In this document: positions 1 to 64,000 of the stretch, one piece after another | Layout: every line of letters begins with the position of its first letter | How positions within the stretch are numbered: position 1 is the first letter of the stretch | DNA from: Maridesulfovibrio ferrireducens | GTDB taxonomy: Bacteria > Desulfobacterota > Desulfovibrionia > Desulfovibrionales > Desulfovibrionaceae | DNA length: 64,000 nucleotides | Reading direction: 5' to 3' | Assembly (NCBI RefSeq): GCF_016342405.1 | Contig: NZ_JAEINN010000001.1 | Location: forward strand, 1 to 64,000 | Notes under the pieces: generated by a model | Told to the model about the DNA's origin: nothing | Database searches by the model: none | What the model saw: the letters and a program-made list of their open reading frames with translations, nothing else | Made by a program: the position numbers and the translations under genes

Positions 1-25
1 GTATATGTCAAAGAACAAGGGCTAA

Positions 26-445
26 GCTTATATCATCAGGACTTCTTTTAAAAGATGGAGCCTATGTGACGCTTACGCTTACTGGGCTGATGAAAATATC
101 TGGCTAACTATTGAGTGCAAATATAATAAAGTTCCCTTTTGTCTTAAGGATGCTAGGCGGCTTAGGGATTATATTTATGACGTAAAAAAGGGACATCTGG
201 CGAAGATAGAGAAGCGTAGGTCTTTCTTGGAAGAGAATGTCAGTTACTTGCGAGAATTGCTTGGCTGGCCTGCTGCGTTGAACCCGTTGCAGCCTAAAAT
301 CTACCAACTATATGTTACTTCTGACTTGATGTCATTCATGCACAAAACTTCATCAGAAGAACGAACTGAATTTGTGAGAATTGATTGTCTTGATTTTTGG
401 CTAAAGGAGAAAGGATTGATGCAGGATACTTCCTCTTTTGGCTAA
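26..445 (+). pseudogene. C-terminal remnant of a nuclease-like protein
   Basis: An open frame without an ATG start runs from just after a TAA at 23-25 to the TAA at 443-445. It holds a stretch with a restriction-fold look, DAYAYWADENIWLTIECKYN, with an acidic residue followed by E-C-K, the pattern of PD-(D/E)XK nucleases. A basic LKDARRLRDYI segment follows. In another frame, positions 3-62 encode residues that could be the preceding part of the same protein, so a one-base frameshift near 60-67 is plausible. The first ATG or TTG start available (TTG at 227) would leave only 72 residues without the motif. I read it as a decayed or edge-truncated gene. The family is not identified with certainty. 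Confidence 0.4.
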
Positions 446-449
446 AATG

Positions 450-537
450 CGTCGGATTACTTGTTGGGCCAGCATGAAAGCATCCATGCCGCTGTGTTTG
501 GAACGCCATTTGTAAAAAGTGGTACTGCTCATTTCAT
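450..537 (-). pseudogene. Fragment of an IS3-family OrfA transposase
   Basis: On the minus strand, from the ATG at 532, the frame reads MSSTTFYKWRSKHSGMDA. This is the signature of the N-terminal helix-turn-helix of IS3-family OrfA proteins (xxTFYxWxxKYGGM). The similarity stops after about 20 residues, and no OrfB or inverted repeat is visible. Only a scrap of an insertion sequence is left, wedged between the nuclease remnant and an integrase remnant. Confidence 0.5.
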
Positions 538-623
538 GTTAGGGTGGCTATTTCTCTAAAATGTAAGCTGCAACGTAGGGCAAGTATGGCTATGTCATGA
601 GTATGGCCGCCGTGCTGTTTTAG
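538..623 (-). pseudogene. Fragment of a tyrosine integrase, related to the one at 5722-6900
   Basis: The DNA closely matches 6143-6230 inside the intact integrase gene, differing mainly by transitions. The minus-strand translation, LKQHGGHTHDIAILALRC then SLHFREIATLT, matches LKQHGGHTHDMALLALRC then GLRFGEIAALT. The catalytic arginine of GLRFGE is a histidine here, so it is inactive even apart from its length. It abuts the stop codon of abiEii at 626. This is a relic of an earlier related element or of a recombination event that duplicated the end of the island. Confidence 0.7.
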
Positions 624-625
624 TT

Positions 626-1558
626 TTATATCTCAAAACACTCCTTCAACTTCCGCACAGCCTCAGCATGCTTAACCGAATTCTTCCGTAACTGCTCAAT
701 ATTATGCAGTTTCCAGCGCACCGCAGGCAGTTGCTCCGCATGGGGAATGCCTAGAAGGCTCCATTTAGGGGAGCCTTGTTTGACGGACAAGAGAAAGCGT
801 TTGTCCTTTTCGCTTAAGCCGGATTTGATTTCATGAACTAACTGTATGCGAGTTGCTTCAAGCTTTTCTACTGAGACTTCCGTTCTCGTCATTCCTCGAA
901 ATTCTTTTTCATATGGTTCAGCGAGAGGCTGGAAGTTTGGATTCAGTAATTCGGACATGGGGCGATTGTGACCGAGCAGATATACAATAAAAGCCTTACG
1001 TGTTTTCTCGGAGAGTCCTTCCGTATCAAGAAGCTGTGCAACATCAAATAAGTCGCGTGGGTGCTGGCGATCCAGTGCCGCACATATCTTGCCGCCGTAT
1101 AGGTCATGGATGGAAAGGCGGCGTACTTCTACAGCCATTTCAAAGCGGCGTTCAACTTCCGGTTGCAGTCCTACATACTCAGTTTCATAAACAGTTCCGC
1201 GAATAGTTGCGTTCGGTTCTATTTTCACCATGACTCCATCATAGTTGATGAGGACTTTGGGGGCTGCATTCTTTGGCGCTGTCAGGTTGACAGAAGCGGT
1301 TGGTAAAAGTTCTTCAACTCGTTTCGCCAGCCGTTGCATGCTGTCAGATATATCTTGAAGGGCTGTCGGCCTATCATTGATAGGACAGTAGGCAAGATCG
1401 ATATCAACAGATAGGCGAGGTAAATCCCATAGAAAGAAATTAAGGGCCGTTCCACCCTTTAAAGCAAGGAACGGGGAGCCGTCTCCGTTTGGATGGTCAA
1501 ATTCAATCAGGGCTAATACCCTCAGCAGGATACGCACTTGTTTTTCATATTTATTCAA
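626..1558 (-). CDS. abiEii: AbiEii-type nucleotidyltransferase toxin
   Basis: Toxin of a type IV AbiE toxin-antitoxin or abortive-infection pair; family members are nucleotidyltransferases that block growth on phage infection. Visible motifs are KGGTALN (residues 34-40) and the metal-binding DIDL (52-55), which are the GS-x(n)-DxD core. The GGKICAALDRQHPRDLFDV segment (155-173) is also typical of AbiEii. The length of 310 residues is usual. Translation probably starts at a TTG at 1558 that overlaps the abiEi stop as TTGA, so the toxin is translationally coupled to, and downstream of, its antitoxin. It sits within an eroded island next to an integrase scrap. It appears intact. Confidence 0.88.
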   Translation of the reverse strand: MNKYEKQVRILLRVLALIEFDHPNGDGSPFLALKGGTALNFFLWDLPRLSVDIDLAYCPINDRPTALQDISDSMQRLAKRVEELLPTASVNLTAPKNAAPKVLINYDGVMVKIEPNATIRGTVYETEYVGLQPEVERRFEMAVEVRRLSIHDLYGGKICAALDRQHPRDLFDVAQLLDTEGLSEKTRKAFIVYLLGHNRPMSELLNPNFQPLAEPYEKEFRGMTRTEVSVEKLEATRIQLVHEIKSGLSEKDKRFLLSVKQGSPKWSLLGIPHAEQLPAVRWKLHNIEQLRKNSVKHAEAVRKLKECFEI

Positions 1559-2331
1559 AATAGTTCCCCGTCGTGGTCTCTGGGTACGGTGATATTAAAT
1601 TCTTTATCCAGCATTCCGTTTTTAACGATTTCTCGTTTGCCGGAACCAAGATTTATGTTTTGCCGGCTTAGATGAGTGAGCCAGCGATGATTGGCATCTT
1701 TTGCGAGAAACAGAAAAAGACGTTTAACTTTGATACTGTTGCATTGTTCAAGCAGCGTTTGCATGAGAGCAGGGCGCAGGGTGCCGAGTCCTTGCATTAT
1801 TTGCTTAGCTTCATCGAAACTGATCTTTTGCGGCACATGGTGCAGTAGTTCTAATATTGCTCGCTCAGGTGCTGATATTTTTACTTTGAATGTTCCAACG
1901 TCATGTTCTGTGAAGCTTGCTTCATTAGATTGAGCCAGAAGTGATGTCATGGTGAAGATTATTTTTTGCTTCCAATCATAATTTTTGAACCATGCTGGAA
2001 GCTTGGTTTTTGGAGGCGCAAACAGAAAGGAGTCTCGCTCCTGTGACGAGATATAGTGAACGTGACCTTGTAATTCCAAGGCCGTCCGACCTCCTGCATG
2101 AATCGGAAGTTGGGAGCTCTGTAGCTGATGCAGCCCTCCAAGCCAGCTAAGCTTATCGTGAGCTTTTGCATAGACTCCGCGTCCAACAGATACCAGCCAG
2201 CCTTGTCTGATGTAATTTCGGGCTAAAGAGCTGTTTACCTGTAACGTGGCAAGTTCGGAAGCATCTTTAATGGTTCCGTTAGGCCATGTTTGTATAAGTT
2301 GGTTTATTTTTGTTCCTCTTGATGTCTGCAT
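1555..2331 (-). CDS. abiEi: AbiEi-type antitoxin / transcriptional repressor
   Basis: This is the antitoxin partner of the AbiE system. Family members have an N-terminal winged helix that represses their own promoter and a C-terminal domain needed to neutralise the toxin. The N-terminal 60 residues (SELATLQVNSSLARNYIRQG, then WLVSVGRGVYA) show the winged-helix pattern of AbiEi. The middle has GGRTALELQGHVHYIS and SAPERAILELL, both seen in the family. The start is the ATG at 2331; the gene ends inside the start codon of abiEii. An operator in the 250 bp upstream is likely but I could not define one. Confidence 0.85.
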   Translation of the reverse strand: MQTSRGTKINQLIQTWPNGTIKDASELATLQVNSSLARNYIRQGWLVSVGRGVYAKAHDKLSWLGGLHQLQSSQLPIHAGGRTALELQGHVHYISSQERDSFLFAPPKTKLPAWFKNYDWKQKIIFTMTSLLAQSNEASFTEHDVGTFKVKISAPERAILELLHHVPQKISFDEAKQIMQGLGTLRPALMQTLLEQCNSIKVKRLFLFLAKDANHRWLTHLSRQNINLGSGKREIVKNGMLDKEFNITVPRDHDGELF

Positions 2332-2576
2332 AGGTCATTAATTAGCTCTTTTTTAAACTAAGAGCAATAATTGGTTTAAAAAAAATCCTGTAAGTGTGCT
2401 CTATGCCCGTTAACAAGGTGGCAAATTAAACTGCTAGAGGCATGTTCAGACATGTCTGGGTTGTAGTGCATTTAAAAATTTGTTTGATGGTTGTTTGATA
2501 GGTTTAATAAGTAATGGTTATGAACTCATTGGCTAATTTCTTTCAACGTTGGAAATTATGATTTGGTAAATTAATT

Positions 2577-5500
2577 CTAAGGTGATTTTTTTGTGTGTGT
2601 TGTAGCCTCAATTGCACGTTGACAGTTCATTGATATGTTGGTTGCTGCACAAATTTGCTGTTTCAGCTGAACTGTTGTTGGGAACATATATAGATAGTTT
2701 ACAACAAGCCTTTTTAAAATGGAGTATGGAAGAATATTGTTTTCAAGTTTTTTGCAAAGATTTTTTACGTCTTTAATTGGAAAGGCTTGGAAAAAATCTA
2801 GTTTTATAGCAATGTCTATTACTTCGTTGGCAACGGTTGGGTTTTCTTTGACAATTTTTTTGTAAGTTTCTTCAAGCTTGTCGCTGCCAATTGAGGAAGA
2901 TATTTTTTTTAAAAAACAGTATGATATCTGTTCGCAAATGTGAAATAGTTCTCGTTTTGCACGATCCTCTATTTTGTCCTCTTTTGTTTTGTCTTCTTCG
3001 ATAATTATTTCTTTAATTTCTTCCACTATAAGGGCCAAATTGCTGTTAAGTAGATTGTAAAACTCACTTAAAGATCTTAAGCAAAGATTAAATGCTTCAC
3101 TACATAGTTCTTGTTTCACATTCCCCTTGAGTGAACCGTAGTAGTTTTTTAATATTTGTCCTATAATTTCTTGGTGTTTGAATGCCTTTTGAATTGAAAC
3201 GATGAGTTCATAGGCATCTTTGTCTTTGTCTTGGGTTAGATCAACATGCTCGTGAATAGATTTTTGTTCTATTTGATCTTTTAATTTTAGGTCTTTTTCC
3301 CTGTATTGGTCTACGGAACAATCTTCGAGTTCGATTTGAGGGAGTCTGTTTACTAATTTATTAATTATTTCGACATCTTTTTGTAGTGTTGTAGGCTTGT
3401 TTGTATCGAATATTTTTTTAGAGTTTTGCAGAACCTGTTCTAGTACATAGGGGCTTTTACAGAGGTGTGTTAGGAACATGATTACGTTAGAGCTTTCGTC
3501 AAGGTGGAGTGTTGAACACATTTCCGTAATGATCTTTTGAGCACATTCTTGTTGAATATGTTGTGAGATGTATCTAGCAAGAAAATAATAGTAATAGTAC
3601 GTATATCTAAATGAGAATTCATCATTAAAATTTCTAAGAATATTTGAATCTGTTAATGTCTTTAATAGGCTATTTTTGTCCAAATTAAGAGAGTATTCAT
3701 CACAATATAAGGTATGAAAGTCATTAATTTCTGTTGAAGTTAGAGAAGATGTATTATCAAAAAAGAGCTTGTAGGATAATTCCGTGAGGTAGTTGTACAG
3801 AGCATCAATGTCGTCATTATTAAGCTTTAAATTTTTAAGTGTTCCAGTTATCAAATAATCATAGTAGTATCCATAGGAACTTTCGACAATGCCCTGTTTT
3901 CCTGTGTCATTCATCGAATTTAGTATGGTTATCAAGAAAAAAGGGAATGATGGAACATAGTTTTTTCCAATTACTGTGTCGATAGTTCTTTTTGCCTTGT
4001 CATGTAGGCGAGTTAATTCTTCCTGTGAAAGGTATGTTTCCTGTCCAAGTTCATTCCATTTCGTAATTAGTTTACTCCGTAGAAGGTGCCCAAATGGTTC
4101 AATTTGGTACAAGTGATATTTTCGTCCGATATCGCTAATGTCTTCAGTTACAAATTCTTGAATCTGGAATAGTTCGTCAGCTGTAAGCAAAATATTGTCA
4201 TATGTTGCTGCAAGGGAATTCAGGAGCATACATTTGTATTTGTAATTCAGCTTTGATTTATTGAAGTCATCTATAATAATGAAGATTTTTTCTTTGTCGG
4301 TTTGTTCAAAGAGGTCTTTTTGATCAGTGCTGTATTGTTGAGAAAAAGCGTTCAAGAGTGCTTTTTGGAAGGAATCCAAAGAGTGTTTTTTGATGTCATT
4401 TCCTGATAGTAGTATTGGGATATTTCCATTGTTCTGGTGAAATAAATAAATTTGTTTGCAGAAGGAGCTTCTCCCAGATTTTTCTTCTCCTAGTATAATA
4501 GTTTTTATGGGCGAGGAAGATAGCACCTTTTCAGAGTTGGTGGGAGGAATACATAAATTTTTATGTGATTTTTTTTCTTTGTCTAAATCTCGTAAATCTG
4601 GAAAGACGTATATATCTTGTAAATTAAGGTTTTTTTTGCGTGGATGCATGTATAACATGCCAGGGTCTTTTATGTGTTCTAAATACCCACTGTTAGGTGT
4701 AACTGTTGTTTTAGATTTGGTGGCATTTATTGGAGTCCATTCATCGGTAATAGTAGTTTGTTTGTATATAGATTCTTTGAATTTATGAGTTGTAATGTTG
4801 TATTCAAGGTTGTCTATATTTATGTTGAGTATGTTATATCCACTGTTTTCAGAGTTGCTTGAGTCTTGTAGGACTTGTCCTTCAATGTATACGACTTCCT
4901 GTCCTTCATGGTTTTTAACGTTTGCTGCGTAGAAATCGTGTTCATGTCCTGTTAAGAGAAAGTTAGTTTCTGCTTCAATATTTTTCCTAAAGTCTCTACG
5001 ATCGTCAGGATTAAACCAATTAGGTGTGTGATGCATTGCACAAATTTTTATGCGCGCCTCACTGTTGTTTATAGCAGTATATTTGTATGGGATGATCTTT
5101 CCGGGAACTTCTTTTTTTTCTGACATCCATGCTGAATTAAGTGTAAATATGTCGATGTCTAATCCATTCGAGCACATAACCTTATACTTGTTGCAAAAAA
5201 TGTTTTCGGTGTCAGCTACAGATACTTTGGCATTAAATATGTTGTAGTGTGCTTGTGCATTAAGAATTGGTTGCTCAAATATTTCAATTTTCGATCTGTC
5301 TGCAACGATTGTTTCGATCAGTTGTTCTCTGACCTTCATTGTCGTTTCGTCTTCATGATTGCAGTCGTGGTTTCCTGGGGCAAACATTATTTTTTTTTGT
5401 TCTACTTCGAGGGCATCAAATAAGTTAGCATATAGGTTTTCTGCTAAAGCATATTCTTTTTCACCACCAGAAAAAGCAACGTCGCCTGTTGTAAGGATGA

Positions 5501-5624
5501 TAACTTGATTAGATGATTTTGTGTTGCTGTTTATAGAGCTAGCGAGGCGATCAAGTTTGTCAAAAATATGGTTGTCATCTGTTTTTAAATGAATGTCGCT
5601 TAGGTGGACTACTGATATTATCAC
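2577..5624 (-). CDS. Metallophosphoesterase-STAND NTPase, probable anti-phage protein
   Basis: Two-part protein of 1015 residues. The N-terminal calcineurin-like metallophosphoesterase has all five motifs: D10-x-H12, GDVAFSG (47-53), GNHD (84-87), HH (198-199) and GHEH (226-229). After a linker comes a NACHT/STAND-like P-loop domain with GEEKSGRSS at 379-387 and a Walker B IFIIIDD at 447-453. A long helical, Tyr-rich C-terminal part follows, which could be the sensor. The Walker A lysine is replaced by arginine, which is unusual. I chose the GTG at 5624 because it has AGAGG at the right distance and begins at the first phosphoesterase strand; the longer TTG start at 5663 lacks a clear site. 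Base composition is much more A+T-rich than its neighbours, a sign of transfer. A defence role is inferred from architecture and from the neighbouring abiE and integrase genes. Confidence 0.75.
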   Translation of the reverse strand: MIISVVHLSDIHLKTDDNHIFDKLDRLASSINSNTKSSNQVIILTTGDVAFSGGEKEYALAENLYANLFDALEVEQKKIMFAPGNHDCNHEDETTMKVREQLIETIVADRSKIEIFEQPILNAQAHYNIFNAKVSVADTENIFCNKYKVMCSNGLDIDIFTLNSAWMSEKKEVPGKIIPYKYTAINNSEARIKICAMHHTPNWFNPDDRRDFRKNIEAETNFLLTGHEHDFYAANVKNHEGQEVVYIEGQVLQDSSNSENSGYNILNINIDNLEYNITTHKFKESIYKQTTITDEWTPINATKSKTTVTPNSGYLEHIKDPGMLYMHPRKKNLNLQDIYVFPDLRDLDKEKKSHKNLCIPPTNSEKVLSSSPIKTIILGEEKSGRSSFCKQIYLFHQNNGNIPILLSGNDIKKHSLDSFQKALLNAFSQQYSTDQKDLFEQTDKEKIFIIIDDFNKSKLNYKYKCMLLNSLAATYDNILLTADELFQIQEFVTEDISDIGRKYHLYQIEPFGHLLRSKLITKWNELGQETYLSQEELTRLHDKAKRTIDTVIGKNYVPSFPFFLITILNSMNDTGKQGIVESSYGYYYDYLITGTLKNLKLNNDDIDALYNYLTELSYKLFFDNTSSLTSTEINDFHTLYCDEYSLNLDKNSLLKTLTDSNILRNFNDEFSFRYTYYYYYFLARYISQHIQQECAQKIITEMCSTLHLDESSNVIMFLTHLCKSPYVLEQVLQNSKKIFDTNKPTTLQKDVEIINKLVNRLPQIELEDCSVDQYREKDLKLKDQIEQKSIHEHVDLTQDKDKDAYELIVSIQKAFKHQEIIGQILKNYYGSLKGNVKQELCSEAFNLCLRSLSEFYNLLNSNLALIVEEIKEIIIEEDKTKEDKIEDRAKRELFHICEQISYCFLKKISSSIGSDKLEETYKKIVKENPTVANEVIDIAIKLDFFQAFPIKDVKNLCKKLENNILPYSILKRLVVNYLYMFPTTVQLKQQICAATNISMNCQRAIEATTHTKKSP

Positions 5625-5721
5625 GTGGTTCCTCTTTTTATTTAATGTGTAATAGCGTGACAATTATAGGTATATGTTCTCGAAAGATGCAACAAAAAGT
5701 GTGACTTATTATTAAGAAATA

Positions 5722-6900
5722 TCACATCTCTAGCACTTCAACCGCCCTCCGTAATCCCTCCGGCGAAAGATGACTATACCGCTGGGTCATCTTAAAATCT
5801 TGATGCCCCATTAATTCCTTTACGCTGTAGAGATCTACACTACGCTGAACCAACCATGAGGCGAAGGTATGTCTTAGGGTGTGAAAGCATACTCGAAGGC
5901 GCACGTCTTTGATTCCTTCATTGAACATGGGATCTACTATTTTACTAAATACATTTGATATGCTGGACATTTTTTCGCCTGTGGTGGACGGGAAAACTAG
6001 ATCTGAGTTTTGTCCGTGATGTTTTTCGCGGCGATTTGAAAGCATCACGACTATATCTTCTAGTAAATACGCTTGGCGGTTAACCTTCCCTTTCGTGTCT
6101 CTGATTGAGGTCAGCTTTTCGGCAAGGTCAATGTCATTCCAAGTTAGGGCGGCTATTTCTCCGAAACGTAAGCCGCAACGCAGGGCAAGTAAGGCCATGT
6201 CGTGAGTGTGGCCGCCGTGTTGTTTAAGCTCAGCAAGTAAGGTTTGAGCTTCTTCAGGTGTGAGAAAGCGTTCCCGACGGTTGTCTTGCTTGGGAATTGA
6301 TATTTGCTGAGTAGGACTGTTGCCATGGACGTAGTTATCTCGGCGGGCTTGAGTCCAGAGTTGGGAAATGACAGCGAAGACATATCTAATGGTTGAGGAG
6401 GCCCGCTTCTTTTTGAGCAGGGCGTTTTTAATTATCTCAATGTCTTTCGGCTGAATGTCGCTGAGCGGTGTGGCTCCGATAGCTGGAGCAATCCAGTTGC
6501 GGTAAAGACCTTCTTCTGTTTTTGTGGACCCTTTAGCTTTGTGGCTTTGTTGCGGCCAGTAGTGGGCATCCCAAAATTCCGAAAAGGTTATACTGGCTTT
6601 TTTATCACTTTCCCGTTTTTGAGTTTCTTCTTCTCGTTTCTTCGTCGCGATCTCTCTTTTTTCACTTAAAGAAATGCAACCTTCACCTGTCCTGATGTTT
6701 TCTTTCAGCTTTGCCAGAGTCAAGGCGGCCTTTACTTCAGTCCATCCTTCAGAACCCCATCCTAGAGTTGGTTGAAACCTTTTTCCGCATGCGGAGTATC
6801 TGAGGCCAAAACAGCGATCAATACGCGGACCATGCTTTCGAGTAGAATGTTCATACCAGCGCACACCGGGATATTTTTCAGAGGTAATCCATTTTCGCAT
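5722..6900 (-). CDS. Tyrosine recombinase / island integrase
   Basis: Site-specific recombinase of 392 residues, the usual length for tRNA-targeting island integrases. The N-terminal 100 residues are an arm-binding region, followed by a SAM-like core-binding domain (about 105-190). The catalytic domain has R245 (GLRFGE), a lysine near 270-272, H340-x-x-R343 (HTLRHTF), H366 and the nucleophile Y375 (RYSHL), so all catalytic residues are present. The start ATG at 6900 has AAGG upstream. It lies about 170 bp from a tRNA-Thr 3' fragment, the expected position relative to an attachment site. A mutated partial copy of its catalytic domain lies at 538-623. Confidence 0.92.
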   Translation of the reverse strand: MRKWITSEKYPGVRWYEHSTRKHGPRIDRCFGLRYSACGKRFQPTLGWGSEGWTEVKAALTLAKLKENIRTGEGCISLSEKREIATKKREEETQKRESDKKASITFSEFWDAHYWPQQSHKAKGSTKTEEGLYRNWIAPAIGATPLSDIQPKDIEIIKNALLKKKRASSTIRYVFAVISQLWTQARRDNYVHGNSPTQQISIPKQDNRRERFLTPEEAQTLLAELKQHGGHTHDMALLALRCGLRFGEIAALTWNDIDLAEKLTSIRDTKGKVNRQAYLLEDIVVMLSNRREKHHGQNSDLVFPSTTGEKMSSISNVFSKIVDPMFNEGIKDVRLRVCFHTLRHTFASWLVQRSVDLYSVKELMGHQDFKMTQRYSHLSPEGLRRAVEVLEM

Positions 6901-6933
6901 AGCTACACCTTGGATGATTCAAAGTTAAAATGA

Positions 6934-6963
6934 GGTACCAGTTTGGTACCACTTTTAAGTGGT
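6934..6963. promoter_or_regulatory. Repeats upstream of the integrase gene
   Basis: Just upstream of the integrase start lie two direct GGTACC motifs (6934-6939 and 6945-6950) and a perfect 7-bp inverted repeat ACCACTT-TT-AAGTGGT (6948-6963). They could be arm-type integrase sites or an operator controlling int. The function is inferred from position only. Confidence 0.35.
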
Positions 6964-7066
6964 TTCACCTGAAATGACATGAACATTTATGAAAGTCTAG
7001 TTTAATTAATAATCAAGTAAAACAGTGAGATATGTTGAATATAGCAGATTTAGAAAATGGTGTAAA

Positions 7067-7116
7067 ACTGATTCGTAATCAGTAGGTCGTCAGTTCAATT
7101 CTGATCGTTGGCTCCA
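7067..7116 (+). other. Truncated tRNA-Thr(CGT) 3' half; probable attachment site
   Basis: The sequence has an intact anticodon arm (ACTGA-TTCGTAA-TCAGT, anticodon CGT), a variable loop, a T arm (GTCAG-TTCAATT-CTGAT), and an acceptor 3' strand CGTTGGC followed by TCCA. No 5' acceptor strand or D arm precedes it: the 60 bases upstream cannot pair with CGTTGGC. It is therefore a 3' tRNA fragment such as integrases of this family leave at the far end of an island, while the intact tRNA lies off the window. A terminator hairpin follows directly. Confidence 0.65.
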
Positions 7117-7124
7117 GTAAAAGT

Positions 7125-7166
7125 AAAGCCCGGCAATGTCTTATCGCATTGTGGGGCTTTTTTGTT
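7125..7166. terminator. Intrinsic terminator after the tRNA-Thr fragment
   Basis: Hairpin AAAGCCCGGCAATG pairing with CATTGTGGGGCTTT, followed by a T run. It would terminate the tRNA transcript on the plus strand. The gene ending at 7172 on the other strand may share it. Confidence 0.75.
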
Positions 7167-7171
7167 TTGGC

Positions 7172-8260
7172 TCAGAGATTGTACAAATTCATGTTGGGAG
7201 ACTGGTTCAGAGGCATGTCCGGCCTGATGTGTTTTTTGGCCAACTGGCGGACATCATCCATGGTTTTTGCCGTGGAAAAGGTGGCCAGCAGGCTGTGACC
7301 AAATAGGAAATTGGCTGCAAAATAGGGTATGAACATCCGAAATCTTTTGATTCTTCGGACGGGATCGAACTCCTGCTCCAAGGCTGTGGCCAGACGCAGG
7401 ATGTAGTCTTGAAAAATATTGTCGTCGGGCGTGTAGCCAGCTGTCCATTGGGCAAAGAGCCACGGGCGGGCTATAGCCATACGCCCTATGGACACACCAT
7501 CGCAGCCTGTCGTGTCCAGCATATTCTGACAGTGTTGCGGGGTTGTGACATTGCCATTGCCAAAGACGGGAATGGAGACCGCTTCTTTAATGAAGCGTAT
7601 GTTGTCAATGACAGGGGGACGGGTGCGCTTGTCCGGGGCCACACGCGGGTGGAAGACCAGACAATCGGTTCCTGCCGCCTCAAGCTTTTTGGCCAGAGCC
7701 ACTGCTGGCCCGATATCCTTGGACCAGCCGGTGCGGAATTTGACAAAAACAGGAATGGATACCGCCTTTCGTACTGCTTCCACCACGGCCATGGCTTTGT
7801 CTGGTGTCTTGAGCAGGGCCGCTCCCCCCTCGCGTTTGATCATTCCACGAGCTGAGCATCCCATATTGATGTCCACGCCGAAGAAGCCTTCGCGCTCCAC
7901 ACGCTTTGCTGCAATCACCAATTCTTCTGGCGAGCTGCCCGCCAATTGACAGACCAAGCTGGGTAGTTCCCATTCATGCCACCGAAAGACCGGAGATATT
8001 CTGGGGTTTTCTGATGGCACGGCTTTGGCGTTGCACATTTCCGTAAAGGCTAAGCCGCAGGAGCCATAGTGGGCGAGAACCTGACGAAAGGCGCTGTGGC
8101 TCAATCCGGCCATGGGGGCTAGCCACAGGCGATTGGGGATGGTTTTTCCGCCAACGGCAATGGGGGTGTTGAGCTGTGCTGCCAGCTTGGGGAAATGGGG
8201 AGGAATGGGTTTGTTCATAGAGGCTGCAAGATGAGTTATGGGTGTCATGGGATGCAGCAT
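7172..8260 (-). CDS. tRNA-dihydrouridine synthase, DusB-like
   Basis: Flavin-dependent enzyme that reduces uridine to dihydrouridine in the D loop of tRNAs. The TIM-barrel signatures are clear: LAPMAGLSHSAFR near the N-terminus for FMN binding, and DINMGCSARGMIKREGGAALL with the catalytic cysteine (Dus proteins usually have NxGCP; here the proline is a serine). FHPRVAPDKRTRPP and GNGNV plus CDGVSIGRMAIARPW for phosphate binding follow. The length of 362 residues includes an N-terminal stretch whose start is uncertain: ATG at 8260 or at the later MNKPIPP, and neither has a strong ribosome-binding site. It is isolated between two tRNA-Thr 3' fragments, so it may be island cargo or the old chromosomal neighbour of the tRNA. 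Confidence 0.88.
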   Translation of the reverse strand: MLHPMTPITHLAASMNKPIPPHFPKLAAQLNTPIAVGGKTIPNRLWLAPMAGLSHSAFRQVLAHYGSCGLAFTEMCNAKAVPSENPRISPVFRWHEWELPSLVCQLAGSSPEELVIAAKRVEREGFFGVDINMGCSARGMIKREGGAALLKTPDKAMAVVEAVRKAVSIPVFVKFRTGWSKDIGPAVALAKKLEAAGTDCLVFHPRVAPDKRTRPPVIDNIRFIKEAVSIPVFGNGNVTTPQHCQNMLDTTGCDGVSIGRMAIARPWLFAQWTAGYTPDDNIFQDYILRLATALEQEFDPVRRIKRFRMFIPYFAANFLFGHSLLATFSTAKTMDDVRQLAKKHIRPDMPLNQSPNMNLYNL

Positions 8261-8432
8261 TGCGTATACTGTTGCTGCACAAGGTGCAAGTCTTGAGACC
8301 TGGAAAAGGAGCTTTTCCGTGTCACTTCTGATTGAAATTCATTATACGCAAGGTGTACTCATAAATGCGTATAAAACTAGGTGGGTTAAGCTGGTTTTTT
8401 GGCAGTTGCCGGCGGGATTTATGATTTTCCTT

Positions 8433-8480
8433 CAGCTCGTAATCCGTAGGTCTCCAGTTCAACTTTGATCGTTGGCTCCA
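8433..8480 (+). other. Second, decayed tRNA-Thr 3' fragment
   Basis: This 48-base stretch aligns with the fragment at 7067-7116: CTCGTAA anticodon loop, GTAGGTC, TTCAA, and the identical 3' end GATCGTTGGCTCCAG. The anticodon and T stems contain mismatches and no 5' half precedes it, so it cannot be a working tRNA. It is probably an older attachment-site copy. A terminator hairpin follows. Confidence 0.6.
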
Positions 8481-8490
8481 GAATCAAATT

Positions 8491-8526
8491 AAGGGTTTAC
8501 ATGTAAAATGTAAGCCCTTTTATTTT
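8491..8526 (+). terminator. Intrinsic terminator after the second tRNA fragment
   Basis: Stem AAGGGTTTACAT with ATGTAAGCCCTT (one G-T wobble), followed by TTTATTTT. It has the same arrangement as at 7125-7166 but an unrelated sequence, which suggests two distinct tRNA-bearing loci contributed to the region. Confidence 0.7.
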
Positions 8527-8672
8527 GTTTAAGATCTGATTTATCCACGTTTTTGTCCCAACAAATCTAAACAATGTCGATTCTAATACAGTGTCCTTCC
8601 TCTCACGCTGACTTATTCAAAATAAAATAAAAATAGAGTCATAAACTACTGTTTTTTAACATAAAAAAAGTC

Positions 8673-8701
8673 TTGTACACCAAATTGGTAGCGGCATAAT
8701 T
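8673..8701 (+). promoter_or_regulatory. Promoter of the RelE-like/viperin pair, with a palindrome in its spacer
   Basis: A -35 TTGTAC (8673-8678) and a -10 ATAATT (8696-8701) are 17 bp apart. The spacer holds a perfect palindrome ACCAA-A-TTGGT (8679-8689), a good position for a repressor site. The start codon follows at 8726 with a strong AGGAGG. Confidence 0.45.
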
Positions 8702-8725
8702 AAATGAAAAGCATAGGAGGCATTA

Positions 8726-8962
8726 ATGGTTAATGTTTGTCTGGGGCCTGTTCCTGCACATATCAAGAATAAAGCAGGAAAAGTTCTCGAATCTTATTCT
8801 CGGTTTAGAGGCGGGGGGAAGAAGTTGAGCGGTGTAAAAGACTGTTTCTCTTTACGATTGAACAGTAATTATAGAATCATGTTGTGGGGCAATCAAGCTT
8901 TTATCTGTTGTCATGATCATTACGAGCGAAGAATTGCCCTAATTCGCAAGAGGAAGTGCTGA
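8726..8962 (+). CDS. Small RelE/ParE-like protein upstream of viperin
   Basis: A 78-residue basic protein with a strong ribosome-binding site (TAGGAGG, 7 bases before ATG). The segment KKLSGVKDCFSLRLNSNYRI, then MLWGNQAFICCHDHYERRI, follows the strand order of RelE/ParE-superfamily toxins (Lxg...yrlRln.nYRi...hxY.R). The remote similarity is judged by eye only. It ends 1 base before the viperin ATG, so the two are translationally coupled. No antitoxin gene is visible beside it. It may be a toxin-like partner or regulator of the viperin, or a decayed toxin. It looks intact as an open frame. Confidence 0.55.
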   Translation: MVNVCLGPVPAHIKNKAGKVLESYSRFRGGGKKLSGVKDCFSLRLNSNYRIMLWGNQAFICCHDHYERRIALIRKRKC

Positions 8963-8963
8963 T

Positions 8964-9677
8964 ATGCAGTTGGTATTTAATTGGCACATTACAGAAGCGT
9001 GTAACTATTCTTGCTGTTATTGTTTTGCAAGATGGGGACGACCAAGGGAAATCTGGAAAAACAGTACAGTTTGTGACCGTTTGTTTACAGAGTTGTCGAA
9101 ATTTTCAAGTTTGGATAGTTGCAAAAAGATATTCGAAGACAGGTCTGTTTCAAATATTAGGATTAATTTTGTCGGAGGAGAACCTTTACTCTTAGGCGAG
9201 TCGTTGATCACAATAATCGACAGGGTGGTCTGTGAATTCGGTTTCTCCGCCTCAATTGTAACTAATGCTTCTTTATTGGAAGGTTGTCTTGATATTCTGG
9301 AGAATATAGAAACAATAGGTATCTCGATAGATTCATTTGCCACTGACACTAATAGGTTAATCGGAAGAGCAGCATGTTGCAAAGATGTTCTCAGTGGGAA
9401 GGATTATAAAAGAATTATCAATTTAGTTCGTAATAGAAATCCTGAAATCAAAGTCAAGGTTACCAGCGTTGTCAGCGAACATAACTGCGGCGAGGAATTA
9501 CTGAAAGATATTGATGCGCTGGCTCCTGATAGAGTAAAGGTTTTCAGGCAACTGCCATTTGAAGGGAACAAAGGAATAACTGATGAAATGTTTGACTCTT
9601 TTATAGTTAACAATGTCATATAGTTAAAAAACTCAGTAGTTGAATCAAATTCAGATATGGAGGAAAGCTACCTAATC
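8964..9677 (+). pseudogene. Prokaryotic viperin (radical SAM) with amber stop and lost C-terminus
   Basis: Viperins are radical-SAM enzymes that make 3'-deoxy-3',4'-didehydro nucleotides, chain terminators for viral polymerases. The frame opens with NWHITEACNYSCCYCFA, carrying the cluster motif C13-x3-C17-x2-C20. It continues with FVGGEP (69-74), GISIDSF and NRLIGRA (119-136), and DRVKVFRQLPFEG (189-201). These match human viperin segments (SCDSF, NVLIGRG, VRWKVFQCLLIEGE) in order and spacing. A TAG at 9621-9623 ends the frame at 219 residues, but the same frame goes on with VVESNSDMEESYLI, the counterpart of viperin VPESNQKMKDSYLI. All homology then stops at about 9677. The gene has thus lost its C-terminal domain, and the stop precedes the loss. 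Ribosome-binding site: AGAGGA. Confidence 0.8.
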
Positions 9678-10782
9678 AGCTTAATACGGCTGTCACCAAT
9701 TTTTTCAACAAGTTTTTTGGCTATTTCGTAAGAGTTGTCCGTTGACCCATCATTGATGGGAATTATTTCCCAGTTTGTCCATGTTTGATTTATAACAGAA
9801 GCTACAGCTTCTTCGAGGTAATGGCCTTGATTAAATAGTGGAATTACAACGCTTACTTTTTCAGGCCCGGAAACGGTGGGGGCTTGAAAAGGAAAGTATT
9901 GGGTTATTAGTTTGTAAAGCCTCATCAAGGCGGGGCGTTCACTCACAACACTGAAACTTGTTTCCATCATCTGGCGGGCGTTCTCTATTTCTCCTGAGAA
10001 TAGGGCCAGTAGACAGTATCGGAAAATATGTCGGTCATAATCATCAATTGATTCCAGAATTCCATTTTGCAGTTTTTTAAAAAGTTCCGTTGTCTGCGTA
10101 ATGTGGTGCTGATAAATATTGGTTAGTTCTTTGACGGGAAGAGTTGTAAATTCTCGTTCAAAGATTTTTTTTTGATACTTTTCAAGGACGCTGTTTTCTT
10201 CGTCCATAATCCGCTGTTCATTTTCTTTTTGAGTCCTTTTTGAGCTGGCTGGAATTTTTTGTATATATGAAGGAGGAAGAATTTGAAATTTTGTTTGTAA
10301 AGAGAGTCTGAGCAGTAGTTCCGGCAGAACGAAAAAAATAAATTCTTATGGAGATTGGCTATATGTTTTTCAATAAGGTCATTCTTAAAAATTGTTAGAA
10401 GAGGATAAAAAGGGTTTTGCAATATATCCAGAACAAAAGAACTGGGAGAAGTGTCATCGGAATTATGCCTGACAACTGCAAAACCGCATTCTGTACTGTT
10501 TTGAATATTCACAATTGCCGAGGAGAAGGCATTTTCGGAAAAAGTTGTTCTTCCGTCAATAATAGTAGTTAGGCCGTTTGGATACAGTTTGATTGCTTTT
10601 TGAAGGGCTTTTTCCAGGACAGTAGCGGAAGCGGAGGGTTCAAAAGAGCGGAAGAGGTCAAGCTGATTTGTTTCCTTACAAATTTTTTCTAACATTGAAA
10701 CAGATCAGTCCGGAAGGTCTGCTGCAGCAATTGCCAAACGATTAAACAGGAATAGCTTTTGGTTGTCTAGAATGATCCTTGG
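9668..10782 (-). pseudogene. Decayed family 2 glycosyltransferase gene
   Basis: Two overlapping minus-strand frames (10695-10123 and 10207-9668) together give one degraded protein. The upstream frame has DGRTTFSENAFSSAIVNIQ. The downstream frame ends in a GT-A nucleotide-binding start: KVSVVIPLFNQGHYLEEAV, NQTWTNWEIIPINDGSTD and DSRIKLIR. In intact GT2 enzymes about 150 or more residues follow KLIR, but here the stop codon comes at once. Upstream of the ATG at 10695 the same frame continues (FNRLAIAAADLPD) past an in-frame TGA at 10705-10707. The lesions are a frameshift near 10210-10250, an internal stop, and loss of the 3' end at the viperin junction. Confidence 0.65.
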
Positions 10783-10984
10783 TCAATAATCTTTTGTGTA
10801 CGTTTATGCTGTCGTGTACGGTTGTTTTTTTAATTCTTTATATTCCGACCATTCTAGATATTCTTCGTAGATACTATGAAGCTCGTACTCAACTCACCAA
10901 AATAGTTTCAAATAATTTTGATTGTTCCCCGAAAGATTGTTATGGATTTAATAGTCATAAAAATTAATTTATGGGAGGTTCTTA

Positions 10985-11230
10985 ATGAGTGGAATAATCG
11001 TTTTCGTGTTGGTAGGTCTGGTCGCGGGCTGGTTAGCCGGAGTGCTTGTGAAGGGTGGCGGCTTTGGTATCATCGGGGATATCGTTGTAGGTGTCATCGG
11101 AGCGGTGATTGGTGGCTTCATCTTTGGATTTCTTGGCATAGGCGCTAATGGGCTCCTTGGGGCGATAATTGTCGCGACAGTCGGAGCGCTGGTTCTGATA
11201 TTTATTTTGCGCCTAATCAAAAGGGTCTAG
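10985..11230 (+). CDS. GlsB/YeaQ/YmgE-family membrane protein
   Basis: An 81-residue, very glycine-rich integral membrane protein (transglycosylase-associated family, a misnomer). Three hydrophobic segments are visible: IIVFVLVGLVAGWLAGVLV, IIGDIVVGVIGAVIGGFIFG, and GAIIVATVGALVLIFILRLI. The motif GWLAGxLxxGxGFGxxGDIxxGxxGA is the family signature. Members are stress-induced inner-membrane proteins of unknown biochemical role. GGGAGG lies 7 bases before the ATG. The region just upstream (10783-10984) holds no gene I can support. This is the first undamaged chromosomal-type gene right of the eroded region. Confidence 0.9.
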   Translation: MSGIIVFVLVGLVAGWLAGVLVKGGGFGIIGDIVVGVIGAVIGGFIFGFLGIGANGLLGAIIVATVGALVLIFILRLIKRV

Positions 11231-11502
11231 CCGTTATTTATGTAACATTTCAGACCATGTTTATTGATTTTTTAATGGAATTTTTCTGGATGAGTGTTTG
11301 AAGTTCAATTGGTTTTGATCTATTGCAAATGTTCGAGGCATAATTAAAATATGGCTCAAAAGATATAAAGATTAAAGTGAATTTTGTTTGCATTACTTTT
11401 GGAGATACCGAACTTCAAATGATTTTGTTCTTGCCTAATTTGCTAAGCCCAAAGTTGACCTGCTGGCATTAATGCCGGGAAACCTTTCTAAGGAGAAGGT
11501 AA

Positions 11503-12954
11503 ATGATTCCAGTTATTTTGGCAGGAGGAACAGGATCACGTCTCTGGCCCCTTTCCAGAAAAGATTTTCCTAAGCAGCTGATGCCTGTTTTAGGTGGACG
11601 TTTATCTTTGCTGCAGGCAACTGTTGATCGGGTTATGAAAATTCCCGGTGTTGAAAATCCGATTATTGTAACAAATGAAAAATATAGATTTATTATAGCC
11701 TCACAGCTTCAGGAAATGGGGTGTGATGCCGGTCGGATAGTGCTGGAACCAATGGGTAGAAACACTGCCCCCGCCGTGGCAGTAGGCGCGGTCTTAGCTC
11801 TTCAAAATTCAGATGACGCAGATCTGCTGATTCTCCCTGCAGATCATTATATAGAGAACGTTGATGCTTTTCTTGAATCTGTCTCCAGCGCTCGGGAATT
11901 CATAGGCGATTCTGGTCTGGTTGCTTTTGGAGTTGTGCCTGATAAGCCTGAGACCGGATATGGCTATATAAAACGGAACAATGATACCGCAGTGGGTAAA
12001 TCCGGTGCAGGATTTATTATCGACCATTTTGTTGAAAAGCCTGATCTTGCCCGGGCAACCGAATATGTCTCTTCCGGTTCCTATTACTGGAATAGTGGAA
12101 TGTTCATGTTCAAAGCTAAAGTTTTTTTGCAGGAGCTGGGTAAATTTGAAACGGAAATGGTCACTTGCTGCAGACAGGCCGTTGAAAAGGCGAAAGAGGA
12201 TCTTGATTTTTTAAGACTGGATCATGATGCTTTCAGCAGATGTCGTGAAGATTCTATTGACTATGCCCTGATGGAAAAAACAACCAAAGGAATAGTAGTC
12301 CCTCTTGACTGCGGCTGGAGTGATGTGGGGAGCTGGTCATCGCTGTATGAAATAAAGCAGAGAGACGAGAACGGAAATGTGAGTGTCGGGGATGTCGTTT
12401 TGGAGGGAGCTACGGATTGCTATGTGCACTCGTCAAGCCGTCTTGTCGCCGGGGTAGGAATTGATAATCTTGCGATAGTCGAGTCTCAGGACGCTGTGCT
12501 TGTTTCAAGCCTTGATCAAGTTCAAGATGTTAAGAAGATTGTTTGTTTTTTAAAAGGCGCGGGACGTAAAGAGTATGAGTCGCATTGTAAAGTCTATAGG
12601 CCCTGGGGTAATTATGAAAGTATTGATACCGGTGACAGGTATCAAGTTAAAAGGATTATTGTTTATCCCGGCCAGACATTGTCTCTGCAAAAGCATTATC
12701 ACCGGGCGGAACATTGGATTGTTGTCAAAGGGACAGCAATTGTGACCAAAGGTGATTCAGAAATGTTTCTAACTGAGGACCAGTCAACCTACATTCCGTT
12801 GTGCTTGGTTCACCGTTTAAAGAATCCCGGAAAAGTCGATCTTGAGTTGATTGAGGTTCAGACAGGAAGTTATCTTGGCGAAGATGATATTTTAAGACTT
12901 GATGATATCTATGGGCGGTCCGGGGAAGAAGCCTCTCCACATGGAGAAAAGTAG
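11503..12954 (+). CDS. manC: Mannose-1-phosphate guanylyltransferase / mannose-6-phosphate isomerase
   Basis: Bifunctional enzyme (483 residues, normal length) that makes GDP-mannose for surface polysaccharides. The N-terminal nucleotidyltransferase begins PVILAGGTGSRLWPLSRKDF, with the signature GGxGxRLWPLSR and K24 in the pyrophosphorylase loop; EPMGRNTAPA is also conserved. The C-terminal type II phosphomannose isomerase is a cupin with RPWGNYESID, GQTLSLQKHYHRAEHWIVV (metal-binding H-x-H and E-H) and YIPLCLVHRLKNPG. The ribosome-binding site is AAGGAGAAGG. A perfect 12-bp palindrome GGCATTAATGCC at 11465-11476 lies just before it. The gene is monocistronic, ending in a strong terminator. 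Confidence 0.95.
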   Translation: MIPVILAGGTGSRLWPLSRKDFPKQLMPVLGGRLSLLQATVDRVMKIPGVENPIIVTNEKYRFIIASQLQEMGCDAGRIVLEPMGRNTAPAVAVGAVLALQNSDDADLLILPADHYIENVDAFLESVSSAREFIGDSGLVAFGVVPDKPETGYGYIKRNNDTAVGKSGAGFIIDHFVEKPDLARATEYVSSGSYYWNSGMFMFKAKVFLQELGKFETEMVTCCRQAVEKAKEDLDFLRLDHDAFSRCREDSIDYALMEKTTKGIVVPLDCGWSDVGSWSSLYEIKQRDENGNVSVGDVVLEGATDCYVHSSSRLVAGVGIDNLAIVESQDAVLVSSLDQVQDVKKIVCFLKGAGRKEYESHCKVYRPWGNYESIDTGDRYQVKRIIVYPGQTLSLQKHYHRAEHWIVVKGTAIVTKGDSEMFLTEDQSTYIPLCLVHRLKNPGKVDLELIEVQTGSYLGEDDILRLDDIYGRSGEEASPHGEK

Positions 12955-12984
12955 TTCATTCTTTTCGACTCCAGAAACAACAAA

Positions 12985-13024
12985 GCTCCACAGTATTTAA
13001 CATACTGTGGAGCTTCTTTTAGAG
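12985..13024. terminator. Bidirectional terminator between manC and the choline-binding protein gene
   Basis: Perfect stem AAGCTCCACAGTAT with ATACTGTGGAGCTT around a 5-base loop, followed by CTTTT on the plus strand and a matching A-rich entry on the other side. The flanking genes converge here. Confidence 0.88.
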
Positions 13025-13031
13025 CTCTATT

Positions 13032-13985
13032 CTATTTTTTCTTCAGGGAAGATTCAAATGCGTCTACTGCGGACTTGCCGTCTACAGTCGTGACTCCTTC
13101 AAGCCATTTTTTATAAACTTCAGGGTGTTTTTTTACCCAGTTCAAGCCGGCTTGTCCAAGAGACAAAGAGTCGTCTTTTTCCACTTTGATCATGATCTGA
13201 TTTATCATGGATATGGAAAATGTCATATTCTTTAGCAGCCTGGCTACGTTGGGTTCATCTTTGACAAGCCCGGAGCGGATGTTGGTCCAGATGGTTGCGG
13301 TTCCGTCATTTCCGCCAAAAGTTCCATCTGTGCTTCCGGTAAGATATGTCATGTCAATATATTCGTTCATGCTGTGAGGAGCCCAGCCTAGGAAAACAGA
13401 CCATTTCCCTTCTCTTGCCATGCCCTGCACCTGAGCAAGCATTGCGGCTTCACTGGAAGGAACAAGGGTAAATTTGCCTAGTCCGAACAGATTTTTGTCG
13501 ATCATGGACTGAATGATTTCATTACCGTCATTTCCGGCTTCGATGCCATAAATTTTCCATTCAAGTTTGTCGCCGAATTTTGCGATATCTTTGAAATCTT
13601 TCAACCCTGCTTCGAAGCAGAAAGTAGGGGTTGCCAGAGTGTATTTAGCTCCGTCCATATTGATAGCGTATTTGAGCACAGTGCCTTTTTCAAAATATTT
13701 ATCGGCAATAGAGGCCATGGAAGGCATCCAGTTACCTAGGAAGGCATCGGCATCGGAGGTAGACATCGCTTTGTAGGCGATGGGGACGGAAACCATTATA
13801 TTTTCGGCGTCATAGCCCAGGCTGTTCAGTACGGAGACGGCAATGTCGGTCTTGATGGTTACGCCTGTCCAGCCAACACTGGCGAGGGTGATTTTAGGGG
13901 AAGCCTGTGCAAAGGCAGAAAAGCTGAAAATTGAAACAACTAAAACTAAAACAAAAAGAACCCGCTTAGAGTGGGTTAACATCAT
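13032..13985 (-). CDS. Choline/betaine ABC transporter substrate-binding protein
   Basis: Periplasmic binding protein of the OpuAC/ChoX type, 317 residues. A signal peptide (basic start, hydrophobic core VLFVLVLVVSIFSFSAFA, cleavage near residue 28) precedes the mature start SPKITLASVGWTG. The sequence VPIAYKAMSTSDADAFLGNW and MDGAKYTLATPTFCFE match choline-binding ChoX proteins, where Trp and Tyr residues form the aromatic cage for the trimethylammonium head. It is the last gene of the bet operon, 43 bp after betB. No permease or ATPase gene is present in the window, so its membrane partners must be encoded elsewhere. Confidence 0.85.
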   Translation of the reverse strand: MMLTHSKRVLFVLVLVVSIFSFSAFAQASPKITLASVGWTGVTIKTDIAVSVLNSLGYDAENIMVSVPIAYKAMSTSDADAFLGNWMPSMASIADKYFEKGTVLKYAINMDGAKYTLATPTFCFEAGLKDFKDIAKFGDKLEWKIYGIEAGNDGNEIIQSMIDKNLFGLGKFTLVPSSEAAMLAQVQGMAREGKWSVFLGWAPHSMNEYIDMTYLTGSTDGTFGGNDGTATIWTNIRSGLVKDEPNVARLLKNMTFSISMINQIMIKVEKDDSLSLGQAGLNWVKKHPEVYKKWLEGVTTVDGKSAVDAFESSLKKK

Positions 13986-14028
13986 AACTCCTGAGTTGAA
14001 GGTTTAAGTTCTCACAAAGCACTTTCTA

Positions 14029-15510
14029 TCAAGAGGAAGTGCCGAACCAATTAAATGGTTCCGGGGCATGATTTCTAAATATATGCTTTACCTCTGTGTA
14101 TTCCTCCAGCCCGATGTGACCGAGTTCACGGCCCATTCCGGACTGTTTGTAACCGCCCCAAGGGGCTTGTACAAAGTACACATTGAAGTCATTTATCCAA
14201 ACAGTTCCGAATCTCAGAGCTTTGGAAACCCTTTCAATACGGTCCGGGTCACGGGTCCAGAATCCGGCGGAAAGGCCGTAAACTGTGTCGTTGGCCCAGC
14301 GAACAACTTCTTCTTCGGTGTGGAACCGCTCTACAGTTATTACGGGTCCGAAGACTTCTTCCTGCACTATTTTCATTTCGTGCGTGCATTCGGTGAGTAA
14401 AGTCGGTTCAAAGAAGAAACCGTTCTTTAACGACGGATCAGAAGGTCTTTTTCCACCGGTAAGCAGCTTTGCTCCCTCGGAAGGGGCCATTTCCACATAT
14501 TTTTCTACCTTCGAAAGGTGTTCGGCGGAAATCAGCGGTCCCATCTGGGTTTTTTTATCAAAGCCGTTACCTACTACAATTGCTTCAATTCTTTTGCGCA
14601 GTTCTTCCACAAAGCGTTCATGAATACCGTCTTGTACCATAAGCCGTGCTCCTGCGGAACAGATCTGTCCTGCATGGAAAAACACCGCATTGAGAGCGTA
14701 ATCAACCGCTACATTAAAGTCGGCATCATCAAAAATAATATTGGGATTTTTACCACCCAGTTCAAGGGCTACTTTTTTTACATTTCCGGCTGCTGCACGC
14801 ATGATGGTTTTGCCTGTTGCAATTCCGCCGGTGAAAGAAATCAGGTCTACGTCAACGCTTTCGGCAAGTTCGGCTCCGACTTCGGTTCCGGCTCCGAGAA
14901 CAAGGTTGACTACTCCTTTTGGGAACCCGACTTCTTCAGCAAGTTCGGTGGTTTTGATTGCAGTCAGCGGAGTTATTTCGCTGGGTTTCATCACGATGGT
15001 ATTTCCAGCGGCAAGGGCTGGAGCCATCTTCCATGCGGCTTGAAGTAAAGGATAGTTCCATGGGGAAATCTGGCCGCATACACCGACAGGTTCGCGGACA
15101 ACGATGCTTGTGGAGTTCTGCACGGGGGAGGCTATAACTTCGCCGCCATCTTTGTCGGCAAGCCCCGCATAATAGCGGAAAATTCCTGCGATATCGTCCA
15201 TATCCCAGCGGCTTTCCTCAACTGTTTTCCCGGTATCCAGACTTTCAAGGCAGGCAAGTTCTTCGCGATCTCGTTCGATCAGGTCTGCGAGTTTGAAGAT
15301 CATTCTGCCACGTTCCGAAGCCGAAGTTCCGCTCCATTCACCCGAGTCAAACGCTTGCCGTGCTGCGGCGATTGCCCGAGCTGAATCTTCGCGTCCGCCT
15401 TCGGCAACTACGGCAATTACAGAACTGTCAAAAGGATTTATAATTTTACGCTCAGCACCAGAAAGAGCCGAGACCCATTCGCCGTTGATGAACATTTTTC
15501 CCTGTATCAT
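14029..15510 (-). CDS. betB: Betaine aldehyde dehydrogenase
   Basis: NAD(P)-dependent enzyme that oxidises betaine aldehyde to the osmoprotectant glycine betaine. At 493 residues it has the full aldehyde dehydrogenase fold: SPWNYPLLQAAWK (149-161, with the conserved Asn), FTGGIATGK for cofactor, the general base E250 in LELGGKNPN, and the nucleophile C284 in GQICSAGARL. The C-terminal FGPVITVERF and GGYKQSGMGRELG are standard. Gene order (GntR regulator, betA, betB, choline binder) fixes the assignment as betB rather than another dehydrogenase. It is separated from betA by 52 bp containing a hairpin. Confidence 0.94.
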   Translation of the reverse strand: MIQGKMFINGEWVSALSGAERKIINPFDSSVIAVVAEGGREDSARAIAAARQAFDSGEWSGTSASERGRMIFKLADLIERDREELACLESLDTGKTVEESRWDMDDIAGIFRYYAGLADKDGGEVIASPVQNSTSIVVREPVGVCGQISPWNYPLLQAAWKMAPALAAGNTIVMKPSEITPLTAIKTTELAEEVGFPKGVVNLVLGAGTEVGAELAESVDVDLISFTGGIATGKTIMRAAAGNVKKVALELGGKNPNIIFDDADFNVAVDYALNAVFFHAGQICSAGARLMVQDGIHERFVEELRKRIEAIVVGNGFDKKTQMGPLISAEHLSKVEKYVEMAPSEGAKLLTGGKRPSDPSLKNGFFFEPTLLTECTHEMKIVQEEVFGPVITVERFHTEEEVVRWANDTVYGLSAGFWTRDPDRIERVSKALRFGTVWINDFNVYFVQAPWGGYKQSGMGRELGHIGLEEYTEVKHIFRNHAPEPFNWFGTSS

Positions 15511-15524
15511 AATGACCTCACAAA

Positions 15525-15556
15525 AAAGCTCTCCTGCTATGCAGGAGAGCTTTAAA
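15525..15556. terminator. Hairpin between betA and betB
   Basis: Perfect inverted repeat AAAGCTCTCCTGC-TAT-GCAGGAGAGCTTT. On the minus strand it follows betA and precedes betB. The minus-strand T-tract is short, so it may be a partial terminator or an RNA-stabilising element that sets the ratio of BetA to BetB rather than a full stop. Confidence 0.6.
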
Positions 15557-15562
15557 TGATAT

Positions 15563-17200
15563 TTATTTACTGTGTTTGTAGTAAGGAGCGTCTTCCGTAG
15601 GCAGCGGGGTGTTCCCGAGAATTATGTCCGCGGCTTTTTCAGCAATCATCATAACCGGAGCGTAGATGTTGCCGTTGGTCACATAAGGCATGACCGAGGC
15701 ATCAACAACGCGAAGCCCCTCTACACCGTGGACTCGTAACTGTGAATCCGTAACGGCCATGTCATGGGTTCCCATGGCACATGTACAACTTGGGTGGTAG
15801 GCAGATTCACCTTCGGTGGCAACGTAATCGAGAATTTCTTCGTCGGTCTGAGCTTGCTCACCTGGAGACAACTCTTTGCCGCGATATTCGTCGAATGCGG
15901 GCTGGGTCATGATCTCACGGGTTTTGCGTATTGCCTGAACCCATTCTTTACGTTCATTCTCTGTGGAGAGATAATTGAACAAAATGCTTGGGTATTCTTT
16001 AGGATCTTTGGATTTAATTTTCACGTGTCCGCGAACATCTGTGTTCATAGGACCGACGTGAACCTGATAACCATGCCCTTCGTTTGGAGCTGATCCATCA
16101 TAACGGATTGCTATAGGAAGGAAATGATACTGCAAGTTGGGATATTCCACTTCATCGTTACTGCGGATGAAACCGCCAGCTTCAAAGTGGTTGGTAGCAG
16201 CGTCGCCAGTGCCTTTGAGCAGCCATTCCAGACCTATTTTAGGCTGATTATACCACTGTAGACATGGGTACATGCTGACAGGTTTTTTGCAGGCATACTG
16301 AACATATAATTCAAGATGATCCTGCAAATTTTCACCAACGCCGGGAAGGTCGTGAACAACATTAATGCCCAGAGCTGAAAGTTCTTTTGCGTTACCGATG
16401 CCGGAAAGCTGAAGCAACTGAGGAGAGTTGATTGAACCACCGCAGGATATGACTTCGGTAGCATACGCTTTTAGAGTTTTTTTGCCTTTTTCATACTCAA
16501 CACCTACGGCTCGCTTACCTTCGAAAAGGATGCGTGTAGCCATGGCTCCGCATTTCACCGTGAGATTTTTGCGGCTCTTAACTGGATGAATGTAAGCACG
16601 GGCTGCATTCCAGCGACGTCCTTTATAGGTGGTGCGGTCAAATTTACCGAATCCTTCCTGCTGATATCCGTTCACATCATCGGTGAGAGGGTAGCCAGCT
16701 TCCTGCACTGCACCGAAGAAAGCTTCAAAGAGTGGATTGTCGCATTCGGGAGTGGTCAGGTAAACAGGTCCGACAGCGCCTTGATATTCTGTAGCTCCGG
16801 CCATCCGGCATTCAAATCTTTTGAAGTAGGGCAGGCAATGTGAGTACGACCAGTCTTCAAGGCCGTCTTCTTTGGACCATTTTTCGTAATCCATTGCATT
16901 CCCGTGAATGTGGATCATACCATTAATACAACTGGAGCCGCCAAGAACCTTTCCGCGAGGTTGATAGACGCGACGATTCTTCATGTGTGGTTCAGGATCA
17001 GATTCATACCACCAGTTATATGTCTTTCCTGCCAGCGGGTAAGTCAATGCTGCCGGCATGTGTATACGAAAATCCATCTTGTAATCAGGAAGCCCGGCTT
17101 CAAGCACGAGCACTTCATTTTTAGGATTGGCACTCAAACGGTTGGCCAGAACTGATCCGGCTGATCCGCCACCGACAATTATATAATTATATTTTTTCAT
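15563..17200 (-). CDS. betA: Choline dehydrogenase
   Basis: FAD-dependent GMC oxidoreductase that oxidises choline to betaine aldehyde, passing electrons to the respiratory chain at the inner membrane. The N-terminus has the Rossmann motif IIVGGGSAGSVLANRLS. GMC signature 1 is RGKVLGGSSCINGMIHIHG and signature 2 is GSINSPQLLQLSGIG. The catalytic His is in YHPSCTCAMG and the second active-site Asn in VTNGNIYAPV. At 545 residues it matches BetA length. It starts 6 bp after the GntR regulator stop, so the regulator and both enzymes form one transcript. Confidence 0.94.
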   Translation of the reverse strand: MKKYNYIIVGGGSAGSVLANRLSANPKNEVLVLEAGLPDYKMDFRIHMPAALTYPLAGKTYNWWYESDPEPHMKNRRVYQPRGKVLGGSSCINGMIHIHGNAMDYEKWSKEDGLEDWSYSHCLPYFKRFECRMAGATEYQGAVGPVYLTTPECDNPLFEAFFGAVQEAGYPLTDDVNGYQQEGFGKFDRTTYKGRRWNAARAYIHPVKSRKNLTVKCGAMATRILFEGKRAVGVEYEKGKKTLKAYATEVISCGGSINSPQLLQLSGIGNAKELSALGINVVHDLPGVGENLQDHLELYVQYACKKPVSMYPCLQWYNQPKIGLEWLLKGTGDAATNHFEAGGFIRSNDEVEYPNLQYHFLPIAIRYDGSAPNEGHGYQVHVGPMNTDVRGHVKIKSKDPKEYPSILFNYLSTENERKEWVQAIRKTREIMTQPAFDEYRGKELSPGEQAQTDEEILDYVATEGESAYHPSCTCAMGTHDMAVTDSQLRVHGVEGLRVVDASVMPYVTNGNIYAPVMMIAEKAADIILGNTPLPTEDAPYYKHSK

Positions 17201-17206
17201 ACGTAG

Positions 17207-18001
17207 TTAACTCCTTTCTTCTTCGGTATTTTCATCGAGAAAAGGTGCATTCTTTGAGGCTGCATCGCCATTCATTTCTTCAACGCACTGGCGCAGCAGC
17301 GCATAGTGCAAGCCTATGAAGGACAGAGCTTTCATAGGTTCTCCTTCGGCAACAGCACGGGCTGTCTCTCTCCAGTTGGTAGCAGCCTTGTCGCGGTAGG
17401 AAGCGTTTTCATACAAGGTGAAATCGTGAGAGCTGAATCCCATTTGCAACGCACGCATCACCCATTCAAAAAGTTCGTTTCCAGCCATGCAGGCCAGCAT
17501 TATATTCAGCTTACGGTCTAGTTCCGCAGTGGCTTCCAAATCCGGTTCGGGTTCGCGTAATATCGCTTCAAAGCGCAGAGCTTCTTTGAGCAGCTCCTCT
17601 TTTTCGTCAGCGGTGGAGCGGGCAATTGCCAGAGTGGTAATTGTGCGGTCCATGCTTTCGCGAAATTCAATGAGCGTTTCAGGAGAAACCTGATTCTGTT
17701 TCAGAAAAAGTGCCAATGATTCAGAAATATTAGATACTTCAAGATGTTTGACATACGCGCCGCCTTTGACGCCCTTGCGGACCTCAAGAAGCCCTTTCTG
17801 TTTGAGAATCTTGACAGCTTCACGGATGACGCCCCGGCCTGTTCCGAACTGAGTTTGCATTTCCCGTTCACTGGGCAGCCGCTCGCCCGGTTTAAGTCTT
17901 CCATCAAAGATGGCGGCTTCAATCTGTAAAACAACTTCTTCACTTATCCGGCCGATGGACACAGGAATAAAAAGTTGTTTAATAGACTTATCTTCACTCA
18001 T
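17207..18001 (-). CDS. GntR/FadR-family regulator of the bet operon
   Basis: 264-residue regulator. The N-terminal winged helix (residues about 15-80) has LKPGERLPSEREMQTQFGTG and VIREAVKILKQKGLLEVRKG, the GntR signature. The rest is an all-helical FCD ligand-binding domain (FRESMDRTITTLA, HDF, LHYALL). It takes the place usually held by the TetR-type BetI, which is noteworthy. It is the first gene of the operon and has two TGGTCGTACC sites upstream, one touching its own start codon, so it very likely represses itself and betAB. The inducer is probably choline or betaine aldehyde (inference). Confidence 0.87.
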   Translation of the reverse strand: MSEDKSIKQLFIPVSIGRISEEVVLQIEAAIFDGRLKPGERLPSEREMQTQFGTGRGVIREAVKILKQKGLLEVRKGVKGGAYVKHLEVSNISESLALFLKQNQVSPETLIEFRESMDRTITTLAIARSTADEKEELLKEALRFEAILREPEPDLEATAELDRKLNIMLACMAGNELFEWVMRALQMGFSSHDFTLYENASYRDKAATNWRETARAVAEGEPMKALSFIGLHYALLRQCVEEMNGDAASKNAPFLDENTEEERS

Positions 18002-18012
18002 TGGTCGTACCT
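18002..18012. promoter_or_regulatory. Proximal operator for the GntR regulator
   Basis: TGGTCGTACCT directly abuts the regulator's start codon (ATG at 18001-17999) and includes its AGG ribosome-binding region. It is a near copy of the perfect palindrome at 18074-18088. TGGTnnnACCA is the form bound by FadR-subfamily GntR proteins. Occupation here would block transcript elongation or initiation at the gene. Confidence 0.65.
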
Positions 18013-18073
18013 TTGTGTTCTTTTTGATGCTGTTTAAGTCGTTTTTAAGCGAAAAATTATATTATTATTCGCT

Positions 18074-18088
18074 AATGGTCGTACCATT
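18074..18088. promoter_or_regulatory. Distal operator for the GntR regulator
   Basis: Perfect palindrome AATGGT-CGT-ACCATT. Its centre is 74 bp, close to seven helical turns, from the centre of the proximal site at 18002-18012, so both sites face the same side of the helix and could be bridged. Confidence 0.7.
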
Positions 18089-18443
18089 GATATGTGTGAT
18101 TTTGCTTTTATGTCAACTTGTTTTTTCCAGAAAAGGTTGAGCAGGTAGGTAGGCAGCGGGACAAAATGTTTTTATTGTGCTTAATATCTAAAGATTCAGC
18201 TCTTTTTTGTCCTCTTTTAAAAGGCTAATTAAATCAAATAGGTATCCGTATTTTAACGTGAATTCACGTGAAAAGTTTTTGACAAGTAAGTTGTTCAAAG
18301 TGATGAATTATTCTGAGCTTTTATATGAAATCTCTACACATGCGCAAAGAGCGTCGTTTATGTAAAACAAAAATATCAGCCGCAATTCATTTTTTTAAAT
18401 ACACTTTGACCATTCTTACTCTGTCTAAGACAGGAGCATAAAA
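18089..18443. other. Intergenic region between bet operon and FG-GAP gene
   Basis: No gene is visible in this 355-bp gap. Its left part would hold the minus-strand bet promoter. A small perfect palindrome TGAATTCACGTGAA-type sequence lies near 18259-18272 (ACGTGAATTCACGT). AGGAG at 18431-18435 serves the TTG start of the next gene. Confidence 0.5.
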
Positions 18444-21056
18444 TTGAAGAAAATAACTTTCGTCATCTTTCTTTTTGGCTTATTTGCGTTTCCAAATATC
18501 TGTATGGCGGCATTGCCCGTTCAATCAATCGCTCATGTAGAGTCCTCTTTAAAATGCGGCTGGGAAAAAGTACCGCAGGATGCCGCTTCTAAAATACAAA
18601 TGCATTTGAAACAGGAGATGTGTCGTTTTGAACAACAGACTGATTACTCTCTGTCATCATCTATTCTGGATGGTGGCTTAAGTCTGAATGTAAATAAATA
18701 TGACACCCGTTTTAAACGCGGCAACAGCTGGTTTTCTCTGTCGCTTCATTCAGTAGGACGGGGCGGAGTGATGTTAAATTCTGCTGAACCTACACTTAAT
18801 CCTGACGGCTCAAAATTGAGTCTTATCAGAAAAGGTATGACTGAGTGGTATGTTAATCGTGGCGCCAGTCTTGAGCATGGTATGGTTTTAAATGAAAAAC
18901 CGAAAGGCGCAGGCTTGCTGAATGTTGCTTTCATTACATCAGGCAATTTGACTCCGATACAAGATGGGCAGGATATTGTTTTTATCGGTGAAGATTCCAT
19001 GCGCTATGCCGGCATCAAGGCTTGGGATGTTGCGGGGAAAGATCTCAGTTGTTCCATGTCTGTTGCTGATGGGAAATTGATTTGGGCTGTTGACGACTCA
19101 GATGCCGCCTACCCCGTAACTGTCGATCCAACGGTTACCTATGTTAAAAAAGTAACGGCAATAAGCGCCGGAGCTGGAGAACCACAAGAAGATGCATTCT
19201 TTGGGCATGAGGTGGCTATCTCTGGGAATATTATTGCTATCAGTGCTTATGGCAAAACAGTCGGTACGACTGTTAGCGCTGGAGCGGTGTATCTTTTTTC
19301 TAAAAACCAAGGCGGAGATAATAATTGGGGTTTTATAAAAAAAACTACCGCAGCTGACGCTGGCGGAGACAGGGAGCTGCAGTATTGCATGAAGTTTGGC
19401 GAGGGGATTGCTCTTTCCGGTGATACTCTTGTGGTAGCGTGCCCTTCAAAAGATATAGGAAATCCCTGGTGCGGAGCAGTTTATGTCTTCAGCAAGGATC
19501 AAGGACATGCTGATGAATGGGGTTTTTCTCAAAAAATAACTAACAGCGTAAGTGCTAACAGCCGCTTTGGCAACAGTGTTGCTATGTGCGGAGATGTTCT
19601 TGTCATAGGGCGTATGACTCAATGGGTAGGAGGTGTACAACAGGCTGGAATTGCTTACATATATACCCCTAATCCCGGGGTTCCAAACACTTGGCAATTG
19701 CTCAAGTCTATAACAGCGCAGACAGAAGCCGGAACTCCTGACTATAGAAGGGGTGCGAGTTTTTCTAAGAGTCTTGCTGTTTCCGAAAATACAATTATTG
19801 TGGGTGCCAGTAATGCTGAGTACGGACTCTCTGTGGCTGGAGCTGTTTATATCTATTCAAAAGATGCAGGTAGTCCCAATAATTGGGGTATAGTTAAAAA
19901 GATTGTTGCACGAAAAGATAATGGAGATGTGGATGTTCAATCGAGGGTAATGTATGGTTTATCTATAGATATTTCAGGAGATTTGGCTATAGTAGGGGCT
20001 CCAGGCTATCATATAGGTGCAAAAAGCTCAGCCGGAACGGCTTACATTTATTCCAAGGATAAAGACGGCGCAGATGAATGGGGAATTGTTAAGAAGTTAG
20101 TCGCACAAAAGGATAGTGGTGATGAGTATAGTTTTAAGGATGCAGAGTTTGGTAAAAAAGTATCAATTTCTGGTGATTTAGCAATTGTGGCTTCAAATTT
20201 CGGAGCATATCTTTATTCTAAAAGTCAGAGTGATGTGTCCACTTGGGGAATTGTTAAAGCCATTGGTGATAAGGAAATCGAGCCTTTGGCCGGCTTGGGT
20301 GAAGGCGTTGCAATTTGCGGTGATGATTACGTTATTGGTTCCAGTGGAAAGACTGAGGTGAATCTGGCAAATGCCGGGGCTGCATATATATTGACAACTC
20401 CCAATGTGACGAAACCTTCCGGTTGTGCTGACAAAACAGTTATTGCAACTGAGGTTCAACCTGCTGGAACATCTGTCCTAATGAATTCCGTAGCCAAGAG
20501 AGTCAAGACCACCAAAGAGGTTAAGGATGAACATCAGACCCCGGATATGGACAGTATACTCGGTGCTAATGTTTATGAATTCACTGCAACTGTTACAGCC
20601 AATAAGATAGCCTATTTTGGTTTTAACAGCTCAAGCCTTGGTGAGCGCGCGGCTGGAGAAGTAAATCTGTTCAAATTATTTCCAGACAAGCCGTCTAAAA
20701 GTTTCACCTACAGTTCCGGCAAGAATCCCGAGAGTGAAGGGTATTTCTGGATTACTGACGAGGGGAACAGCGGGCAATATATTGACCCCAAAACTATTTT
20801 GGTGGGAGCGCGAACTTACACCGTCAACTACGCGGTTAAAGATAACGGGGAATATGATTTAAACCGTGTTCTAGGCGTAATTACCGACCCGGTTGTGCCT
20901 GGAACAGTCGGGGGAGCTAGTAGTGGCGGAAGTAGTTCCGGCTGTGTAATGAATCCGAAGGCAGACTTATCTATGGAACTGCTTGGGCTGTTGATTGTAG
21001 CTTTGGGTGGTATCTGTTTGCGAATGCGTCGTAAAATTAGATTTAAAAATTATTAA
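18444..21056 (+). CDS. Secreted FG-GAP repeat protein with C-terminal membrane anchor
   Basis: 870-residue exported protein starting at a TTG with AGGAG upstream. A signal peptide (KKITFVIFLFGLFAFPNICMA) is followed by about 200 residues without recognised similarity. At least six repeats of the FG-GAP beta-propeller type come next, each reading like FGxxVAISGDxxIVGAP then AGAAYIYSKDxxxxxxWGIVKK. This predicts a propeller for adhesion or ligand binding. The C-terminus has a Ser/Gly linker (GGASSGGSSSG), Cys, then MNPKADLSMELLGLLIVALGGICLRMRRK: a short hydrophobic helix followed by arginines, similar in layout to CTERM-type sorting tails. It is flanked by its own terminator. The ligand is unknown. 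Confidence 0.8.
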   Translation: MKKITFVIFLFGLFAFPNICMAALPVQSIAHVESSLKCGWEKVPQDAASKIQMHLKQEMCRFEQQTDYSLSSSILDGGLSLNVNKYDTRFKRGNSWFSLSLHSVGRGGVMLNSAEPTLNPDGSKLSLIRKGMTEWYVNRGASLEHGMVLNEKPKGAGLLNVAFITSGNLTPIQDGQDIVFIGEDSMRYAGIKAWDVAGKDLSCSMSVADGKLIWAVDDSDAAYPVTVDPTVTYVKKVTAISAGAGEPQEDAFFGHEVAISGNIIAISAYGKTVGTTVSAGAVYLFSKNQGGDNNWGFIKKTTAADAGGDRELQYCMKFGEGIALSGDTLVVACPSKDIGNPWCGAVYVFSKDQGHADEWGFSQKITNSVSANSRFGNSVAMCGDVLVIGRMTQWVGGVQQAGIAYIYTPNPGVPNTWQLLKSITAQTEAGTPDYRRGASFSKSLAVSENTIIVGASNAEYGLSVAGAVYIYSKDAGSPNNWGIVKKIVARKDNGDVDVQSRVMYGLSIDISGDLAIVGAPGYHIGAKSSAGTAYIYSKDKDGADEWGIVKKLVAQKDSGDEYSFKDAEFGKKVSISGDLAIVASNFGAYLYSKSQSDVSTWGIVKAIGDKEIEPLAGLGEGVAICGDDYVIGSSGKTEVNLANAGAAYILTTPNVTKPSGCADKTVIATEVQPAGTSVLMNSVAKRVKTTKEVKDEHQTPDMDSILGANVYEFTATVTANKIAYFGFNSSSLGERAAGEVNLFKLFPDKPSKSFTYSSGKNPESEGYFWITDEGNSGQYIDPKTILVGARTYTVNYAVKDNGEYDLNRVLGVITDPVVPGTVGGASSGGSSSGCVMNPKADLSMELLGLLIVALGGICLRMRRKIRFKNY

Positions 21057-21067
21057 AAAAATATTCC

Positions 21068-21114
21068 AAAGATGTCATGGTCATGTTTATGTTTGATCAT
21101 GACATCTTTTTTAG
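21068..21114. terminator. Bidirectional terminator between convergent genes
   Basis: Stem AAAGATGTCATG with CATGACATCTTTT, loop of about 18 bases, followed by a T run on the plus strand. It lies between the FG-GAP gene and the convergent sensor gene, and overlaps the latter's last codons. Confidence 0.75.
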
Positions 21115-23070
21115 CTCTGCAAGTCCCTTCTCAAGCTCTAGATAAGCTGCATCTCTATCCGGAATATTAGTCAAAACAAACTCTACTGTTGCATAAACAT
21201 TTTTCCACCTTGGGCGGCTCGGCAGAGTTTCATCGCTCAAGTACCTATCCAGAGTCTGAGTTCGAGCGTAACCGTCTTTTTCTATATATACGTTCCATAA
21301 TCCTGATTGGACGGCTAGGTCTGCTTTGCTAAACCTTGTGGCTGATTCCCAGTCTTTGAGAGTCTTTTTCATTATCCACACAGCAAATTGTCGTTTGTCG
21401 AGTGGCTTTGCTTCCGGGCGTAGCACCAGCGTATAGATAAGCTCATCTTCAACATCCAGCAGAGTTACAAGAGCAGAGGTGTTCAGGATGCTGCCGTCGG
21501 CAGTGGTTATCTGAAAATTATCCTGTTTGATGTTGTTCTCAGCTGTGGCATGCAGTTGTGGTATTTTTCGTAAAAAATCCGTAACTGTTGCGCAGTCCGG
21601 TTTGCTAAGTATGCTTGTCAATTGCTGTCCCAGAATATTCTCGGCGTGATAGCCCGTGAGATTTGTAAAAGCGCGGTTACTGAAATTTATTTCGTATTTA
21701 TGATTTGTTGCTAATATTGCGTCATCAACTGAATCCAGCATTTTCGAAAGCCGTATCTGTATAAGTTTATGGCTTTGTTCGGTCTTTTTTTGCGCTTCCA
21801 ACTCTCCTGAAATTTTTTCAACTCTGGATAAAGCCTCTGCAAAACGTACCGACATAAATATTGAATACGAAATGATGAAAATAAATGCTCCATAAAGGCC
21901 GAATTCCGCTGAACTGATGATGTTAAGGTCAAAAAGAATTTCATCTAATTCAGAATATGCCAAAGCCATATAGCCGGGAGCTAAAAAGATAACTCCTTTT
22001 TTACCCCGGAACAGGTCTATTAAGAATGTTGTGAAAAGATAGAGGTAAGCGGTTCTGCTGATGATGAAGTATGAAACTGCTACAGCAGAATAAGCAATTG
22101 GAGGTGCGACGAGAATATACATAATGTATAATCCTCCCAATGCGCTATATGTCCAATTGATAATTTTTCCATATTTTTTAGGAAAAAGTGAATGATAAAA
22201 TATAAGCAGTAAAGGGATCGCAATACCAGGAGGTAAAAGACATGCTTTTATGTACCAACTCCAGTCCATTGTCATAAACTGGGTTACTAAAAAAGCGGAT
22301 GGAGGATTGAAAATTGTTGTGATGCACCAGACAAGGCAAAAAAGGCCAAAGTATAAGTTTTCTTTGTTGGATCGTCTTACCAGAAAGATGATAAGATGGT
22401 AGAGTCCCATGATGAAAAGTACTCCGCCGAGAATGGCTCCGGAAATTCGGCGGTAACTAAGAACATTCTGAATTTGTTCATTACTGCCGAGGAGTATGCA
22501 GGAATTAATCCCTCCCTCTTCGTTGTGAAAGTTGGAAACCTCCAAGACAATATCAGCATATCCGTTTGCGGAGGGGAAAATCGGGGAGAGGAAGTGTTTG
22601 CGTGGAATTTCGGATTGTTTGTTTTTGCCAATAGTACCCGAGGAGACAATTTCGTTCCCGTTTACCGAGACGCGGCATACAGAAAGTACACCGGAAATAT
22701 ATAATGAATTTACTTCAAAATTGGGTTCAAACTTTACTTTCAGGCGATATGTTCCCTGTCCTTGTTTCGTTAGGGGAATACCTTGAGCTGTTTTTCCTTT
22801 CCAGATTGAGGGGAGAGGGAAGAAATCTTTTTTTTCGTTTAGTAATAATTTTTCAGGATTACTGGGGAGTGCGGCAGAGTGCTGATAAAATTCCCATTCG
22901 CCATCCAGCGGAGCCGGGCCTTGTGTGTTAAAGTCCCATCCGGAAAGGTCAAGGTAGCCTTTTACAGCTTTAAAGTGATGGTTGTCGGTTGTTTGAACAC
23001 ACCCGCTGAGCAGTAACAAAAATAAAAAAGCTGCTAATAAAAATAGACGGGTGAACTTCGTGTTGGGCAT
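21097..23070 (-). CDS. 7TM-DISM sensor lipoprotein with PAS domain
   Basis: 657-residue membrane sensor. The N-terminus has a lipobox (FLLLLSGC), then a periplasmic beta-sandwich of the 7TMR-DISMED2 type beginning YLDLSGWDF and containing PLDGEWEFY. Seven hydrophobic segments (about 215-400, from GAILGGVLFIMGLYHLIIFLV) form a 7TMR-DISM bundle. A short coiled coil leads to a PAS domain (LDSVDDAILATNHKYEINFSNRAFTNLTGYHAENILGQ). The last 150 residues show no histidine kinase, GGDEF or EAL motif, so the output is unclear. Such receptors often sense carbohydrate or small ligands in the periplasm. Monocistronic. Confidence 0.75.
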   Translation of the reverse strand: MPNTKFTRLFLLAAFLFLLLLSGCVQTTDNHHFKAVKGYLDLSGWDFNTQGPAPLDGEWEFYQHSAALPSNPEKLLLNEKKDFFPLPSIWKGKTAQGIPLTKQGQGTYRLKVKFEPNFEVNSLYISGVLSVCRVSVNGNEIVSSGTIGKNKQSEIPRKHFLSPIFPSANGYADIVLEVSNFHNEEGGINSCILLGSNEQIQNVLSYRRISGAILGGVLFIMGLYHLIIFLVRRSNKENLYFGLFCLVWCITTIFNPPSAFLVTQFMTMDWSWYIKACLLPPGIAIPLLLIFYHSLFPKKYGKIINWTYSALGGLYIMYILVAPPIAYSAVAVSYFIISRTAYLYLFTTFLIDLFRGKKGVIFLAPGYMALAYSELDEILFDLNIISSAEFGLYGAFIFIISYSIFMSVRFAEALSRVEKISGELEAQKKTEQSHKLIQIRLSKMLDSVDDAILATNHKYEINFSNRAFTNLTGYHAENILGQQLTSILSKPDCATVTDFLRKIPQLHATAENNIKQDNFQITTADGSILNTSALVTLLDVEDELIYTLVLRPEAKPLDKRQFAVWIMKKTLKDWESATRFSKADLAVQSGLWNVYIEKDGYARTQTLDRYLSDETLPSRPRWKNVYATVEFVLTNIPDRDAAYLELEKGLAELKKMS

Positions 23071-23201
23071 TTATTCCGACTGAGCTATGTTGTTGAAATC
23101 TGATCGGATTTGAACTGCTAGTAGTTGTTAAGGGATTTGTCGCAAAATAATTCAATTTTGTCAAAATTGCTGTAGTTAAAATTTCTTGGAGATTGAATTA
23201 T

Positions 23202-23268
23202 AACTTTCCCCTTGATGAGCCAAGTGGCAATTGCAGTTACTGTTGTCTGGCTCATCAAGCAAGGAAAG
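23202..23268. repeat. Long inverted repeat downstream of the molybdenum-hydroxylase operon
   Basis: Arms CTTGATGAGCCA (23211-23222) and TGGCTCATCAAG (23248-23259) pair perfectly. They can be lengthened with small bulges through CTTTCC and GGAAAG to about 18 pairs. The T-tract is poor on both strands, so it is not a textbook terminator. It follows the last operon gene on the minus strand and could protect the mRNA 3' end. Confidence 0.55.
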
Positions 23269-23308
23269 CTGTGTTTATTTGGCGATGTGTTGTTGTTTTA
23301 AATGATCA

Positions 23309-24328
23309 TTATTTTCCGAATCCGCAAACCGGATAACGGCATTCCTTACACCCTTCGCAATATCCGCCGTGTCCCAGTGCTACGATGTCATCGCGGGACA
23401 CTTCTTTTCCCGCCAGAATGCGGGGGATTATCAGATCGAAGATGCTGGCTTTATAGTACATGACGCAACCGGGCAGTCCTACTACAGGGATGTCTCCGAT
23501 TTTAGCGAGCATGAACATGGCACCGGGGAAGGTCGGAGCTCCGTAAGTTATAACTTCAGCTCCGGCGGCGCGGATGGATGACGGGGTCTGGTCGTCCGGG
23601 TCAACTGACATGCCTCCGGTGAGTACTATGAAATCAGCGCCTTGTTTAATAAAGTCGTGGATAGCCTGTACTGTCATTTCCTGCTGATCGGAAACAAAGG
23701 TTTGTCCGAGAATTGTGCTGCCGTACCCTTCAAATTTCTTGTTCACAACCGGACCAAATTTGTCTTTGATACGTCCGTTGAAGACTTCGCTCCCCGTTGT
23801 AATAACACCGACTTTACAGGTTTTGAGGGGGCGTACCTGAATCAGCGGCGAATTTGCACGCAACACCTGTTCCGCTTCAGCAACAATTTCTTCGGGAACG
23901 ACTAAAGGAATAACCCGCGTTCCGGCAAGGCCTCGGCCTTTTTTTACCAGCTGGTTGCTATGTATGGTGCCGAAGATGACATCTTTTACAGAGTTCAGTT
24001 TGAACAGAGTGTCGGTGTCTATATCGATGAGTCCGTCATATGCGGCGGTGAGGTTGATTTTTCCTTCAGTGGGTAAGCTGAGTTCAATACCCGGACCTGC
24101 GGCAGCTTTTGCTATGCGCAGAGCTGCGTCATCTTCATGCACATAACCGTCTTCGGGATCAAATACATAAAGGTGCTCCTTGCCGATATCCAGAAGGGTG
24201 GGAATATCATCTTTGCAGACGACATGCCCTCTGCGGAAAGCCGGTCCTTTGTTATCTCCGGGAACAATGCGGGTTATATCATGGCAGAGAACTGTGCCTA
24301 TCGCATCCTGTACATTAATGGTTTTCAT
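23309..24328 (-). CDS. Molybdopterin-binding protein (MoeA/MogA-like)
   Basis: 339 residues, last gene of the molybdenum-hydroxylase operon. The C-terminal half has the molybdopterin-binding MoCF fold: VGVITTGSEVFNGRIKDKFG, FIKQGADFIVLTGGMSVDPDDQTP and IPVVGLPGCVMYYKASIFDLI. The N-terminal half (INVQDAIGTVLCHDITRIVPG, GPAFRRGHVVCKDDIP) resembles MoeA's head region but is shorter than in full MoeA. The end, GGYCEGCKECRYPVCGFGK, is a Cys-rich tail that could bind a metal or Fe-S cluster. The likely job is dedicated cofactor handling for the hydroxylase in the same operon, rather than general MoeA function. Confidence 0.82.
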   Translation of the reverse strand: MKTINVQDAIGTVLCHDITRIVPGDNKGPAFRRGHVVCKDDIPTLLDIGKEHLYVFDPEDGYVHEDDAALRIAKAAAGPGIELSLPTEGKINLTAAYDGLIDIDTDTLFKLNSVKDVIFGTIHSNQLVKKGRGLAGTRVIPLVVPEEIVAEAEQVLRANSPLIQVRPLKTCKVGVITTGSEVFNGRIKDKFGPVVNKKFEGYGSTILGQTFVSDQQEMTVQAIHDFIKQGADFIVLTGGMSVDPDDQTPSSIRAAGAEVITYGAPTFPGAMFMLAKIGDIPVVGLPGCVMYYKASIFDLIIPRILAGKEVSRDDIVALGHGGYCEGCKECRYPVCGFGK

Positions 24329-24353
24329 TTTTAACCTCTATATATTCGAATAA

Positions 24354-25922
24354 TTATTTATTGATAGGTGCACAGTGGGCTTCAACCCATCCGGTGCTTT
24401 TGTATTCTTTCAGGAAAGCCGTTACTCCGATGAAAATGATCCCCAGCACAGGCAGTCCCGCGACTATTGATGCGGTCTGTAATACTGAAAGAGGCCCGTC
24501 AATAAGCATGATTCCAGTGGGGACGATTCCCAATGAAATAGCCCAGAAGAGGCGGTTCCAGCGGGCAGGTTCCTCATCGGGGGAAAGCATAGTTGTTGTG
24601 GTTGCTGCTAATGCAAAAGAAACAGCATCGAATGTTGTGGCCATGGAGATAGCCGTGACTGTGGAGAATACCAGCTTATATAATGAAGCAAAGGGAAGGA
24701 AATCGGCAATAGCCATGATGACGGTAGCGCCTTTCAGGTGTTGGACCATGCTGACCGCATCAAGTTGTCCGGTTATTTGCAGATATAATCCGAAGTTTCC
24801 GAAGATGAGATAGAAACATCCGCAACCGAGGGATGCAATGATAACTGGGCCGAGGACCACTTCGCGGACTGTGCGTCCTCGTGATATTTTAGCGATAAAC
24901 AGACTCATAAACGGGGCGTAGGCCACAAACCATGCGTAGTAGAAAACGGTCCAGTCCTGAGTGAATCCTTTGTTTCCGATCGGGTCCATCCATGTTGCCA
25001 TGGTCACGATCTCGGAAATCATCAGCCCCAGTGATGAAATTGCCATGTCGGTTAGAAACACAGTGGGGCCGGCAATAAATACGAAAAGCATCAGTCCTAA
25101 CGCTATGTAGACATTAAGGTCAGAAAGCTTGCTGAGACCTTTTTTAAGTCCCAGACAGGAAGTAATCGAGAATATGAGAGTTACGAAAACAAGGATGCCG
25201 AATTCCAATTGAAAGGAGTGTTCCAGTCCGGTAACCGAGACGACTCCTGCCGCAACAATCGGGATACCCAGTCCAAGCGCAGTAGCGGAACCGGCCACAA
25301 GTCCGGTCATGAATAATATATCAATAATTTTGCCGGGCCAGCCGTGAACACGGTTTCCCAGAAGACCCTTACATGCTTGGGAAATGTTCAGGATGGGAAC
25401 TTTTTTTACGTAGTAGCTATAGCCGATGGGAATGGCAAGGATAGCGTAAATGGACCAGCAGATTGGTCCCCAGTGAAACATGCCGTAAGCAGTACCCCAT
25501 TCCGCAGCCTTCCATGATCCGGCAGGTTCGCCGTGCATGGGGTAGGCCATGTAATAAGCCCAGTCGATGGACCCTCCGAACATAATACCCGCTCCGACTC
25601 CGGCACAGAAGAGCATTCCAATCCATGAAAAAGTTGAATATTCGATTTTGTCGCCGAGTCGTTTAGAACTCAAGGGACCGAAAGCGAACCAGAGAATAAG
25701 AGCGAACGCGCCTATAGCTGCGAGCATGTATAGCCAGCCCATTTGCACGGTGACAAATTTGAAAAGTTTATTGATGATTTGCTCGCCTTCTTTCGGATAG
25801 AGGAGAAGGGGGATACAGGTGGCAATAATAAGGGAAAATGCTCCGTAAAAGCAGATTTTACAGACGCCCTTTCTACCGGTGGGGCATGGTGCAAGTTGAT
25901 TATTATTTGTTTGATTATCCAT
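24354..25922 (-). CDS. BCCT-family quaternary amine transporter
   Basis: 522-residue, 12-helix transporter of the betaine/choline/carnitine family. Motifs include GVGAGIMFGGSIDWAYY (the glycine-rich TM3 stretch), WGTAYGMFHWGPICWSIYA, and WTVFYYAWFVAYAPFMSLFIAK with the aromatic residues that box trimethylammonium groups, followed by ISRGRTVREVV. The TM3 stretch has GAGIMFGGS, closer to CaiT-like exchangers than to Na+-coupled BetP. It sits inside the molybdenum-hydroxylase operon, 22 bp after yqeC, so it probably imports that enzyme's substrate or exchanges substrate for product, rather than serving general osmoprotection. Confidence 0.9.
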   Translation of the reverse strand: MDNQTNNNQLAPCPTGRKGVCKICFYGAFSLIIATCIPLLLYPKEGEQIINKLFKFVTVQMGWLYMLAAIGAFALILWFAFGPLSSKRLGDKIEYSTFSWIGMLFCAGVGAGIMFGGSIDWAYYMAYPMHGEPAGSWKAAEWGTAYGMFHWGPICWSIYAILAIPIGYSYYVKKVPILNISQACKGLLGNRVHGWPGKIIDILFMTGLVAGSATALGLGIPIVAAGVVSVTGLEHSFQLEFGILVFVTLIFSITSCLGLKKGLSKLSDLNVYIALGLMLFVFIAGPTVFLTDMAISSLGLMISEIVTMATWMDPIGNKGFTQDWTVFYYAWFVAYAPFMSLFIAKISRGRTVREVVLGPVIIASLGCGCFYLIFGNFGLYLQITGQLDAVSMVQHLKGATVIMAIADFLPFASLYKLVFSTVTAISMATTFDAVSFALAATTTTMLSPDEEPARWNRLFWAISLGIVPTGIMLIDGPLSVLQTASIVAGLPVLGIIFIGVTAFLKEYKSTGWVEAHCAPINK

Positions 25923-25943
25923 AGAGACCTCCTACTTCCAGAA

Positions 25944-26768
25944 CTATTGTGAAAATGCAAACCGGATTTCCGGTGTGGCCAGCGGTTTTTGAATATTGTT
26001 TAAAACAGGAAAAATAATCCCGTTTCGTGCGCTGCCTGCAAACCATTTAATTGATCTTGTTTTTCGTGTCGGCAGCAGGCGTGCAAATTCGGAAAGAAGC
26101 TCTTCGCCGCCGGGGCTGTCTGTTTTGTTGAGAAAGGCTATTTTGTCACAATTTTCAGGGCACTCTTTGAATAGTCCGTTTTTTGATTCAGCCAGCGCAA
26201 TCAGATGATTAGGGGTAACTCCGCACCCTTTTTCAGCTCCAGTGATTTTTGAAAATATTTCGCTACGGTGGACATTAGCTTCATGCAGAGTGCGATATAC
26301 CGCATCAAGCCCCATGACTCCGATACAGAGGTCGACCGCAACCGGGATAACAGGTTCATGTTCAGCGGGGGCTTTGAGAGGTTTGCGGGCTGCCCCGTCT
26401 GCTTCCACTAGGATGATGTCTGCTGTATCTGATTTGTATAAAGCGGAAATGGCCTCCCTGCTTAAGCCGAGAAGCTTGCCGGAGGCCGTATCAAAATCCC
26501 GTGCGACGGTAATGGATGAAAATAAATTAAGAGCGGAGTGAATCCGCTCGGCAAAGTGGGGACCGTCACTTTGCAAAACAATATGTCCACGAGGGGGCGG
26601 GAGTATTTTTGTTGTGGTGGTTGAAATAACACGTTTTTTCTCTGCTTTGAAAAACATGCTCAGCCAGCGCACAAGCGTAGTCTTTCCTCCCGCTCCAGTG
26701 AGGGCAATGAGTCTGTGTTTATCTGATATGAGCGAGTTCGGACCTGATAAGTCCATAAAATTGCTCAT
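25944..26768 (-). CDS. yqeC: YqeC-family selenium/molybdenum cofactor protein
   Basis: P-loop protein that accompanies molybdenum hydroxylases; the family is linked to the labile selenium-containing cofactor or to Mo-cofactor maturation. The N-terminus has the Walker A LIALTGAGGKTTLVRWL, and ADIILVEADGAARKPLKAPAEHEPVIP is the family signature. I place the start at the ATG at 26768, preceded by AGGAG, rather than the longer open frame to 26855. That makes 274 residues, normal for the family, and avoids a long overlap with yqeB (which ends at 26771). Confidence 0.85.
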   Translation of the reverse strand: MSNFMDLSGPNSLISDKHRLIALTGAGGKTTLVRWLSMFFKAEKKRVISTTTTKILPPPRGHIVLQSDGPHFAERIHSALNLFSSITVARDFDTASGKLLGLSREAISALYKSDTADIILVEADGAARKPLKAPAEHEPVIPVAVDLCIGVMGLDAVYRTLHEANVHRSEIFSKITGAEKGCGVTPNHLIALAESKNGLFKECPENCDKIAFLNKTDSPGGEELLSEFARLLPTRKTRSIKWFAGSARNGIIFPVLNNIQKPLATPEIRFAFSQ

Positions 26769-26770
26769 AA

Positions 26771-27583
26771 TTACTCCTGTGAAAAAATATGTGCGCTTAC
26801 AACTTCGAGAACTCCGCCGGCAATGGAGAGAGCCTTGTCGGAAACTTCGTTGCAATATGAGATGGTTGCCCGCGGATCGATATCACCGAGCTTGGTCTTT
26901 TTCGTGACCGGGGTTCCGTTGCTTAACAAGCCTCGAATTACACCGGAAATGGCAGCTATCACTTCTGTTCCGTCCACATCGCCCAGAACGTCACCTTTGG
27001 AAATTTTATCACCGATATCGTGACGGGTGGAAAAGATTCCGCCATGTTCAGCCCAGTAAACCCGTTCAATAGTGTAGCCGCCGATGTTACCGGGGACTCC
27101 TGTGTTGGGTTCCGCTGAGCCTGATGAAATAACTCTGCTTAAATGATGACCACGTTTGGTTTCAACAATCCTGTGCACATCTTTTCCAGCCGTGAAGCCG
27201 GGCCCGAGACCTATTACGAGCGGAGCCATCGTTATTTCGGTGCCAAGGTTACGTTTAGCGATGATAGCATCAATGAGAATCTGAGGTTTGATAGCCGGCA
27301 GGTGCAATCCGGAGGGATCACATATAATGGCAATTTTCCCAGCTTCCCAGATTGCCGGAATATTCTCTATTGCATCAGCAAACTGAGCATTTACTTCTTC
27401 CACTTGAACCTGTCCATGATAGACTGCTTCAGATAGTGCAACTGTACGCCGTACTGCCAATGGGTGATCTGTTTCAAGCATTACAATACGTTTCAGACCT
27501 GCCCGGTAAAGACGCAAAGCTACACCTGTGGCAAGATCTCCCGCTCCGCGAATAGCTATAATCGGAGGAGTTAATTTATTCAT
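26771..27583 (-). CDS. yqeB: YqeB-family selenium-dependent molybdenum hydroxylase accessory protein
   Basis: 270 residues; EF2563/YqeB family, found with selenium-dependent molybdenum hydroxylases and YqeC. Seen here are IIAIRGAGDLATGVALRLYRAG (Rossmann-like start), AVYHGQVQVEEVNA, DPSGLHLPAIKPQILIDAI, IGLGPGFTAGKDVHRIVETKRGH, and a C-terminal barrel-sandwich stretch (HDIGDKISKGDVLGDVDGTEV). Its presence with YqeC suggests the hydroxylase might carry the selenium modification, though selD and the selenocysteine machinery are not in this window. The neighbours are mocA upstream and yqeC downstream, with tight spacing. Confidence 0.87.
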   Translation of the reverse strand: MNKLTPPIIAIRGAGDLATGVALRLYRAGLKRIVMLETDHPLAVRRTVALSEAVYHGQVQVEEVNAQFADAIENIPAIWEAGKIAIICDPSGLHLPAIKPQILIDAIIAKRNLGTEITMAPLVIGLGPGFTAGKDVHRIVETKRGHHLSRVISSGSAEPNTGVPGNIGGYTIERVYWAEHGGIFSTRHDIGDKISKGDVLGDVDGTEVIAAISGVIRGLLSNGTPVTKKTKLGDIDPRATISYCNEVSDKALSIAGGVLEVVSAHIFSQE

Positions 27584-27592
27584 TTCATACTC

Positions 27593-28228
27593 CTAAGCGC
27601 TTTTTCTGTCGTAATGTTTAAGTAGTTGCTGGTATTCGGTGTCGGTGTCGACATCGAGGAACGGTCCGACTTCGTGAATTCGCACTAATCGCAGGGCTAG
27701 ACCCTGAGCAGCCAGCAGAGGTCTTGCTCCAGTATCACCTTTCAGTTCTAAAGCTCTATCAAACCAGCTTGCCGGAATAGTTATGGGATTACCGCGCATA
27801 CCTTCCTGAATAGGAGCCACCCAGCACTCAGGCTCTTGTGAAAAAGCCCAGACCAGACGGTCAATGGTTTCAGAAGTGATCAGTGGCTGATCTCCGAGAA
27901 AGAACATGGCCCCTTGCGTGTGGTCTTTTACGTGACGCAGTCCGGTCTTGAATGATTCAGCTTGTCCCAGTTTACGGTCCGGGCTGGTTACGACTGCACA
28001 TCCTTCGAGGTCGAGTATTTTTTCCAGCTCTGAATTACAGGGCAGCACGACGGTTACATCGTTAAGTTGAGATTCTCTTGCAGCATTAATTACGTGCTGC
28101 ACCATAGGCATTCCCCGGAAAGGCAGGGATAATTTATCCCTGCCCATACGGGTTGCACTACCGGCTGCGAGTATAATACCGGAGGTTCTTGCTATTTCTT
28201 GCTTTAAGCTTTGGTTCTTCATTTTCAT
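27593..28228 (-). CDS. mocA: Molybdenum cofactor cytidylyltransferase
   Basis: MocA/MobA-like nucleotidyltransferase that adds CMP to molybdopterin, giving the MCD cofactor used by xanthine-dehydrogenase-family enzymes of this kind. The signature is GIILAAGSATRMGRDKLSLPF near residues 17-37; FLGDQPLITSETID carries the metal-binding aspartate, and GNPITIPASWFDRALELKGDTGARPLL matches the MocA C-terminal block. At 211 residues it is normal. It lies directly downstream of the three structural genes, consistent with dedicated cofactor supply. Confidence 0.87.
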   Translation of the reverse strand: MKMKNQSLKQEIARTSGIILAAGSATRMGRDKLSLPFRGMPMVQHVINAARESQLNDVTVVLPCNSELEKILDLEGCAVVTSPDRKLGQAESFKTGLRHVKDHTQGAMFFLGDQPLITSETIDRLVWAFSQEPECWVAPIQEGMRGNPITIPASWFDRALELKGDTGARPLLAAQGLALRLVRIHEVGPFLDVDTDTEYQQLLKHYDRKSA

Positions 28229-28232
28229 GCCC

Positions 28233-29216
28233 CTATCGGGTGCACTCCATGAGAGTGTCAGCCACGATTGTTTTGGCTATCTGAACTTTGTATATATTCT
28301 GGATCAGGGCTTTTGCTTCTGCTACAGCAAGCTGACCTGCTTCCTGTGCTGTTTCTTCAGTAAGCTCTTTACCGATGAGAGCTGCTTCTGAAGTTTCACA
28401 GCGGCGGGGATTATTGTGCACCGCGTTCAAACAGATGCGGGCTGCACTGATTTTCCCGTCTACAATGGTTAAAGCTGCAGCGCAGTTAACAAGCGCAAAA
28501 TCGATGGATTTGCGGTATGATATTTTCATGAACGCACTTTTTGAACCTTCTGCGGGACGGGGAACGAATATCTCCGTTACTATTTCGTCGCGGTCCAGAA
28601 TGGTTGATGCTGCGCCCTTTTCTGCGGTGAAGAATTCATCAATAGGAATTTCACGCTTAGTTGTTTTAACTACAGCATTTAAAGCTACAAAGGCTGGAGC
28701 AGTATCACTGGGATTAACTGCGATACACTTATTCACTGCACCGAATATGGAGTGGAAGCGGTGATCACCGGGGACTGCAAGACAACGTTTGCCGCCTTTA
28801 CGTACACAGTCGATACGCCCACCGATTTTATCGGGATAGCGATAGTACCAACAGCGGTTTTCCTGACATATATTTCCGGCTAAAGTTCCCATATTACGGA
28901 GCAGAGGAGAGCCTGTGCGGCGTGCAGCTTCTGCAAGTCCGGGCCATGTTGTTTTAACAGTGTGCGACTCGGAAAGCTCGGTGAGGGTAACCAGTGCGCC
29001 GAGATGCAGTCCGTCTTCTTTCAACTGAATTTTTTTCAGGCCGGGGATGGTTTTAAGGTTGATGATCGCTTCGGGGTATTCCATCCAGAGGTGATCTTTC
29101 AGACAGCCCATCAGGTCACTTCCGCCTGCGATTACGTACGAAGACCCTTTGTGTTTCTGTAAAAGGGAAACAGCTTCTTCCACGCTGGAAGCATCAAAGT
29201 GATTAAAACGTTTCAT
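28233..29216 (-). CDS. Molybdenum hydroxylase FAD subunit with extra Cys-rich insertion
   Basis: 327-residue FAD-binding subunit (CoxM/XdhB type). FAD motifs are AGGSDLMG (30-37) and TLAGNICQENRCWYYRYP. Between about 117 and 164 lies an insertion with C117, C122, C137, C145 and C164 in the context RKGGKRC. This resembles the [4Fe-4S] loop of the beta subunit of 4-hydroxybenzoyl-CoA reductase and related proteins. If occupied, the enzyme would have an extra cluster for low-potential electron transfer. It overlaps the Mo subunit stop by one base (TAATG) with a good AAGGAGG. Confidence 0.88.
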   Translation of the reverse strand: MKRFNHFDASSVEEAVSLLQKHKGSSYVIAGGSDLMGCLKDHLWMEYPEAIINLKTIPGLKKIQLKEDGLHLGALVTLTELSESHTVKTTWPGLAEAARRTGSPLLRNMGTLAGNICQENRCWYYRYPDKIGGRIDCVRKGGKRCLAVPGDHRFHSIFGAVNKCIAVNPSDTAPAFVALNAVVKTTKREIPIDEFFTAEKGAASTILDRDEIVTEIFVPRPAEGSKSAFMKISYRKSIDFALVNCAAALTIVDGKISAARICLNAVHNNPRRCETSEAALIGKELTEETAQEAGQLAVAEAKALIQNIYKVQIAKTIVADTLMECTR

Positions 29217-31585
29217 TATTTTGCCCTCCTTTTGGGCTGAATTTTACCAAGGCCCAAGAGGATTTTGTCAGGTGTAAACGGAGTTTCAATAATTCTCACA
29301 CCGGTGGCGTTGAAGATTGCATTGGAAAAAGCAGCAAGCGAAGGGCAGGCTGCCCCTTCACCGCAGGCTGTTGCGCCGAACGGATGCGTAGGATCTCCGG
29401 GTTTTTCGATGACGATAGGTTTAACATCGCAGTCCATGGACGTGCAGTGGCGGTAATCCACCCAGTTGGGGGTCATGAGCCAGCCATTGCGTTTATCCAC
29501 AATGCAGTCGTTGGCGAGAATGGCATTCTCTACACCATGTCTGGAAGTTGAGAGCTGTCCTGCTACGATTTTAGGATTGAGAGCCTTGCCTACATTTTGA
29601 GCCATGACTACTTCTACGTTGGAAATCATACCTGTTTCAGTGTCTACATCCAGAGAAATGAACTGTGCTCCTTTCTCTTTGGGGATATAAACCTGATCTT
29701 TTTTGCCGTCTTTGAGTCCATTCGGGTGCGGTGAGTTGTTGATGTAGTATCCGGTGACTTCATGGATACCGCCGTAATGACCGCGTGCTCCGAAAGCTTC
29801 GGCAAAGGTCAGGCATTTTTCCGGTTCAGCGGTTACGAAGACACCTTTTTCATTCATGGAAAGGGCCTGCGTAGGGACTCCGAGTTTTAGTGCCGCCAGA
29901 TCAAGCACCTGACGTTTAGCGTCGATTGCTGCTTCGTAGGTGGCCCAGCCCTGAATCCATGTTCCACAACTGTTGGCAACCAGAGTTGCAAAAGGAGTAG
30001 AGTCGGTGTCATGGCAGACAATGCCGATATTCTTGTAAGGAAGTCCGAGGACATCCGCTACAATCTGACACTGTACTGTGTGCTGTCCCTGTCCGATGTC
30101 GGCGATTGCGCAAACCAGCGCGGCTGAACCGTCAGGATATATTTTGACCATGGCTTCACTGGAGTTGCCCGGTCCGGGACGACCTGCGCCCATGGCGAAG
30201 ATTGCTACTCCGAGGCCGTGACGGATACGTCCGGTTTTTTTGCTGGGGTGCTGCCAGTTATTTTTCCAGTCCAGATGCTTGGCCCCTTCATCTAGGCAGT
30301 CGCGGATACCGGATGAGGAAATGTAACATGACTTATAGGATAACGTATCCCAGCCGGAATCGATATCTCCGGTGCGCATACAATTCTTTTTGCGGATTTC
30401 TACCGGGTCAATTCCCATCTGGTCAGCGGCTATATCCATGGTTGTCTCAACCGCGAAGACTCCTTCAGGAGCTCCGTAGCCCTGCCATCCGGAAGCGGGA
30501 AAGCGGTTGGTATTTACATATCTGATTTTGCCGCGCAAGTGTTGGCAGTTACGGGAATAAAGGACAGATCCCGTGGCAAGCATGGCGTTTTTGGCGGGAT
30601 ATTTGTCGCCGCCTGAGCCTGTTTCCTGCCAGTGTTCCAGATCCATGGTGGTCAGGGTTCCGTCTTTTTTGAAGCCTATTTTAACATTTCCGATACTACC
30701 GCGCGACCAGCCGGAAACCATTTCTTCTTCGCGGGAATAGGGGCAGTGCACTGGTTTTTTCAGATCAAGACAGGCCAATCCGGCAATCACCAGATAGTGC
30801 GACGCAATATTGCGGTCCAGTGGGAAAGCGTTCTTGCCACCGAAACTTGATCCGGTGAAAGGGGACACGTAGTTGAGCATGTTGGCATTTATGCCGAGAG
30901 CCTGCGCAAGGCAGAGTTTCTCATCATGCAGTCCCTGTGAATGAGTATATACATGCATCTTGGTGCCATCAAAACTGGCTGTGCATCCGCGAGGTTCCAT
31001 TGCCGGACCTTTGCAGTAAGCATATTTCAGACCTTTCTGCTCGACGATGACGTCCGCTTCGGAAAAACCTTGCTCAATGTCTCCGAATCCGTTGTAGTCT
31101 GAAGGAGTTTTGGTCTTGAAAAGGCGGGATTCAGGATCTCGATCACTAAGTATTGCATGGAACGCCCAGTCCTGACAGTTGTCTATGCCTTCGAAAACCT
31201 GTGGGGAGTCCGGCTTGATGCCATCCTCAATGCTCAGCACAAATTTCTTTTTATTGTACTCGACCTTGATGAGAGCCATGGCTTCCTGAGCAATGGTTTC
31301 ATCGTCGGCAATGACTGCGGCAACGAGATCGCCTACATAATAGAGTGAAGAGCGGAAAGCCTTGGGGTAGTTCTCGTGAGTCATTACGAGGCGTACACCC
31401 GGTAATGCTTCTGCTTCACTGGTATTGATAGATATAATGTCGGCTGCAGGATAGGGGCTGCGCAGAATGCGTGTCTGGAGCATGCCCGGAAAGATGAAGT
31501 CGGCGTAATATTTTGCTGATCCGGTGACGCGCGCAGGGCCGTCTTTCTGGCGGACTGAGGTTCCGATGGATTTTGTTTCAATCAT
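29216..31585 (-). CDS. Molybdenum hydroxylase large (Mo-binding) subunit
   Basis: 789-residue xanthine-dehydrogenase-family subunit carrying the Mo-cytosine dinucleotide. The N-terminal domain has GTSVRQKDGPARVTGSAKYYAD. Mo-cofactor loops include SPFTGSSFGGKNAFPLDR and ADIGQGQHTVQCQIVADVLG. The catalytic glutamate is E743 in ACGEGAACPSLAAF near the C-terminus. The substrate cannot be read from sequence. Family members hydroxylate N-heterocycles, purines or aldehydes. Start and stop each overlap the neighbours by one base, so the three subunits are tightly coupled. It differs in loop sequences from textbook XdhA, so I avoid calling it xanthine dehydrogenase. Confidence 0.9.
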   Translation of the reverse strand: MIETKSIGTSVRQKDGPARVTGSAKYYADFIFPGMLQTRILRSPYPAADIISINTSEAEALPGVRLVMTHENYPKAFRSSLYYVGDLVAAVIADDETIAQEAMALIKVEYNKKKFVLSIEDGIKPDSPQVFEGIDNCQDWAFHAILSDRDPESRLFKTKTPSDYNGFGDIEQGFSEADVIVEQKGLKYAYCKGPAMEPRGCTASFDGTKMHVYTHSQGLHDEKLCLAQALGINANMLNYVSPFTGSSFGGKNAFPLDRNIASHYLVIAGLACLDLKKPVHCPYSREEEMVSGWSRGSIGNVKIGFKKDGTLTTMDLEHWQETGSGGDKYPAKNAMLATGSVLYSRNCQHLRGKIRYVNTNRFPASGWQGYGAPEGVFAVETTMDIAADQMGIDPVEIRKKNCMRTGDIDSGWDTLSYKSCYISSSGIRDCLDEGAKHLDWKNNWQHPSKKTGRIRHGLGVAIFAMGAGRPGPGNSSEAMVKIYPDGSAALVCAIADIGQGQHTVQCQIVADVLGLPYKNIGIVCHDTDSTPFATLVANSCGTWIQGWATYEAAIDAKRQVLDLAALKLGVPTQALSMNEKGVFVTAEPEKCLTFAEAFGARGHYGGIHEVTGYYINNSPHPNGLKDGKKDQVYIPKEKGAQFISLDVDTETGMISNVEVVMAQNVGKALNPKIVAGQLSTSRHGVENAILANDCIVDKRNGWLMTPNWVDYRHCTSMDCDVKPIVIEKPGDPTHPFGATACGEGAACPSLAAFSNAIFNATGVRIIETPFTPDKILLGLGKIQPKRRAK

Positions 31586-32082
31586 TAGATCTGCTCCTTT
31601 GCCATTTTCTTGGCTGCGCTTCTTACTGCATTGATGATGTGCTCGTAGTTGCTGCAGATACAGATGTTGCCGCCGAGGGCTTCTTTGATTTCATCGTCAG
31701 TCGGAGAAGCGTTTTTCAGCAGTAGTGCTTTGGTGGACATGATCATGCCGGGAGAGCAGAAACCGCATTGTGAACCGTACTCTTCAAGCCACGCTTCCTG
31801 AATGGGATGAAGGTTGCCGTCTTTGGACAGTCCTTCGATGGTTTCAATGTCTTTACCTTCCTGCTCAACAGCAAGAATCATACATGCCGGTACTGCCACA
31901 GAGTCGATAAGGACAGTGCAGGAGCCGCAAGCACCTTCGCCGCAACCCTCTTTTGTTCCGGTGTGACCGCAGTCGTTGCGCAGAACTTTTGAGAGAGTCC
32001 AGTGTGGCTCTACGTGAAGCGAGCAGGTTTCCCCGTTTACTGTCAGGTGAATGAGCTTTTTCTGTTGTTCGTCGCGATTCAT
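31585..32082 (-). CDS. Molybdenum hydroxylase [2Fe-2S] subunit
   Basis: 165 residues, two ferredoxin-type clusters. The plant-type site is C47, C52, C55 (CGEGACGSC) and C67; the helical-domain site is C106, C109 (CGFC) and C141, C143 in GNICICSNYEHI. Most homologues have CRC, where this has CIC. First gene of the structural trio; AAGGA precedes the ATG. The 175 bp upstream separate it from eamA by a GC-rich hairpin, so it may have its own promoter or be reached by readthrough. Confidence 0.93.
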   Translation of the reverse strand: MNRDEQQKKLIHLTVNGETCSLHVEPHWTLSKVLRNDCGHTGTKEGCGEGACGSCTVLIDSVAVPACMILAVEQEGKDIETIEGLSKDGNLHPIQEAWLEEYGSQCGFCSPGMIMSTKALLLKNASPTDDEIKEALGGNICICSNYEHIINAVRSAAKKMAKEQI

Positions 32083-32212
32083 AGTCCAATTCCTTAAGTG
32101 GTTCGTTAATCGATGGAGCCTTTTACAGGCCGAAGTATATAGTTTGCAGAACGCACCGCTCCTGTTTCCGGGTTAAAAGTCCCCGGATGGAAGCTGAATA
32201 AGTTTCAGGCGG

Positions 32213-32233
32213 GGCGGGCAATATGCCCGCCCG
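32213..32233. terminator. GC-rich hairpin downstream of the EamA gene
   Basis: Perfect 9-bp stem GGGCGGGCA / TGCCCGCCC around a three-base ATA loop. It lies just after the eamA stop on the minus strand. No T-tract follows, so termination may be partial, allowing readthrough to the hydroxylase genes. Confidence 0.5.
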
Positions 32234-32257
32234 TCTATTTATGGAGTCGAGATGCGG

Positions 32258-33187
32258 TTAAGCTTCGTTTGGTAATGCGTCTTTGGCGGGAGTTGTCTTG
32301 GGGCTACGGCTGGCCCAGAAGATACCGCCGATAATCATGATTCCGCTGACAAGATGGACCATGCCCATTGTTTCGCCAAGGAAAAGGAAGGCAAAGAGTC
32401 CACCCCAGAGAGGGAGGCTGTAGTAAATCATACCGGATGTTGCAGGGCCGGCATTTTCAAGACCGATGTTCCATGTGAGCCATGCGATGACTGAAGAACA
32501 GACAGCTGAGAACACGATGCTGAAGAATACTATGCCGTTCATGTTGAAAATCATTGAAGGCTGAGTGGATTCCCAGATAACGCAAGGGATGAGCATCAGT
32601 ACGGCAAAGAAGGACATGAGAGACATGATAGTGATCTGGGAGAGTCCTTCAGGGATCTTTCTCAGAATGAGGCTGTATATAGCAAATCCGACGGCTGCCA
32701 GAAGCATGAGGATATCACCTGCGGCAAAATGCAGTCCAATCAGTCTTTCCATGTCGCCGTTACAGACAAGATAAAATGATCCGAAAAGGGCGATTGTACA
32801 GCCTATCCAAGTGTTGCTTGACTGTTTTTGTCCCATCAGTGAGGAGATTATTACGATAAAGATCGGTGTGGTAACAGAAATTAGGGATAGATTGATAGCC
32901 GAAGTTGTCTGGGCTGCAAAGTAGCTTAACGGGGAATATGCCGCTACACCGGTAAGAGCCGCTGCTATAATCTGTGGTAGAAATTTTTTGGCTACATGCC
33001 ATTCTTTTTTCACTCTCGGCAGTGTGAAAGTACACAAAATAAGAAGAGCTATAAACCAGCGGGTTGCTCCAAGTGTCATTGGGGAAATTTGTCCTACAGC
33101 CAGTCTTGCAACAACAAAAGCACCTGCCCAAAGCATTGTGGCAAGCAGTGCACACGCCATTCCGTAGTATCTGCGATTCTTAAACAT
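32258..33187 (-). CDS. EamA/DMT-family transporter
   Basis: 309 residues with ten hydrophobic segments in two EamA repeats. The first starts YGMACALLATMLWAGAFVVARLAVGQISPMTLGATRW; the second starts FAAGDILMLLAAVGFAIYSLILRKI. DMT transporters of this type export amino acids, purines or other metabolites. It lies directly downstream of a sigma-54 promoter and the sigma-54 activator, and upstream of the molybdenum-hydroxylase operon. It may export the hydroxylated product or a toxic substrate analogue (inference). Confidence 0.85.
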   Translation of the reverse strand: MFKNRRYYGMACALLATMLWAGAFVVARLAVGQISPMTLGATRWFIALLILCTFTLPRVKKEWHVAKKFLPQIIAAALTGVAAYSPLSYFAAQTTSAINLSLISVTTPIFIVIISSLMGQKQSSNTWIGCTIALFGSFYLVCNGDMERLIGLHFAAGDILMLLAAVGFAIYSLILRKIPEGLSQITIMSLMSFFAVLMLIPCVIWESTQPSMIFNMNGIVFFSIVFSAVCSSVIAWLTWNIGLENAGPATSGMIYYSLPLWGGLFAFLFLGETMGMVHLVSGIMIIGGIFWASRSPKTTPAKDALPNEA

Positions 33188-33397
33188 ACAGTCTTCTCCC
33201 TTGATAAGTAAGTCGCCTTATTTAATTGCCACACATGTCTATTGCTGCGGCCGCCTCCACTCACATAACTATGATGCTGCCTGAATGCAGATAAATGCTA
33301 TGCATTTTAATCTGCCTGAAAAGTTACCTCCATAACTTTACCTTCCCTCATGGCAGGCTTTGCATCTTGTTTTTGGGTTATGTCTTTAACTCTGTAT

Positions 33398-33415
33398 GAG
33401 CAAAGTGTGTGCCAA
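33398..33415 (-). promoter_or_regulatory. Sigma-54 promoter for eamA (and perhaps the hydroxylase operon)
   Basis: On the minus strand the sequence reads TTGGCACACACTTTGCTC: TGGCAC at -24, a 5-bp spacer, TTGC at -12, an exact match to the sigma-54 consensus. The transcript would start near 33388, giving a leader of about 200 bases before eamA. Confidence 0.8.
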
Positions 33416-33510
33416 TGGAAAAGTGAAGTTTTTCCCAATCAAAAGCCTTTTATTTGAGCATGTTAAGAAATATAACCACTGTATGATCATTCAATCAATA
33501 ATTTAGTTTT

Positions 33511-33604
33511 GAGTCATTAGCGACTCACTTATTGGCGAAAGTGATGTGGGTGTTGTCGTAGTAAAGTCTGAGTCTATAATGACTCGGTGAGTCTTCTGAG
33601 ACTC
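33511..33604. promoter_or_regulatory. Three activator-binding palindromes (GAGTC-N6-GACTC)
   Basis: Three perfect copies: 33511-33526 (spacer ATTAGC), 33570-33585 (TATAAT) and 33589-33604 (TTCTGA). They lie about 100-190 bp upstream of the -24 box, the right range for sigma-54 enhancer sites, and directly after the activator gene's stop codon. They are very probably the binding sites of the adjacent activator. Confidence 0.8.
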
Positions 33605-33609
33605 GGTGG

Positions 33610-34977
33610 TTACGGCTTTGTGGTATGTGTATACGTTCTGATCAGGCGGGAGGCTCGTGATTGGCTTATTTTAAGGGCAACAGCAACTTTGCGGCTGCTG
33701 CCATGTTCGGCATAGGCATCAATAATCAGTTGGCGTTCAACAGCCTGCATGGCCTCGTCAAGGGAGCCTGCTCCCAGAATGGGAGATAAGTAGTTGCAGG
33801 TTGTTTCATAGATGGATGAGGGAAGGTGATCCACGTTGATAATGTCATCTTCCACCGTGACGACAAGTCGTTCCACAAGGTGGGCCAGTTCTCGGATGTT
33901 GCCGGGCCATGAGTAGAGACAGAGTACTTTCTGGGCATTGGAGGAAAATCTTTTTCCTTTGCCGTGGGCTTTTCCGTAGCGGTTTAGAAAAAAGTGTAAC
34001 AAGGGAATGAGGTCATCAAGTCTGTCTCGCAGAGGGGGAATTATAATATCAAAGACATTGAGCCGGAAATATAAATCCTGTCGAAAGGCTCCGGACTCGA
34101 CCATGCGGTCCATATTGCGATTGGAGGCAGCTAAAATGCGTACGTCTGCTTTCACCGTGGAGGAGCTGCCTACCGGGCGGTATTCAAGTTCCTGCACCGC
34201 ATAAAGAAGTTTCGCCTGCATGGGGAGAGGGAGTTCGGATATTTCATCCAGAAAAAGAGTTCCTCCTTCTGCCTTGGCAAAAAGTCCGCCTCTGGATTTG
34301 GTTGCACCGGAAAAAGCTCCCTCTACATGCCCAAAAAGTTCAGATTCAAAAAGTTCCTGAGGAATGGCGGCGCAGTTGACCACTATAAAGGGTTTGTCGG
34401 CCCGTTTTCCGTTGGCATGAATGAACTTTGCTAAAAGACTTTTGCCGCAACCGGATTCGCCCAGAAGCAGGCACGGAGCGCTGATGCTGCCTACCTTGCG
34501 AGCCGCGTTGACAGTTTGTTCCATCAGTTTGCTGTGGTAGATAAGATCTTCAGGTCTGGCTGAAGCAGGGTCTTCCTGATCGTAAACTAACTTTTCGGGG
34601 TCGAGAATCCGGCCTTCGTGAAAGTTGTCCCGGATACTTAAAAGGACGTATTTTACGTCTCTGTTTTCATCTAGAAGAGGGACCGCAATGGTTAAAACCT
34701 CAAGCCCCAGATATGTCTTTTGTTTTTGTTTAACCGGAATTTTTTTTTCGTAAACAAGGGGCAGAATGGGGCGATCCCAGGAGTTGTGCTTTTCCACTAC
34801 ATCCCAGAAAGGCATGTTGATCATTTCCTGTTGAGAGAACCCGTAGTGTCTTTCGCAGGCTTTGTTCACGTAAAGCATGCGGTAATTATTATCGTAGATA
34901 ATTATCTCATCGTGCAGATTGTCGATAAGTTTTGCAAATGTTTCAAAATCAAGTCCGAAATGTTCTGTTTTGTTCAT
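33610..34977 (-). CDS. Sigma-54-dependent PAS activator
   Basis: 455-residue enhancer-binding protein. An N-terminal PAS domain (LIDNLHDEIIIYDNNYRMLYVNKACERHYG, about 15-120) is followed by the AAA+ core: Walker A GESGCGKS (173-180), a GAFSGA variant of GAFTGA (220-225), and Walker B TLFLDE (240-245). A C-terminal helix-turn-helix (GSSRKVAVALKISQSRASRLI) of Fis/TyrR type ends the protein. The Ser in place of Thr in the loop that contacts sigma-54 occurs in some activators. The downstream DNA has three palindromes and a -24/-12 promoter, making this the likely regulator of eamA and the molybdenum-hydroxylase genes. The ligand sensed by PAS is unknown. Confidence 0.88.
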   Translation of the reverse strand: MNKTEHFGLDFETFAKLIDNLHDEIIIYDNNYRMLYVNKACERHYGFSQQEMINMPFWDVVEKHNSWDRPILPLVYEKKIPVKQKQKTYLGLEVLTIAVPLLDENRDVKYVLLSIRDNFHEGRILDPEKLVYDQEDPASARPEDLIYHSKLMEQTVNAARKVGSISAPCLLLGESGCGKSLLAKFIHANGKRADKPFIVVNCAAIPQELFESELFGHVEGAFSGATKSRGGLFAKAEGGTLFLDEISELPLPMQAKLLYAVQELEYRPVGSSSTVKADVRILAASNRNMDRMVESGAFRQDLYFRLNVFDIIIPPLRDRLDDLIPLLHFFLNRYGKAHGKGKRFSSNAQKVLCLYSWPGNIRELAHLVERLVVTVEDDIINVDHLPSSIYETTCNYLSPILGAGSLDEAMQAVERQLIIDAYAEHGSSRKVAVALKISQSRASRLIRTYTHTTKP

Positions 34978-35119
34978 GATTTTAAATATCCGCCCCTGAA
35001 AATCGTGTTGTCGTATTATATTTATATCTAGCTGCAGTTCTTGAAATTCTAATCTTTAGTCTGACGCATATGACAAGTCAATCTAGTGATTGCAAGTGTC
35101 TTTTAATTGAAGATATATT

Positions 35120-35157
35120 AAAAAAAGGCTGTCTCCTTACGGAGCCAGCCTTTCCTT
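35120..35157 (-). terminator. Terminator of nhaB
   Basis: Stem AAAGGCTG-T-CTCC with GGAG-C-CAGCCTTT, with a T-rich run on the minus strand side (AAAAAAA on the plus strand). It follows the nhaB stop at 35196. Confidence 0.75.
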
Positions 35158-35195
35158 TGTATCGTAATTTAAAGTTAAAAACGTTTAGATCAAAA

Positions 35196-36818
35196 CTACA
35201 ATAAGTAGTTAACAGCCGCGAGACCCATGAGAGACATGGTGATAGTGTAAGGTAGAGCCAGAAGCACCATCCTCCCATAAGAAAGCCTGATAACCGGAGC
35301 AAGAGCCGAGGTCAGCAAGAAAAGGAATGCAGCCTGACCGTTAGGAGTTGCAACACTCGGAATATTGGTTCCGGTGTTGATTGCTACTGCCAGCTTATCA
35401 AGATTTGTCATAATACTGAGCGCCTGAGTTGCTGCTGCCTGTGGTAAGCCAGCAACTGCATCAGCCCGTGCAATATGTGGATCGGTGAGCTTGTCCATCA
35501 GAGCCTGTCCAGTCATTCCGATGTCGGGAATGGCTCCGAGCAAGTGAACAAAGTGCATTTTGGTTTCGGAGATATAAACGGTAGCGACAAATACATTGTC
35601 AGAAATAGCCGAGAGCAAGCCGTTGGCAATGTAGTATGCAACAAGCTGGGTTTGGCCATGCAGGCTGAGCACGTAATTAATGATAGGATGAAATAGACCC
35701 TGATCATGAATTACAGCTACAACTGAAAAGAATACTACGAGAAGAGCAGTAAAGGGCAGTGCTTCCTCGAAAGCTTTTCCTAAATGATGTTCTTCAATAA
35801 CACCGTTCATAGAAGTAAGCAGAATAATAACTGACAGGCCGATAACGCCGACCGCAGCAAGGTGTAAAGCTAAGGCAGTAACGAGCCATATACCTGTTAT
35901 TGCCTGAATGAATAAACGGACCTTACCTTTCTGCCCTTGTTGTTCTTCCATTTTAATAGCTGTTTCAAGTAGGTGAGAACGAATGTTTCCGGGCAACTGT
36001 GCTCCGTAGCCGAAGAGATGAAAGTATTCAACGGTTACACAGGTCAGCAGTCCTGTAACTAAAACAGGCATTGATACAGGCATGACTTTCAGGAAGAATT
36101 CTACGAAGTGCCAGCCCATCTCACTGGCGATGAGCAGGTTCTGAGGCTCTCCGACCAGTGTGCAAACTCCGCCGAGGGCTGTTCCTACAGCACCGTGCAT
36201 CATAAGATTACGCAGAAAAGCTCGGAATTCCAACAAATCTTCACGGTTTTTAGCAATGACAGCCTGATCGTTACACAGGTCATGGTCACAGTGCAGGGTC
36301 TTTCCCGAGGCGAATCTGTGATAGACATTGTAGAATCCATAAGCCACGGCAATAATAACAGCGGTTACAGTCAATGCATCAAGAAATGCTGATAATATAG
36401 CGCCTGCAAGACAGAACAGTACTGAGATAACTATCTTAGAACGGACTCGAACGAGAATGCGTGTAAATGTGAATTGCAGAAATTCTTTCATGAAATAGAT
36501 CCCTGCGACCATAAAAATCAGCAGCAGGATAACTTCAAAATTTTTGATAGCTTCATGGTAAATTGTCTCACTTGAAGTCATGCCCAGAAAGACTGCTTCA
36601 AATGCTAGTAGTCCACCGGCTGGCAAAGGATAACATTTCAAAGCCATTGCCAGTGTAAAAATGAACTCTGCAATAAGCGCCCAGCCAGCTACAAATGGTC
36701 CGGCAACGAGCATAAGGCACGGGTTCAAGGCCAGAAAAAATAAAATGGTCAGTTTGTACCATTTAGGGGCAGCTCCCAGAAAGTTGCTGCCTAGTGCTTG
36801 CAAAAATGTAGGTTGCAT
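35196..36818 (-). CDS. nhaB: Na+/H+ antiporter NhaB
   Basis: Electrogenic sodium/proton antiporter in the inner membrane, important for sodium and pH homeostasis in salt water. It has about 12 hydrophobic segments; [68 protein letters not shown] and [15 protein letters not shown] are NhaB blocks. I chose the ATG at 36818 ([10 protein letters not shown]) because AAGGAG lies 6 bases before it, rather than the ATG 24 bases upstream. This gives 540 residues, close to the usual 500-530. Monocistronic. Confidence 0.92.
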
Positions 36819-37140
36819 CAAATTCTCCTTTTTGATGGACATAATTAGGCTGTTAGCGAGTATTGTCGTTATTAATGTGTTTTATTGCCGCAATAACTAT
36901 AAGGACTTACTCTCTGTCGGCTATAGTATACAAAACGCAAAAGTGGTTTACTCCTGAGTATTTAATCAGTCCAGTGCAATAACTGATTATTAATATGAGA
37001 TTTTTATTTTCGTATAAATTAATGTTGGTTTTATAGAGTTTTAGGGTAGTATTACATCATAGGCAATAATAGGATTAGATCTTTAGTGTCGATGAACTCG
37101 AATCCAAGAGTGTAGAAATTCTTGAAAGGGAACGGGGCTC
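36819..37140. other. Divergent promoter region between nhaB and the phosphotransferase-like gene
   Basis: This A+T-rich gap of 322 bp must hold promoters for both divergent genes. I see no further gene and no clear operator. The plus-strand gene has GGGAACGGGG just before its ATG, a poor ribosome-binding site. Confidence 0.4.
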
Positions 37141-39594
37141 ATGCAGGTCAAACAACTTTTTAAATATTGGACGTATCTTTTTTTTGCTCCGGGCGCTCAC
37201 CTTAGGCATAAGTATTCGGCGTTTAAGTCTCTTTTAGTCCATGATGCTACTGCCCTTGAATTAATTGCTGATCTTGAAGACGTCTTTTACAGTAAAAAAA
37301 AGGTTGATAATCAGCGCGTGATCTGGCTGATTCATCGGTTATCATTGGCAGTTGAGGCTATGACCGGGCAACTGGTCGAAATGAATCCCCTTCGTTACAT
37401 GAATTTAGCGGAAAATTTTTGTAGAATAGATGACCGCGTAAAGCTTGCTGTTGATCATGATCTGCCGGACTCTGACCCTCCTTATATTCTCTCTCTTGAC
37501 AAAGCCGCAGACTTTCCTGATTTGGCCGGGGGCAAAGGAGCTAATCTCGGGCGTGCTTTCAACGAAGGCAGTGTTAATGTTCCGCCCGGTTTTGTTGTGA
37601 CTGCGAATGCTTTTAATCTGTTTATTGATTTTAACGGGTTGAGAGATGCAATAGAAAGTCGTTTAAGCCTTATGGAGGTTGATAACCATTCCCTCCTTGC
37701 GAAGCTTACCCTTGAAATACAGGAACTGATTTTGGCCGCAGATGTTCCCGATGAAATTGCGGATGGTATCAGTTTGGCTATGTCGGAGATGTTTTCGGAG
37801 GAGGAGTTGATAGCTGTCCGCTCAAGTGCGTTGGCCGAAGACGGTGATATCTCTTTTGCCGGACAATATGCCAGTGAACTCAGTGTGCAGAAAAAAGATG
37901 TGCTTGAAGCGTATAAACGGGTTTTGGCTGGTAAATTCTGTCCCCGAGCTGTTTTTTACCGAATTTCTAACGGACTTTCCGACAGCGAAACTGCTATGGC
38001 TGTGTTGATTCTTCCCATGGTTGAAGCTGAGAAAGCGGGGGTTATCTATTCTAAGAATCCTGACTCTCAGTTCCGTAGTGAAAATATCTGTATTTATGGA
38101 GTTCACGGGCTTGGTGACTCTTTGGTAGATGGAAGTATTTCTCCTGCAAAAGCTTTTCTCTCCCGAGATCCTGAACCTAAATTGATTCGAATCAATTCTA
38201 CAAAGAGGGATGCTCTTCCAAGTGAGGCAACTCTTCTTGAGCTCGGACGGATTGCCATGCGGCTTGAATCTCTTTTCGGCTTTCCGCAAGACATTGAGTG
38301 GGCTAAAGACTCTTCCGGCAATGTTTATATCTTACAGACACGTCCGATACAGCAGAATACAGATAAAGCTGCCGAGGTTCACTCACCAATAGAGAACACT
38401 CCTATAGTCAAAGGGCTTGAGCGTGCGTCACTGGGAGTGGGATGCGGTGAGATTTATTTTGCAGTAACCGGTAAGGATTTTGCGAATATTCCTGAAGGGG
38501 CGATCGTTGTTACACCGACTCTTAAGCCCGTACTTTCTCTGTTTATCTCTAAAATGAACGGGGTTATTGCCGGCACAGGCAGCCGGGCAAGTCATTTTGC
38601 ATCCGTTGCACGTGAGTGTGGTCTACCCGTTTTGGTCGGGGACACTCTAGGGCGTTTTTCAACAGGACAATTTGTGACGGTAGACGGGGGTGATGGAACG
38701 GTGTTCGATGGCTGTGTGGAGGAAGTGGTAACTAGAAATTTTAAGAAAGAGAAAATTGCACAGCGAGTCTTTGATTTTTCCTCCAAAGTTGCGCCTTTTA
38801 CTGTAAAGCTGAACCTTACGAACCCTGAGTCTGCTGATTTTACGGCTGAAGGGTGTTGTTCGCTGCATGATTTAGTTCGTTTTTGCCATGAAAAATCAGT
38901 AGAAGAAATGTTTTCATTGGTGGATAAAATGGGTCGCGGTATGGGCGCGGCAAAAGAATTGAAAAGTGAGTTACCTCTGGTTATGTATATTCTTGATCTC
39001 GGTAAGGGATTAGTTTCAAGCGTACCTAAAAGGGGGCACATAACTCCTCAGGATATAAAGAGTCAGCCAATGCGGGAGCTTTGGAGGGGGCTGGCCAGTC
39101 CTATGGTGAAATGGTCAAAGGGACTGACTCATATAGACTGGGAGGAGTTCGACCGGGTCTCTGCCGGAATATTCAGTGTTAATTCGAAGTTGCTTGCTAG
39201 TTACGGCATTGTTTCGGAAGACTATCTTCATCTTATGATTCGTTTTGGCTATCATTTTTCTGTAGTGGATTCCATCTGCGGACCCAACGCAGGGGCGAAT
39301 TATATTAATTTTAGATTTAGAGGCGGTGGATCTGAACTTGAAAACAGGCTTTTACGGTTGGAATTTATTCGTCGAGTGCTTGATCATTACGGATTCAAAA
39401 TTGAAATACACGGGGATATGCTTGACGCCATATGTTCCAGAATCAGTGAGAAAGATACCTGTGTTTTGTTAAATATATTGGGGTATCTGCTGGCGGTTAC
39501 GCGACTGATGGATATGCGTCTTCAAAATGAGAAACAAGTGAAAGCCGAAGTCCGGCTGTTTATTGAGAGTGCGGAGAGGCTTGATGGGTACTGA
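37141..39594 (+). CDS. PEP synthase/PPDK-like phosphotransferase of unknown substrate
   Basis: 817 residues. After a unique N-terminal 110 residues comes a pyruvate-phosphate-dikinase ATP-grasp domain: AGGKGANLGRAFNEG, VPPGFVVTANAF, AVRSSALAEDGDISFAGQYA and IEWAKDSSGNVYILQTRPI. The phosphohistidine swivel domain follows with GTGSRASHFASVARECGLP; the catalytic His is residue 485. The PEP/pyruvate-binding TIM barrel that normally ends PpsA or PpdK is absent. Instead there are about 280 residues of unrecognised sequence, so the acceptor is probably not pyruvate. Rifampicin phosphotransferases offer a precedent for such rewiring. It overlaps the phosphatase-YkgJ gene by 11 bp, so the two are coupled. 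Confidence 0.8.
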   Translation: MQVKQLFKYWTYLFFAPGAHLRHKYSAFKSLLVHDATALELIADLEDVFYSKKKVDNQRVIWLIHRLSLAVEAMTGQLVEMNPLRYMNLAENFCRIDDRVKLAVDHDLPDSDPPYILSLDKAADFPDLAGGKGANLGRAFNEGSVNVPPGFVVTANAFNLFIDFNGLRDAIESRLSLMEVDNHSLLAKLTLEIQELILAADVPDEIADGISLAMSEMFSEEELIAVRSSALAEDGDISFAGQYASELSVQKKDVLEAYKRVLAGKFCPRAVFYRISNGLSDSETAMAVLILPMVEAEKAGVIYSKNPDSQFRSENICIYGVHGLGDSLVDGSISPAKAFLSRDPEPKLIRINSTKRDALPSEATLLELGRIAMRLESLFGFPQDIEWAKDSSGNVYILQTRPIQQNTDKAAEVHSPIENTPIVKGLERASLGVGCGEIYFAVTGKDFANIPEGAIVVTPTLKPVLSLFISKMNGVIAGTGSRASHFASVARECGLPVLVGDTLGRFSTGQFVTVDGGDGTVFDGCVEEVVTRNFKKEKIAQRVFDFSSKVAPFTVKLNLTNPESADFTAEGCCSLHDLVRFCHEKSVEEMFSLVDKMGRGMGAAKELKSELPLVMYILDLGKGLVSSVPKRGHITPQDIKSQPMRELWRGLASPMVKWSKGLTHIDWEEFDRVSAGIFSVNSKLLASYGIVSEDYLHLMIRFGYHFSVVDSICGPNAGANYINFRFRGGGSELENRLLRLEFIRRVLDHYGFKIEIHGDMLDAICSRISEKDTCVLLNILGYLLAVTRLMDMRLQNEKQVKAEVRLFIESAERLDGY

Positions 39595-40663
39595 TCATAA
39601 TAAACCGGCATATCATCTGACATGGGTTACGGACCAGCTTGCCGTGGGGTGTGCTCCCATGAGTTGTGTCCAACTTAAATCGCTGGAGGAACAGGGGGTG
39701 GATGCGATCCTGAACCTGTGCGGGGAGTTCTGCGACCTTTGTGACATCCAGAGAGAGGCCGGGTTTGATGTCTATTATCTTCCGCTCAAGGATGAAGAGG
39801 CTCCGGGGCTTATTGAACTTGAAAAGACTCTGGAATGGCTGGATGAAGCTATTTATCTAGGTAAAAAGGTTTTGATTCATTGTCGTCACGGTATCGGGCG
39901 TACCGGAACAATTCTCAATGCCTATTTGCTTCGTCGAGGTCTGGGGCATAGATTGGCTTGGAAAGCTTTAAGAAAACTGAGATCCAAACCTGCCAATTTC
40001 GAACAGTGGTGGGTCATCCGTAAATACGGCAAAAAGAGCGGCAAGTTAACGATTCGTGAACCTTATCTGGAATTCAAAAGGCTGGTTGATCTGTCTCCTT
40101 TTTTTAATGATTATGATCAATTGATTCAGCGCGTTGAATCTGTCGCTCGTGAGTCTGCACAAGTTGAAGCCTGCGGACTCAATAATGATCAGTGTTGTAG
40201 AACTCCGGTCAGTCTTACCTTGGTGGAAGCTGTACATCTCAGTCATCAGATTAATCTGGAGCTTGGTCACGAAGAACGTCTTGCTGTGATTGAACGGGCT
40301 GTTGAAACCGCTTGGGCTGAAAGGAGGGCTGCATCTGAACTGAGCAAAGAAAAAGGAGTTCTTGAGTTTTGTCTGTCCGGGGCAGGCTCGGTTTGTCCGT
40401 TGCTTAAAAATAAATCATGCCTTTTATTTGATGATCGTCCTTTGCAATGCAGAGCTTTCGGGTTGGATCTTTCCGAGGATGGAGAATTGTGGGGCAAGTT
40501 TCTGATTCCCGCATTGAATAAGATTTCTTCGGAAATATGGTTTGCTTACACCGGAGTTTTGTCTGACGAAAAGATGCCGCTTTTTTCTCTGCCGGATGTT
40601 GTTTCCGGTAAGTTTGTAGAAACCCTTTTCAAACGCATGATGAAGCAGGGTATTAATGAATAG
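39584..40663 (+). CDS. Dual-specificity phosphatase fused to a YkgJ-type Cys cluster domain
   Basis: 359 residues from the ATG at 39584, which has GGAGAGG upstream and overlaps the preceding stop. The N-terminal 170 residues are a dual-specificity protein phosphatase: the P-loop is HCRHGIGRTG with nucleophile C100 and R106, and D70 in LPLKDEEAP is a likely general acid. The C-terminal part (from about 180) resembles YkgJ zinc/iron-chelating proteins: CGLNNDQCCRTP, then VCPLLKNKSCLLFDDRPLQCRAF. This fusion, coupled to a phosphotransferase-like enzyme, suggests a phosphorylation/dephosphorylation switch with metal or redox input (inference). Confidence 0.83.
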   Translation: MGTDHNKPAYHLTWVTDQLAVGCAPMSCVQLKSLEEQGVDAILNLCGEFCDLCDIQREAGFDVYYLPLKDEEAPGLIELEKTLEWLDEAIYLGKKVLIHCRHGIGRTGTILNAYLLRRGLGHRLAWKALRKLRSKPANFEQWWVIRKYGKKSGKLTIREPYLEFKRLVDLSPFFNDYDQLIQRVESVARESAQVEACGLNNDQCCRTPVSLTLVEAVHLSHQINLELGHEERLAVIERAVETAWAERRAASELSKEKGVLEFCLSGAGSVCPLLKNKSCLLFDDRPLQCRAFGLDLSEDGELWGKFLIPALNKISSEIWFAYTGVLSDEKMPLFSLPDVVSGKFVETLFKRMMKQGINE

Positions 40664-40680
40664 TTTATGAATTAAGATCC

Positions 40681-41523
40681 TTAGGGTAGATGCTTAAACC
40701 ATATATTCATTGTTTCTAGTCCTCCGCTGATATTAGTATTATTCGGGATTGTTCCAGAATAAGTATACCCGGCTTTGGCAAAAAGAGAATTTACTCCGTA
40801 TGAACAGGCCCGTGCAATCGTGAAAAAGCACTTTTTACCTGTTGCTGCGGATTCTTTTTCTAGCTTGTGCAGTAATGATCCGGCTATACCTTTCTTGCGA
40901 TATGCGGGTAGAACTGCAAAGTCGGTAAGTTCCGCACTCCATCCGTCCGAGCCTGCTTCTGCTGAAGCCGCACCGATTAATTTATCCTTGTTAAAAACTC
41001 CATAAAAACAGCCGTTTTGATTTATTTCATGTTTGAGGAATTCAGCGTCATGAACAGGGAAGGGGTAGGTGCTGAAGATCTCTTTGTATAAGGCTGCAAG
41101 GAGTTCGCAATCCTGAACGGTTAATTTCCTGATTTTCAGCCCTTCTTCAAGTTTGTTCTCAACTCCTGCTCCTGATTTTCTTTCAGCAACAGCAATAACT
41201 TTATCAAGTTCACTTTGATTTTCAATGTTTTCACGCCAAGGCTGTCTGTATAAGCTTAAAAAAGCTCCGTCATCATTAGAAAATAAATTCGGAACTGACG
41301 CTTCTTCTGTAAATCCTTCTGCTACAAAGTCCGGCAAGTAAATTCTTGGGATTTTGGCAAAAATCTTTGAGACATTGGCTGCCTCGGCTTTGCTTTTAAG
41401 CTTAAAAAGAATTTCAGGCATGTCGTCCGGTGACAGGTTCATCAGATAAATTCTGTCATTAAGCGGGCCAATCTGAATTTTGCTTTGTCCGATTGAAATT
41501 ATTTTATCAGGAATCATTAGCAC
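40681..41523 (-). CDS. ablB: Beta-lysine N6-acetyltransferase
   Basis: GNAT-family acetyltransferase, 280 residues, that acetylates (S)-beta-lysine to N-epsilon-acetyl-beta-lysine, a compatible solute. The C-terminal half has the acetyl-CoA site ([23 protein letters not shown], the Q/RxxGxG/A motif). The N-terminal 130 residues are the extra domain typical of AblB, and [21 protein letters not shown] with [15 protein letters not shown] is a family signature. It overlaps the 3' end of ablA by 17 bp, the classic ablAB arrangement. Confidence 0.9.
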
Positions 41524-42820
41524 ATCTTTCAGTTCTTTCGTTTTCTTCAGGAGTCAGGCTGAGTGTCTCATCCCAATCGGAAAGCAGTTTTGCAATTCCG
41601 ATGGGGTTTTCTTCTGCGTCATCTTCCATTAATTGCAGTTTGCAATTCTCGCAGTCGCGGTCGCAATAATTGCATTCGTAGGTTTCCGGTTCAGCGTAAG
41701 TGGTTATAACCCCTTCGTAATTTCGCAAAATAATCTTGTTTGTAGCCCACGAAACAATATAGTTCGGCATCACTGGGATTTTTCCGCCACCGCCGGGAGC
41801 ATCAATGACATAGGTCGGAACAGCAAACCCACTGGTATGTCCGCGCAGGCTTTCCATGATTTCTATCCCTTTGCCCACTGGAGTTCTGAAATGTGACAAT
41901 CCTTCGGAAAGATCGCACTGGTAAAGGTAGTATGGACGAACTCTGTTTTTTACTAATTTATGATTGAGCGTTTTTATAAGACGCGGACAATCATTGATTC
42001 CGGCTAGAAGGACACTCTGATTACCAAGCGGGATTCCGGCGTCGGCAAGTTTTGTTAAAGCCCTTCGCGAAGATGCTGTCAGCTCACGTGGATGGTTGAA
42101 ATGGGTATTGATCCAAAGGGGATGATGCTTCTTCAACATATTTACGAGTTTGTCCGTTATTCTATACGGCAGGACAACAGGCATACGTGTTCCGATTCTT
42201 ACAACTTCCACATGGTCAATTTCACCTATTTTAGTGAGCAGCCAGTCCAGTTTTTCATCGGAGAGCATGAACGGATCTCCTCCGGAAAGCAGAACATCTC
42301 TGATTTGCGGAGTGTTGCGGATGTAGTCTAACCCTGCTTCAAGCTGAGCTTCACCGGGGATGGAATCTACATCTCCCACTTTTCTTTTGCGGGTACAATG
42401 TCTGCAATACATTGAGCAGAGATTACTGACATGAAATAAAACTCGATCCGGATATCTATGAGTAAGGCCCGGTACAGGGCTGTCTTTATCTTCATGTAAT
42501 GGGTCCACCATATCACTGCGGCTGATTATAAGTTCGCGCGGATTTGGAAAGGACTGTTTGAATACTGGGTCGTTTTTGTAGTTATCTGTATGGATAAGAG
42601 ATAAATAATAAGGAGTTACAGCAAGAGGGAATTTTTTGAGCGTTTGTTCATGTAACCTTCGTTCCTTATCGCTGAACTTTATACCGAGCGCTTTTTCAAA
42701 ACCGGACACTGTCTTTATTGAATTGCGGATATGCCATTTCCAATCAGTCCAGTCCGTTTTGGACGAATCTTCGTCTAAAATGTCGGATAATTGCTGCTGA
42801 TGTGAATTGTATACTTCCAT
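41507..42820 (-). CDS. ablA: Lysine 2,3-aminomutase
   Basis: Radical-SAM, PLP-dependent enzyme converting L-lysine to beta-lysine, first step to the osmolyte N-acetyl-beta-lysine. The cluster motif is C135-x3-C139-x2-C142 ([13 protein letters not shown]). [37 protein letters not shown] and [15 protein letters not shown] (PLP lysine) are family motifs. The C-terminal [11 protein letters not shown] holds the zinc-type cysteines. 437 residues, normal for AblA. AAAGGA precedes the ATG. Expression is expected to respond to salt, though no salt-responsive element can be recognised. Confidence 0.94.
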
Positions 42821-43209
42821 TGTAAGTCCTTTGACAGCCGTGTCGTTATAAATAATGTAAAATCAATAAGGTAGAAGGCGTTAAAAAGGGTTATTAAAGC
42901 CTGTTGTTACACGCGATAATTTTTGATGTTAAATTTTTGTATGTCGTAAAAAAAGTCAGTAGTATGCTGTGTAAGCATATTATGAGTATGTAAAATATAT
43001 ATTTTAATGCATTGAGAATGCAAATAGATATTAAATAGCAATGAAATTAATTTCTTTTACATCAGTAAAATTAAATTTTAGAGTGTAAAACATTAAAAAA
43101 ACAAAAATAAATTGAGTAATTGTTCTTATTTTTTGATTAAATCAAACTAACAGTTAAGTCGCAAGGTGACTTACTAGGTACTTAATGGGTAGTTTTGGTA
43201 CCCATTTAA
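42821..43209. other. A+T-rich gap between the LuxR-type regulator and ablA
   Basis: 389 bp with no supportable gene. It contains a small perfect hairpin TATGCT-GTGTA-AGCATA (42963-42979) and, next to the regulator's stop, AATGGGTA/TACCCATT (43184-43206), which may end the regulator transcript although a T-tract is missing. The right part of the gap is otherwise featureless. The ablA promoter must lie near 42830-42900. Confidence 0.4.
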
Positions 43210-44046
43210 CTATGAGTTGTTTTGATGCTTGAGGTAGGAAATGAGTGAAATCTTTTTCCCGCGCAGGCCGAGTTTGCGCCGGATATTTTTCCGATGAGTC
43301 AGAATTGTATCCACAGAAAGTCCGAGTAGTTCCGCGGTATGTTCACTGCTTTTTCCCGCTTCTATGTAGCGGCATATTTCAATTTCGCGAGGAGTTAGCT
43401 TAAGTAGAAGATCTTCGAATTGATCTCCTGTTTTTCCTGTAAGAGCTTCTAATCGTTCTTTAATAAATTTTCCGAAGCTTTTTCGCATTTGCGGGAGTGG
43501 CTCTTTAATCATTCTGTCGAGGGCGGGTATGATCTGCTCGCGCACTTGCAATGCAAAATCTTCGTGCATGTCTTTTTTTTCTTCTTCTACCGATTCGATG
43601 ACAGACCGTAATGCGACATTCATACCGTCGACCTGTTCGCGGGTTTTTTCGAGTCCGCTTTCAAGACGTTCTTCATATGTTTCATGGAGTTCAACCAGAG
43701 GCGCATTGTTGGTAACAATCGCTAAAAAACCGTCTGAGCAAAAAGGGACCGGTAGCGATATGAGTCTTAAGGAGTAGCTTCCACCGCTTTCTCCGTATGG
43801 TATTTCATGAACATTTTCTGTGGGGTAGAGCTTAACAAAATTAGCTATATTGTCAGTTTCTACTCTGAAGACACTCCAGAGAGTGTTACCAATCAATTTG
43901 TCCTCGAAAAAAGATTGCGCGGGTTTATTGGCGCGGCAGATAATTCCTTCCTTGTCTGCAAACAGAATGAAATCAGAAAAAGATTCAAATACTTCTGATA
44001 TTTGTTCCGGCAGACGATCTGGGTTGTCCTGATATTCAGAATCCAA
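43210..44046 (-). CDS. PAS-LuxR transcriptional regulator
   Basis: 278 residues. A PAS-like N-terminal domain (FESFSDFILFADKEGIICRANKPAQSFFEDKLIG) leads through a coiled coil (about 125-180) to a C-terminal LuxR/GerE helix-turn-helix: LKLTPREIEICRYIEAGKSS, HTAELLGLSVDTILTHRKNIRRKLGL. There is no receiver domain, so it senses a small molecule or acts with a partner. It is upstream of ablAB on the same strand but 389 bp away. A role in ablAB control is possible but not shown. Confidence 0.83.
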   Translation of the reverse strand: MDSEYQDNPDRLPEQISEVFESFSDFILFADKEGIICRANKPAQSFFEDKLIGNTLWSVFRVETDNIANFVKLYPTENVHEIPYGESGGSYSLRLISLPVPFCSDGFLAIVTNNAPLVELHETYEERLESGLEKTREQVDGMNVALRSVIESVEEEKKDMHEDFALQVREQIIPALDRMIKEPLPQMRKSFGKFIKERLEALTGKTGDQFEDLLLKLTPREIEICRYIEAGKSSEHTAELLGLSVDTILTHRKNIRRKLGLRGKKISLISYLKHQNNS

Positions 44047-44372
44047 AAAGTATCTCCTTATTGTTGAGAGCTAAACTTCATTAATTATATATAGATTCCT
44101 TTTGTGTTTTAGACAATGGTCGTGAAAAAATGAATTGTTGTTATAAAGATACCTAAAAGATAATTCTAAGTTGTGACAGCAGTGATATAATGCATCGCCG
44201 AAAGAGCGAGGATTCGTAAAGGAAGAAGGTAGCCGGTCTGGGGCTTTCCGGATGATTATATGGAAAGATTGCAGGAAGATTTAATGCGGAGACTGTCCAA
44301 AAGAACTTCAGAAGGAGACCGCACTAAGACTCCGAGAAAAGGAGAATAATGCGGCCTCCGGATAATTACCAT
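44047..44372 (+). other. Gap with two tiny coupled ORFs or a structured leader
   Basis: 326 bp without a conventional gene. The plus strand has a 9-codon ORF at 44190-44219. It also has a 21-codon basic ORF at 44284-44349 with AGGAAG 6 bases upstream, whose stop overlaps another ATG (TAATG) preceded by AAAAGGAG. Short complementary stretches (GCGG...CCGC, CCGG...CCGG) suggest RNA folding. The match to any known riboswitch consensus is poor. It may be a small RNA, a peptide leader, or the remains of a gene. Confidence 0.25.
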
Positions 44373-44645
44373 TTACCAGTTGTCATCGTCGTATTCCCAG
44401 CCTCCCTCATCAACTGAGACTTCACGTATTTTTACGAAAAAGCCTTCGTCTGTTTCATTAACGAGAACCTGAGCTTTGATCCATTGATCCATAAATTCAT
44501 GCAGATTCCGTCCATTAATATCCGGCTCGACAATGAATTCTTCTTCTCCGTCTACCATAATGGCTAACTGAAATTTATCATCTAAGTCACCGTCAAACGG
44601 TACGACCTGTCCATAAATTGTATCTGAGTAAAATTCACTCGACAC
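44373..44645 (-). CDS. Small acidic conserved-type protein
   Basis: 90 residues, strongly acidic, soluble, no cysteine or signal peptide. I do not recognise a family. It is 26 bp downstream of the acetyltransferase gene on the same strand and so part of the sigma-54-controlled unit. The acidic composition (VDEGGWEYDDDNW end) is common in cytosolic proteins of salt-tolerant Desulfovibrio relatives. Confidence 0.7.
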   Translation of the reverse strand: MSSEFYSDTIYGQVVPFDGDLDDKFQLAIMVDGEEEFIVEPDINGRNLHEFMDQWIKAQVLVNETDEGFFVKIREVSVDEGGWEYDDDNW

Positions 44646-44671
44646 GGCATTTTCTCCATATGTAATTGGGG

Positions 44672-45238
44672 CTAATTTTCGTCATCAAATTGTTCCACTT
44701 CTCGGGCATAAACTAGGTTGCCTTGAGACGGCACAAAAAAACGGTAATACTGCGATTGTCTGTCATACCCTAGGGCTTCAAAAAAATAATGAACCGGTGC
44801 GAGGGATCTGTGTTCCGGTATCTCGCAGAAAATCATACTTCCGTTGTCCATTGAGACCTGTCTGTCCACCTCATCAAGTAACGCAGAGCCGATACCGATT
44901 CCCTGATAGGCATCATCCACTGCGACGAGATAAAGTTCGTAACAGTCTTCTTCGTCCGGGATTGTACCAAAGCATACGAAACCGACTAAAATTTGTTCAT
45001 CGTCGTTTATTACGTGCGCTTTAATAAAAGTACGGCTTGATTCTTCTGTGCCGAAAGCCGCCTCCCATGCTATTTCTTCAGCAAGCATGAGATCATTCGG
45101 AGAAAAGTTCTGACACTTGCCGGCAAGTTGCAGTACTTCTTCAGCTTCTTTTGCTTGTAATCCAAGGCTCAGCTTTAGTTGAATTTCAGATTCTTCTGCC
45201 GGGGCAGCTTTTTCGTCCTCAATAATATCAATCGTCAT
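44672..45238 (-). CDS. GNAT-family N-acetyltransferase
   Basis: 188 residues. The acetyl-CoA motif A is ELYLVAVDDAYQGIGIGSALLDEVDRQV; motif B is the end region HYFFEALGYDRQSQYYRFFVP. The N-terminal half has FSPNDLMLAEEIAWEAAFG and is typical of single-domain GNATs. The substrate is unknown. It is the first gene after a sigma-54 promoter and three activator palindromes, so it is the likely target of the upstream activator. It has a good match to no named GNAT subgroup that I can call. Confidence 0.82.
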   Translation of the reverse strand: MTIDIIEDEKAAPAEESEIQLKLSLGLQAKEAEEVLQLAGKCQNFSPNDLMLAEEIAWEAAFGTEESSRTFIKAHVINDDEQILVGFVCFGTIPDEEDCYELYLVAVDDAYQGIGIGSALLDEVDRQVSMDNGSMIFCEIPEHRSLAPVHYFFEALGYDRQSQYYRFFVPSQGNLVYAREVEQFDDEN

Positions 45239-45382
45239 TTGATTTCCTCACTCATCAAATAATCAAACTTTGCAGCCCTGAGGATGCAATAGGAAGCAAT
45301 TCTTCATCAACTGCGGACTAAAAAATATCTATAATAGGCAGATATCAATAGTTGGCACTGATGAACTCAAAATTGGGCAATA

Positions 45383-45398
45383 GCATGGAGCGTGCCAT
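45383..45398 (-). promoter_or_regulatory. Sigma-54 promoter for the GNAT operon
   Basis: On the minus strand: TGGCACGCTCCATGCT, with TGGCAC at -24, a 5-bp spacer and ATGC at -12 (consensus TTGC). The transcript start would be near 45372, with a leader of about 135 bases before the GNAT gene. Confidence 0.7.
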
Positions 45399-45447
45399 TT
45401 CTAACACATTGTAATATAAGCTTAATTTTTAAAGATATAGAGCTATG

Positions 45448-45629
45448 AGAACTGATAGTTCCTATTAACCCGGTATGGTGGATGGGGTGGAGGGAGATGG
45501 CTTAGTGTATTCTGCTGATTTTTTTATATCTTTTAGGAACTCAAAGCTGTTTTTTATGATTGAATATTGTTTGGAATGACAGGAACTTTAAGTTCTTGCT
45601 TTTTTTTAAAATGAGAACTTCTGGTTCCT
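45448..45629. promoter_or_regulatory. Three activator-binding palindromes (AGAACT-N3-AGTTCCT)
   Basis: Copies at 45448-45463 (AGAACT-GAT-AGTTCCT), 45581-45596 in inverted orientation (AGAACT-TAA-AGTTCCT on the minus strand) and 45614-45629 (AGAACT-TCT-GGTTCCT). A half site AGGAACT lies near 45535. They sit 50-230 bp upstream of the -24 box and next to the activator gene's stop, just as at 33511-33604 but with a different sequence. Confidence 0.75.
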
Positions 45630-46773
45630 ATTTTGATGTGAAATCGTGCCTGGAAAGGGTATGCTTTTTCATCAGTTTATTAAGCTGGCGGGTGCTTATT
45701 TCTGCACCCTTAGCAGTATCTTTAATAATTCCTTCGTATCTTTCAAGAAGACGGGTGAGATATGCGACTTCAAAAACATCAATTGCGGTTTGTCGAGCCA
45801 ATCCCAGAGGAAGGCTGGCGTCAATGTCTACAGGATGTTGTCCGAAGTTGTTTTTGAAAAATTCAATTGGAAAGCTTGAAGGGCGGAGCATTGAAGTCGG
45901 TTCAAGGATACATGCCCGCTCAATGATGTTTTCAAGTTCACGGACATTTCCCGGCCACTGGTAGTCAAGAAAAGCTTCCATTACTTCGGGGGCGATATCG
46001 GTTATATTTTTGTTAAGCGGGGTGTTGAACTGTGTAATGAATTCGGTACAAAGGTGGAGAATGTCTTCTTTGCGTTCGCGTAGCGGTGGAATAACAATTG
46101 GAAAGACGTTTAATCTGTAAAAAAGATCACGCCTGAAAGATCCTTTTGCACAAAGTTCATCCAGATTGTCATTGCTCGCAGCAATTACCCGCACATTCAA
46201 GGGGATGGTTGTTTCCCCGCCGATTCTTTGAATCTGGCGTTCTTGCAGCACATCGAGCAGTTTAACCTGTACCGCAGAGCTGATGGTTCCTACCTCGTCT
46301 AAAAACAGAGTGCCCATATTTGCAAGTTCAAATTTTCCAAGCTTGCGCCGGAAGGCTCCGGTAAAAGCTCCTTTTTCGTGTCCGAACAATTCACTTTCAA
46401 CAAGAGTATCCGGGATGGCTCCGCAATGTACGCTGATAAACGGATCTTCTTTGCGGTTGCTGTGTGCGTGAAGGAGTCTGGCAATGAGTGTTTTGCCTGT
46501 TCCGGTTTCTCCGGAAAGAAGTACCGTAGTGCAGGTATTTGCAACCTGTTGCACTTTTTGCAGTACATCCTGCATGGCTTTGCTTTTAGTTTTAACTATG
46601 TCCTTGAAGTCTTCCCGCCAGAACTGGTCGCGTGGATAATCAAATTCAGAGTGTAGTCTGTTCGCTTCATAAGACTGTTCTATTACCAGTTTAACGTCAT
46701 GTTTGGGCTTTTGTTTTTCGATTGGTTTTTCGAGATGTTGACCACTGCGGGTGGTTATAAGTTGTTTACGCAT
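45628..46773 (-). CDS. Sigma-54-dependent activator without receiver domain
   Basis: Enhancer-binding protein of 381 residues from the ATG at 46773, which has AAGGAGA upstream; the open frame to 46857 lacks one. Only about 60 residues, with no recognised sensor domain, precede the AAA+ core. Motifs: Walker A GETGTGKT (88-95), GAFTGA (135-140), Walker B TLFLDE, and RRDLFYRLNVFPIVIPPLRERKED. The C-terminal helix-turn-helix is divergent (GIIKDTAKGAEISTRQLNKLMKK). In the PspF style it may be controlled by a partner protein. The three AGAACT palindromes downstream are its likely sites, with the GNAT operon as target. The cupin gene is divergent. Confidence 0.85.
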   Translation of the reverse strand: MRKQLITTRSGQHLEKPIEKQKPKHDVKLVIEQSYEANRLHSEFDYPRDQFWREDFKDIVKTKSKAMQDVLQKVQQVANTCTTVLLSGETGTGKTLIARLLHAHSNRKEDPFISVHCGAIPDTLVESELFGHEKGAFTGAFRRKLGKFELANMGTLFLDEVGTISSAVQVKLLDVLQERQIQRIGGETTIPLNVRVIAASNDNLDELCAKGSFRRDLFYRLNVFPIVIPPLRERKEDILHLCTEFITQFNTPLNKNITDIAPEVMEAFLDYQWPGNVRELENIIERACILEPTSMLRPSSFPIEFFKNNFGQHPVDIDASLPLGLARQTAIDVFEVAYLTRLLERYEGIIKDTAKGAEISTRQLNKLMKKHTLSRHDFTSK

Positions 46774-47081
46774 GCCCTGTCTCCTTGCTGTAGCGGCGCA
46801 GATTTGACTCTGATAACGCTTGCCGAATATATTATAGAAGTAGAAAGTACAATGCAAAATTTTTGTGAATAAAAGTGAGCTTCTTAATATAATAATATCT
46901 ATGTTTATTTTAAAAATAGTAAAAAATTTACAAGTTAAAAAAAGGTGAATCGAAGTGATGATAATTTAAAAAAAGGGCTGTCATTACGAATAATACATGT
47001 AATTATCGAGTTTTGTTTTCTATGTTTTAAAAAAGGTGTATTATGTATTTGTAACTCGAAAAATTATTCAAAGGAGAAGTC

Positions 47082-47459
47082 ATGGCAGACTCAAGCTTTC
47101 TTTCAAAAGTTCCTAATCCGGTGACTATTAAAAATATTGATCATGGCAAAGTTGTAAATCTGGTTGACCTTGTCAGCTATCAGGAAGGGCAGGTCGTCAG
47201 CAGAACGTTGTCGCAACATAAAACAGTGACTCTTACTTTGTTTGCCTTTGAAACAGGAGAAGGGATCAGCACGCATACCACTCCGGGCGATGCTATGGTT
47301 CAGGTGCTTGACGGCACCGCCGAGGTTACAATAGACGGAGATGTTTTCACTGTCGGGGCAGGACAGTCGATTGTCATGCCTGCAAATACTCCTCATGGAC
47401 TTAAGGCAAAGGAGCGCTTTAAAATGTTGCTGACTCTTATTAAAGAAAAAGCAGTATAA
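47082..47459 (+). CDS. Single-domain cupin protein
   Basis: 125 residues, AAGGAG 6 bases before the ATG. The cupin motifs are EGISTHTTPGDAMVQVLDGTAEV (motif 1, with metal ligands His and the conserved G, though the usual H-x-H is S-T-H) and GAGQSIVMPANTPHGLKA (motif 2 with His). Small cupins of this form are often named cupin 2 and have varied or no known roles. Monocistronic, ended by a terminator. Confidence 0.85.
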   Translation: MADSSFLSKVPNPVTIKNIDHGKVVNLVDLVSYQEGQVVSRTLSQHKTVTLTLFAFETGEGISTHTTPGDAMVQVLDGTAEVTIDGDVFTVGAGQSIVMPANTPHGLKAKERFKMLLTLIKEKAV

Positions 47460-47479
47460 AATATAAATAACTTTAAACG

Positions 47480-47517
47480 GGAGAAGGTCTAAATGGGCCT
47501 TCTCCTTTTGATTTTTT
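47480..47517 (+). terminator. Terminator after the cupin gene
   Basis: Stem GGAGAAGG with CCTTCTCC, loop of about 10 bases, followed by TTTTGATTTTTT. Confidence 0.85.
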
Positions 47518-47554
47518 AAAGGGTTGAGAAGTCTGTGATTCTCGGAGATTTAAA

Positions 47555-48715
47555 ATGGGTAAAAAATGTTTTTTGGTTGCCGGGCTGGGAGTCGGAGTTA
47601 CACTGCTGGTCTTATGGCTGGTAGGTGTTTTTAATTCAGGTGTAATTCAGCCGGGGCGGGTGGTTCCTACCAGACCTGTTGAAGAACCGGCTTTGACCGA
47701 TCAGGCTGAAATAATAGTTGTTCCGGTTATGTATGAAGCTGTCGGAACTATAAGGCCTAAGACTGAAACAAATATCGAAGCTCAAGTCACAGGTAAAGTG
47801 CTTACTGTGCTGGTTCGCGCCGGCGATAAAGTCAGCAAGAATGATAAGCTTATAGTGCTCGACAGTCGCGGTTTTCAGACCCGTCTTGAAAGTGCCGAGC
47901 AGGGACTTAAGTCAGCCGAAGCGTCACATCGTCAGGCAGGAGAGGCTATCAATGCGGCAAAGGCTGCATCATACACAGCAACATCCACATGGAAGCGCAT
48001 GAAGACCTTATTTGACAGTAAGGTTGCCACTCTTGACGAACTTGATCGCGTTGAAGCTCAATATTTACAGGCAAAGGCATATCTTGCACAGGCTAATGAT
48101 GGACTGGCTGCGGCCTCGGCCGGAGTTAAGCAGGCATCCAAGGCTGTAGAAGAAGCCCAAATAAATTTAGGGTATACTACAATTTCTGCTAATACTGATG
48201 GTGAAGTTGCCAAGCGGATGGTTGAGCCCGGTGACATCGCGTTTCCCGGTAAAAGTCTGATGCTTATTCAGACCAGCGGATCGCTCCGTCTGGAAGCTTT
48301 GGTTCGTGAAGGAGTAATCGGAAAGGTTAGACCCGGTGTAAAATTGTCGGTTGAGGTTCAGGCCCTCGGTGAGCGGACTGTCGGAATTGTAGAAGAAGTT
48401 GTTCCGTCTGCCGATCCTTCCACACGCTCTTTTCTGGTTAAAATAGGGCTGGACCCTATCCCCGGATTATATCCCGGTATGTTCGGGCGGCTGCTTGTTC
48501 CGCTCAGGGAAAAGGAAGTTGTTGTTGTGCCAGTGCATGCTGTTTCGCGGGTGGGGCAGCTTGAAACAGTTTTGATAAAGAATGGAGAGGTATGGGACCC
48601 CGTGTATGTCCGTACCGGAAATGTCTACGAAGATAAGATAGAAATTTTGTCCGGTTTGCGAGGTAATGAGACTTTGGGGATGACCGCACTGGAGGCAGGC
48701 GGAGAATCAAAATGA
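47555..48715 (+). CDS. RND efflux periplasmic adaptor (membrane fusion protein)
   Basis: 386-residue periplasmic adaptor subunit linking an RND pump to an outer-membrane channel. It has an N-terminal membrane anchor (CFLVAGLGVGVTLLVLWLVGVF). The lipoyl/barrel-sandwich half motifs are VGTIRPKTETNIEAQVTGKV and YTTISANTDGEVAKRMVEPGD. Between them, about 110-185, is an alanine-rich coiled-coil hairpin. Its stop overlaps the permease start as ATGA, so the two are coupled. No outer-membrane factor or local regulator is present. Confidence 0.9.
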   Translation: MGKKCFLVAGLGVGVTLLVLWLVGVFNSGVIQPGRVVPTRPVEEPALTDQAEIIVVPVMYEAVGTIRPKTETNIEAQVTGKVLTVLVRAGDKVSKNDKLIVLDSRGFQTRLESAEQGLKSAEASHRQAGEAINAAKAASYTATSTWKRMKTLFDSKVATLDELDRVEAQYLQAKAYLAQANDGLAAASAGVKQASKAVEEAQINLGYTTISANTDGEVAKRMVEPGDIAFPGKSLMLIQTSGSLRLEALVREGVIGKVRPGVKLSVEVQALGERTVGIVEEVVPSADPSTRSFLVKIGLDPIPGLYPGMFGRLLVPLREKEVVVVPVHAVSRVGQLETVLIKNGEVWDPVYVRTGNVYEDKIEILSGLRGNETLGMTALEAGGESK

Positions 48716-51700
48716 GCACTTCTGACGCAAACCATGAAGGTGAAAAGTCCAAAGGGTTGATTGCATCGACTGTCCGTTTCTTTTTACATTCAAAACTTAC
48801 CGTTATTCTGGTGATTGCTTCTGTCCTGCTCGGCGTTGCCGCTATTCAATTGACCCCGAGAGAAGAGGAACCGCAGATAGTTGTGCCTATGGCAGATATT
48901 GTGGTTCAGGCGCCGGGTGCTGGTGTTGAGGAAGTTGAGAAGCTTATTACCACGCCTCTTGAACGCCTTTTGTGGCAGATTGATGGCGTCGAGTACGTAT
49001 ATTCCATTTCCCGCCGCGACACCTCTATGGTGACGGTTCGTTTTTTTGTCGGGGAGAATCGTGAAGAATCACTTATCAAGCTGCACAATGCCATTACTAA
49101 AAACGCGGAGCTTGTTCCAGGTATAGTCTCAGGGTGGGCGATTAAGCCTGTTGAGATTGATGATGTGCCGATAGTCGCGTTAACGTTATATCCTTCTTCC
49201 GATCATCCCGAAATTTCAGATTTTGAACTGCGCCGCGTCGCAGAAGAGTTGTCGCAGCGACTTGCGGAAGTGGAAGACCTCTCACGTATATCTCTGGTTT
49301 CCGGTCGGTCCCGTGAGATTCGGGTTGAGCTTTATCCCGAACGTATGGCGGGATTAAATGTTTCGCCCATGAATATAGTCAAAGCCTTGGATGGCGCTGA
49401 TCAGTCTGCCGTGGCCGGGACTGTTCTTTCGGGTAACCGTGAGATAACTATTTCAGCCAATTCCTTCCTTGAATCGGCGGAAGATGTGCGCAATCTAATC
49501 GTCGGGGTTTTTGATTCAAAGCCTGTCTACTTACGCGATGTTGCCGTTATAGAGGACGGACCGGAAGAACCTTCGTCTTATTCAAGGATTGGTTTCTCAA
49601 GACTCTATTTAACTAGTATAGGACAGGATGCAGAACAGCCTTCACTTCCGGCAGTGACTATTGCCTTGTCTAAGAAGAAAGGAAGCAATGCCGTCGACGT
49701 TTCCGAAGCCGTTCTTGCCCGTCTTGATCAGCTTAGAACGACAGTACTACCCGCCGGAATTGAGGTGGAAATCACCCGTGATTACGGCAAAACTGCTGAT
49801 GCTAAAGTGAGCGACCTGTTAAATTCGCTCGGGTTTGCGGTTTTTACCGTGGTTCTTTTACTCGCTTTCACCCTCGGCTGGCGAGAAGCGGCGATTGTTG
49901 CTCTTGCTGTTCCTGTCAGTTTTTCTTTGGCCCTGTTCGTCAATTATATGCTGGGGTTCACTATTAACCGTGTAACTCTTTTTGCTTTGATTCTTTCACT
50001 CGGGCTGGTGGTGGACGATCCTATTACTAATGTGGACAACATTCAGCGTCACATTCTCATGAAAAAAAAGAAGCCTGCCGAGGCTACACTTGATGCTGTT
50101 TCCGAAGTTCTGCCGCCGGTTATCATGTCCACTTTGGCAATTATTGTTTCCTTTGTTCCGCTTTTCTTTATTACCGGAATGATGGGGCCTTATATGGCTC
50201 CTATGGCAGCCAATGTCCCGCTGACAGTAATCTTTTCAACGGTTTGCGCTCTTACTATTGTGCCGTGGCTGGCTTTCCGCCTTTTAAAAGATATTAAGCC
50301 TAAACCCGGTTCTGAGCTTGATTCCGGTCCCGGTAAAATTGAGCGTTTTTATTCATGGATTATTACACCTTTTCTTGAATCCTCAGCTAAACGCTGGATG
50401 TTGCTGTGTGCTATTCTTCTTGGACTGCTCTTTTCAATTGGGCTTGCCGGAATGCGATTTGTTCCACTCAAAATGCTTCCGTTTGATAACAAAAATGAAT
50501 TTCAGATTGTCATTGATATGGATGAGGGAACACCTCTTGAGCAGACCGACAGAGTGGTTCGTGAGTTCGAGCAGATTTTACGAGGAGTGCCGGAGGTTAC
50601 AAATTTTGTAACTTATGCAGGCGAACCTTCCCCAATGGATTTCAACGGGCTGGTCCGCCATTATTACTGGAGAAACGGCGGGCATATGGCGGATATCCGC
50701 GTTAATCTGGCGGATAAATCTCAGCGCAGTGAGCAGAGTCATGCCATTGTGCTCAGGCTTCGGAATGAGCTTGAAGCTTTTGCCGGGCGTAACAATGCCC
50801 GGATTAAAATTGTGGAATCTCCTCCCGGACCTCCGGTTATATCGACCATTACTACAGAAGTTTATGGGGCAGAGGACCGCCCTTATTCAGCTCTGATTGA
50901 AGGGGCGGATCAGATTGAGGGGATTATGGCAACTGAACCAGGGGTGGTCGATGTGGATGATTCCACCGAAGCTGACCGGATCATGGTTGATTTTGTGTTG
51001 GATAAAGAAAAAGCAGCCTTGCACGGGGTTACAGCTCGTAGCGTCGTGGCGACTTTGCAAATGGCATTATCCGGTATGGTTCCGGCCACGGTGCATGTTG
51101 AAGGAGAACGCCGCCCCTTACCTGTGAAACTCATTTTACCGCGAGTGCGTCGTTCTGATGCAGGGACTCTGTCACAGATCAAAGTTAAAACTATAGAGGG
51201 GAAATCTGTCCCGCTGGCTGAACTTGGCGAGCTTGTGGAGATTGATCAGCAACAGCCGATTTATCATAAAAATCTTAAACGGGTTGTTTATGTGTTCGCT
51301 GAAATGGCCGGGCGTGCTCCGGGTGAAGCTGTTCTTGATATGCAGTCGAAATTGAAAGCTGATCCTCTACCTCCTTTTATCTGGTCCGAGTGGGCGGGGG
51401 AAGGTGAATGGCAGATCACGCTTGATGTGTTCCGTGATTTGGGACTGGCTTTTGCCGCGGCCCTGCTCGGTATATATATTTTACTGGTGGTGGAGACAGG
51501 CTCATTCGGTATGCCGCTTCTTATTATGAGCGCGATCCCTCTTACTTTACTGGGAATCATGCCCGGATTCTGGCTGCTCAATCTGATAGGGGCGGGAGAA
51601 GTTGCGGGAATGGTCGGCGAAGCTTTTGCGGATCCGATATTTTTTACGGCGACCAGTATGATCGGGATGATTGCGCTGGGTGGAATTGTTATTCGTAACT

Positions 51701-51957
51701 CTCTGGTTCTTATTGATTTTGTGCGTAAATCTATGGCTGAAGGAATGGAGCTTAAAACTGCTCTTATCCGTTCCGGGGCTGTGCGTTTACGCCCTATAGT
51801 TTTGACGGCGGCAACAACTGCTCTCGGAGCATGGCCCATTACTTTGGACCCTATATTTTCCGGTCTCGCATGGGCTTTGATTTTTGGACTGCTGGCTTCA
51901 ACTTTGTTTACTTTGATTGTTATTCCAGTTGGGTATTATGTTTTTGAGAGGGATTAA
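48712..51957 (+). CDS. RND efflux permease (AcrB/MexB-like family)
   Basis: 1081 residues, 12 predicted helices in the RND plan: TM1 near 25-45, large periplasmic loop, TM2-7 about 365-560, second loop, TM8-12 about 900-1075. Proton-relay aspartates are in TM4 (LGLVVDDPITNVDNIQRHI). GMMGPYMAPMAANVPLTVIFSTV and VRLRPIVLTAATTALGAWPITLDPIFSGLAWALIFG are family stretches. The sequence is of the short-signature class that often exports varied small compounds or metals; the substrate is not deducible. Its last 4 bases overlap the convergent kinase gene. Confidence 0.9.
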   Translation: MSTSDANHEGEKSKGLIASTVRFFLHSKLTVILVIASVLLGVAAIQLTPREEEPQIVVPMADIVVQAPGAGVEEVEKLITTPLERLLWQIDGVEYVYSISRRDTSMVTVRFFVGENREESLIKLHNAITKNAELVPGIVSGWAIKPVEIDDVPIVALTLYPSSDHPEISDFELRRVAEELSQRLAEVEDLSRISLVSGRSREIRVELYPERMAGLNVSPMNIVKALDGADQSAVAGTVLSGNREITISANSFLESAEDVRNLIVGVFDSKPVYLRDVAVIEDGPEEPSSYSRIGFSRLYLTSIGQDAEQPSLPAVTIALSKKKGSNAVDVSEAVLARLDQLRTTVLPAGIEVEITRDYGKTADAKVSDLLNSLGFAVFTVVLLLAFTLGWREAAIVALAVPVSFSLALFVNYMLGFTINRVTLFALILSLGLVVDDPITNVDNIQRHILMKKKKPAEATLDAVSEVLPPVIMSTLAIIVSFVPLFFITGMMGPYMAPMAANVPLTVIFSTVCALTIVPWLAFRLLKDIKPKPGSELDSGPGKIERFYSWIITPFLESSAKRWMLLCAILLGLLFSIGLAGMRFVPLKMLPFDNKNEFQIVIDMDEGTPLEQTDRVVREFEQILRGVPEVTNFVTYAGEPSPMDFNGLVRHYYWRNGGHMADIRVNLADKSQRSEQSHAIVLRLRNELEAFAGRNNARIKIVESPPGPPVISTITTEVYGAEDRPYSALIEGADQIEGIMATEPGVVDVDDSTEADRIMVDFVLDKEKAALHGVTARSVVATLQMALSGMVPATVHVEGERRPLPVKLILPRVRRSDAGTLSQIKVKTIEGKSVPLAELGELVEIDQQQPIYHKNLKRVVYVFAEMAGRAPGEAVLDMQSKLKADPLPPFIWSEWAGEGEWQITLDVFRDLGLAFAAALLGIYILLVVETGSFGMPLLIMSAIPLTLLGIMPGFWLLNLIGAGEVAGMVGEAFADPIFFTATSMIGMIALGGIVIRNSLVLIDFVRKSMAEGMELKTALIRSGAVRLRPIVLTAATTALGAWPITLDPIFSGLAWALIFGLLASTLFTLIVIPVGYYVFERD

Positions 51958-53345
51958 GAGCACCTTTCTTCTGTTTTGCTTGGCAGTGTGATGGTAAATA
52001 ATGTTCCCACTTCCGGGACACTGGTTACACTCATTTGGCCGTGATGTAAGTCTGTGATGATAAAATAGGATATAGATAATCCTAATCCGGTTCCCTTTCC
52101 CACTTCTTTTGAGGTGTAGAATGGCTCAAAAATCTTGTTTTGGATCTCTTCAGTCATCCCCGGGCCATTGTCTTCGATTTCAAGAGTAACCTTTGACTCT
52201 TTTGAACTTATCCGCAGTATAAGTTCTGGTGCTGTTCCTTTCGCGTAAATTTTTTCAGCCATAGCTTCTGTGGCGTTTTTCAGCACATTCATAAAAACTT
52301 GCTGGATATCATTTGCAAGGCAGCAGACTTGAGGAATATTTTCTTCAAATTCGCGCGTAATTTTTATTTGTCTAAAGTCAAATTCATTATTTAAATTGTA
52401 GTCGTTAGAAATTAATTCAATAGTTTCATTTAAAAGTTCACTGATTTCACAAATGCAAAGTTTCCTAACTGTTTTCCGGCTGAAGCTGAGCACGTTGTGC
52501 ACAATTTTTGAAGCTTTTAAACCAGAAACTGAAATAAAATTTAACATGCGATTGACCCCTCTTTTATTGAGGTAGTTCCGCATATCATTTAATGAAATTG
52601 AGTTCTCTTCCGCCGTTGCAATGTTTTTACCCGTGTCATCGTATATACGATTATAAATGTTTTGAGATGCTCCCATGATGGCAGAGAGAGGATTATTAAT
52701 TTCATGAGCGATACCGGCTGCCAACTCACCTAGAGAACTCATTTTTTCATTTTGAATCAGAAGATCCTGAGTTTTTTTTCGTATGGTTATATCTCGAGCT
52801 ACCCCTAAACAGTAGCGATTGTTCTCTTCGTCAAATATGTATGCAGATATTTCGATGGGAAAAAGAGATCCATCTTTACGCTTGTGGTAACTCTCCAGAG
52901 AAAAGGAGTGATCATCCTTAATTGTGTTAATAAAATCAGACCACTCGTGAAGATTGGCATCGGCATCAATGTCATTAAGTTTAAGGCCAAGTATTTCTTC
53001 CCGGGTATATCCTAGTTTTTCACATGCGGAATTATTAACATCAAGGATATTTCCTTGTGAATCTGCCAGATAGATAGGATCTGCAATGTTGTTCAGCAAT
53101 CGTTGGTAGCGTTTGTGACTTTGTTGCTCTGAGCGAAGAAGTTTTTTTATCAATCCATAAACTAATAAAGCCGTTACAAGGACATAAAACCATCCTTTGT
53201 AAGTTTGAAGACTGTTAACCGTATCTGTATCCTGTACAAGAAGCAGTAAAAATTTGTCGGATAAAAGTATCCATAAACAACCGAAAGCTGCGTAAATGGA
53301 TGCTATTTTGATAGCTATTAAGAACAGTTTGGTTTCACCCGCCAC
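51954..53345 (-). CDS. Membrane PAS sensor histidine kinase
   Basis: 463 residues. Two N-terminal hydrophobic segments (about 10-35 and 50-67) enclose a short periplasmic loop. PAS (NNIADPIYLADSQGNILDVNNSACEKLGY, about 85-195) with PAC motif follows. The HisKA phospho-site is H in LAAGIAHEINNPLSAIM. The ATPase boxes are NVLKNATEAM (N), EIEDNGPGM (G1), FEPFYTSKEVGKGTGLGLSI (F, G2). It lacks a receiver; no response regulator lies next to it, so it is an orphan kinase. Confidence 0.9.
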   Translation of the reverse strand: MAGETKLFLIAIKIASIYAAFGCLWILLSDKFLLLLVQDTDTVNSLQTYKGWFYVLVTALLVYGLIKKLLRSEQQSHKRYQRLLNNIADPIYLADSQGNILDVNNSACEKLGYTREEILGLKLNDIDADANLHEWSDFINTIKDDHSFSLESYHKRKDGSLFPIEISAYIFDEENNRYCLGVARDITIRKKTQDLLIQNEKMSSLGELAAGIAHEINNPLSAIMGASQNIYNRIYDDTGKNIATAEENSISLNDMRNYLNKRGVNRMLNFISVSGLKASKIVHNVLSFSRKTVRKLCICEISELLNETIELISNDYNLNNEFDFRQIKITREFEENIPQVCCLANDIQQVFMNVLKNATEAMAEKIYAKGTAPELILRISSKESKVTLEIEDNGPGMTEEIQNKIFEPFYTSKEVGKGTGLGLSISYFIITDLHHGQMSVTSVPEVGTLFTITLPSKTEERCS

Positions 53346-53445
53346 CTGTGTTCTCCGAATTTAGTTAATTCAAAAAAAGAGACTTACAGGTAATGTAGCA
53401 TTTATTAAGAATTCTACGCAACCTTGAGAAATTTAATTTTACGTT

Positions 53446-53805
53446 TCACCCTCCAGCCAGTTTGACTTTATAACCGAGTTTTTCCAGTTCAAATTTCAGA
53501 GCTTGTCTGTGGTCTCCCTGAATTTCAATAATTCCGTCCTTGATAGTTCCGCCGGTTCCGCATTTAGCTTTTAGAGTCTTGGCCAGTTTTTTGAGATCGT
53601 TCCCGTCAAGAGGAAGGCCTGTAATAAGCGAGACTCCTTTACCTTTACGCCCCTTGGTTTGACGTTCAATACGTATGATTCCATCGTTTTTCGGGATGGG
53701 TTTTTGACCGCAGGAGCAGTTTGTTTTCGGGCGATTGCAGGCCGGGCATATGGTCCCGTGATCGGTGGAATATACAATGGTGGATTGTTTTTTATTTTGA
53801 GCCAT
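53446..53805 (-). CDS. yciH: SUI1/YciH-type translation factor
   Basis: 119 residues. The N-terminal part has CPACNRPKTNCSCG, a four-cysteine zinc-ribbon-like group. The rest is the SUI1/eIF1 domain: IIRIERQTKGRKGKGVSLITGL, KTLKAKCGTGGTIKDGIIEIQGDHRQ. Bacterial YciH resembles eIF1 and affects initiation fidelity. Slightly longer than E. coli YciH because of the Cys motif. Monocistronic. Confidence 0.93.
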   Translation of the reverse strand: MAQNKKQSTIVYSTDHGTICPACNRPKTNCSCGQKPIPKNDGIIRIERQTKGRKGKGVSLITGLPLDGNDLKKLAKTLKAKCGTGGTIKDGIIEIQGDHRQALKFELEKLGYKVKLAGG

Positions 53806-53977
53806 ATTTTTTTACCTAGTTGTTTTGGGTTTGCAGTCTCTGATGGAGATAATTATTTCCATTTTATTTTACAACCTTAATCGTTCTTTATTATTTATAA
53901 ATTGGGAGGTATAAGGGTACTCTTAAGTGGCAGTATAGTGTCTGTAAATCTAATAGGTTGTTTCTATCGGGAGGGGT

Positions 53978-55930
53978 ATGAAGTTATATAGTAATATGAG
54001 CCTACGGAATAAAATTATGGTTCCTGTGGGGGCTGTTGTCCTGTTGGTCATGGGAATTACTCTTACCGTATTGGTTACTCGTTTTCAGGATGTAACCTAT
54101 GATGATGCAAAAATTATCGGGATGGAGATGTCCGCGCGGTATGGGCAGACTATCAAGATTGATTTGGATGGAGCTTTAACTGCCGCAAGGTCTTTAGCTC
54201 ATACTTTTGAAGGTATAAAACAATTTTCAGATACGCCTGAGCGTGGTTTAGCTAATGAGATTCTTAAAAAAGTTGCTGATTCTAACCCCGCGGTAGATAG
54301 TTCGTGGGTGGCTTTTGAGCCTAATCAGTTTGACGGGAGAGATGCTGATTTTTCTGGAACCCCCGGGGCCGATAAAGATGGGCGGTATATCCCATGGTAT
54401 CGCACCGGACAGAGTCTGTCATATGCTACAGGGTTGAATGGGGATTGGTATCAGAAGCCTCTTCATTCCGGTAAAGATTTTCTTGTAGACCCTACAGAAT
54501 ATGATTTTGGGGGATCAAAAGTTACGCTCGTATCAGCATGTGTTCCTATCAAAAATAACGGTGTTGTTATTGGTGTGGCCGGTGTCGATATAGACGTAGC
54601 GCAGATGGCGAAGCTGACAGAGTCCGTTGCTCCATTCGGAACGGGGTACGGGTTTTTGATAAGCCAATCCGGAAAAGTTGTATCGCATCCTGACTCAAAT
54701 TATATAGGAAAAAGTGTCCGTAAAATTGTGCCTTCTCAAATGGCGCAACAAATTTTATCTTCTTTGAAGACTGGCAAAGTTGCTATTAATTATTTGAAGA
54801 AAGACGGGGAAGAATACGAGCTGATATTTTCGCCCTTTTCGATTAGCGGGACTGGCGAGAGATGGTGTCTCGGCGTTGCTCTTCCCATGAGCAAAGTGCT
54901 TGCGGCTTCTAATGAAGTTGTCTGGCTGTCCGTATTTATGAGTATTGGTTCTATCCTCATTTTAATTTTCATTATTTATATTCTTGCCAGATCTATCGTA
55001 GCTCCCATACGCGAAGGAGTTTCTTTTTCACAGCAGATAGCTTCAGGAAATCTGAGCGCTTCAATTGATATTGAGCAAAAAGATGAGATAGGTCAGCTTG
55101 CTGCCGATCTGACAGGGATGGGGCATAAGCTGCGGTCAGTAGTCCGTAACGTTCGTGAATCTGTTGATTTGGTTGCTTCCGGCAGTAGCGAATTATCTGC
55201 CACTGCTGAAAATCTTTCGCAGAGTGCAACTGAGCAGGCAGCTAATGTCGAAGAAGTTTCAGCAAATATGGTTCAAATGGTGACGAATATTACTCAGAGC
55301 ACCGAGAATGCTCTTGAGACTGAGAAAATAGCCCGTCGTTCGGCAGAGGATGCTGAAGAAGGCGGAAGGGCTGTGACTCAGACTGTTGAGGCTATGCGCC
55401 AGATTGCAGATAAAATATCAATTGTTGAAGATATTGCCCGCCAGACAAATTTACTGGCTTTGAATGCGGCTATTGAGGCGGCTCGTGCCGGTGAACATGG
55501 CAAAGGGTTTGCCGTTGTCGCAGCAGAGGTCCGTAAGCTGGCCGAACGTAGTGGACAGGCAGCTGCCGAAATCAATGCTCTATCTGCCTCAAGTGTTGCT
55601 GTTGCTGAGTCTGCCGGAAATATGCTTAGTAAAATGGTTCCTGATATTCAGCGGACAGCAGAACTTGTTCAAGAAATTGCTGCTGCATCAAGAGAGCAGG
55701 ACTCGGGTGCTGAGCAGGTTAATCGTGCGATAAATCAGCTTGATCAAGTAATACAGCAGATAGCTTCAGCGGCGGAAGAAATGTCCGCCACATCTGAAGA
55801 ATTAGCGGGGCAGTCTTCTCATTTGCATCAGACTATGTCCTTTTTCAAGATCGATGATACAAATGCATTTGCTGCAACAAGCGTTAAAAATATGCGTGCA
55901 ATAAGCGATAATGAATTCGATAAGTTCTAG
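53978..55930 (+). CDS. Methyl-accepting chemotaxis protein with dCache sensor
   Basis: 650 residues; GGGAGGGG precedes the ATG. TM1 about 12-32, then a periplasmic dCache domain (about 40-300) with [23 protein letters not shown] and [23 protein letters not shown], the ligand-pocket layout. TM2 is near 312-340, HAMP about 342-395, then the signalling coiled coil with the hairpin tip ([42 protein letters not shown]). dCache receptors with this pocket style often bind amino acids or amines. Followed by a terminator. Confidence 0.93.
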
Positions 55931-55954
55931 TCAGTTTTTGAGTAAATAAAAGAT

Positions 55955-55999
55955 GAACGCCGGGCAGGATATGGATTCTGTCCGGCGTTATTTTTTTAT
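55955..55999 (+). terminator. Terminator after the chemoreceptor gene
   Basis: Stem AACGCCGG-GCAG with CTGT-CCGGCGTT, followed by ATTTTTTTATTT. Confidence 0.9.
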
Positions 56000-56078
56000 T
56001 TATGGTTGAAAAGAATTATACTTTTTTGTATGGCAACACTAGATTGCTTTTATTAATAGACAGTACAGGAGAAACTCT

Positions 56079-56462
56079 ATGGGTCAGTATGGTGATGTTT
56101 TTATCGATCAACTGCTTGAATCTCTTTTCCCGGCAAGCCTTTCTAATGATTTTTTTGAGGCTCTGTTCGGAGATGCGGAAGAAGGCAGTTATGATATTGA
56201 GCTTGGATATGTTGGAGATTCAAGCGATATTTTGAATTTTGAGTTGCGTTTAAAAGAGCGTCCCGGATGTTGTCTTGCTTGTAATTTGACTTATGGGTTG
56301 CCACAGGTTTTTTCGCGTCACCCCATTATTAATATTCAAGGGCTGGCTGAAAAAATTGGCGAAGCAGTGGGTAAAAGCGAAAACGTAAGTTGGAAACTCG
56401 GTTCCACGCAAGAGAAGAATAAGCAGTTGCACGTTATCCCGTTGATAGTTTCCCTTTCATAA
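56079..56462 (+). CDS. Conserved-type 127-residue protein
   Basis: I do not assign a function. The protein is soluble and acidic. It has FFEALFGDAEEGSYDIELGYVG in the first third and RPGCCLACNLTYGLPQVFSRHP in the middle, a Cys-rich stretch that may bind a metal. Similar proteins are, as I recall, present in other Desulfovibrio species. It is read alone, with CAGGAG upstream and a hairpin downstream. Confidence 0.75.
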   Translation: MGQYGDVFIDQLLESLFPASLSNDFFEALFGDAEEGSYDIELGYVGDSSDILNFELRLKERPGCCLACNLTYGLPQVFSRHPIINIQGLAEKIGEAVGKSENVSWKLGSTQEKNKQLHVIPLIVSLS

Positions 56463-56494
56463 TCAATTGTTGAAAAATAGACTTTTCGGGTTGG

Positions 56495-56521
56495 AAGACC
56501 TTTGGCGGGAGCCAAGGTCTT
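56495..56521. terminator. Hairpin between convergent genes
   Basis: Stem AAGACCT-TTGGC with GCCAA-GGTCTT. It lies between the 127-residue protein gene and the end of the convergent radical-SAM-like gene; the T-tract is weak. Confidence 0.7.
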
Positions 56522-56536
56522 AAGGCTTTGATTTGT

Positions 56537-59140
56537 TTACCTCTCTCTTACGATCTCTTTAGCCGCTCTTTGTGATTCTCTGCTGCTGCGGATTAAATTT
56601 GCAACCATATATTTAAGTCTTCTTACAGGAACAACAGCTGTCGCCGGGCAACGCAAGCACACCGGATCTGTGATTTCTCCGGTTATCAGTTGTTTTCGCA
56701 AGTCGGAGTATTCAGCATTATGCATTACTTCACTTATAGAATCGTCAGGCCCGATTTTGCCCATTGATTTACCGCGTATACAACAAGAGTATAAATCTCC
56801 GTCGGGCATTATGTAAGCAGAGTTCCACGGGTACAGACACTCTCTTGTTTCTCCCGGTCCGGGGATTGCCGCTTTCTGCTCATAAAATCTTCCAATGCCC
56901 TGAATATTTTGCATCGGTGATCCGAGTTCAACAGGTTTTACTGCTATATCAATGTTGACATCGAATTCCGCTTTGGCTTGTTCAATGGCTATCTTGTTTT
57001 CAACCATCTGGTCCCAATTTGCTTTGAGACTAAGTGAAATGTTGTTTTCTTCTGCAATTTTGCGAGCGGCGTTGACCTGTTCTACAGCTTTAAGGAAATG
57101 GTTGTCTTTCAATGCAAAAATACTGTTTACAGGCAAATTATGTTCATCGAAATAGCCTAAATCGTTGAGCTGTATTTCCGTTACATGATTAGAAGCGGCC
57201 ATACATACCAGGTCGACTAATTGCGGAACAATCTCATCAACAAGGGTGCAGCACCATTGAATTCTGGGTTGTTTCCGGCCGTCTTTAATAGCTGCTGCAT
57301 GAATTTTATGGATATTTAAAAACATGGTTTTGAGGTTGGCAGGGGGGCGAATTTCTTTAAGTGTTTTTTCGTCAGCAGTATCAATACTCAATTGAATATG
57401 ATCGAATCTGCTTAAAATGCGGTGCTCTTCATTCGTTAAATTCATATTAAAATTTGAACAGATATGTAATTTAATTGCTTGATTCAGAAGTTCCTGTGCA
57501 TATTTCGTCCACCCTTTACGGTTCAGCATTTCACCGTAGAAACCAAGATTAGAGTGTTTAACCCCTGTGTTCTTAATATAATCAACGATTTGACGAACCA
57601 TTAATTCGTCCATTTCCTTAGTACCTTTAGAGGTGAGCTGAAAACAAACCGTATCAAGAACTGGAGCCGGGTATTTTAAGTCATGGTCAGTAAGAATTTC
57701 AGAAAAACAATGACTTTTTTCAATCTCGGGATATGTAAGAATAGAATTGACGAACGCCTCCGCTTTCCGGCTGATCTCATTCCATTTTTCACTTATCGGA
57801 TTACAGTGAAAATAAATTTTATGTGTTACATATTTCCGATGGAATTCATCCGTATAATCCTTCATCCATCCTAAAAGAGAACTCATCTCAACTTTTGCTT
57901 CAGTTTGAATAATTCTTGTTTCGCGTTCGCTTAAATCAAAGCCGATCATTTCATCTGAATCCTGCACAATATAAATGTCATCAAAATTTCCGCATATTTT
58001 TTGAACGCAATCATCATCAACAGTTCCATTAAATGAATGTAGTTCTTTAGGATAAACCATTATAGGGTGCAGGTGAAAATTGTGAGCCAATACCCCCTCG
58101 CCAGGAACTTCCCAGAAAAGTTGAGATGGCCATCCACTGAATTCTTCAGCATCAACAAAACAGCTTTTTGTATCAGGATGCCAACAATCAAGAGCCATTT
58201 CAACTAAGTTTCTTCCTTTGATAGGAACTTCTAGTTTGCCGTCTGAGAAAAACTTATTATTCATAGCAGGTAGAAATTCTTCTTTAATGACTCGTGTTGT
58301 CCCCACCATAATTGCTTTATATCCCTTTGCTGATTTCTGATAAATAACTCTAAATGTTGAGTCGGAAAAAATGTCATCGGGAGGCAAAAAAATTAAACGA
58401 GCTCCGGCTTGGTGAGCTTTGCGGACAGAGTGTTTATGGCAAAGAGTCATCATTTTGTATTTGTTTTTTTCGTCTGTGTAGCACTGGTCAATAAAATAAA
58501 TGCGAACGTCTATGGTTTCTTTAAGATTAGTAAAGATTGGGGAAGATTTAATATATTCAGCATTTTCAGGAGTAGTGTAGATAATGTATAGCGACCGCGA
58601 ATCTGTATTCAGGGCATCAAGATTCCCGGCACCGAGTTGAGTTGGCAATACGGAATTCATAAAACAGGAAGTAAATTCTTCACCCCATACAACTGTTATT
58701 GCATGGAAATAAATTTTATCAGGTTTATTCAGAGGTTCATCTGGATTGATTCTGAAATCTTCATAGGGGAATATATCAAAGTCTGAGGAATTGTATCCGT
58801 GTTGGAAGTATTGTTTGCGGATTGTTTCATTCTCAGGAGCTAACGAAAAAGCTTTGTATAACAGCTTTTTCGCTTTTTCATCCTGTTCAAGGCTGGCATA
58901 GGTTTCAGCCAGCTTAGTTGAAAAATTTAAATCAGGTTCAGTTAAAGCCGAATATTTTTCAAAAAAATAAATAGCAAGGGACGATTCGCGGCATTGCAGA
59001 GCTATATTGGTCAGAATTTTTAGAGCGCGGGTATTGTCAATGTCAGACTTAAGAACTCGTTTAGCTAATATTTCAGCAGCCAGAAATTTTTTATGAGTAA
59101 GAAGAAGAGTCGCTTTGTCCAGCATTTCTGCATTTATCAT
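56537..59140 (-). CDS. TPR - nucleotide-sugar-like - radical-SAM-like (SPASM) fusion lacking the CX3CX2C cluster motif
   Basis: 867 residues. TPR repeats occupy about 1-115. A domain of about 140-450 (KIYFHAITVVWGEEFTSCFMN, FLPPDDIFSDSTFRVI) resembles glycosyltransferase-like proteins of surface-glycan clusters. From about 495 a radical-SAM-like barrel begins, but where the cluster motif is expected the sequence reads CFQLTSKGTKEMDELMV, so the CX3CX2C group is missing. The SPASM-like C-terminus keeps cysteines (ECLYPWNSAYIMPDGDLYSCC, VCLRCPAT). It may have lost radical chemistry or retain an auxiliary cluster only. First of the minus-strand decoration cluster in physical order, last in transcription. 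Confidence 0.75.
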   Translation of the reverse strand: MINAEMLDKATLLLTHKKFLAAEILAKRVLKSDIDNTRALKILTNIALQCRESSLAIYFFEKYSALTEPDLNFSTKLAETYASLEQDEKAKKLLYKAFSLAPENETIRKQYFQHGYNSSDFDIFPYEDFRINPDEPLNKPDKIYFHAITVVWGEEFTSCFMNSVLPTQLGAGNLDALNTDSRSLYIIYTTPENAEYIKSSPIFTNLKETIDVRIYFIDQCYTDEKNKYKMMTLCHKHSVRKAHQAGARLIFLPPDDIFSDSTFRVIYQKSAKGYKAIMVGTTRVIKEEFLPAMNNKFFSDGKLEVPIKGRNLVEMALDCWHPDTKSCFVDAEEFSGWPSQLFWEVPGEGVLAHNFHLHPIMVYPKELHSFNGTVDDDCVQKICGNFDDIYIVQDSDEMIGFDLSERETRIIQTEAKVEMSSLLGWMKDYTDEFHRKYVTHKIYFHCNPISEKWNEISRKAEAFVNSILTYPEIEKSHCFSEILTDHDLKYPAPVLDTVCFQLTSKGTKEMDELMVRQIVDYIKNTGVKHSNLGFYGEMLNRKGWTKYAQELLNQAIKLHICSNFNMNLTNEEHRILSRFDHIQLSIDTADEKTLKEIRPPANLKTMFLNIHKIHAAAIKDGRKQPRIQWCCTLVDEIVPQLVDLVCMAASNHVTEIQLNDLGYFDEHNLPVNSIFALKDNHFLKAVEQVNAARKIAEENNISLSLKANWDQMVENKIAIEQAKAEFDVNIDIAVKPVELGSPMQNIQGIGRFYEQKAAIPGPGETRECLYPWNSAYIMPDGDLYSCCIRGKSMGKIGPDDSISEVMHNAEYSDLRKQLITGEITDPVCLRCPATAVVPVRRLKYMVANLIRSSRESQRAAKEIVRER

Positions 59141-59207
59141 TTTTTCTCCGAATGAGAATAAAAACGTTAAATAGGTTTAAATATAAATGTGATCTGCAAT
59201 AAAAAAC

Positions 59208-60335
59208 TTATGAATTGGGTATGACAAATTCTATTTCAGGGTATTGTATACTTAAGCGAGCGGCAATTTTACCTGCAAACTTTGGCAAAAATCCCATTAT
59301 GACTGCTGCGCCTGCGGGAACTTTTTCAGGGGAAATAATAGGAATTCCCATATGAAATTTTCCATGTTGAGTCGGGTTTTCATCGACAAAAAAAGCAACT
59401 TTTTCTTCAAGGGATGCGGCCAGCCATGTTCCTGCTACTGCTGTTCCGAATATGCCTATTATCTTTTCATTGGATTTTTGTTTTGAATCTTCGGCAAGTT
59501 TTTGTAGCCAGAGCAGACCGCTGTTCAGATCCACTTTATTTTTACCGGCATCAACTGATATTTCATTGTCCGTTCCTGTTTGAGCAACGAAACCGATCTC
59601 TTTTGCTATCCATTGATCAGTTACATGCTTTATTGAGAAGCCTGATTTTCGGGCTGCAACAGCGAGTGTTTCAGGTGTAAAGTGGGAACAATGATCACAA
59701 ACCATCAAGTCAAAAGGGTTGTCATTAAAATATGAGGTTTGCACTATAAGGAGTCCGCCCGGAAGCAACAGCTGTTTTATTTTTTTTAAAATTTCAATTG
59801 GATTGATAAGATGTTCAATTACATAAGTCATCACAATTACATCGAATTGATTTGAAACGCTATCTAGGTCGCCCGAGTAATAGCCTTCTACGCCATCTAC
59901 GGAAAGAATGTTTTCCTGCCTGCTGGACTGCTCATGTCCGTAAAGATTCCAATGCGGTTTCAGTTCATGAAATTGTTTTAACAAAGATCCGTTCCCACAC
60001 CCTATATCGAGTAGTTTTCCAGATTGGTTCAAGGGGAACATTGAGAGAAATATTTCCAGTAGAACTCTGCTTCGGGGGGAGGGAGAACCAGTGTCGGAAA
60101 ACAGGAGAGGTTCACTGCCCTCACTTAACGGGTACATTTCATATTTGGAATATATTTCATTTATGTCCGTCAGCCACTGCTCAGAAACATTTTTTTGAGG
60201 GTGCCCGCATGAATTGCACACCATAAATTGTCCGGCTCTCGGCCATGGTTTGCAATCGGAAGTTATTCCGTGAAAAGGAATAAGGTCTTCGAATATATGC
60301 AGTTCAGAGTTTCCGCATACTAAACAATGTCTCAC
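59208..60335 (-). CDS. SAM-dependent methyltransferase with zinc-finger N-terminus
   Basis: 375 residues, the three-domain C-methyltransferase layout seen in sugar-modifying enzymes. A Cys4 zinc site (CLVCGNSE, then CNSCGHPQK) is at the N-terminus. The SAM-binding Rossmann core (GKLLDIGCGNGSLLKQF, FDVIVMTYVIEHL) is in the middle. A C-terminal domain (IIGIFGTAVAGTWLAASLEEKVAFFVDEN) ends it. The start overlaps the reductase-like gene. The acceptor is probably a nucleotide sugar or surface glycan. Confidence 0.87.
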   Translation of the reverse strand: MRHCLVCGNSELHIFEDLIPFHGITSDCKPWPRAGQFMVCNSCGHPQKNVSEQWLTDINEIYSKYEMYPLSEGSEPLLFSDTGSPSPRSRVLLEIFLSMFPLNQSGKLLDIGCGNGSLLKQFHELKPHWNLYGHEQSSRQENILSVDGVEGYYSGDLDSVSNQFDVIVMTYVIEHLINPIEILKKIKQLLLPGGLLIVQTSYFNDNPFDLMVCDHCSHFTPETLAVAARKSGFSIKHVTDQWIAKEIGFVAQTGTDNEISVDAGKNKVDLNSGLLWLQKLAEDSKQKSNEKIIGIFGTAVAGTWLAASLEEKVAFFVDENPTQHGKFHMGIPIISPEKVPAGAAVIMGFLPKFAGKIAARLSIQYPEIEFVIPNS

Positions 60336-61186
60336 AGTTTTGCCTCTGAGTTATTCGGTACTAATATTTGGGGGATCATTTCCGGCATTTTGGGGAATTT
60401 CCAGTTGATAATATTTTCTGTTTCTGTTGCATCCAAAGAAGAAAAAGGAGGGCAATACATGTTCTTATTGCTTTTACATGTGGTCTCTTTAACTAGTTTT
60501 TTATCAAAGCCATAGTGTTTGCAAAGTCTTTGCGCAAAATCGTAATAGCTGACTTCTTCAGATGATGAGCAGTGATAAATACCTGTTTTGTCTTCTTCCA
60601 TAAGTCTGCATGTTGCAAAAGCCGCGTCTCCTATCAAAATAGGAGCAATTGATAAGTCGGTGAACGCTGTAATTTCTTCTTGTTTTTGAAAAGAGTTTAA
60701 CCAGTTATAAAGAATTCCTGATTCTGTAGTGAGGATTTTTGTGTACCTTACAATCGAAGCTTTGCTACTATTTTCATTTAAGAATTCTTCAACTTCAGCT
60801 TTTTGTTGTCCATATTTAGTTTGTGGGGAAGGATGCGCAGTTGGCCCATAAAAAGGTTTTTCTCCGTTGAAAACAGCAGTACTTGACGGAAAAAGAATTC
60901 TTGTTCCTCTTTGCATCAGATCATTGGCTAGATTAATGGTGTTTGTGACGTTTACTGTATAAGCTTTTTGATCTTTTTCGCATGATTTAAAGCCGGAGAC
61001 TGCCGCAGCAATAATGGCCCATTCTGTTTTCGGGAGAGTGGTTACATCCACTTTGCGGGACAGATCGAGATAAAGGCAGCTTGAATTTTTACGTGAAGTT
61101 TTGAAAACGGAGTGGCCCCGTTTTATTGATTCATTCGCTAGACTTTTCCCGAGTGTTCCATCTCCGATAACAAGAATTTTCATCAA
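60332..61186 (-). CDS. NAD(P)-dependent sugar reductase/epimerase-like protein
   Basis: 284 residues, extended short-chain dehydrogenase fold. The N-terminus reads ILVIGDGTLGKSLANESI (Rossmann glycine motif, RmlD style). The catalytic residues look to be S/T in FPSSTAVF and Y-x-x-x-K in KYGQQK. TAHPSPQTKYG matches the dTDP-4-dehydrorhamnose reductase/epimerase group. It overlaps the methyltransferase gene by 4 bp and probably acts on the same activated sugar. Confidence 0.8.
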   Translation of the reverse strand: MMKILVIGDGTLGKSLANESIKRGHSVFKTSRKNSSCLYLDLSRKVDVTTLPKTEWAIIAAAVSGFKSCEKDQKAYTVNVTNTINLANDLMQRGTRILFPSSTAVFNGEKPFYGPTAHPSPQTKYGQQKAEVEEFLNENSSKASIVRYTKILTTESGILYNWLNSFQKQEEITAFTDLSIAPILIGDAAFATCRLMEEDKTGIYHCSSSEEVSYYDFAQRLCKHYGFDKKLVKETTCKSNKNMYCPPFSSLDATETENIINWKFPKMPEMIPQILVPNNSEAKL

Positions 61187-61201
61187 AGCTCCGCTCGTTG
61201 A

Positions 61202-62269
61202 TTATACAAAAGCCAGATGATCTGGAGCGGCTTCCAGATATTCATGAATCAGCATGTTTTTGCTGTTTGCAACACAATGATGGTTGCAGTCCCGACTGGG
61301 GTCTATGCTGAAAAATTTTTCTCGATCATTAAACCAAAACTCTTTAAAGCGTTGATCCTTAATCGATCCAAGAACTCCGCTATCTAAATTATATGCTTTG
61401 TCGTGGCAGGAGTATATTCTTTGGTCGGCGGCAATTATTGGTTGCATTTGCTGATAAGGACACCAATTGTATTCTTTATTAAAAAAGACTTCTGACCGAT
61501 GGTACGAGTCGAAAACTTCAAAATCGGCATCTGAAAGATCTGCAACCACCCGTTGAGTCTGCTCTTTAATTTTATTAAAAAGAGGATCATGGTAATCATT
61601 ATTTTCTTTGCCGGAATTGCTTACGATGCAAGGCGAAAACTTTAAACTGTCGACGCCTAGATCTTTCAATCTCTGTCCCATTTCAAAAACATGATCAGCG
61701 TTGTCTTTGTTTATAATAAAATTGGCACCGAGAAAGCATTTACCTTTTAGCGATTTGAAATTTTCAATATTTTTTAAAACTTTATTGAATTCGTCCTCAG
61801 GTACACTTCTGTATTTTGCATAACTGGGACCATCCCAGCCGTCCATGGAAATTCGTATCCACGTTCCTTTATGTGCAAATATTTCGGCAGTTTCACCTGT
61901 CAGCAGACTACCATTGGTCAGAGCCGCAATACTAACGTTTCCGTCTGCAAGAGCCTGCGCTGTTTCGGCAAGATGAGGGTAGCAGAAAGGCTCTCCGCCA
62001 CCGCTGAATGTTACAGCTTTAACACCCATTTCAATGATGTCCTCTACGATCTCAGCCATTTTTTTCGCAGGTATTTTATCCTTGATAACCATATCTTTTC
62101 CAAGCTGCATGTCAGAAGCCCTATAGGCGCAGTAGGAACAGTTGTGATTACATATGTTGGTCGGTTTAATGCGTATGTGAATAGGAGCGGTTGATTGTTC
62201 AGCTTCGCGGGGGAGAGAATCCAGCTTGTCCTGATAGTGAAATATCTTGAGGTTCGTGTAGAGCTGCAT
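61202..62269 (-). CDS. Radical SAM protein with SPASM-like C-terminus
   Basis: 355 residues. The cluster motif is C40-x3-C44-x2-C47 (CNHNCSYCAYRAS). GGGEPFCYPHLAETAQAL is the GGE motif, and WIRISMDGWDGPSYAKYRS is typical. The C-terminus has Cys groups for auxiliary clusters (WCPYQQ, YSCHDKAYN, RDCNHHCVANS). Unlike the protein at 56537-59140, the radical-SAM motif is intact. Such enzymes in glycan clusters modify sugars or peptides. Substrate unknown. Confidence 0.9.
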   Translation of the reverse strand: MQLYTNLKIFHYQDKLDSLPREAEQSTAPIHIRIKPTNICNHNCSYCAYRASDMQLGKDMVIKDKIPAKKMAEIVEDIIEMGVKAVTFSGGGEPFCYPHLAETAQALADGNVSIAALTNGSLLTGETAEIFAHKGTWIRISMDGWDGPSYAKYRSVPEDEFNKVLKNIENFKSLKGKCFLGANFIINKDNADHVFEMGQRLKDLGVDSLKFSPCIVSNSGKENNDYHDPLFNKIKEQTQRVVADLSDADFEVFDSYHRSEVFFNKEYNWCPYQQMQPIIAADQRIYSCHDKAYNLDSGVLGSIKDQRFKEFWFNDREKFFSIDPSRDCNHHCVANSKNMLIHEYLEAAPDHLAFV

Positions 62270-62289
62270 GAAATATCCTTGTATAAAAA

Positions 62290-62949
62290 TTATTCAAAAT
62301 ATATGAATTCGTAATCGCCTGTGTAATTAAATTCTTTAAAAAGCCATTCCCATTCCTGTTTGTTGAAAAAAGATTCACAGGTCAGAGCCCAGCATTGGAG
62401 ATTGAATAGTTCCTGTTCATTTCTGTAACTTTCAACGCATACATACTTATTCTTTCCAACTCTCTCCATTTCTTTGAGTGCTTTTTTAAGATCAAAAATT
62501 TGAAGATTATGTAATGAATTTATTGAAATAACCAGATCAAAATTATTGTCTTTAAATGGATAGGCAGATTCAGCTCTATGAGTGAAAAGTCTGCTTCTGA
62601 TTTCTTTTGGAGCTCCGCTCAATCCATGTTGTGAAATATCAAAACCGTGCACGTCCATGCCTAGCTTATGTAATTCATAGAGCAGGAAGGCTTTGCCGCA
62701 TCCCACGTCTAAAATTTTCGCTCCTTTTTTGAGCGAATAGGTATCAATTAGTCCCTGAGCCATTGGAGTCCAGCGCCCCTCCATATAACTGTAACCGCCG
62801 TATCCGAAACGACGGCTGCCGTCCCAGTAGTCAATCTCATATTCTTTGGCTTTGAGCATGCAAGCGACTTTGTCGTCTATCATCCGCGGTAGATATTCAC
62901 GGTGTGTGCCCGTGTGAATCGAAGTAATTAAATTTAGCAGCTTGCCCAT
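62290..62949 (-). CDS. Class I SAM-dependent methyltransferase
   Basis: 219 residues from the ATG at 62949, which has AGGA upstream and avoids an overlap with the next gene; a longer frame reaches 63012. The Rossmann SAM site is KKGAKILDVGCGKAFLLYELHKLG, then DVHGFDIS, and DNNFDLVISINSLHNL; the catalytic region is not specific. The N-terminal IHTGTHREYLPRMIDDKVACMLKAKEYEIDYWDG is typical of a subgroup found in polysaccharide loci. Confidence 0.88.
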   Translation of the reverse strand: MGKLLNLITSIHTGTHREYLPRMIDDKVACMLKAKEYEIDYWDGSRRFGYGGYSYMEGRWTPMAQGLIDTYSLKKGAKILDVGCGKAFLLYELHKLGMDVHGFDISQHGLSGAPKEIRSRLFTHRAESAYPFKDNNFDLVISINSLHNLQIFDLKKALKEMERVGKNKYVCVESYRNEQELFNLQCWALTCESFFNKQEWEWLFKEFNYTGDYEFIYFE

Positions 62950-62969
62950 GCGCATCCTATTTTTTATAA

Positions 62970-63584
62970 CTAACAGGCCAAAACAATCACTGCATCGGCG
63001 GGAGAGATGCAAGGATGAGGCTGTCCCTGCCCGAACATGAATACATGCTTAAAATTAGCAGAAGCAGCTTTTTTCAGAACCTGTGCAAGTTCGTCGCCTC
63101 TTCCTCCAGCTATCACTATTCCACCGTCAACAACAATACGGGAACCGTCCTTAAAAAATGATTCCCACTCTGTCCTGCTTTTGTGTTCGCCAATGTCAAA
63201 GCAGACCACTCCGGCGAAAAGTTTGTCAGCGGAAAGCAGTCTCTCAGTATTTTTTTCAAAAAGAATGTTTTCGGCAGGCCATGCTGCACGTATTTTTTCG
63301 TATGAATCAATAATGGGAAGGGCCGCGATAACATCTTTAGTTTCGCAGGCAACAGTCCATGCTCCAAGTCCTTCAAGCGGATCGAAGACAAGTGTTTTAC
63401 CCTTGTCGCCAATCATTTTCCCTGCAAATTTGAACCATGAAACATGCCACATGAGAGAATATGAATCCTCAGTAAAAGCTTTGGAAAGTTTCGGACCGAG
63501 GGGAGAGTGATCGTTCCCGAATTCCTCAATCATTTCTTTCCAGCTTTCTTCAGGATTGTTTGTTTTTTGATCAGTCATACTCAT
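62970..63584 (-). CDS. Methyltransferase-like protein with degenerate SAM site
   Basis: 204 residues. It looks like the class I fold: TLVFDPLEGLGAWTVAC replaces the usual xDxGxGxG motif and FAGVVCFDIGEHKSR is the next strand, with GGIVIAGGRGDELAQVLKKA after. The SAM-binding glycine loop is not standard. It may be an inactive partner or bind another ligand. It sits between two real methyltransferases and overlaps the one at 63581 by 4 bases (ATGA). Confidence 0.6.
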   Translation of the reverse strand: MSMTDQKTNNPEESWKEMIEEFGNDHSPLGPKLSKAFTEDSYSLMWHVSWFKFAGKMIGDKGKTLVFDPLEGLGAWTVACETKDVIAALPIIDSYEKIRAAWPAENILFEKNTERLLSADKLFAGVVCFDIGEHKSRTEWESFFKDGSRIVVDGGIVIAGGRGDELAQVLKKAASANFKHVFMFGQGQPHPCISPADAVIVLAC

Positions 63585-64000
63585 CCTTGCTCTATCTTGT
63601 TACAGCCCACAGCAAAAAGATAATGGGACATAGGGTAGTAACCGGTGTGGACAATTTCATCGTTCATTGAAAAAATGAGCACTGTTTTGAAATATTTTTC
63701 AACTGTTGACTTGAGCCGATTGGCATCAAACATATTCACGTGCCCTTTTTGACTTTCAGGGGATGCGTAAGGCGTGCTTGTTGCGTTGGGAGTGCCTATC
63801 ACGCAAATACCGTCACTATGAATATTATCACTGATGGTTTTAAAGAATGCGTCTTCGTCTTTGCCGTGAAGAATGTGTTCTATTACATCCAGACTGACGA
63901 CCGCATCAAAAAAGCTTTCCTGAAGGCCCAGAAAATTTGTGTTTTCAAAGCGTACACTCTCCGTTGAAAAGTTCTTTTCAGCGGCTTCAATTGCAGGCGT
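63581..64000 (-). CDS. Class I methyltransferase, C-terminal part (runs off the window)
   Basis: An open frame continues through the right edge; the start lies beyond 64000. The visible 139 residues include NFLGLQESFFDAVVSLDVIEHI (motif II/III region, the DxxEHI of methyltransferases) and DGICVIGTPNATSTPYASP. The stop overlaps the next gene. The cluster therefore continues to the right. Confidence 0.82.
   Translation of the reverse strand, partial: TPAIEAAEKNFSTESVRFENTNFLGLQESFFDAVVSLDVIEHILHGKDEDAFFKTISDNIHSDGICVIGTPNATSTPYASPESQKGHVNMFDANRLKSTVEKYFKTVLIFSMNDEIVHTGYYPMSHYLFAVGCNKIEQG

Follow-up and report, generated by a model that had tools for sequence, protein, structure and literature searches.

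A DS-8 family anti-phage protein with arginine at the Walker A lysine position, encoded on a probable integrative element in Desulfovibrionaceae

The gene at positions 2577–5624 of the 64-kb stretch of Maridesulfovibrio ferrireducens DNA analyzed here (the window) is, judged by its profile match, a member of the already described DS-8 family of anti-phage proteins. It very likely lies on an integrative element and encodes an anti-phage protein in which a NACHT switch would control an N-terminal metallophosphoesterase (MPE) and would be triggered by a phage product. The gene is ordinary apart from an arginine, R385, at the Walker A lysine position. DS-8 is thereby placed on a mobile element in Desulfovibrionaceae, and the window protein offers a natural test of whether a NACHT switch needs the P-loop lysine.

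Organization of the Gene and its Product

A single intact gene of 1015 codons was found on the minus strand, running from a GTG start at 5624, with AGAGGAA immediately 5′ of it, to a stop at 2577; the plus strand was full of stops and closed in that frame across the same interval. The original prediction had given these coordinates correctly without a strand, and the complete five-motif phosphoesterase, the GEEKSGRSS and IIIDD motifs and the long helical C-terminus it described were all recovered from the minus-strand ORF. The 1015-aa product matched the NCBIfam equivalog DS8_antiphage (NF053861) at 993.3 bits against a cut-off of 790, over positions 1–994 of 994.

All features of the protein are encoded on the minus strand. 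The MPE domain, the putative effector, comprises residues 1–300 (4725–5624) and was delimited by Pfam (Metallophos, 3.9e-13), invariant columns and fold matches. Its motifs HLSDIH (residue 7), TGDVAFSG (46), GNHDC (84), MHHTPNW (197) and GHEHD (226) contain all of the metal-binding and catalytic residues D10, H12, D48, N85, H198, H227, and H229. The NACHT/STAND NTPase core, recognized by its fold matches, extends from about residue 320 to 530 (4035–4667). It includes Walker A, GEEKSGRSS, at residues 379–387 (4464–4490), with the AGA codon of R385 at 4470–4472, and Walker B, IIIDD, at residues 449–453 (4266–4280), in which D452 is invariant among the relatives. Pfam nSTAND_NTPase4 was matched over its cut-off (5.6e-15) by residues 627–682 (3579–3746). 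Residues 690–1015 (2580–3557) form a C-terminal helical region, presumed to be the sensor; in the secondary-structure prediction the helices span from about residue 675 to 1013.

Mobile Element

The DS-8 gene is located between an AbiE pair (626–2331) and an integrase gene, all on the minus strand. The pair consists of the AbiEii nucleotidyltransferase toxin (626–1558) and the AbiEi antitoxin (1555–2331), both identified by Pfam, and the tyrosine integrase (5722–6900) matched Phage_integrase at 3.9e-33. GC content of this stretch was about 0.35 compared with 0.38–0.51 elsewhere in the window. A 57-bp sequence at 7066–7122 on the plus strand is identical to the 3′ end of tRNA-Thr(CGT) together with the bases that follow it. 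This copy is flanked by the integrase gene and a dihydrouridine-synthase-like gene (7172–8260, named from its sequence) and is probably an attachment-site repeat marking the end of the element. The presence of AbiE, the integrase and the tRNA-Thr copy next to the DS-8 gene places it on a mobile element.

The intact tRNA-Thr gene was found on contig C19 at about 8441–8516, beside formate-dehydrogenase-like genes that were named by eye. Between it and the contig end (1–8440; genome G000, locus L138), C19 encodes a relaxase and a Prim-Pol primase; the three other ORFs next to tRNA-Thr gave no Pfam match. In a sibling genome (G005), a single contig holds both tRNA-Thr and the dihydrouridine-synthase-like gene, separated by about 9 kb that contain other genes. 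The intact tRNA-Thr gene on C19, the 57-bp copy and the arrangement in G005 together indicate that the ends of C19 and of the window contig, C1, are very probably the two halves of one integrative, mobilizable element. A weaker second tRNA-Thr copy was detected at about 8430–8492 (plus strand), on the far side of the dihydrouridine-synthase-like gene, and many sibling genomes showed several tRNA-Thr 3′-end copies close together, so that the site looks like a hotspot of repeated insertion.

Elsewhere in the window, a gene looks disrupted at 9668–10695 (minus strand), where two ORFs overlap and one of them encodes the beginning of a family 2 glycosyltransferase. A lone gene at 8964–9623 (plus strand) encodes a radical SAM protein of just 219 aa. 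No RNA was found by Rfam in the 64-kb window and predicted promoters were not in excess over shuffled sequences; terminator-like sites numbered 15 compared with 6.7 in shuffles.

Predicted Structure

An AlphaFold2 model of the whole protein, built on an alignment of 46 relatives, had a mean pLDDT of 84. In this model, residues 1–303 matched purple acid phosphatases, Rv0805, GpdQ, and SMPDL3A/B at Z 19–22, including Z 21 for Rv0805 and 19.5–19.9 for SMPDL3A; Mre11 nucleases were matched at Z about 18. The highest-ranking row of the fold comparison, 9a6c (Z 28.7), comes from integrative modeling and was left out of the reasoning.

The region after residue 320 was predicted separately (pLDDT 86, pTM 0.83), and NLR-family entries made up most of the top of its fold-match list. 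It matched NLRC4 at Z 13.7 over 406 residues with an rmsd of 6.6, and NLRP3 and NOD2 at Z about 12; the Foldseek E value was about 1e-8 with NLRC4 and 2e-4 with Avs4. The similarity to STAND ATPases assumed in the original prediction was thus found, and the predicted structure supports an SMPDL3A/Rv0805-like MPE joined to a NACHT of the NLR type.

Relatives and Exchange of the Effector

Relatives were collected from a plasmid collection, genomes of the class, viral contigs and 84,980 species genomes, from which the best 80 of 134 relatives were kept. An alignment of the STAND module was an effective query for genome contigs; a single-sequence back-translation search of these contigs gave no match. 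The named phage genomes searched gave no match either, while viral contigs do carry relatives. The relatives come from more than ten phyla and occur on plasmids and proviruses, near restriction-modification genes and integrases. The fetched full-length relatives were about 24–37% identical to the window protein, and the nearest relative showed 41% identity to it across the module. One relative, on a viral contig (L015, 5971–9075), is split into several frames and looks broken or frameshifted.

The module tree contained 89 rows, of which 49, the window protein included, have an MPE and 31 carry a TIR-like domain N-terminal to the NACHT/C-terminal module. The TIR S..C..E motif, which holds the usual TIR glutamate, was present in 29 of the 31 TIR-bearing relatives. 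Seven relatives lacked a recognized N-terminal effector, one of them because of a contig cut. MPE proteins were found on both sides of a branch with SH-aLRT 99, and the effector has therefore been exchanged at least once; the tree was built rapidly and has some long branches, and no exact number of exchanges is claimed. The comparison suggests that the MPE is a toxic effector that can be exchanged on a NACHT/C-terminal module.

The TIR-module fusions (L011, L012, L013, and 28 further loci) occur across many phyla, in chromosomes and plasmids as well as on viral contigs; L011, L012, and L013 had high scores for the PADLOC candidate PDC-S60, and the libraries searched contained no named family matching them over their full length. 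In the cyanobacterial loci L057, L061, L076, and L079, only 8–31 residues precede the module and no effector is fused to it.

Proposed Mode of Action

In a resting cell, the NLR-like STAND switch would keep the MPE inactive. By analogy with the STAND class, a phage product would be bound by the helical C-terminus and binding would lead to NTP-dependent oligomerization of the NACHT. This would activate the MPE, which would cleave a putative phosphodiester substrate, either nucleic acid or an essential or signaling nucleotide. Phage production would be stopped, probably at the expense of the infected cell. DS-8 has been shown to block phage in Escherichia coli, with the MPE and the NACHT ATPase each being required (PMC13092281). 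A defense protein with an MPE effector and a STAND switch, as originally predicted, is supported by the DS-8 equivalog, the NLR folds, the AbiE/mobile-element context and the lack of a recurrent housekeeping partner near relatives; the additional proposal of a poorly described subtype marked by the arginine is not supported, since DS-8 has already been described and 89 of 91 proteins have the lysine.

The authors of the DS-8 study suggest, from similarity to SMPDL3A, that DS-8 degrades a cyclic nucleotide (PMC13092281). The phosphoesterase would then be no toxin and would remove a signal instead, in line with its fold matches to SMPDL3A and to Rv0805, which is a cyclic-nucleotide phosphodiesterase. 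Purple acid phosphatases matched equally well and Mre11 nearly so, and the fold therefore does not choose the substrate. TIR domains of known defense proteins destroy NAD+. Since a TIR fills the same slot on the same module, a destructive phosphoesterase is the more economical assumption and is favored by this analogy, and we regard signal removal as rather unlikely.

A housekeeping phosphoesterase-ATPase of the SbcD/Mre11 repair-nuclease type is very improbable: besides the Mre11 fold matches it has in its favor a weak match to the curated SbcD model (17 bits, E 0.004, cut-off 77.65), whereas no SbcC/Rad50 partner was seen beside the gene, only one of 17 genomes from the genus was seen to have the full-length gene, the relatives have no recurrent partner gene, and defense has been shown experimentally for the family (PMC13092281). 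Around 28 MPE relatives, restriction-modification genes of types I, II, and III were found along with integrases, and any one Pfam family accounted for at most 5 of 72 neighbor proteins, which argues against a housekeeping operon, the setting that would have spoken against the original prediction.

Arginine in the Walker A Motif

The alignment comprised 92 sequences including the window protein, and 91 of them had a residue at the Walker A lysine position. Lysine was present in 89 and arginine in two, the window protein and L086, a protein from a Spartobacterial MAG. The 91 include near-duplicates (L005/L052, L060/L062, L044/L045, and L099/L100), and the picture is the same despite them. Being confined to the window protein and one distant relative, the arginine is an isolated substitution, and ‘GR’, which the original prediction proposed to look for among relatives, was dropped as a subtype marker. 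L086 uses the codon CGG and branches at a great distance from the window protein on the module tree; the lysine-to-arginine change therefore probably arose twice, independently. The MPE motifs of L086 are intact, and so is its Walker B. No paper on such a change in the Walker A of NACHT proteins was found in the literature.

Among 57 strongly conserved columns, the window protein departs at its start residue and at Y263, R385, I565, and N569, and relatives depart at 0–9. These four departures and the intact frame give no indication of general decay: as far as the alignment goes, R385 is an isolated change at an otherwise nearly fixed residue in a gene whose divergence does not exceed that of its relatives. 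The additional lysine in GEEK, K382, was considered as compensation and rejected, because relatives with a normal K385 (e.g., L018, L066, and L069) also carry K382.

R385 is most likely a lineage-specific change that would lower NTP hydrolysis or binding, and altered nucleotide use, as originally suggested, is possible. The arginine makes it doubtful that the NACHT binds and hydrolyzes NTP in the usual way. The probability left beside the two readings that follow goes to R385 having little effect. The first of them, a recent loss-of-function mutation or base-call error in an impaired or inactive DS-8 heading to decay, is a substantial possibility that falls short of an even chance. A single transition separates the AGA codon (window 4472–4470) from AAA, which is the gene's preferred codon for lysine; the assembly is a draft of 61 contigs and the lysine is almost invariant elsewhere. 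In DS-8, defense was lost upon mutation of a residue on which the NACHT ATPase activity likely depends (PMC13092281); as the arginine replaces a residue kept in 98% of the sequences, the window copy may likewise be inactive. Against decay stand the frame, open through all 1015 codons, the departures at conserved columns, which are about as frequent as in relatives, and the arginine of the distant L086 in an otherwise intact set of motifs.

P-loop lysine-to-arginine mutants of some NTPases, such as RecA and Rad51, bind ATP and do not hydrolyze it. R385 could accordingly belong to a working but altered switch, in which NTP would be bound with slow or absent hydrolysis and which would be set by binding alone or reset slowly. 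The arginine retains the positive charge, and the change appears to have occurred twice independently in genes that are both intact. Its presence in only 2 of 91 sequences and the lack of an evident compensating residue weigh against such a switch, which we consider a less probable explanation than loss of function. More doubtful again is the wider proposal that a natural NLR-like immune switch using a P-loop arginine, with binding and no or very slow hydrolysis, has evolved at least twice in the DS-8 family.

Comparison with Known Systems

The window protein has the organization of DS-8 (DefensePredictor; NF053861), a single protein with MPE, NACHT and helical C-terminus in this order, and differs from it by the arginine in Walker A. 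Compared with the NACHT consensus GxxxxGK[ST], the fold and Walker B are present and arginine occupies the lysine position, as it also does in the DS-8-like L086. The TIR-NACHT relatives, e.g., L011 from a Vibrio plasmid, share the STAND core and C-terminus with about 25% identity over the module, but have a TIR in place of the MPE and the Walker A lysine. That one NACHT/C-terminal module bears either a phosphoesterase or a TIR favors a destructive role of the DS-8 phosphoesterase.

PDC-S60, on which no paper was found, matched the NACHT and C-terminal module with 440 bits (residues 318–1026 of the 1028-aa frame); this match starts at profile position 185 and does not cover the MPE. DS-9A (NF053862) has a homologous phosphoesterase (59.3 bits, far below the cut-off of 420), but is a two-gene system with a HAD phosphatase. 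No Avs family model was among the PADLOC matches up to E = 1, and the likeness to Avs4 is one of fold only. The Avs/AVAST STAND proteins and animal NLRs share with the window protein the STAND/NACHT switch fold and the order of effector first and sensor last, whereas their effectors and C-terminal sensors are different.
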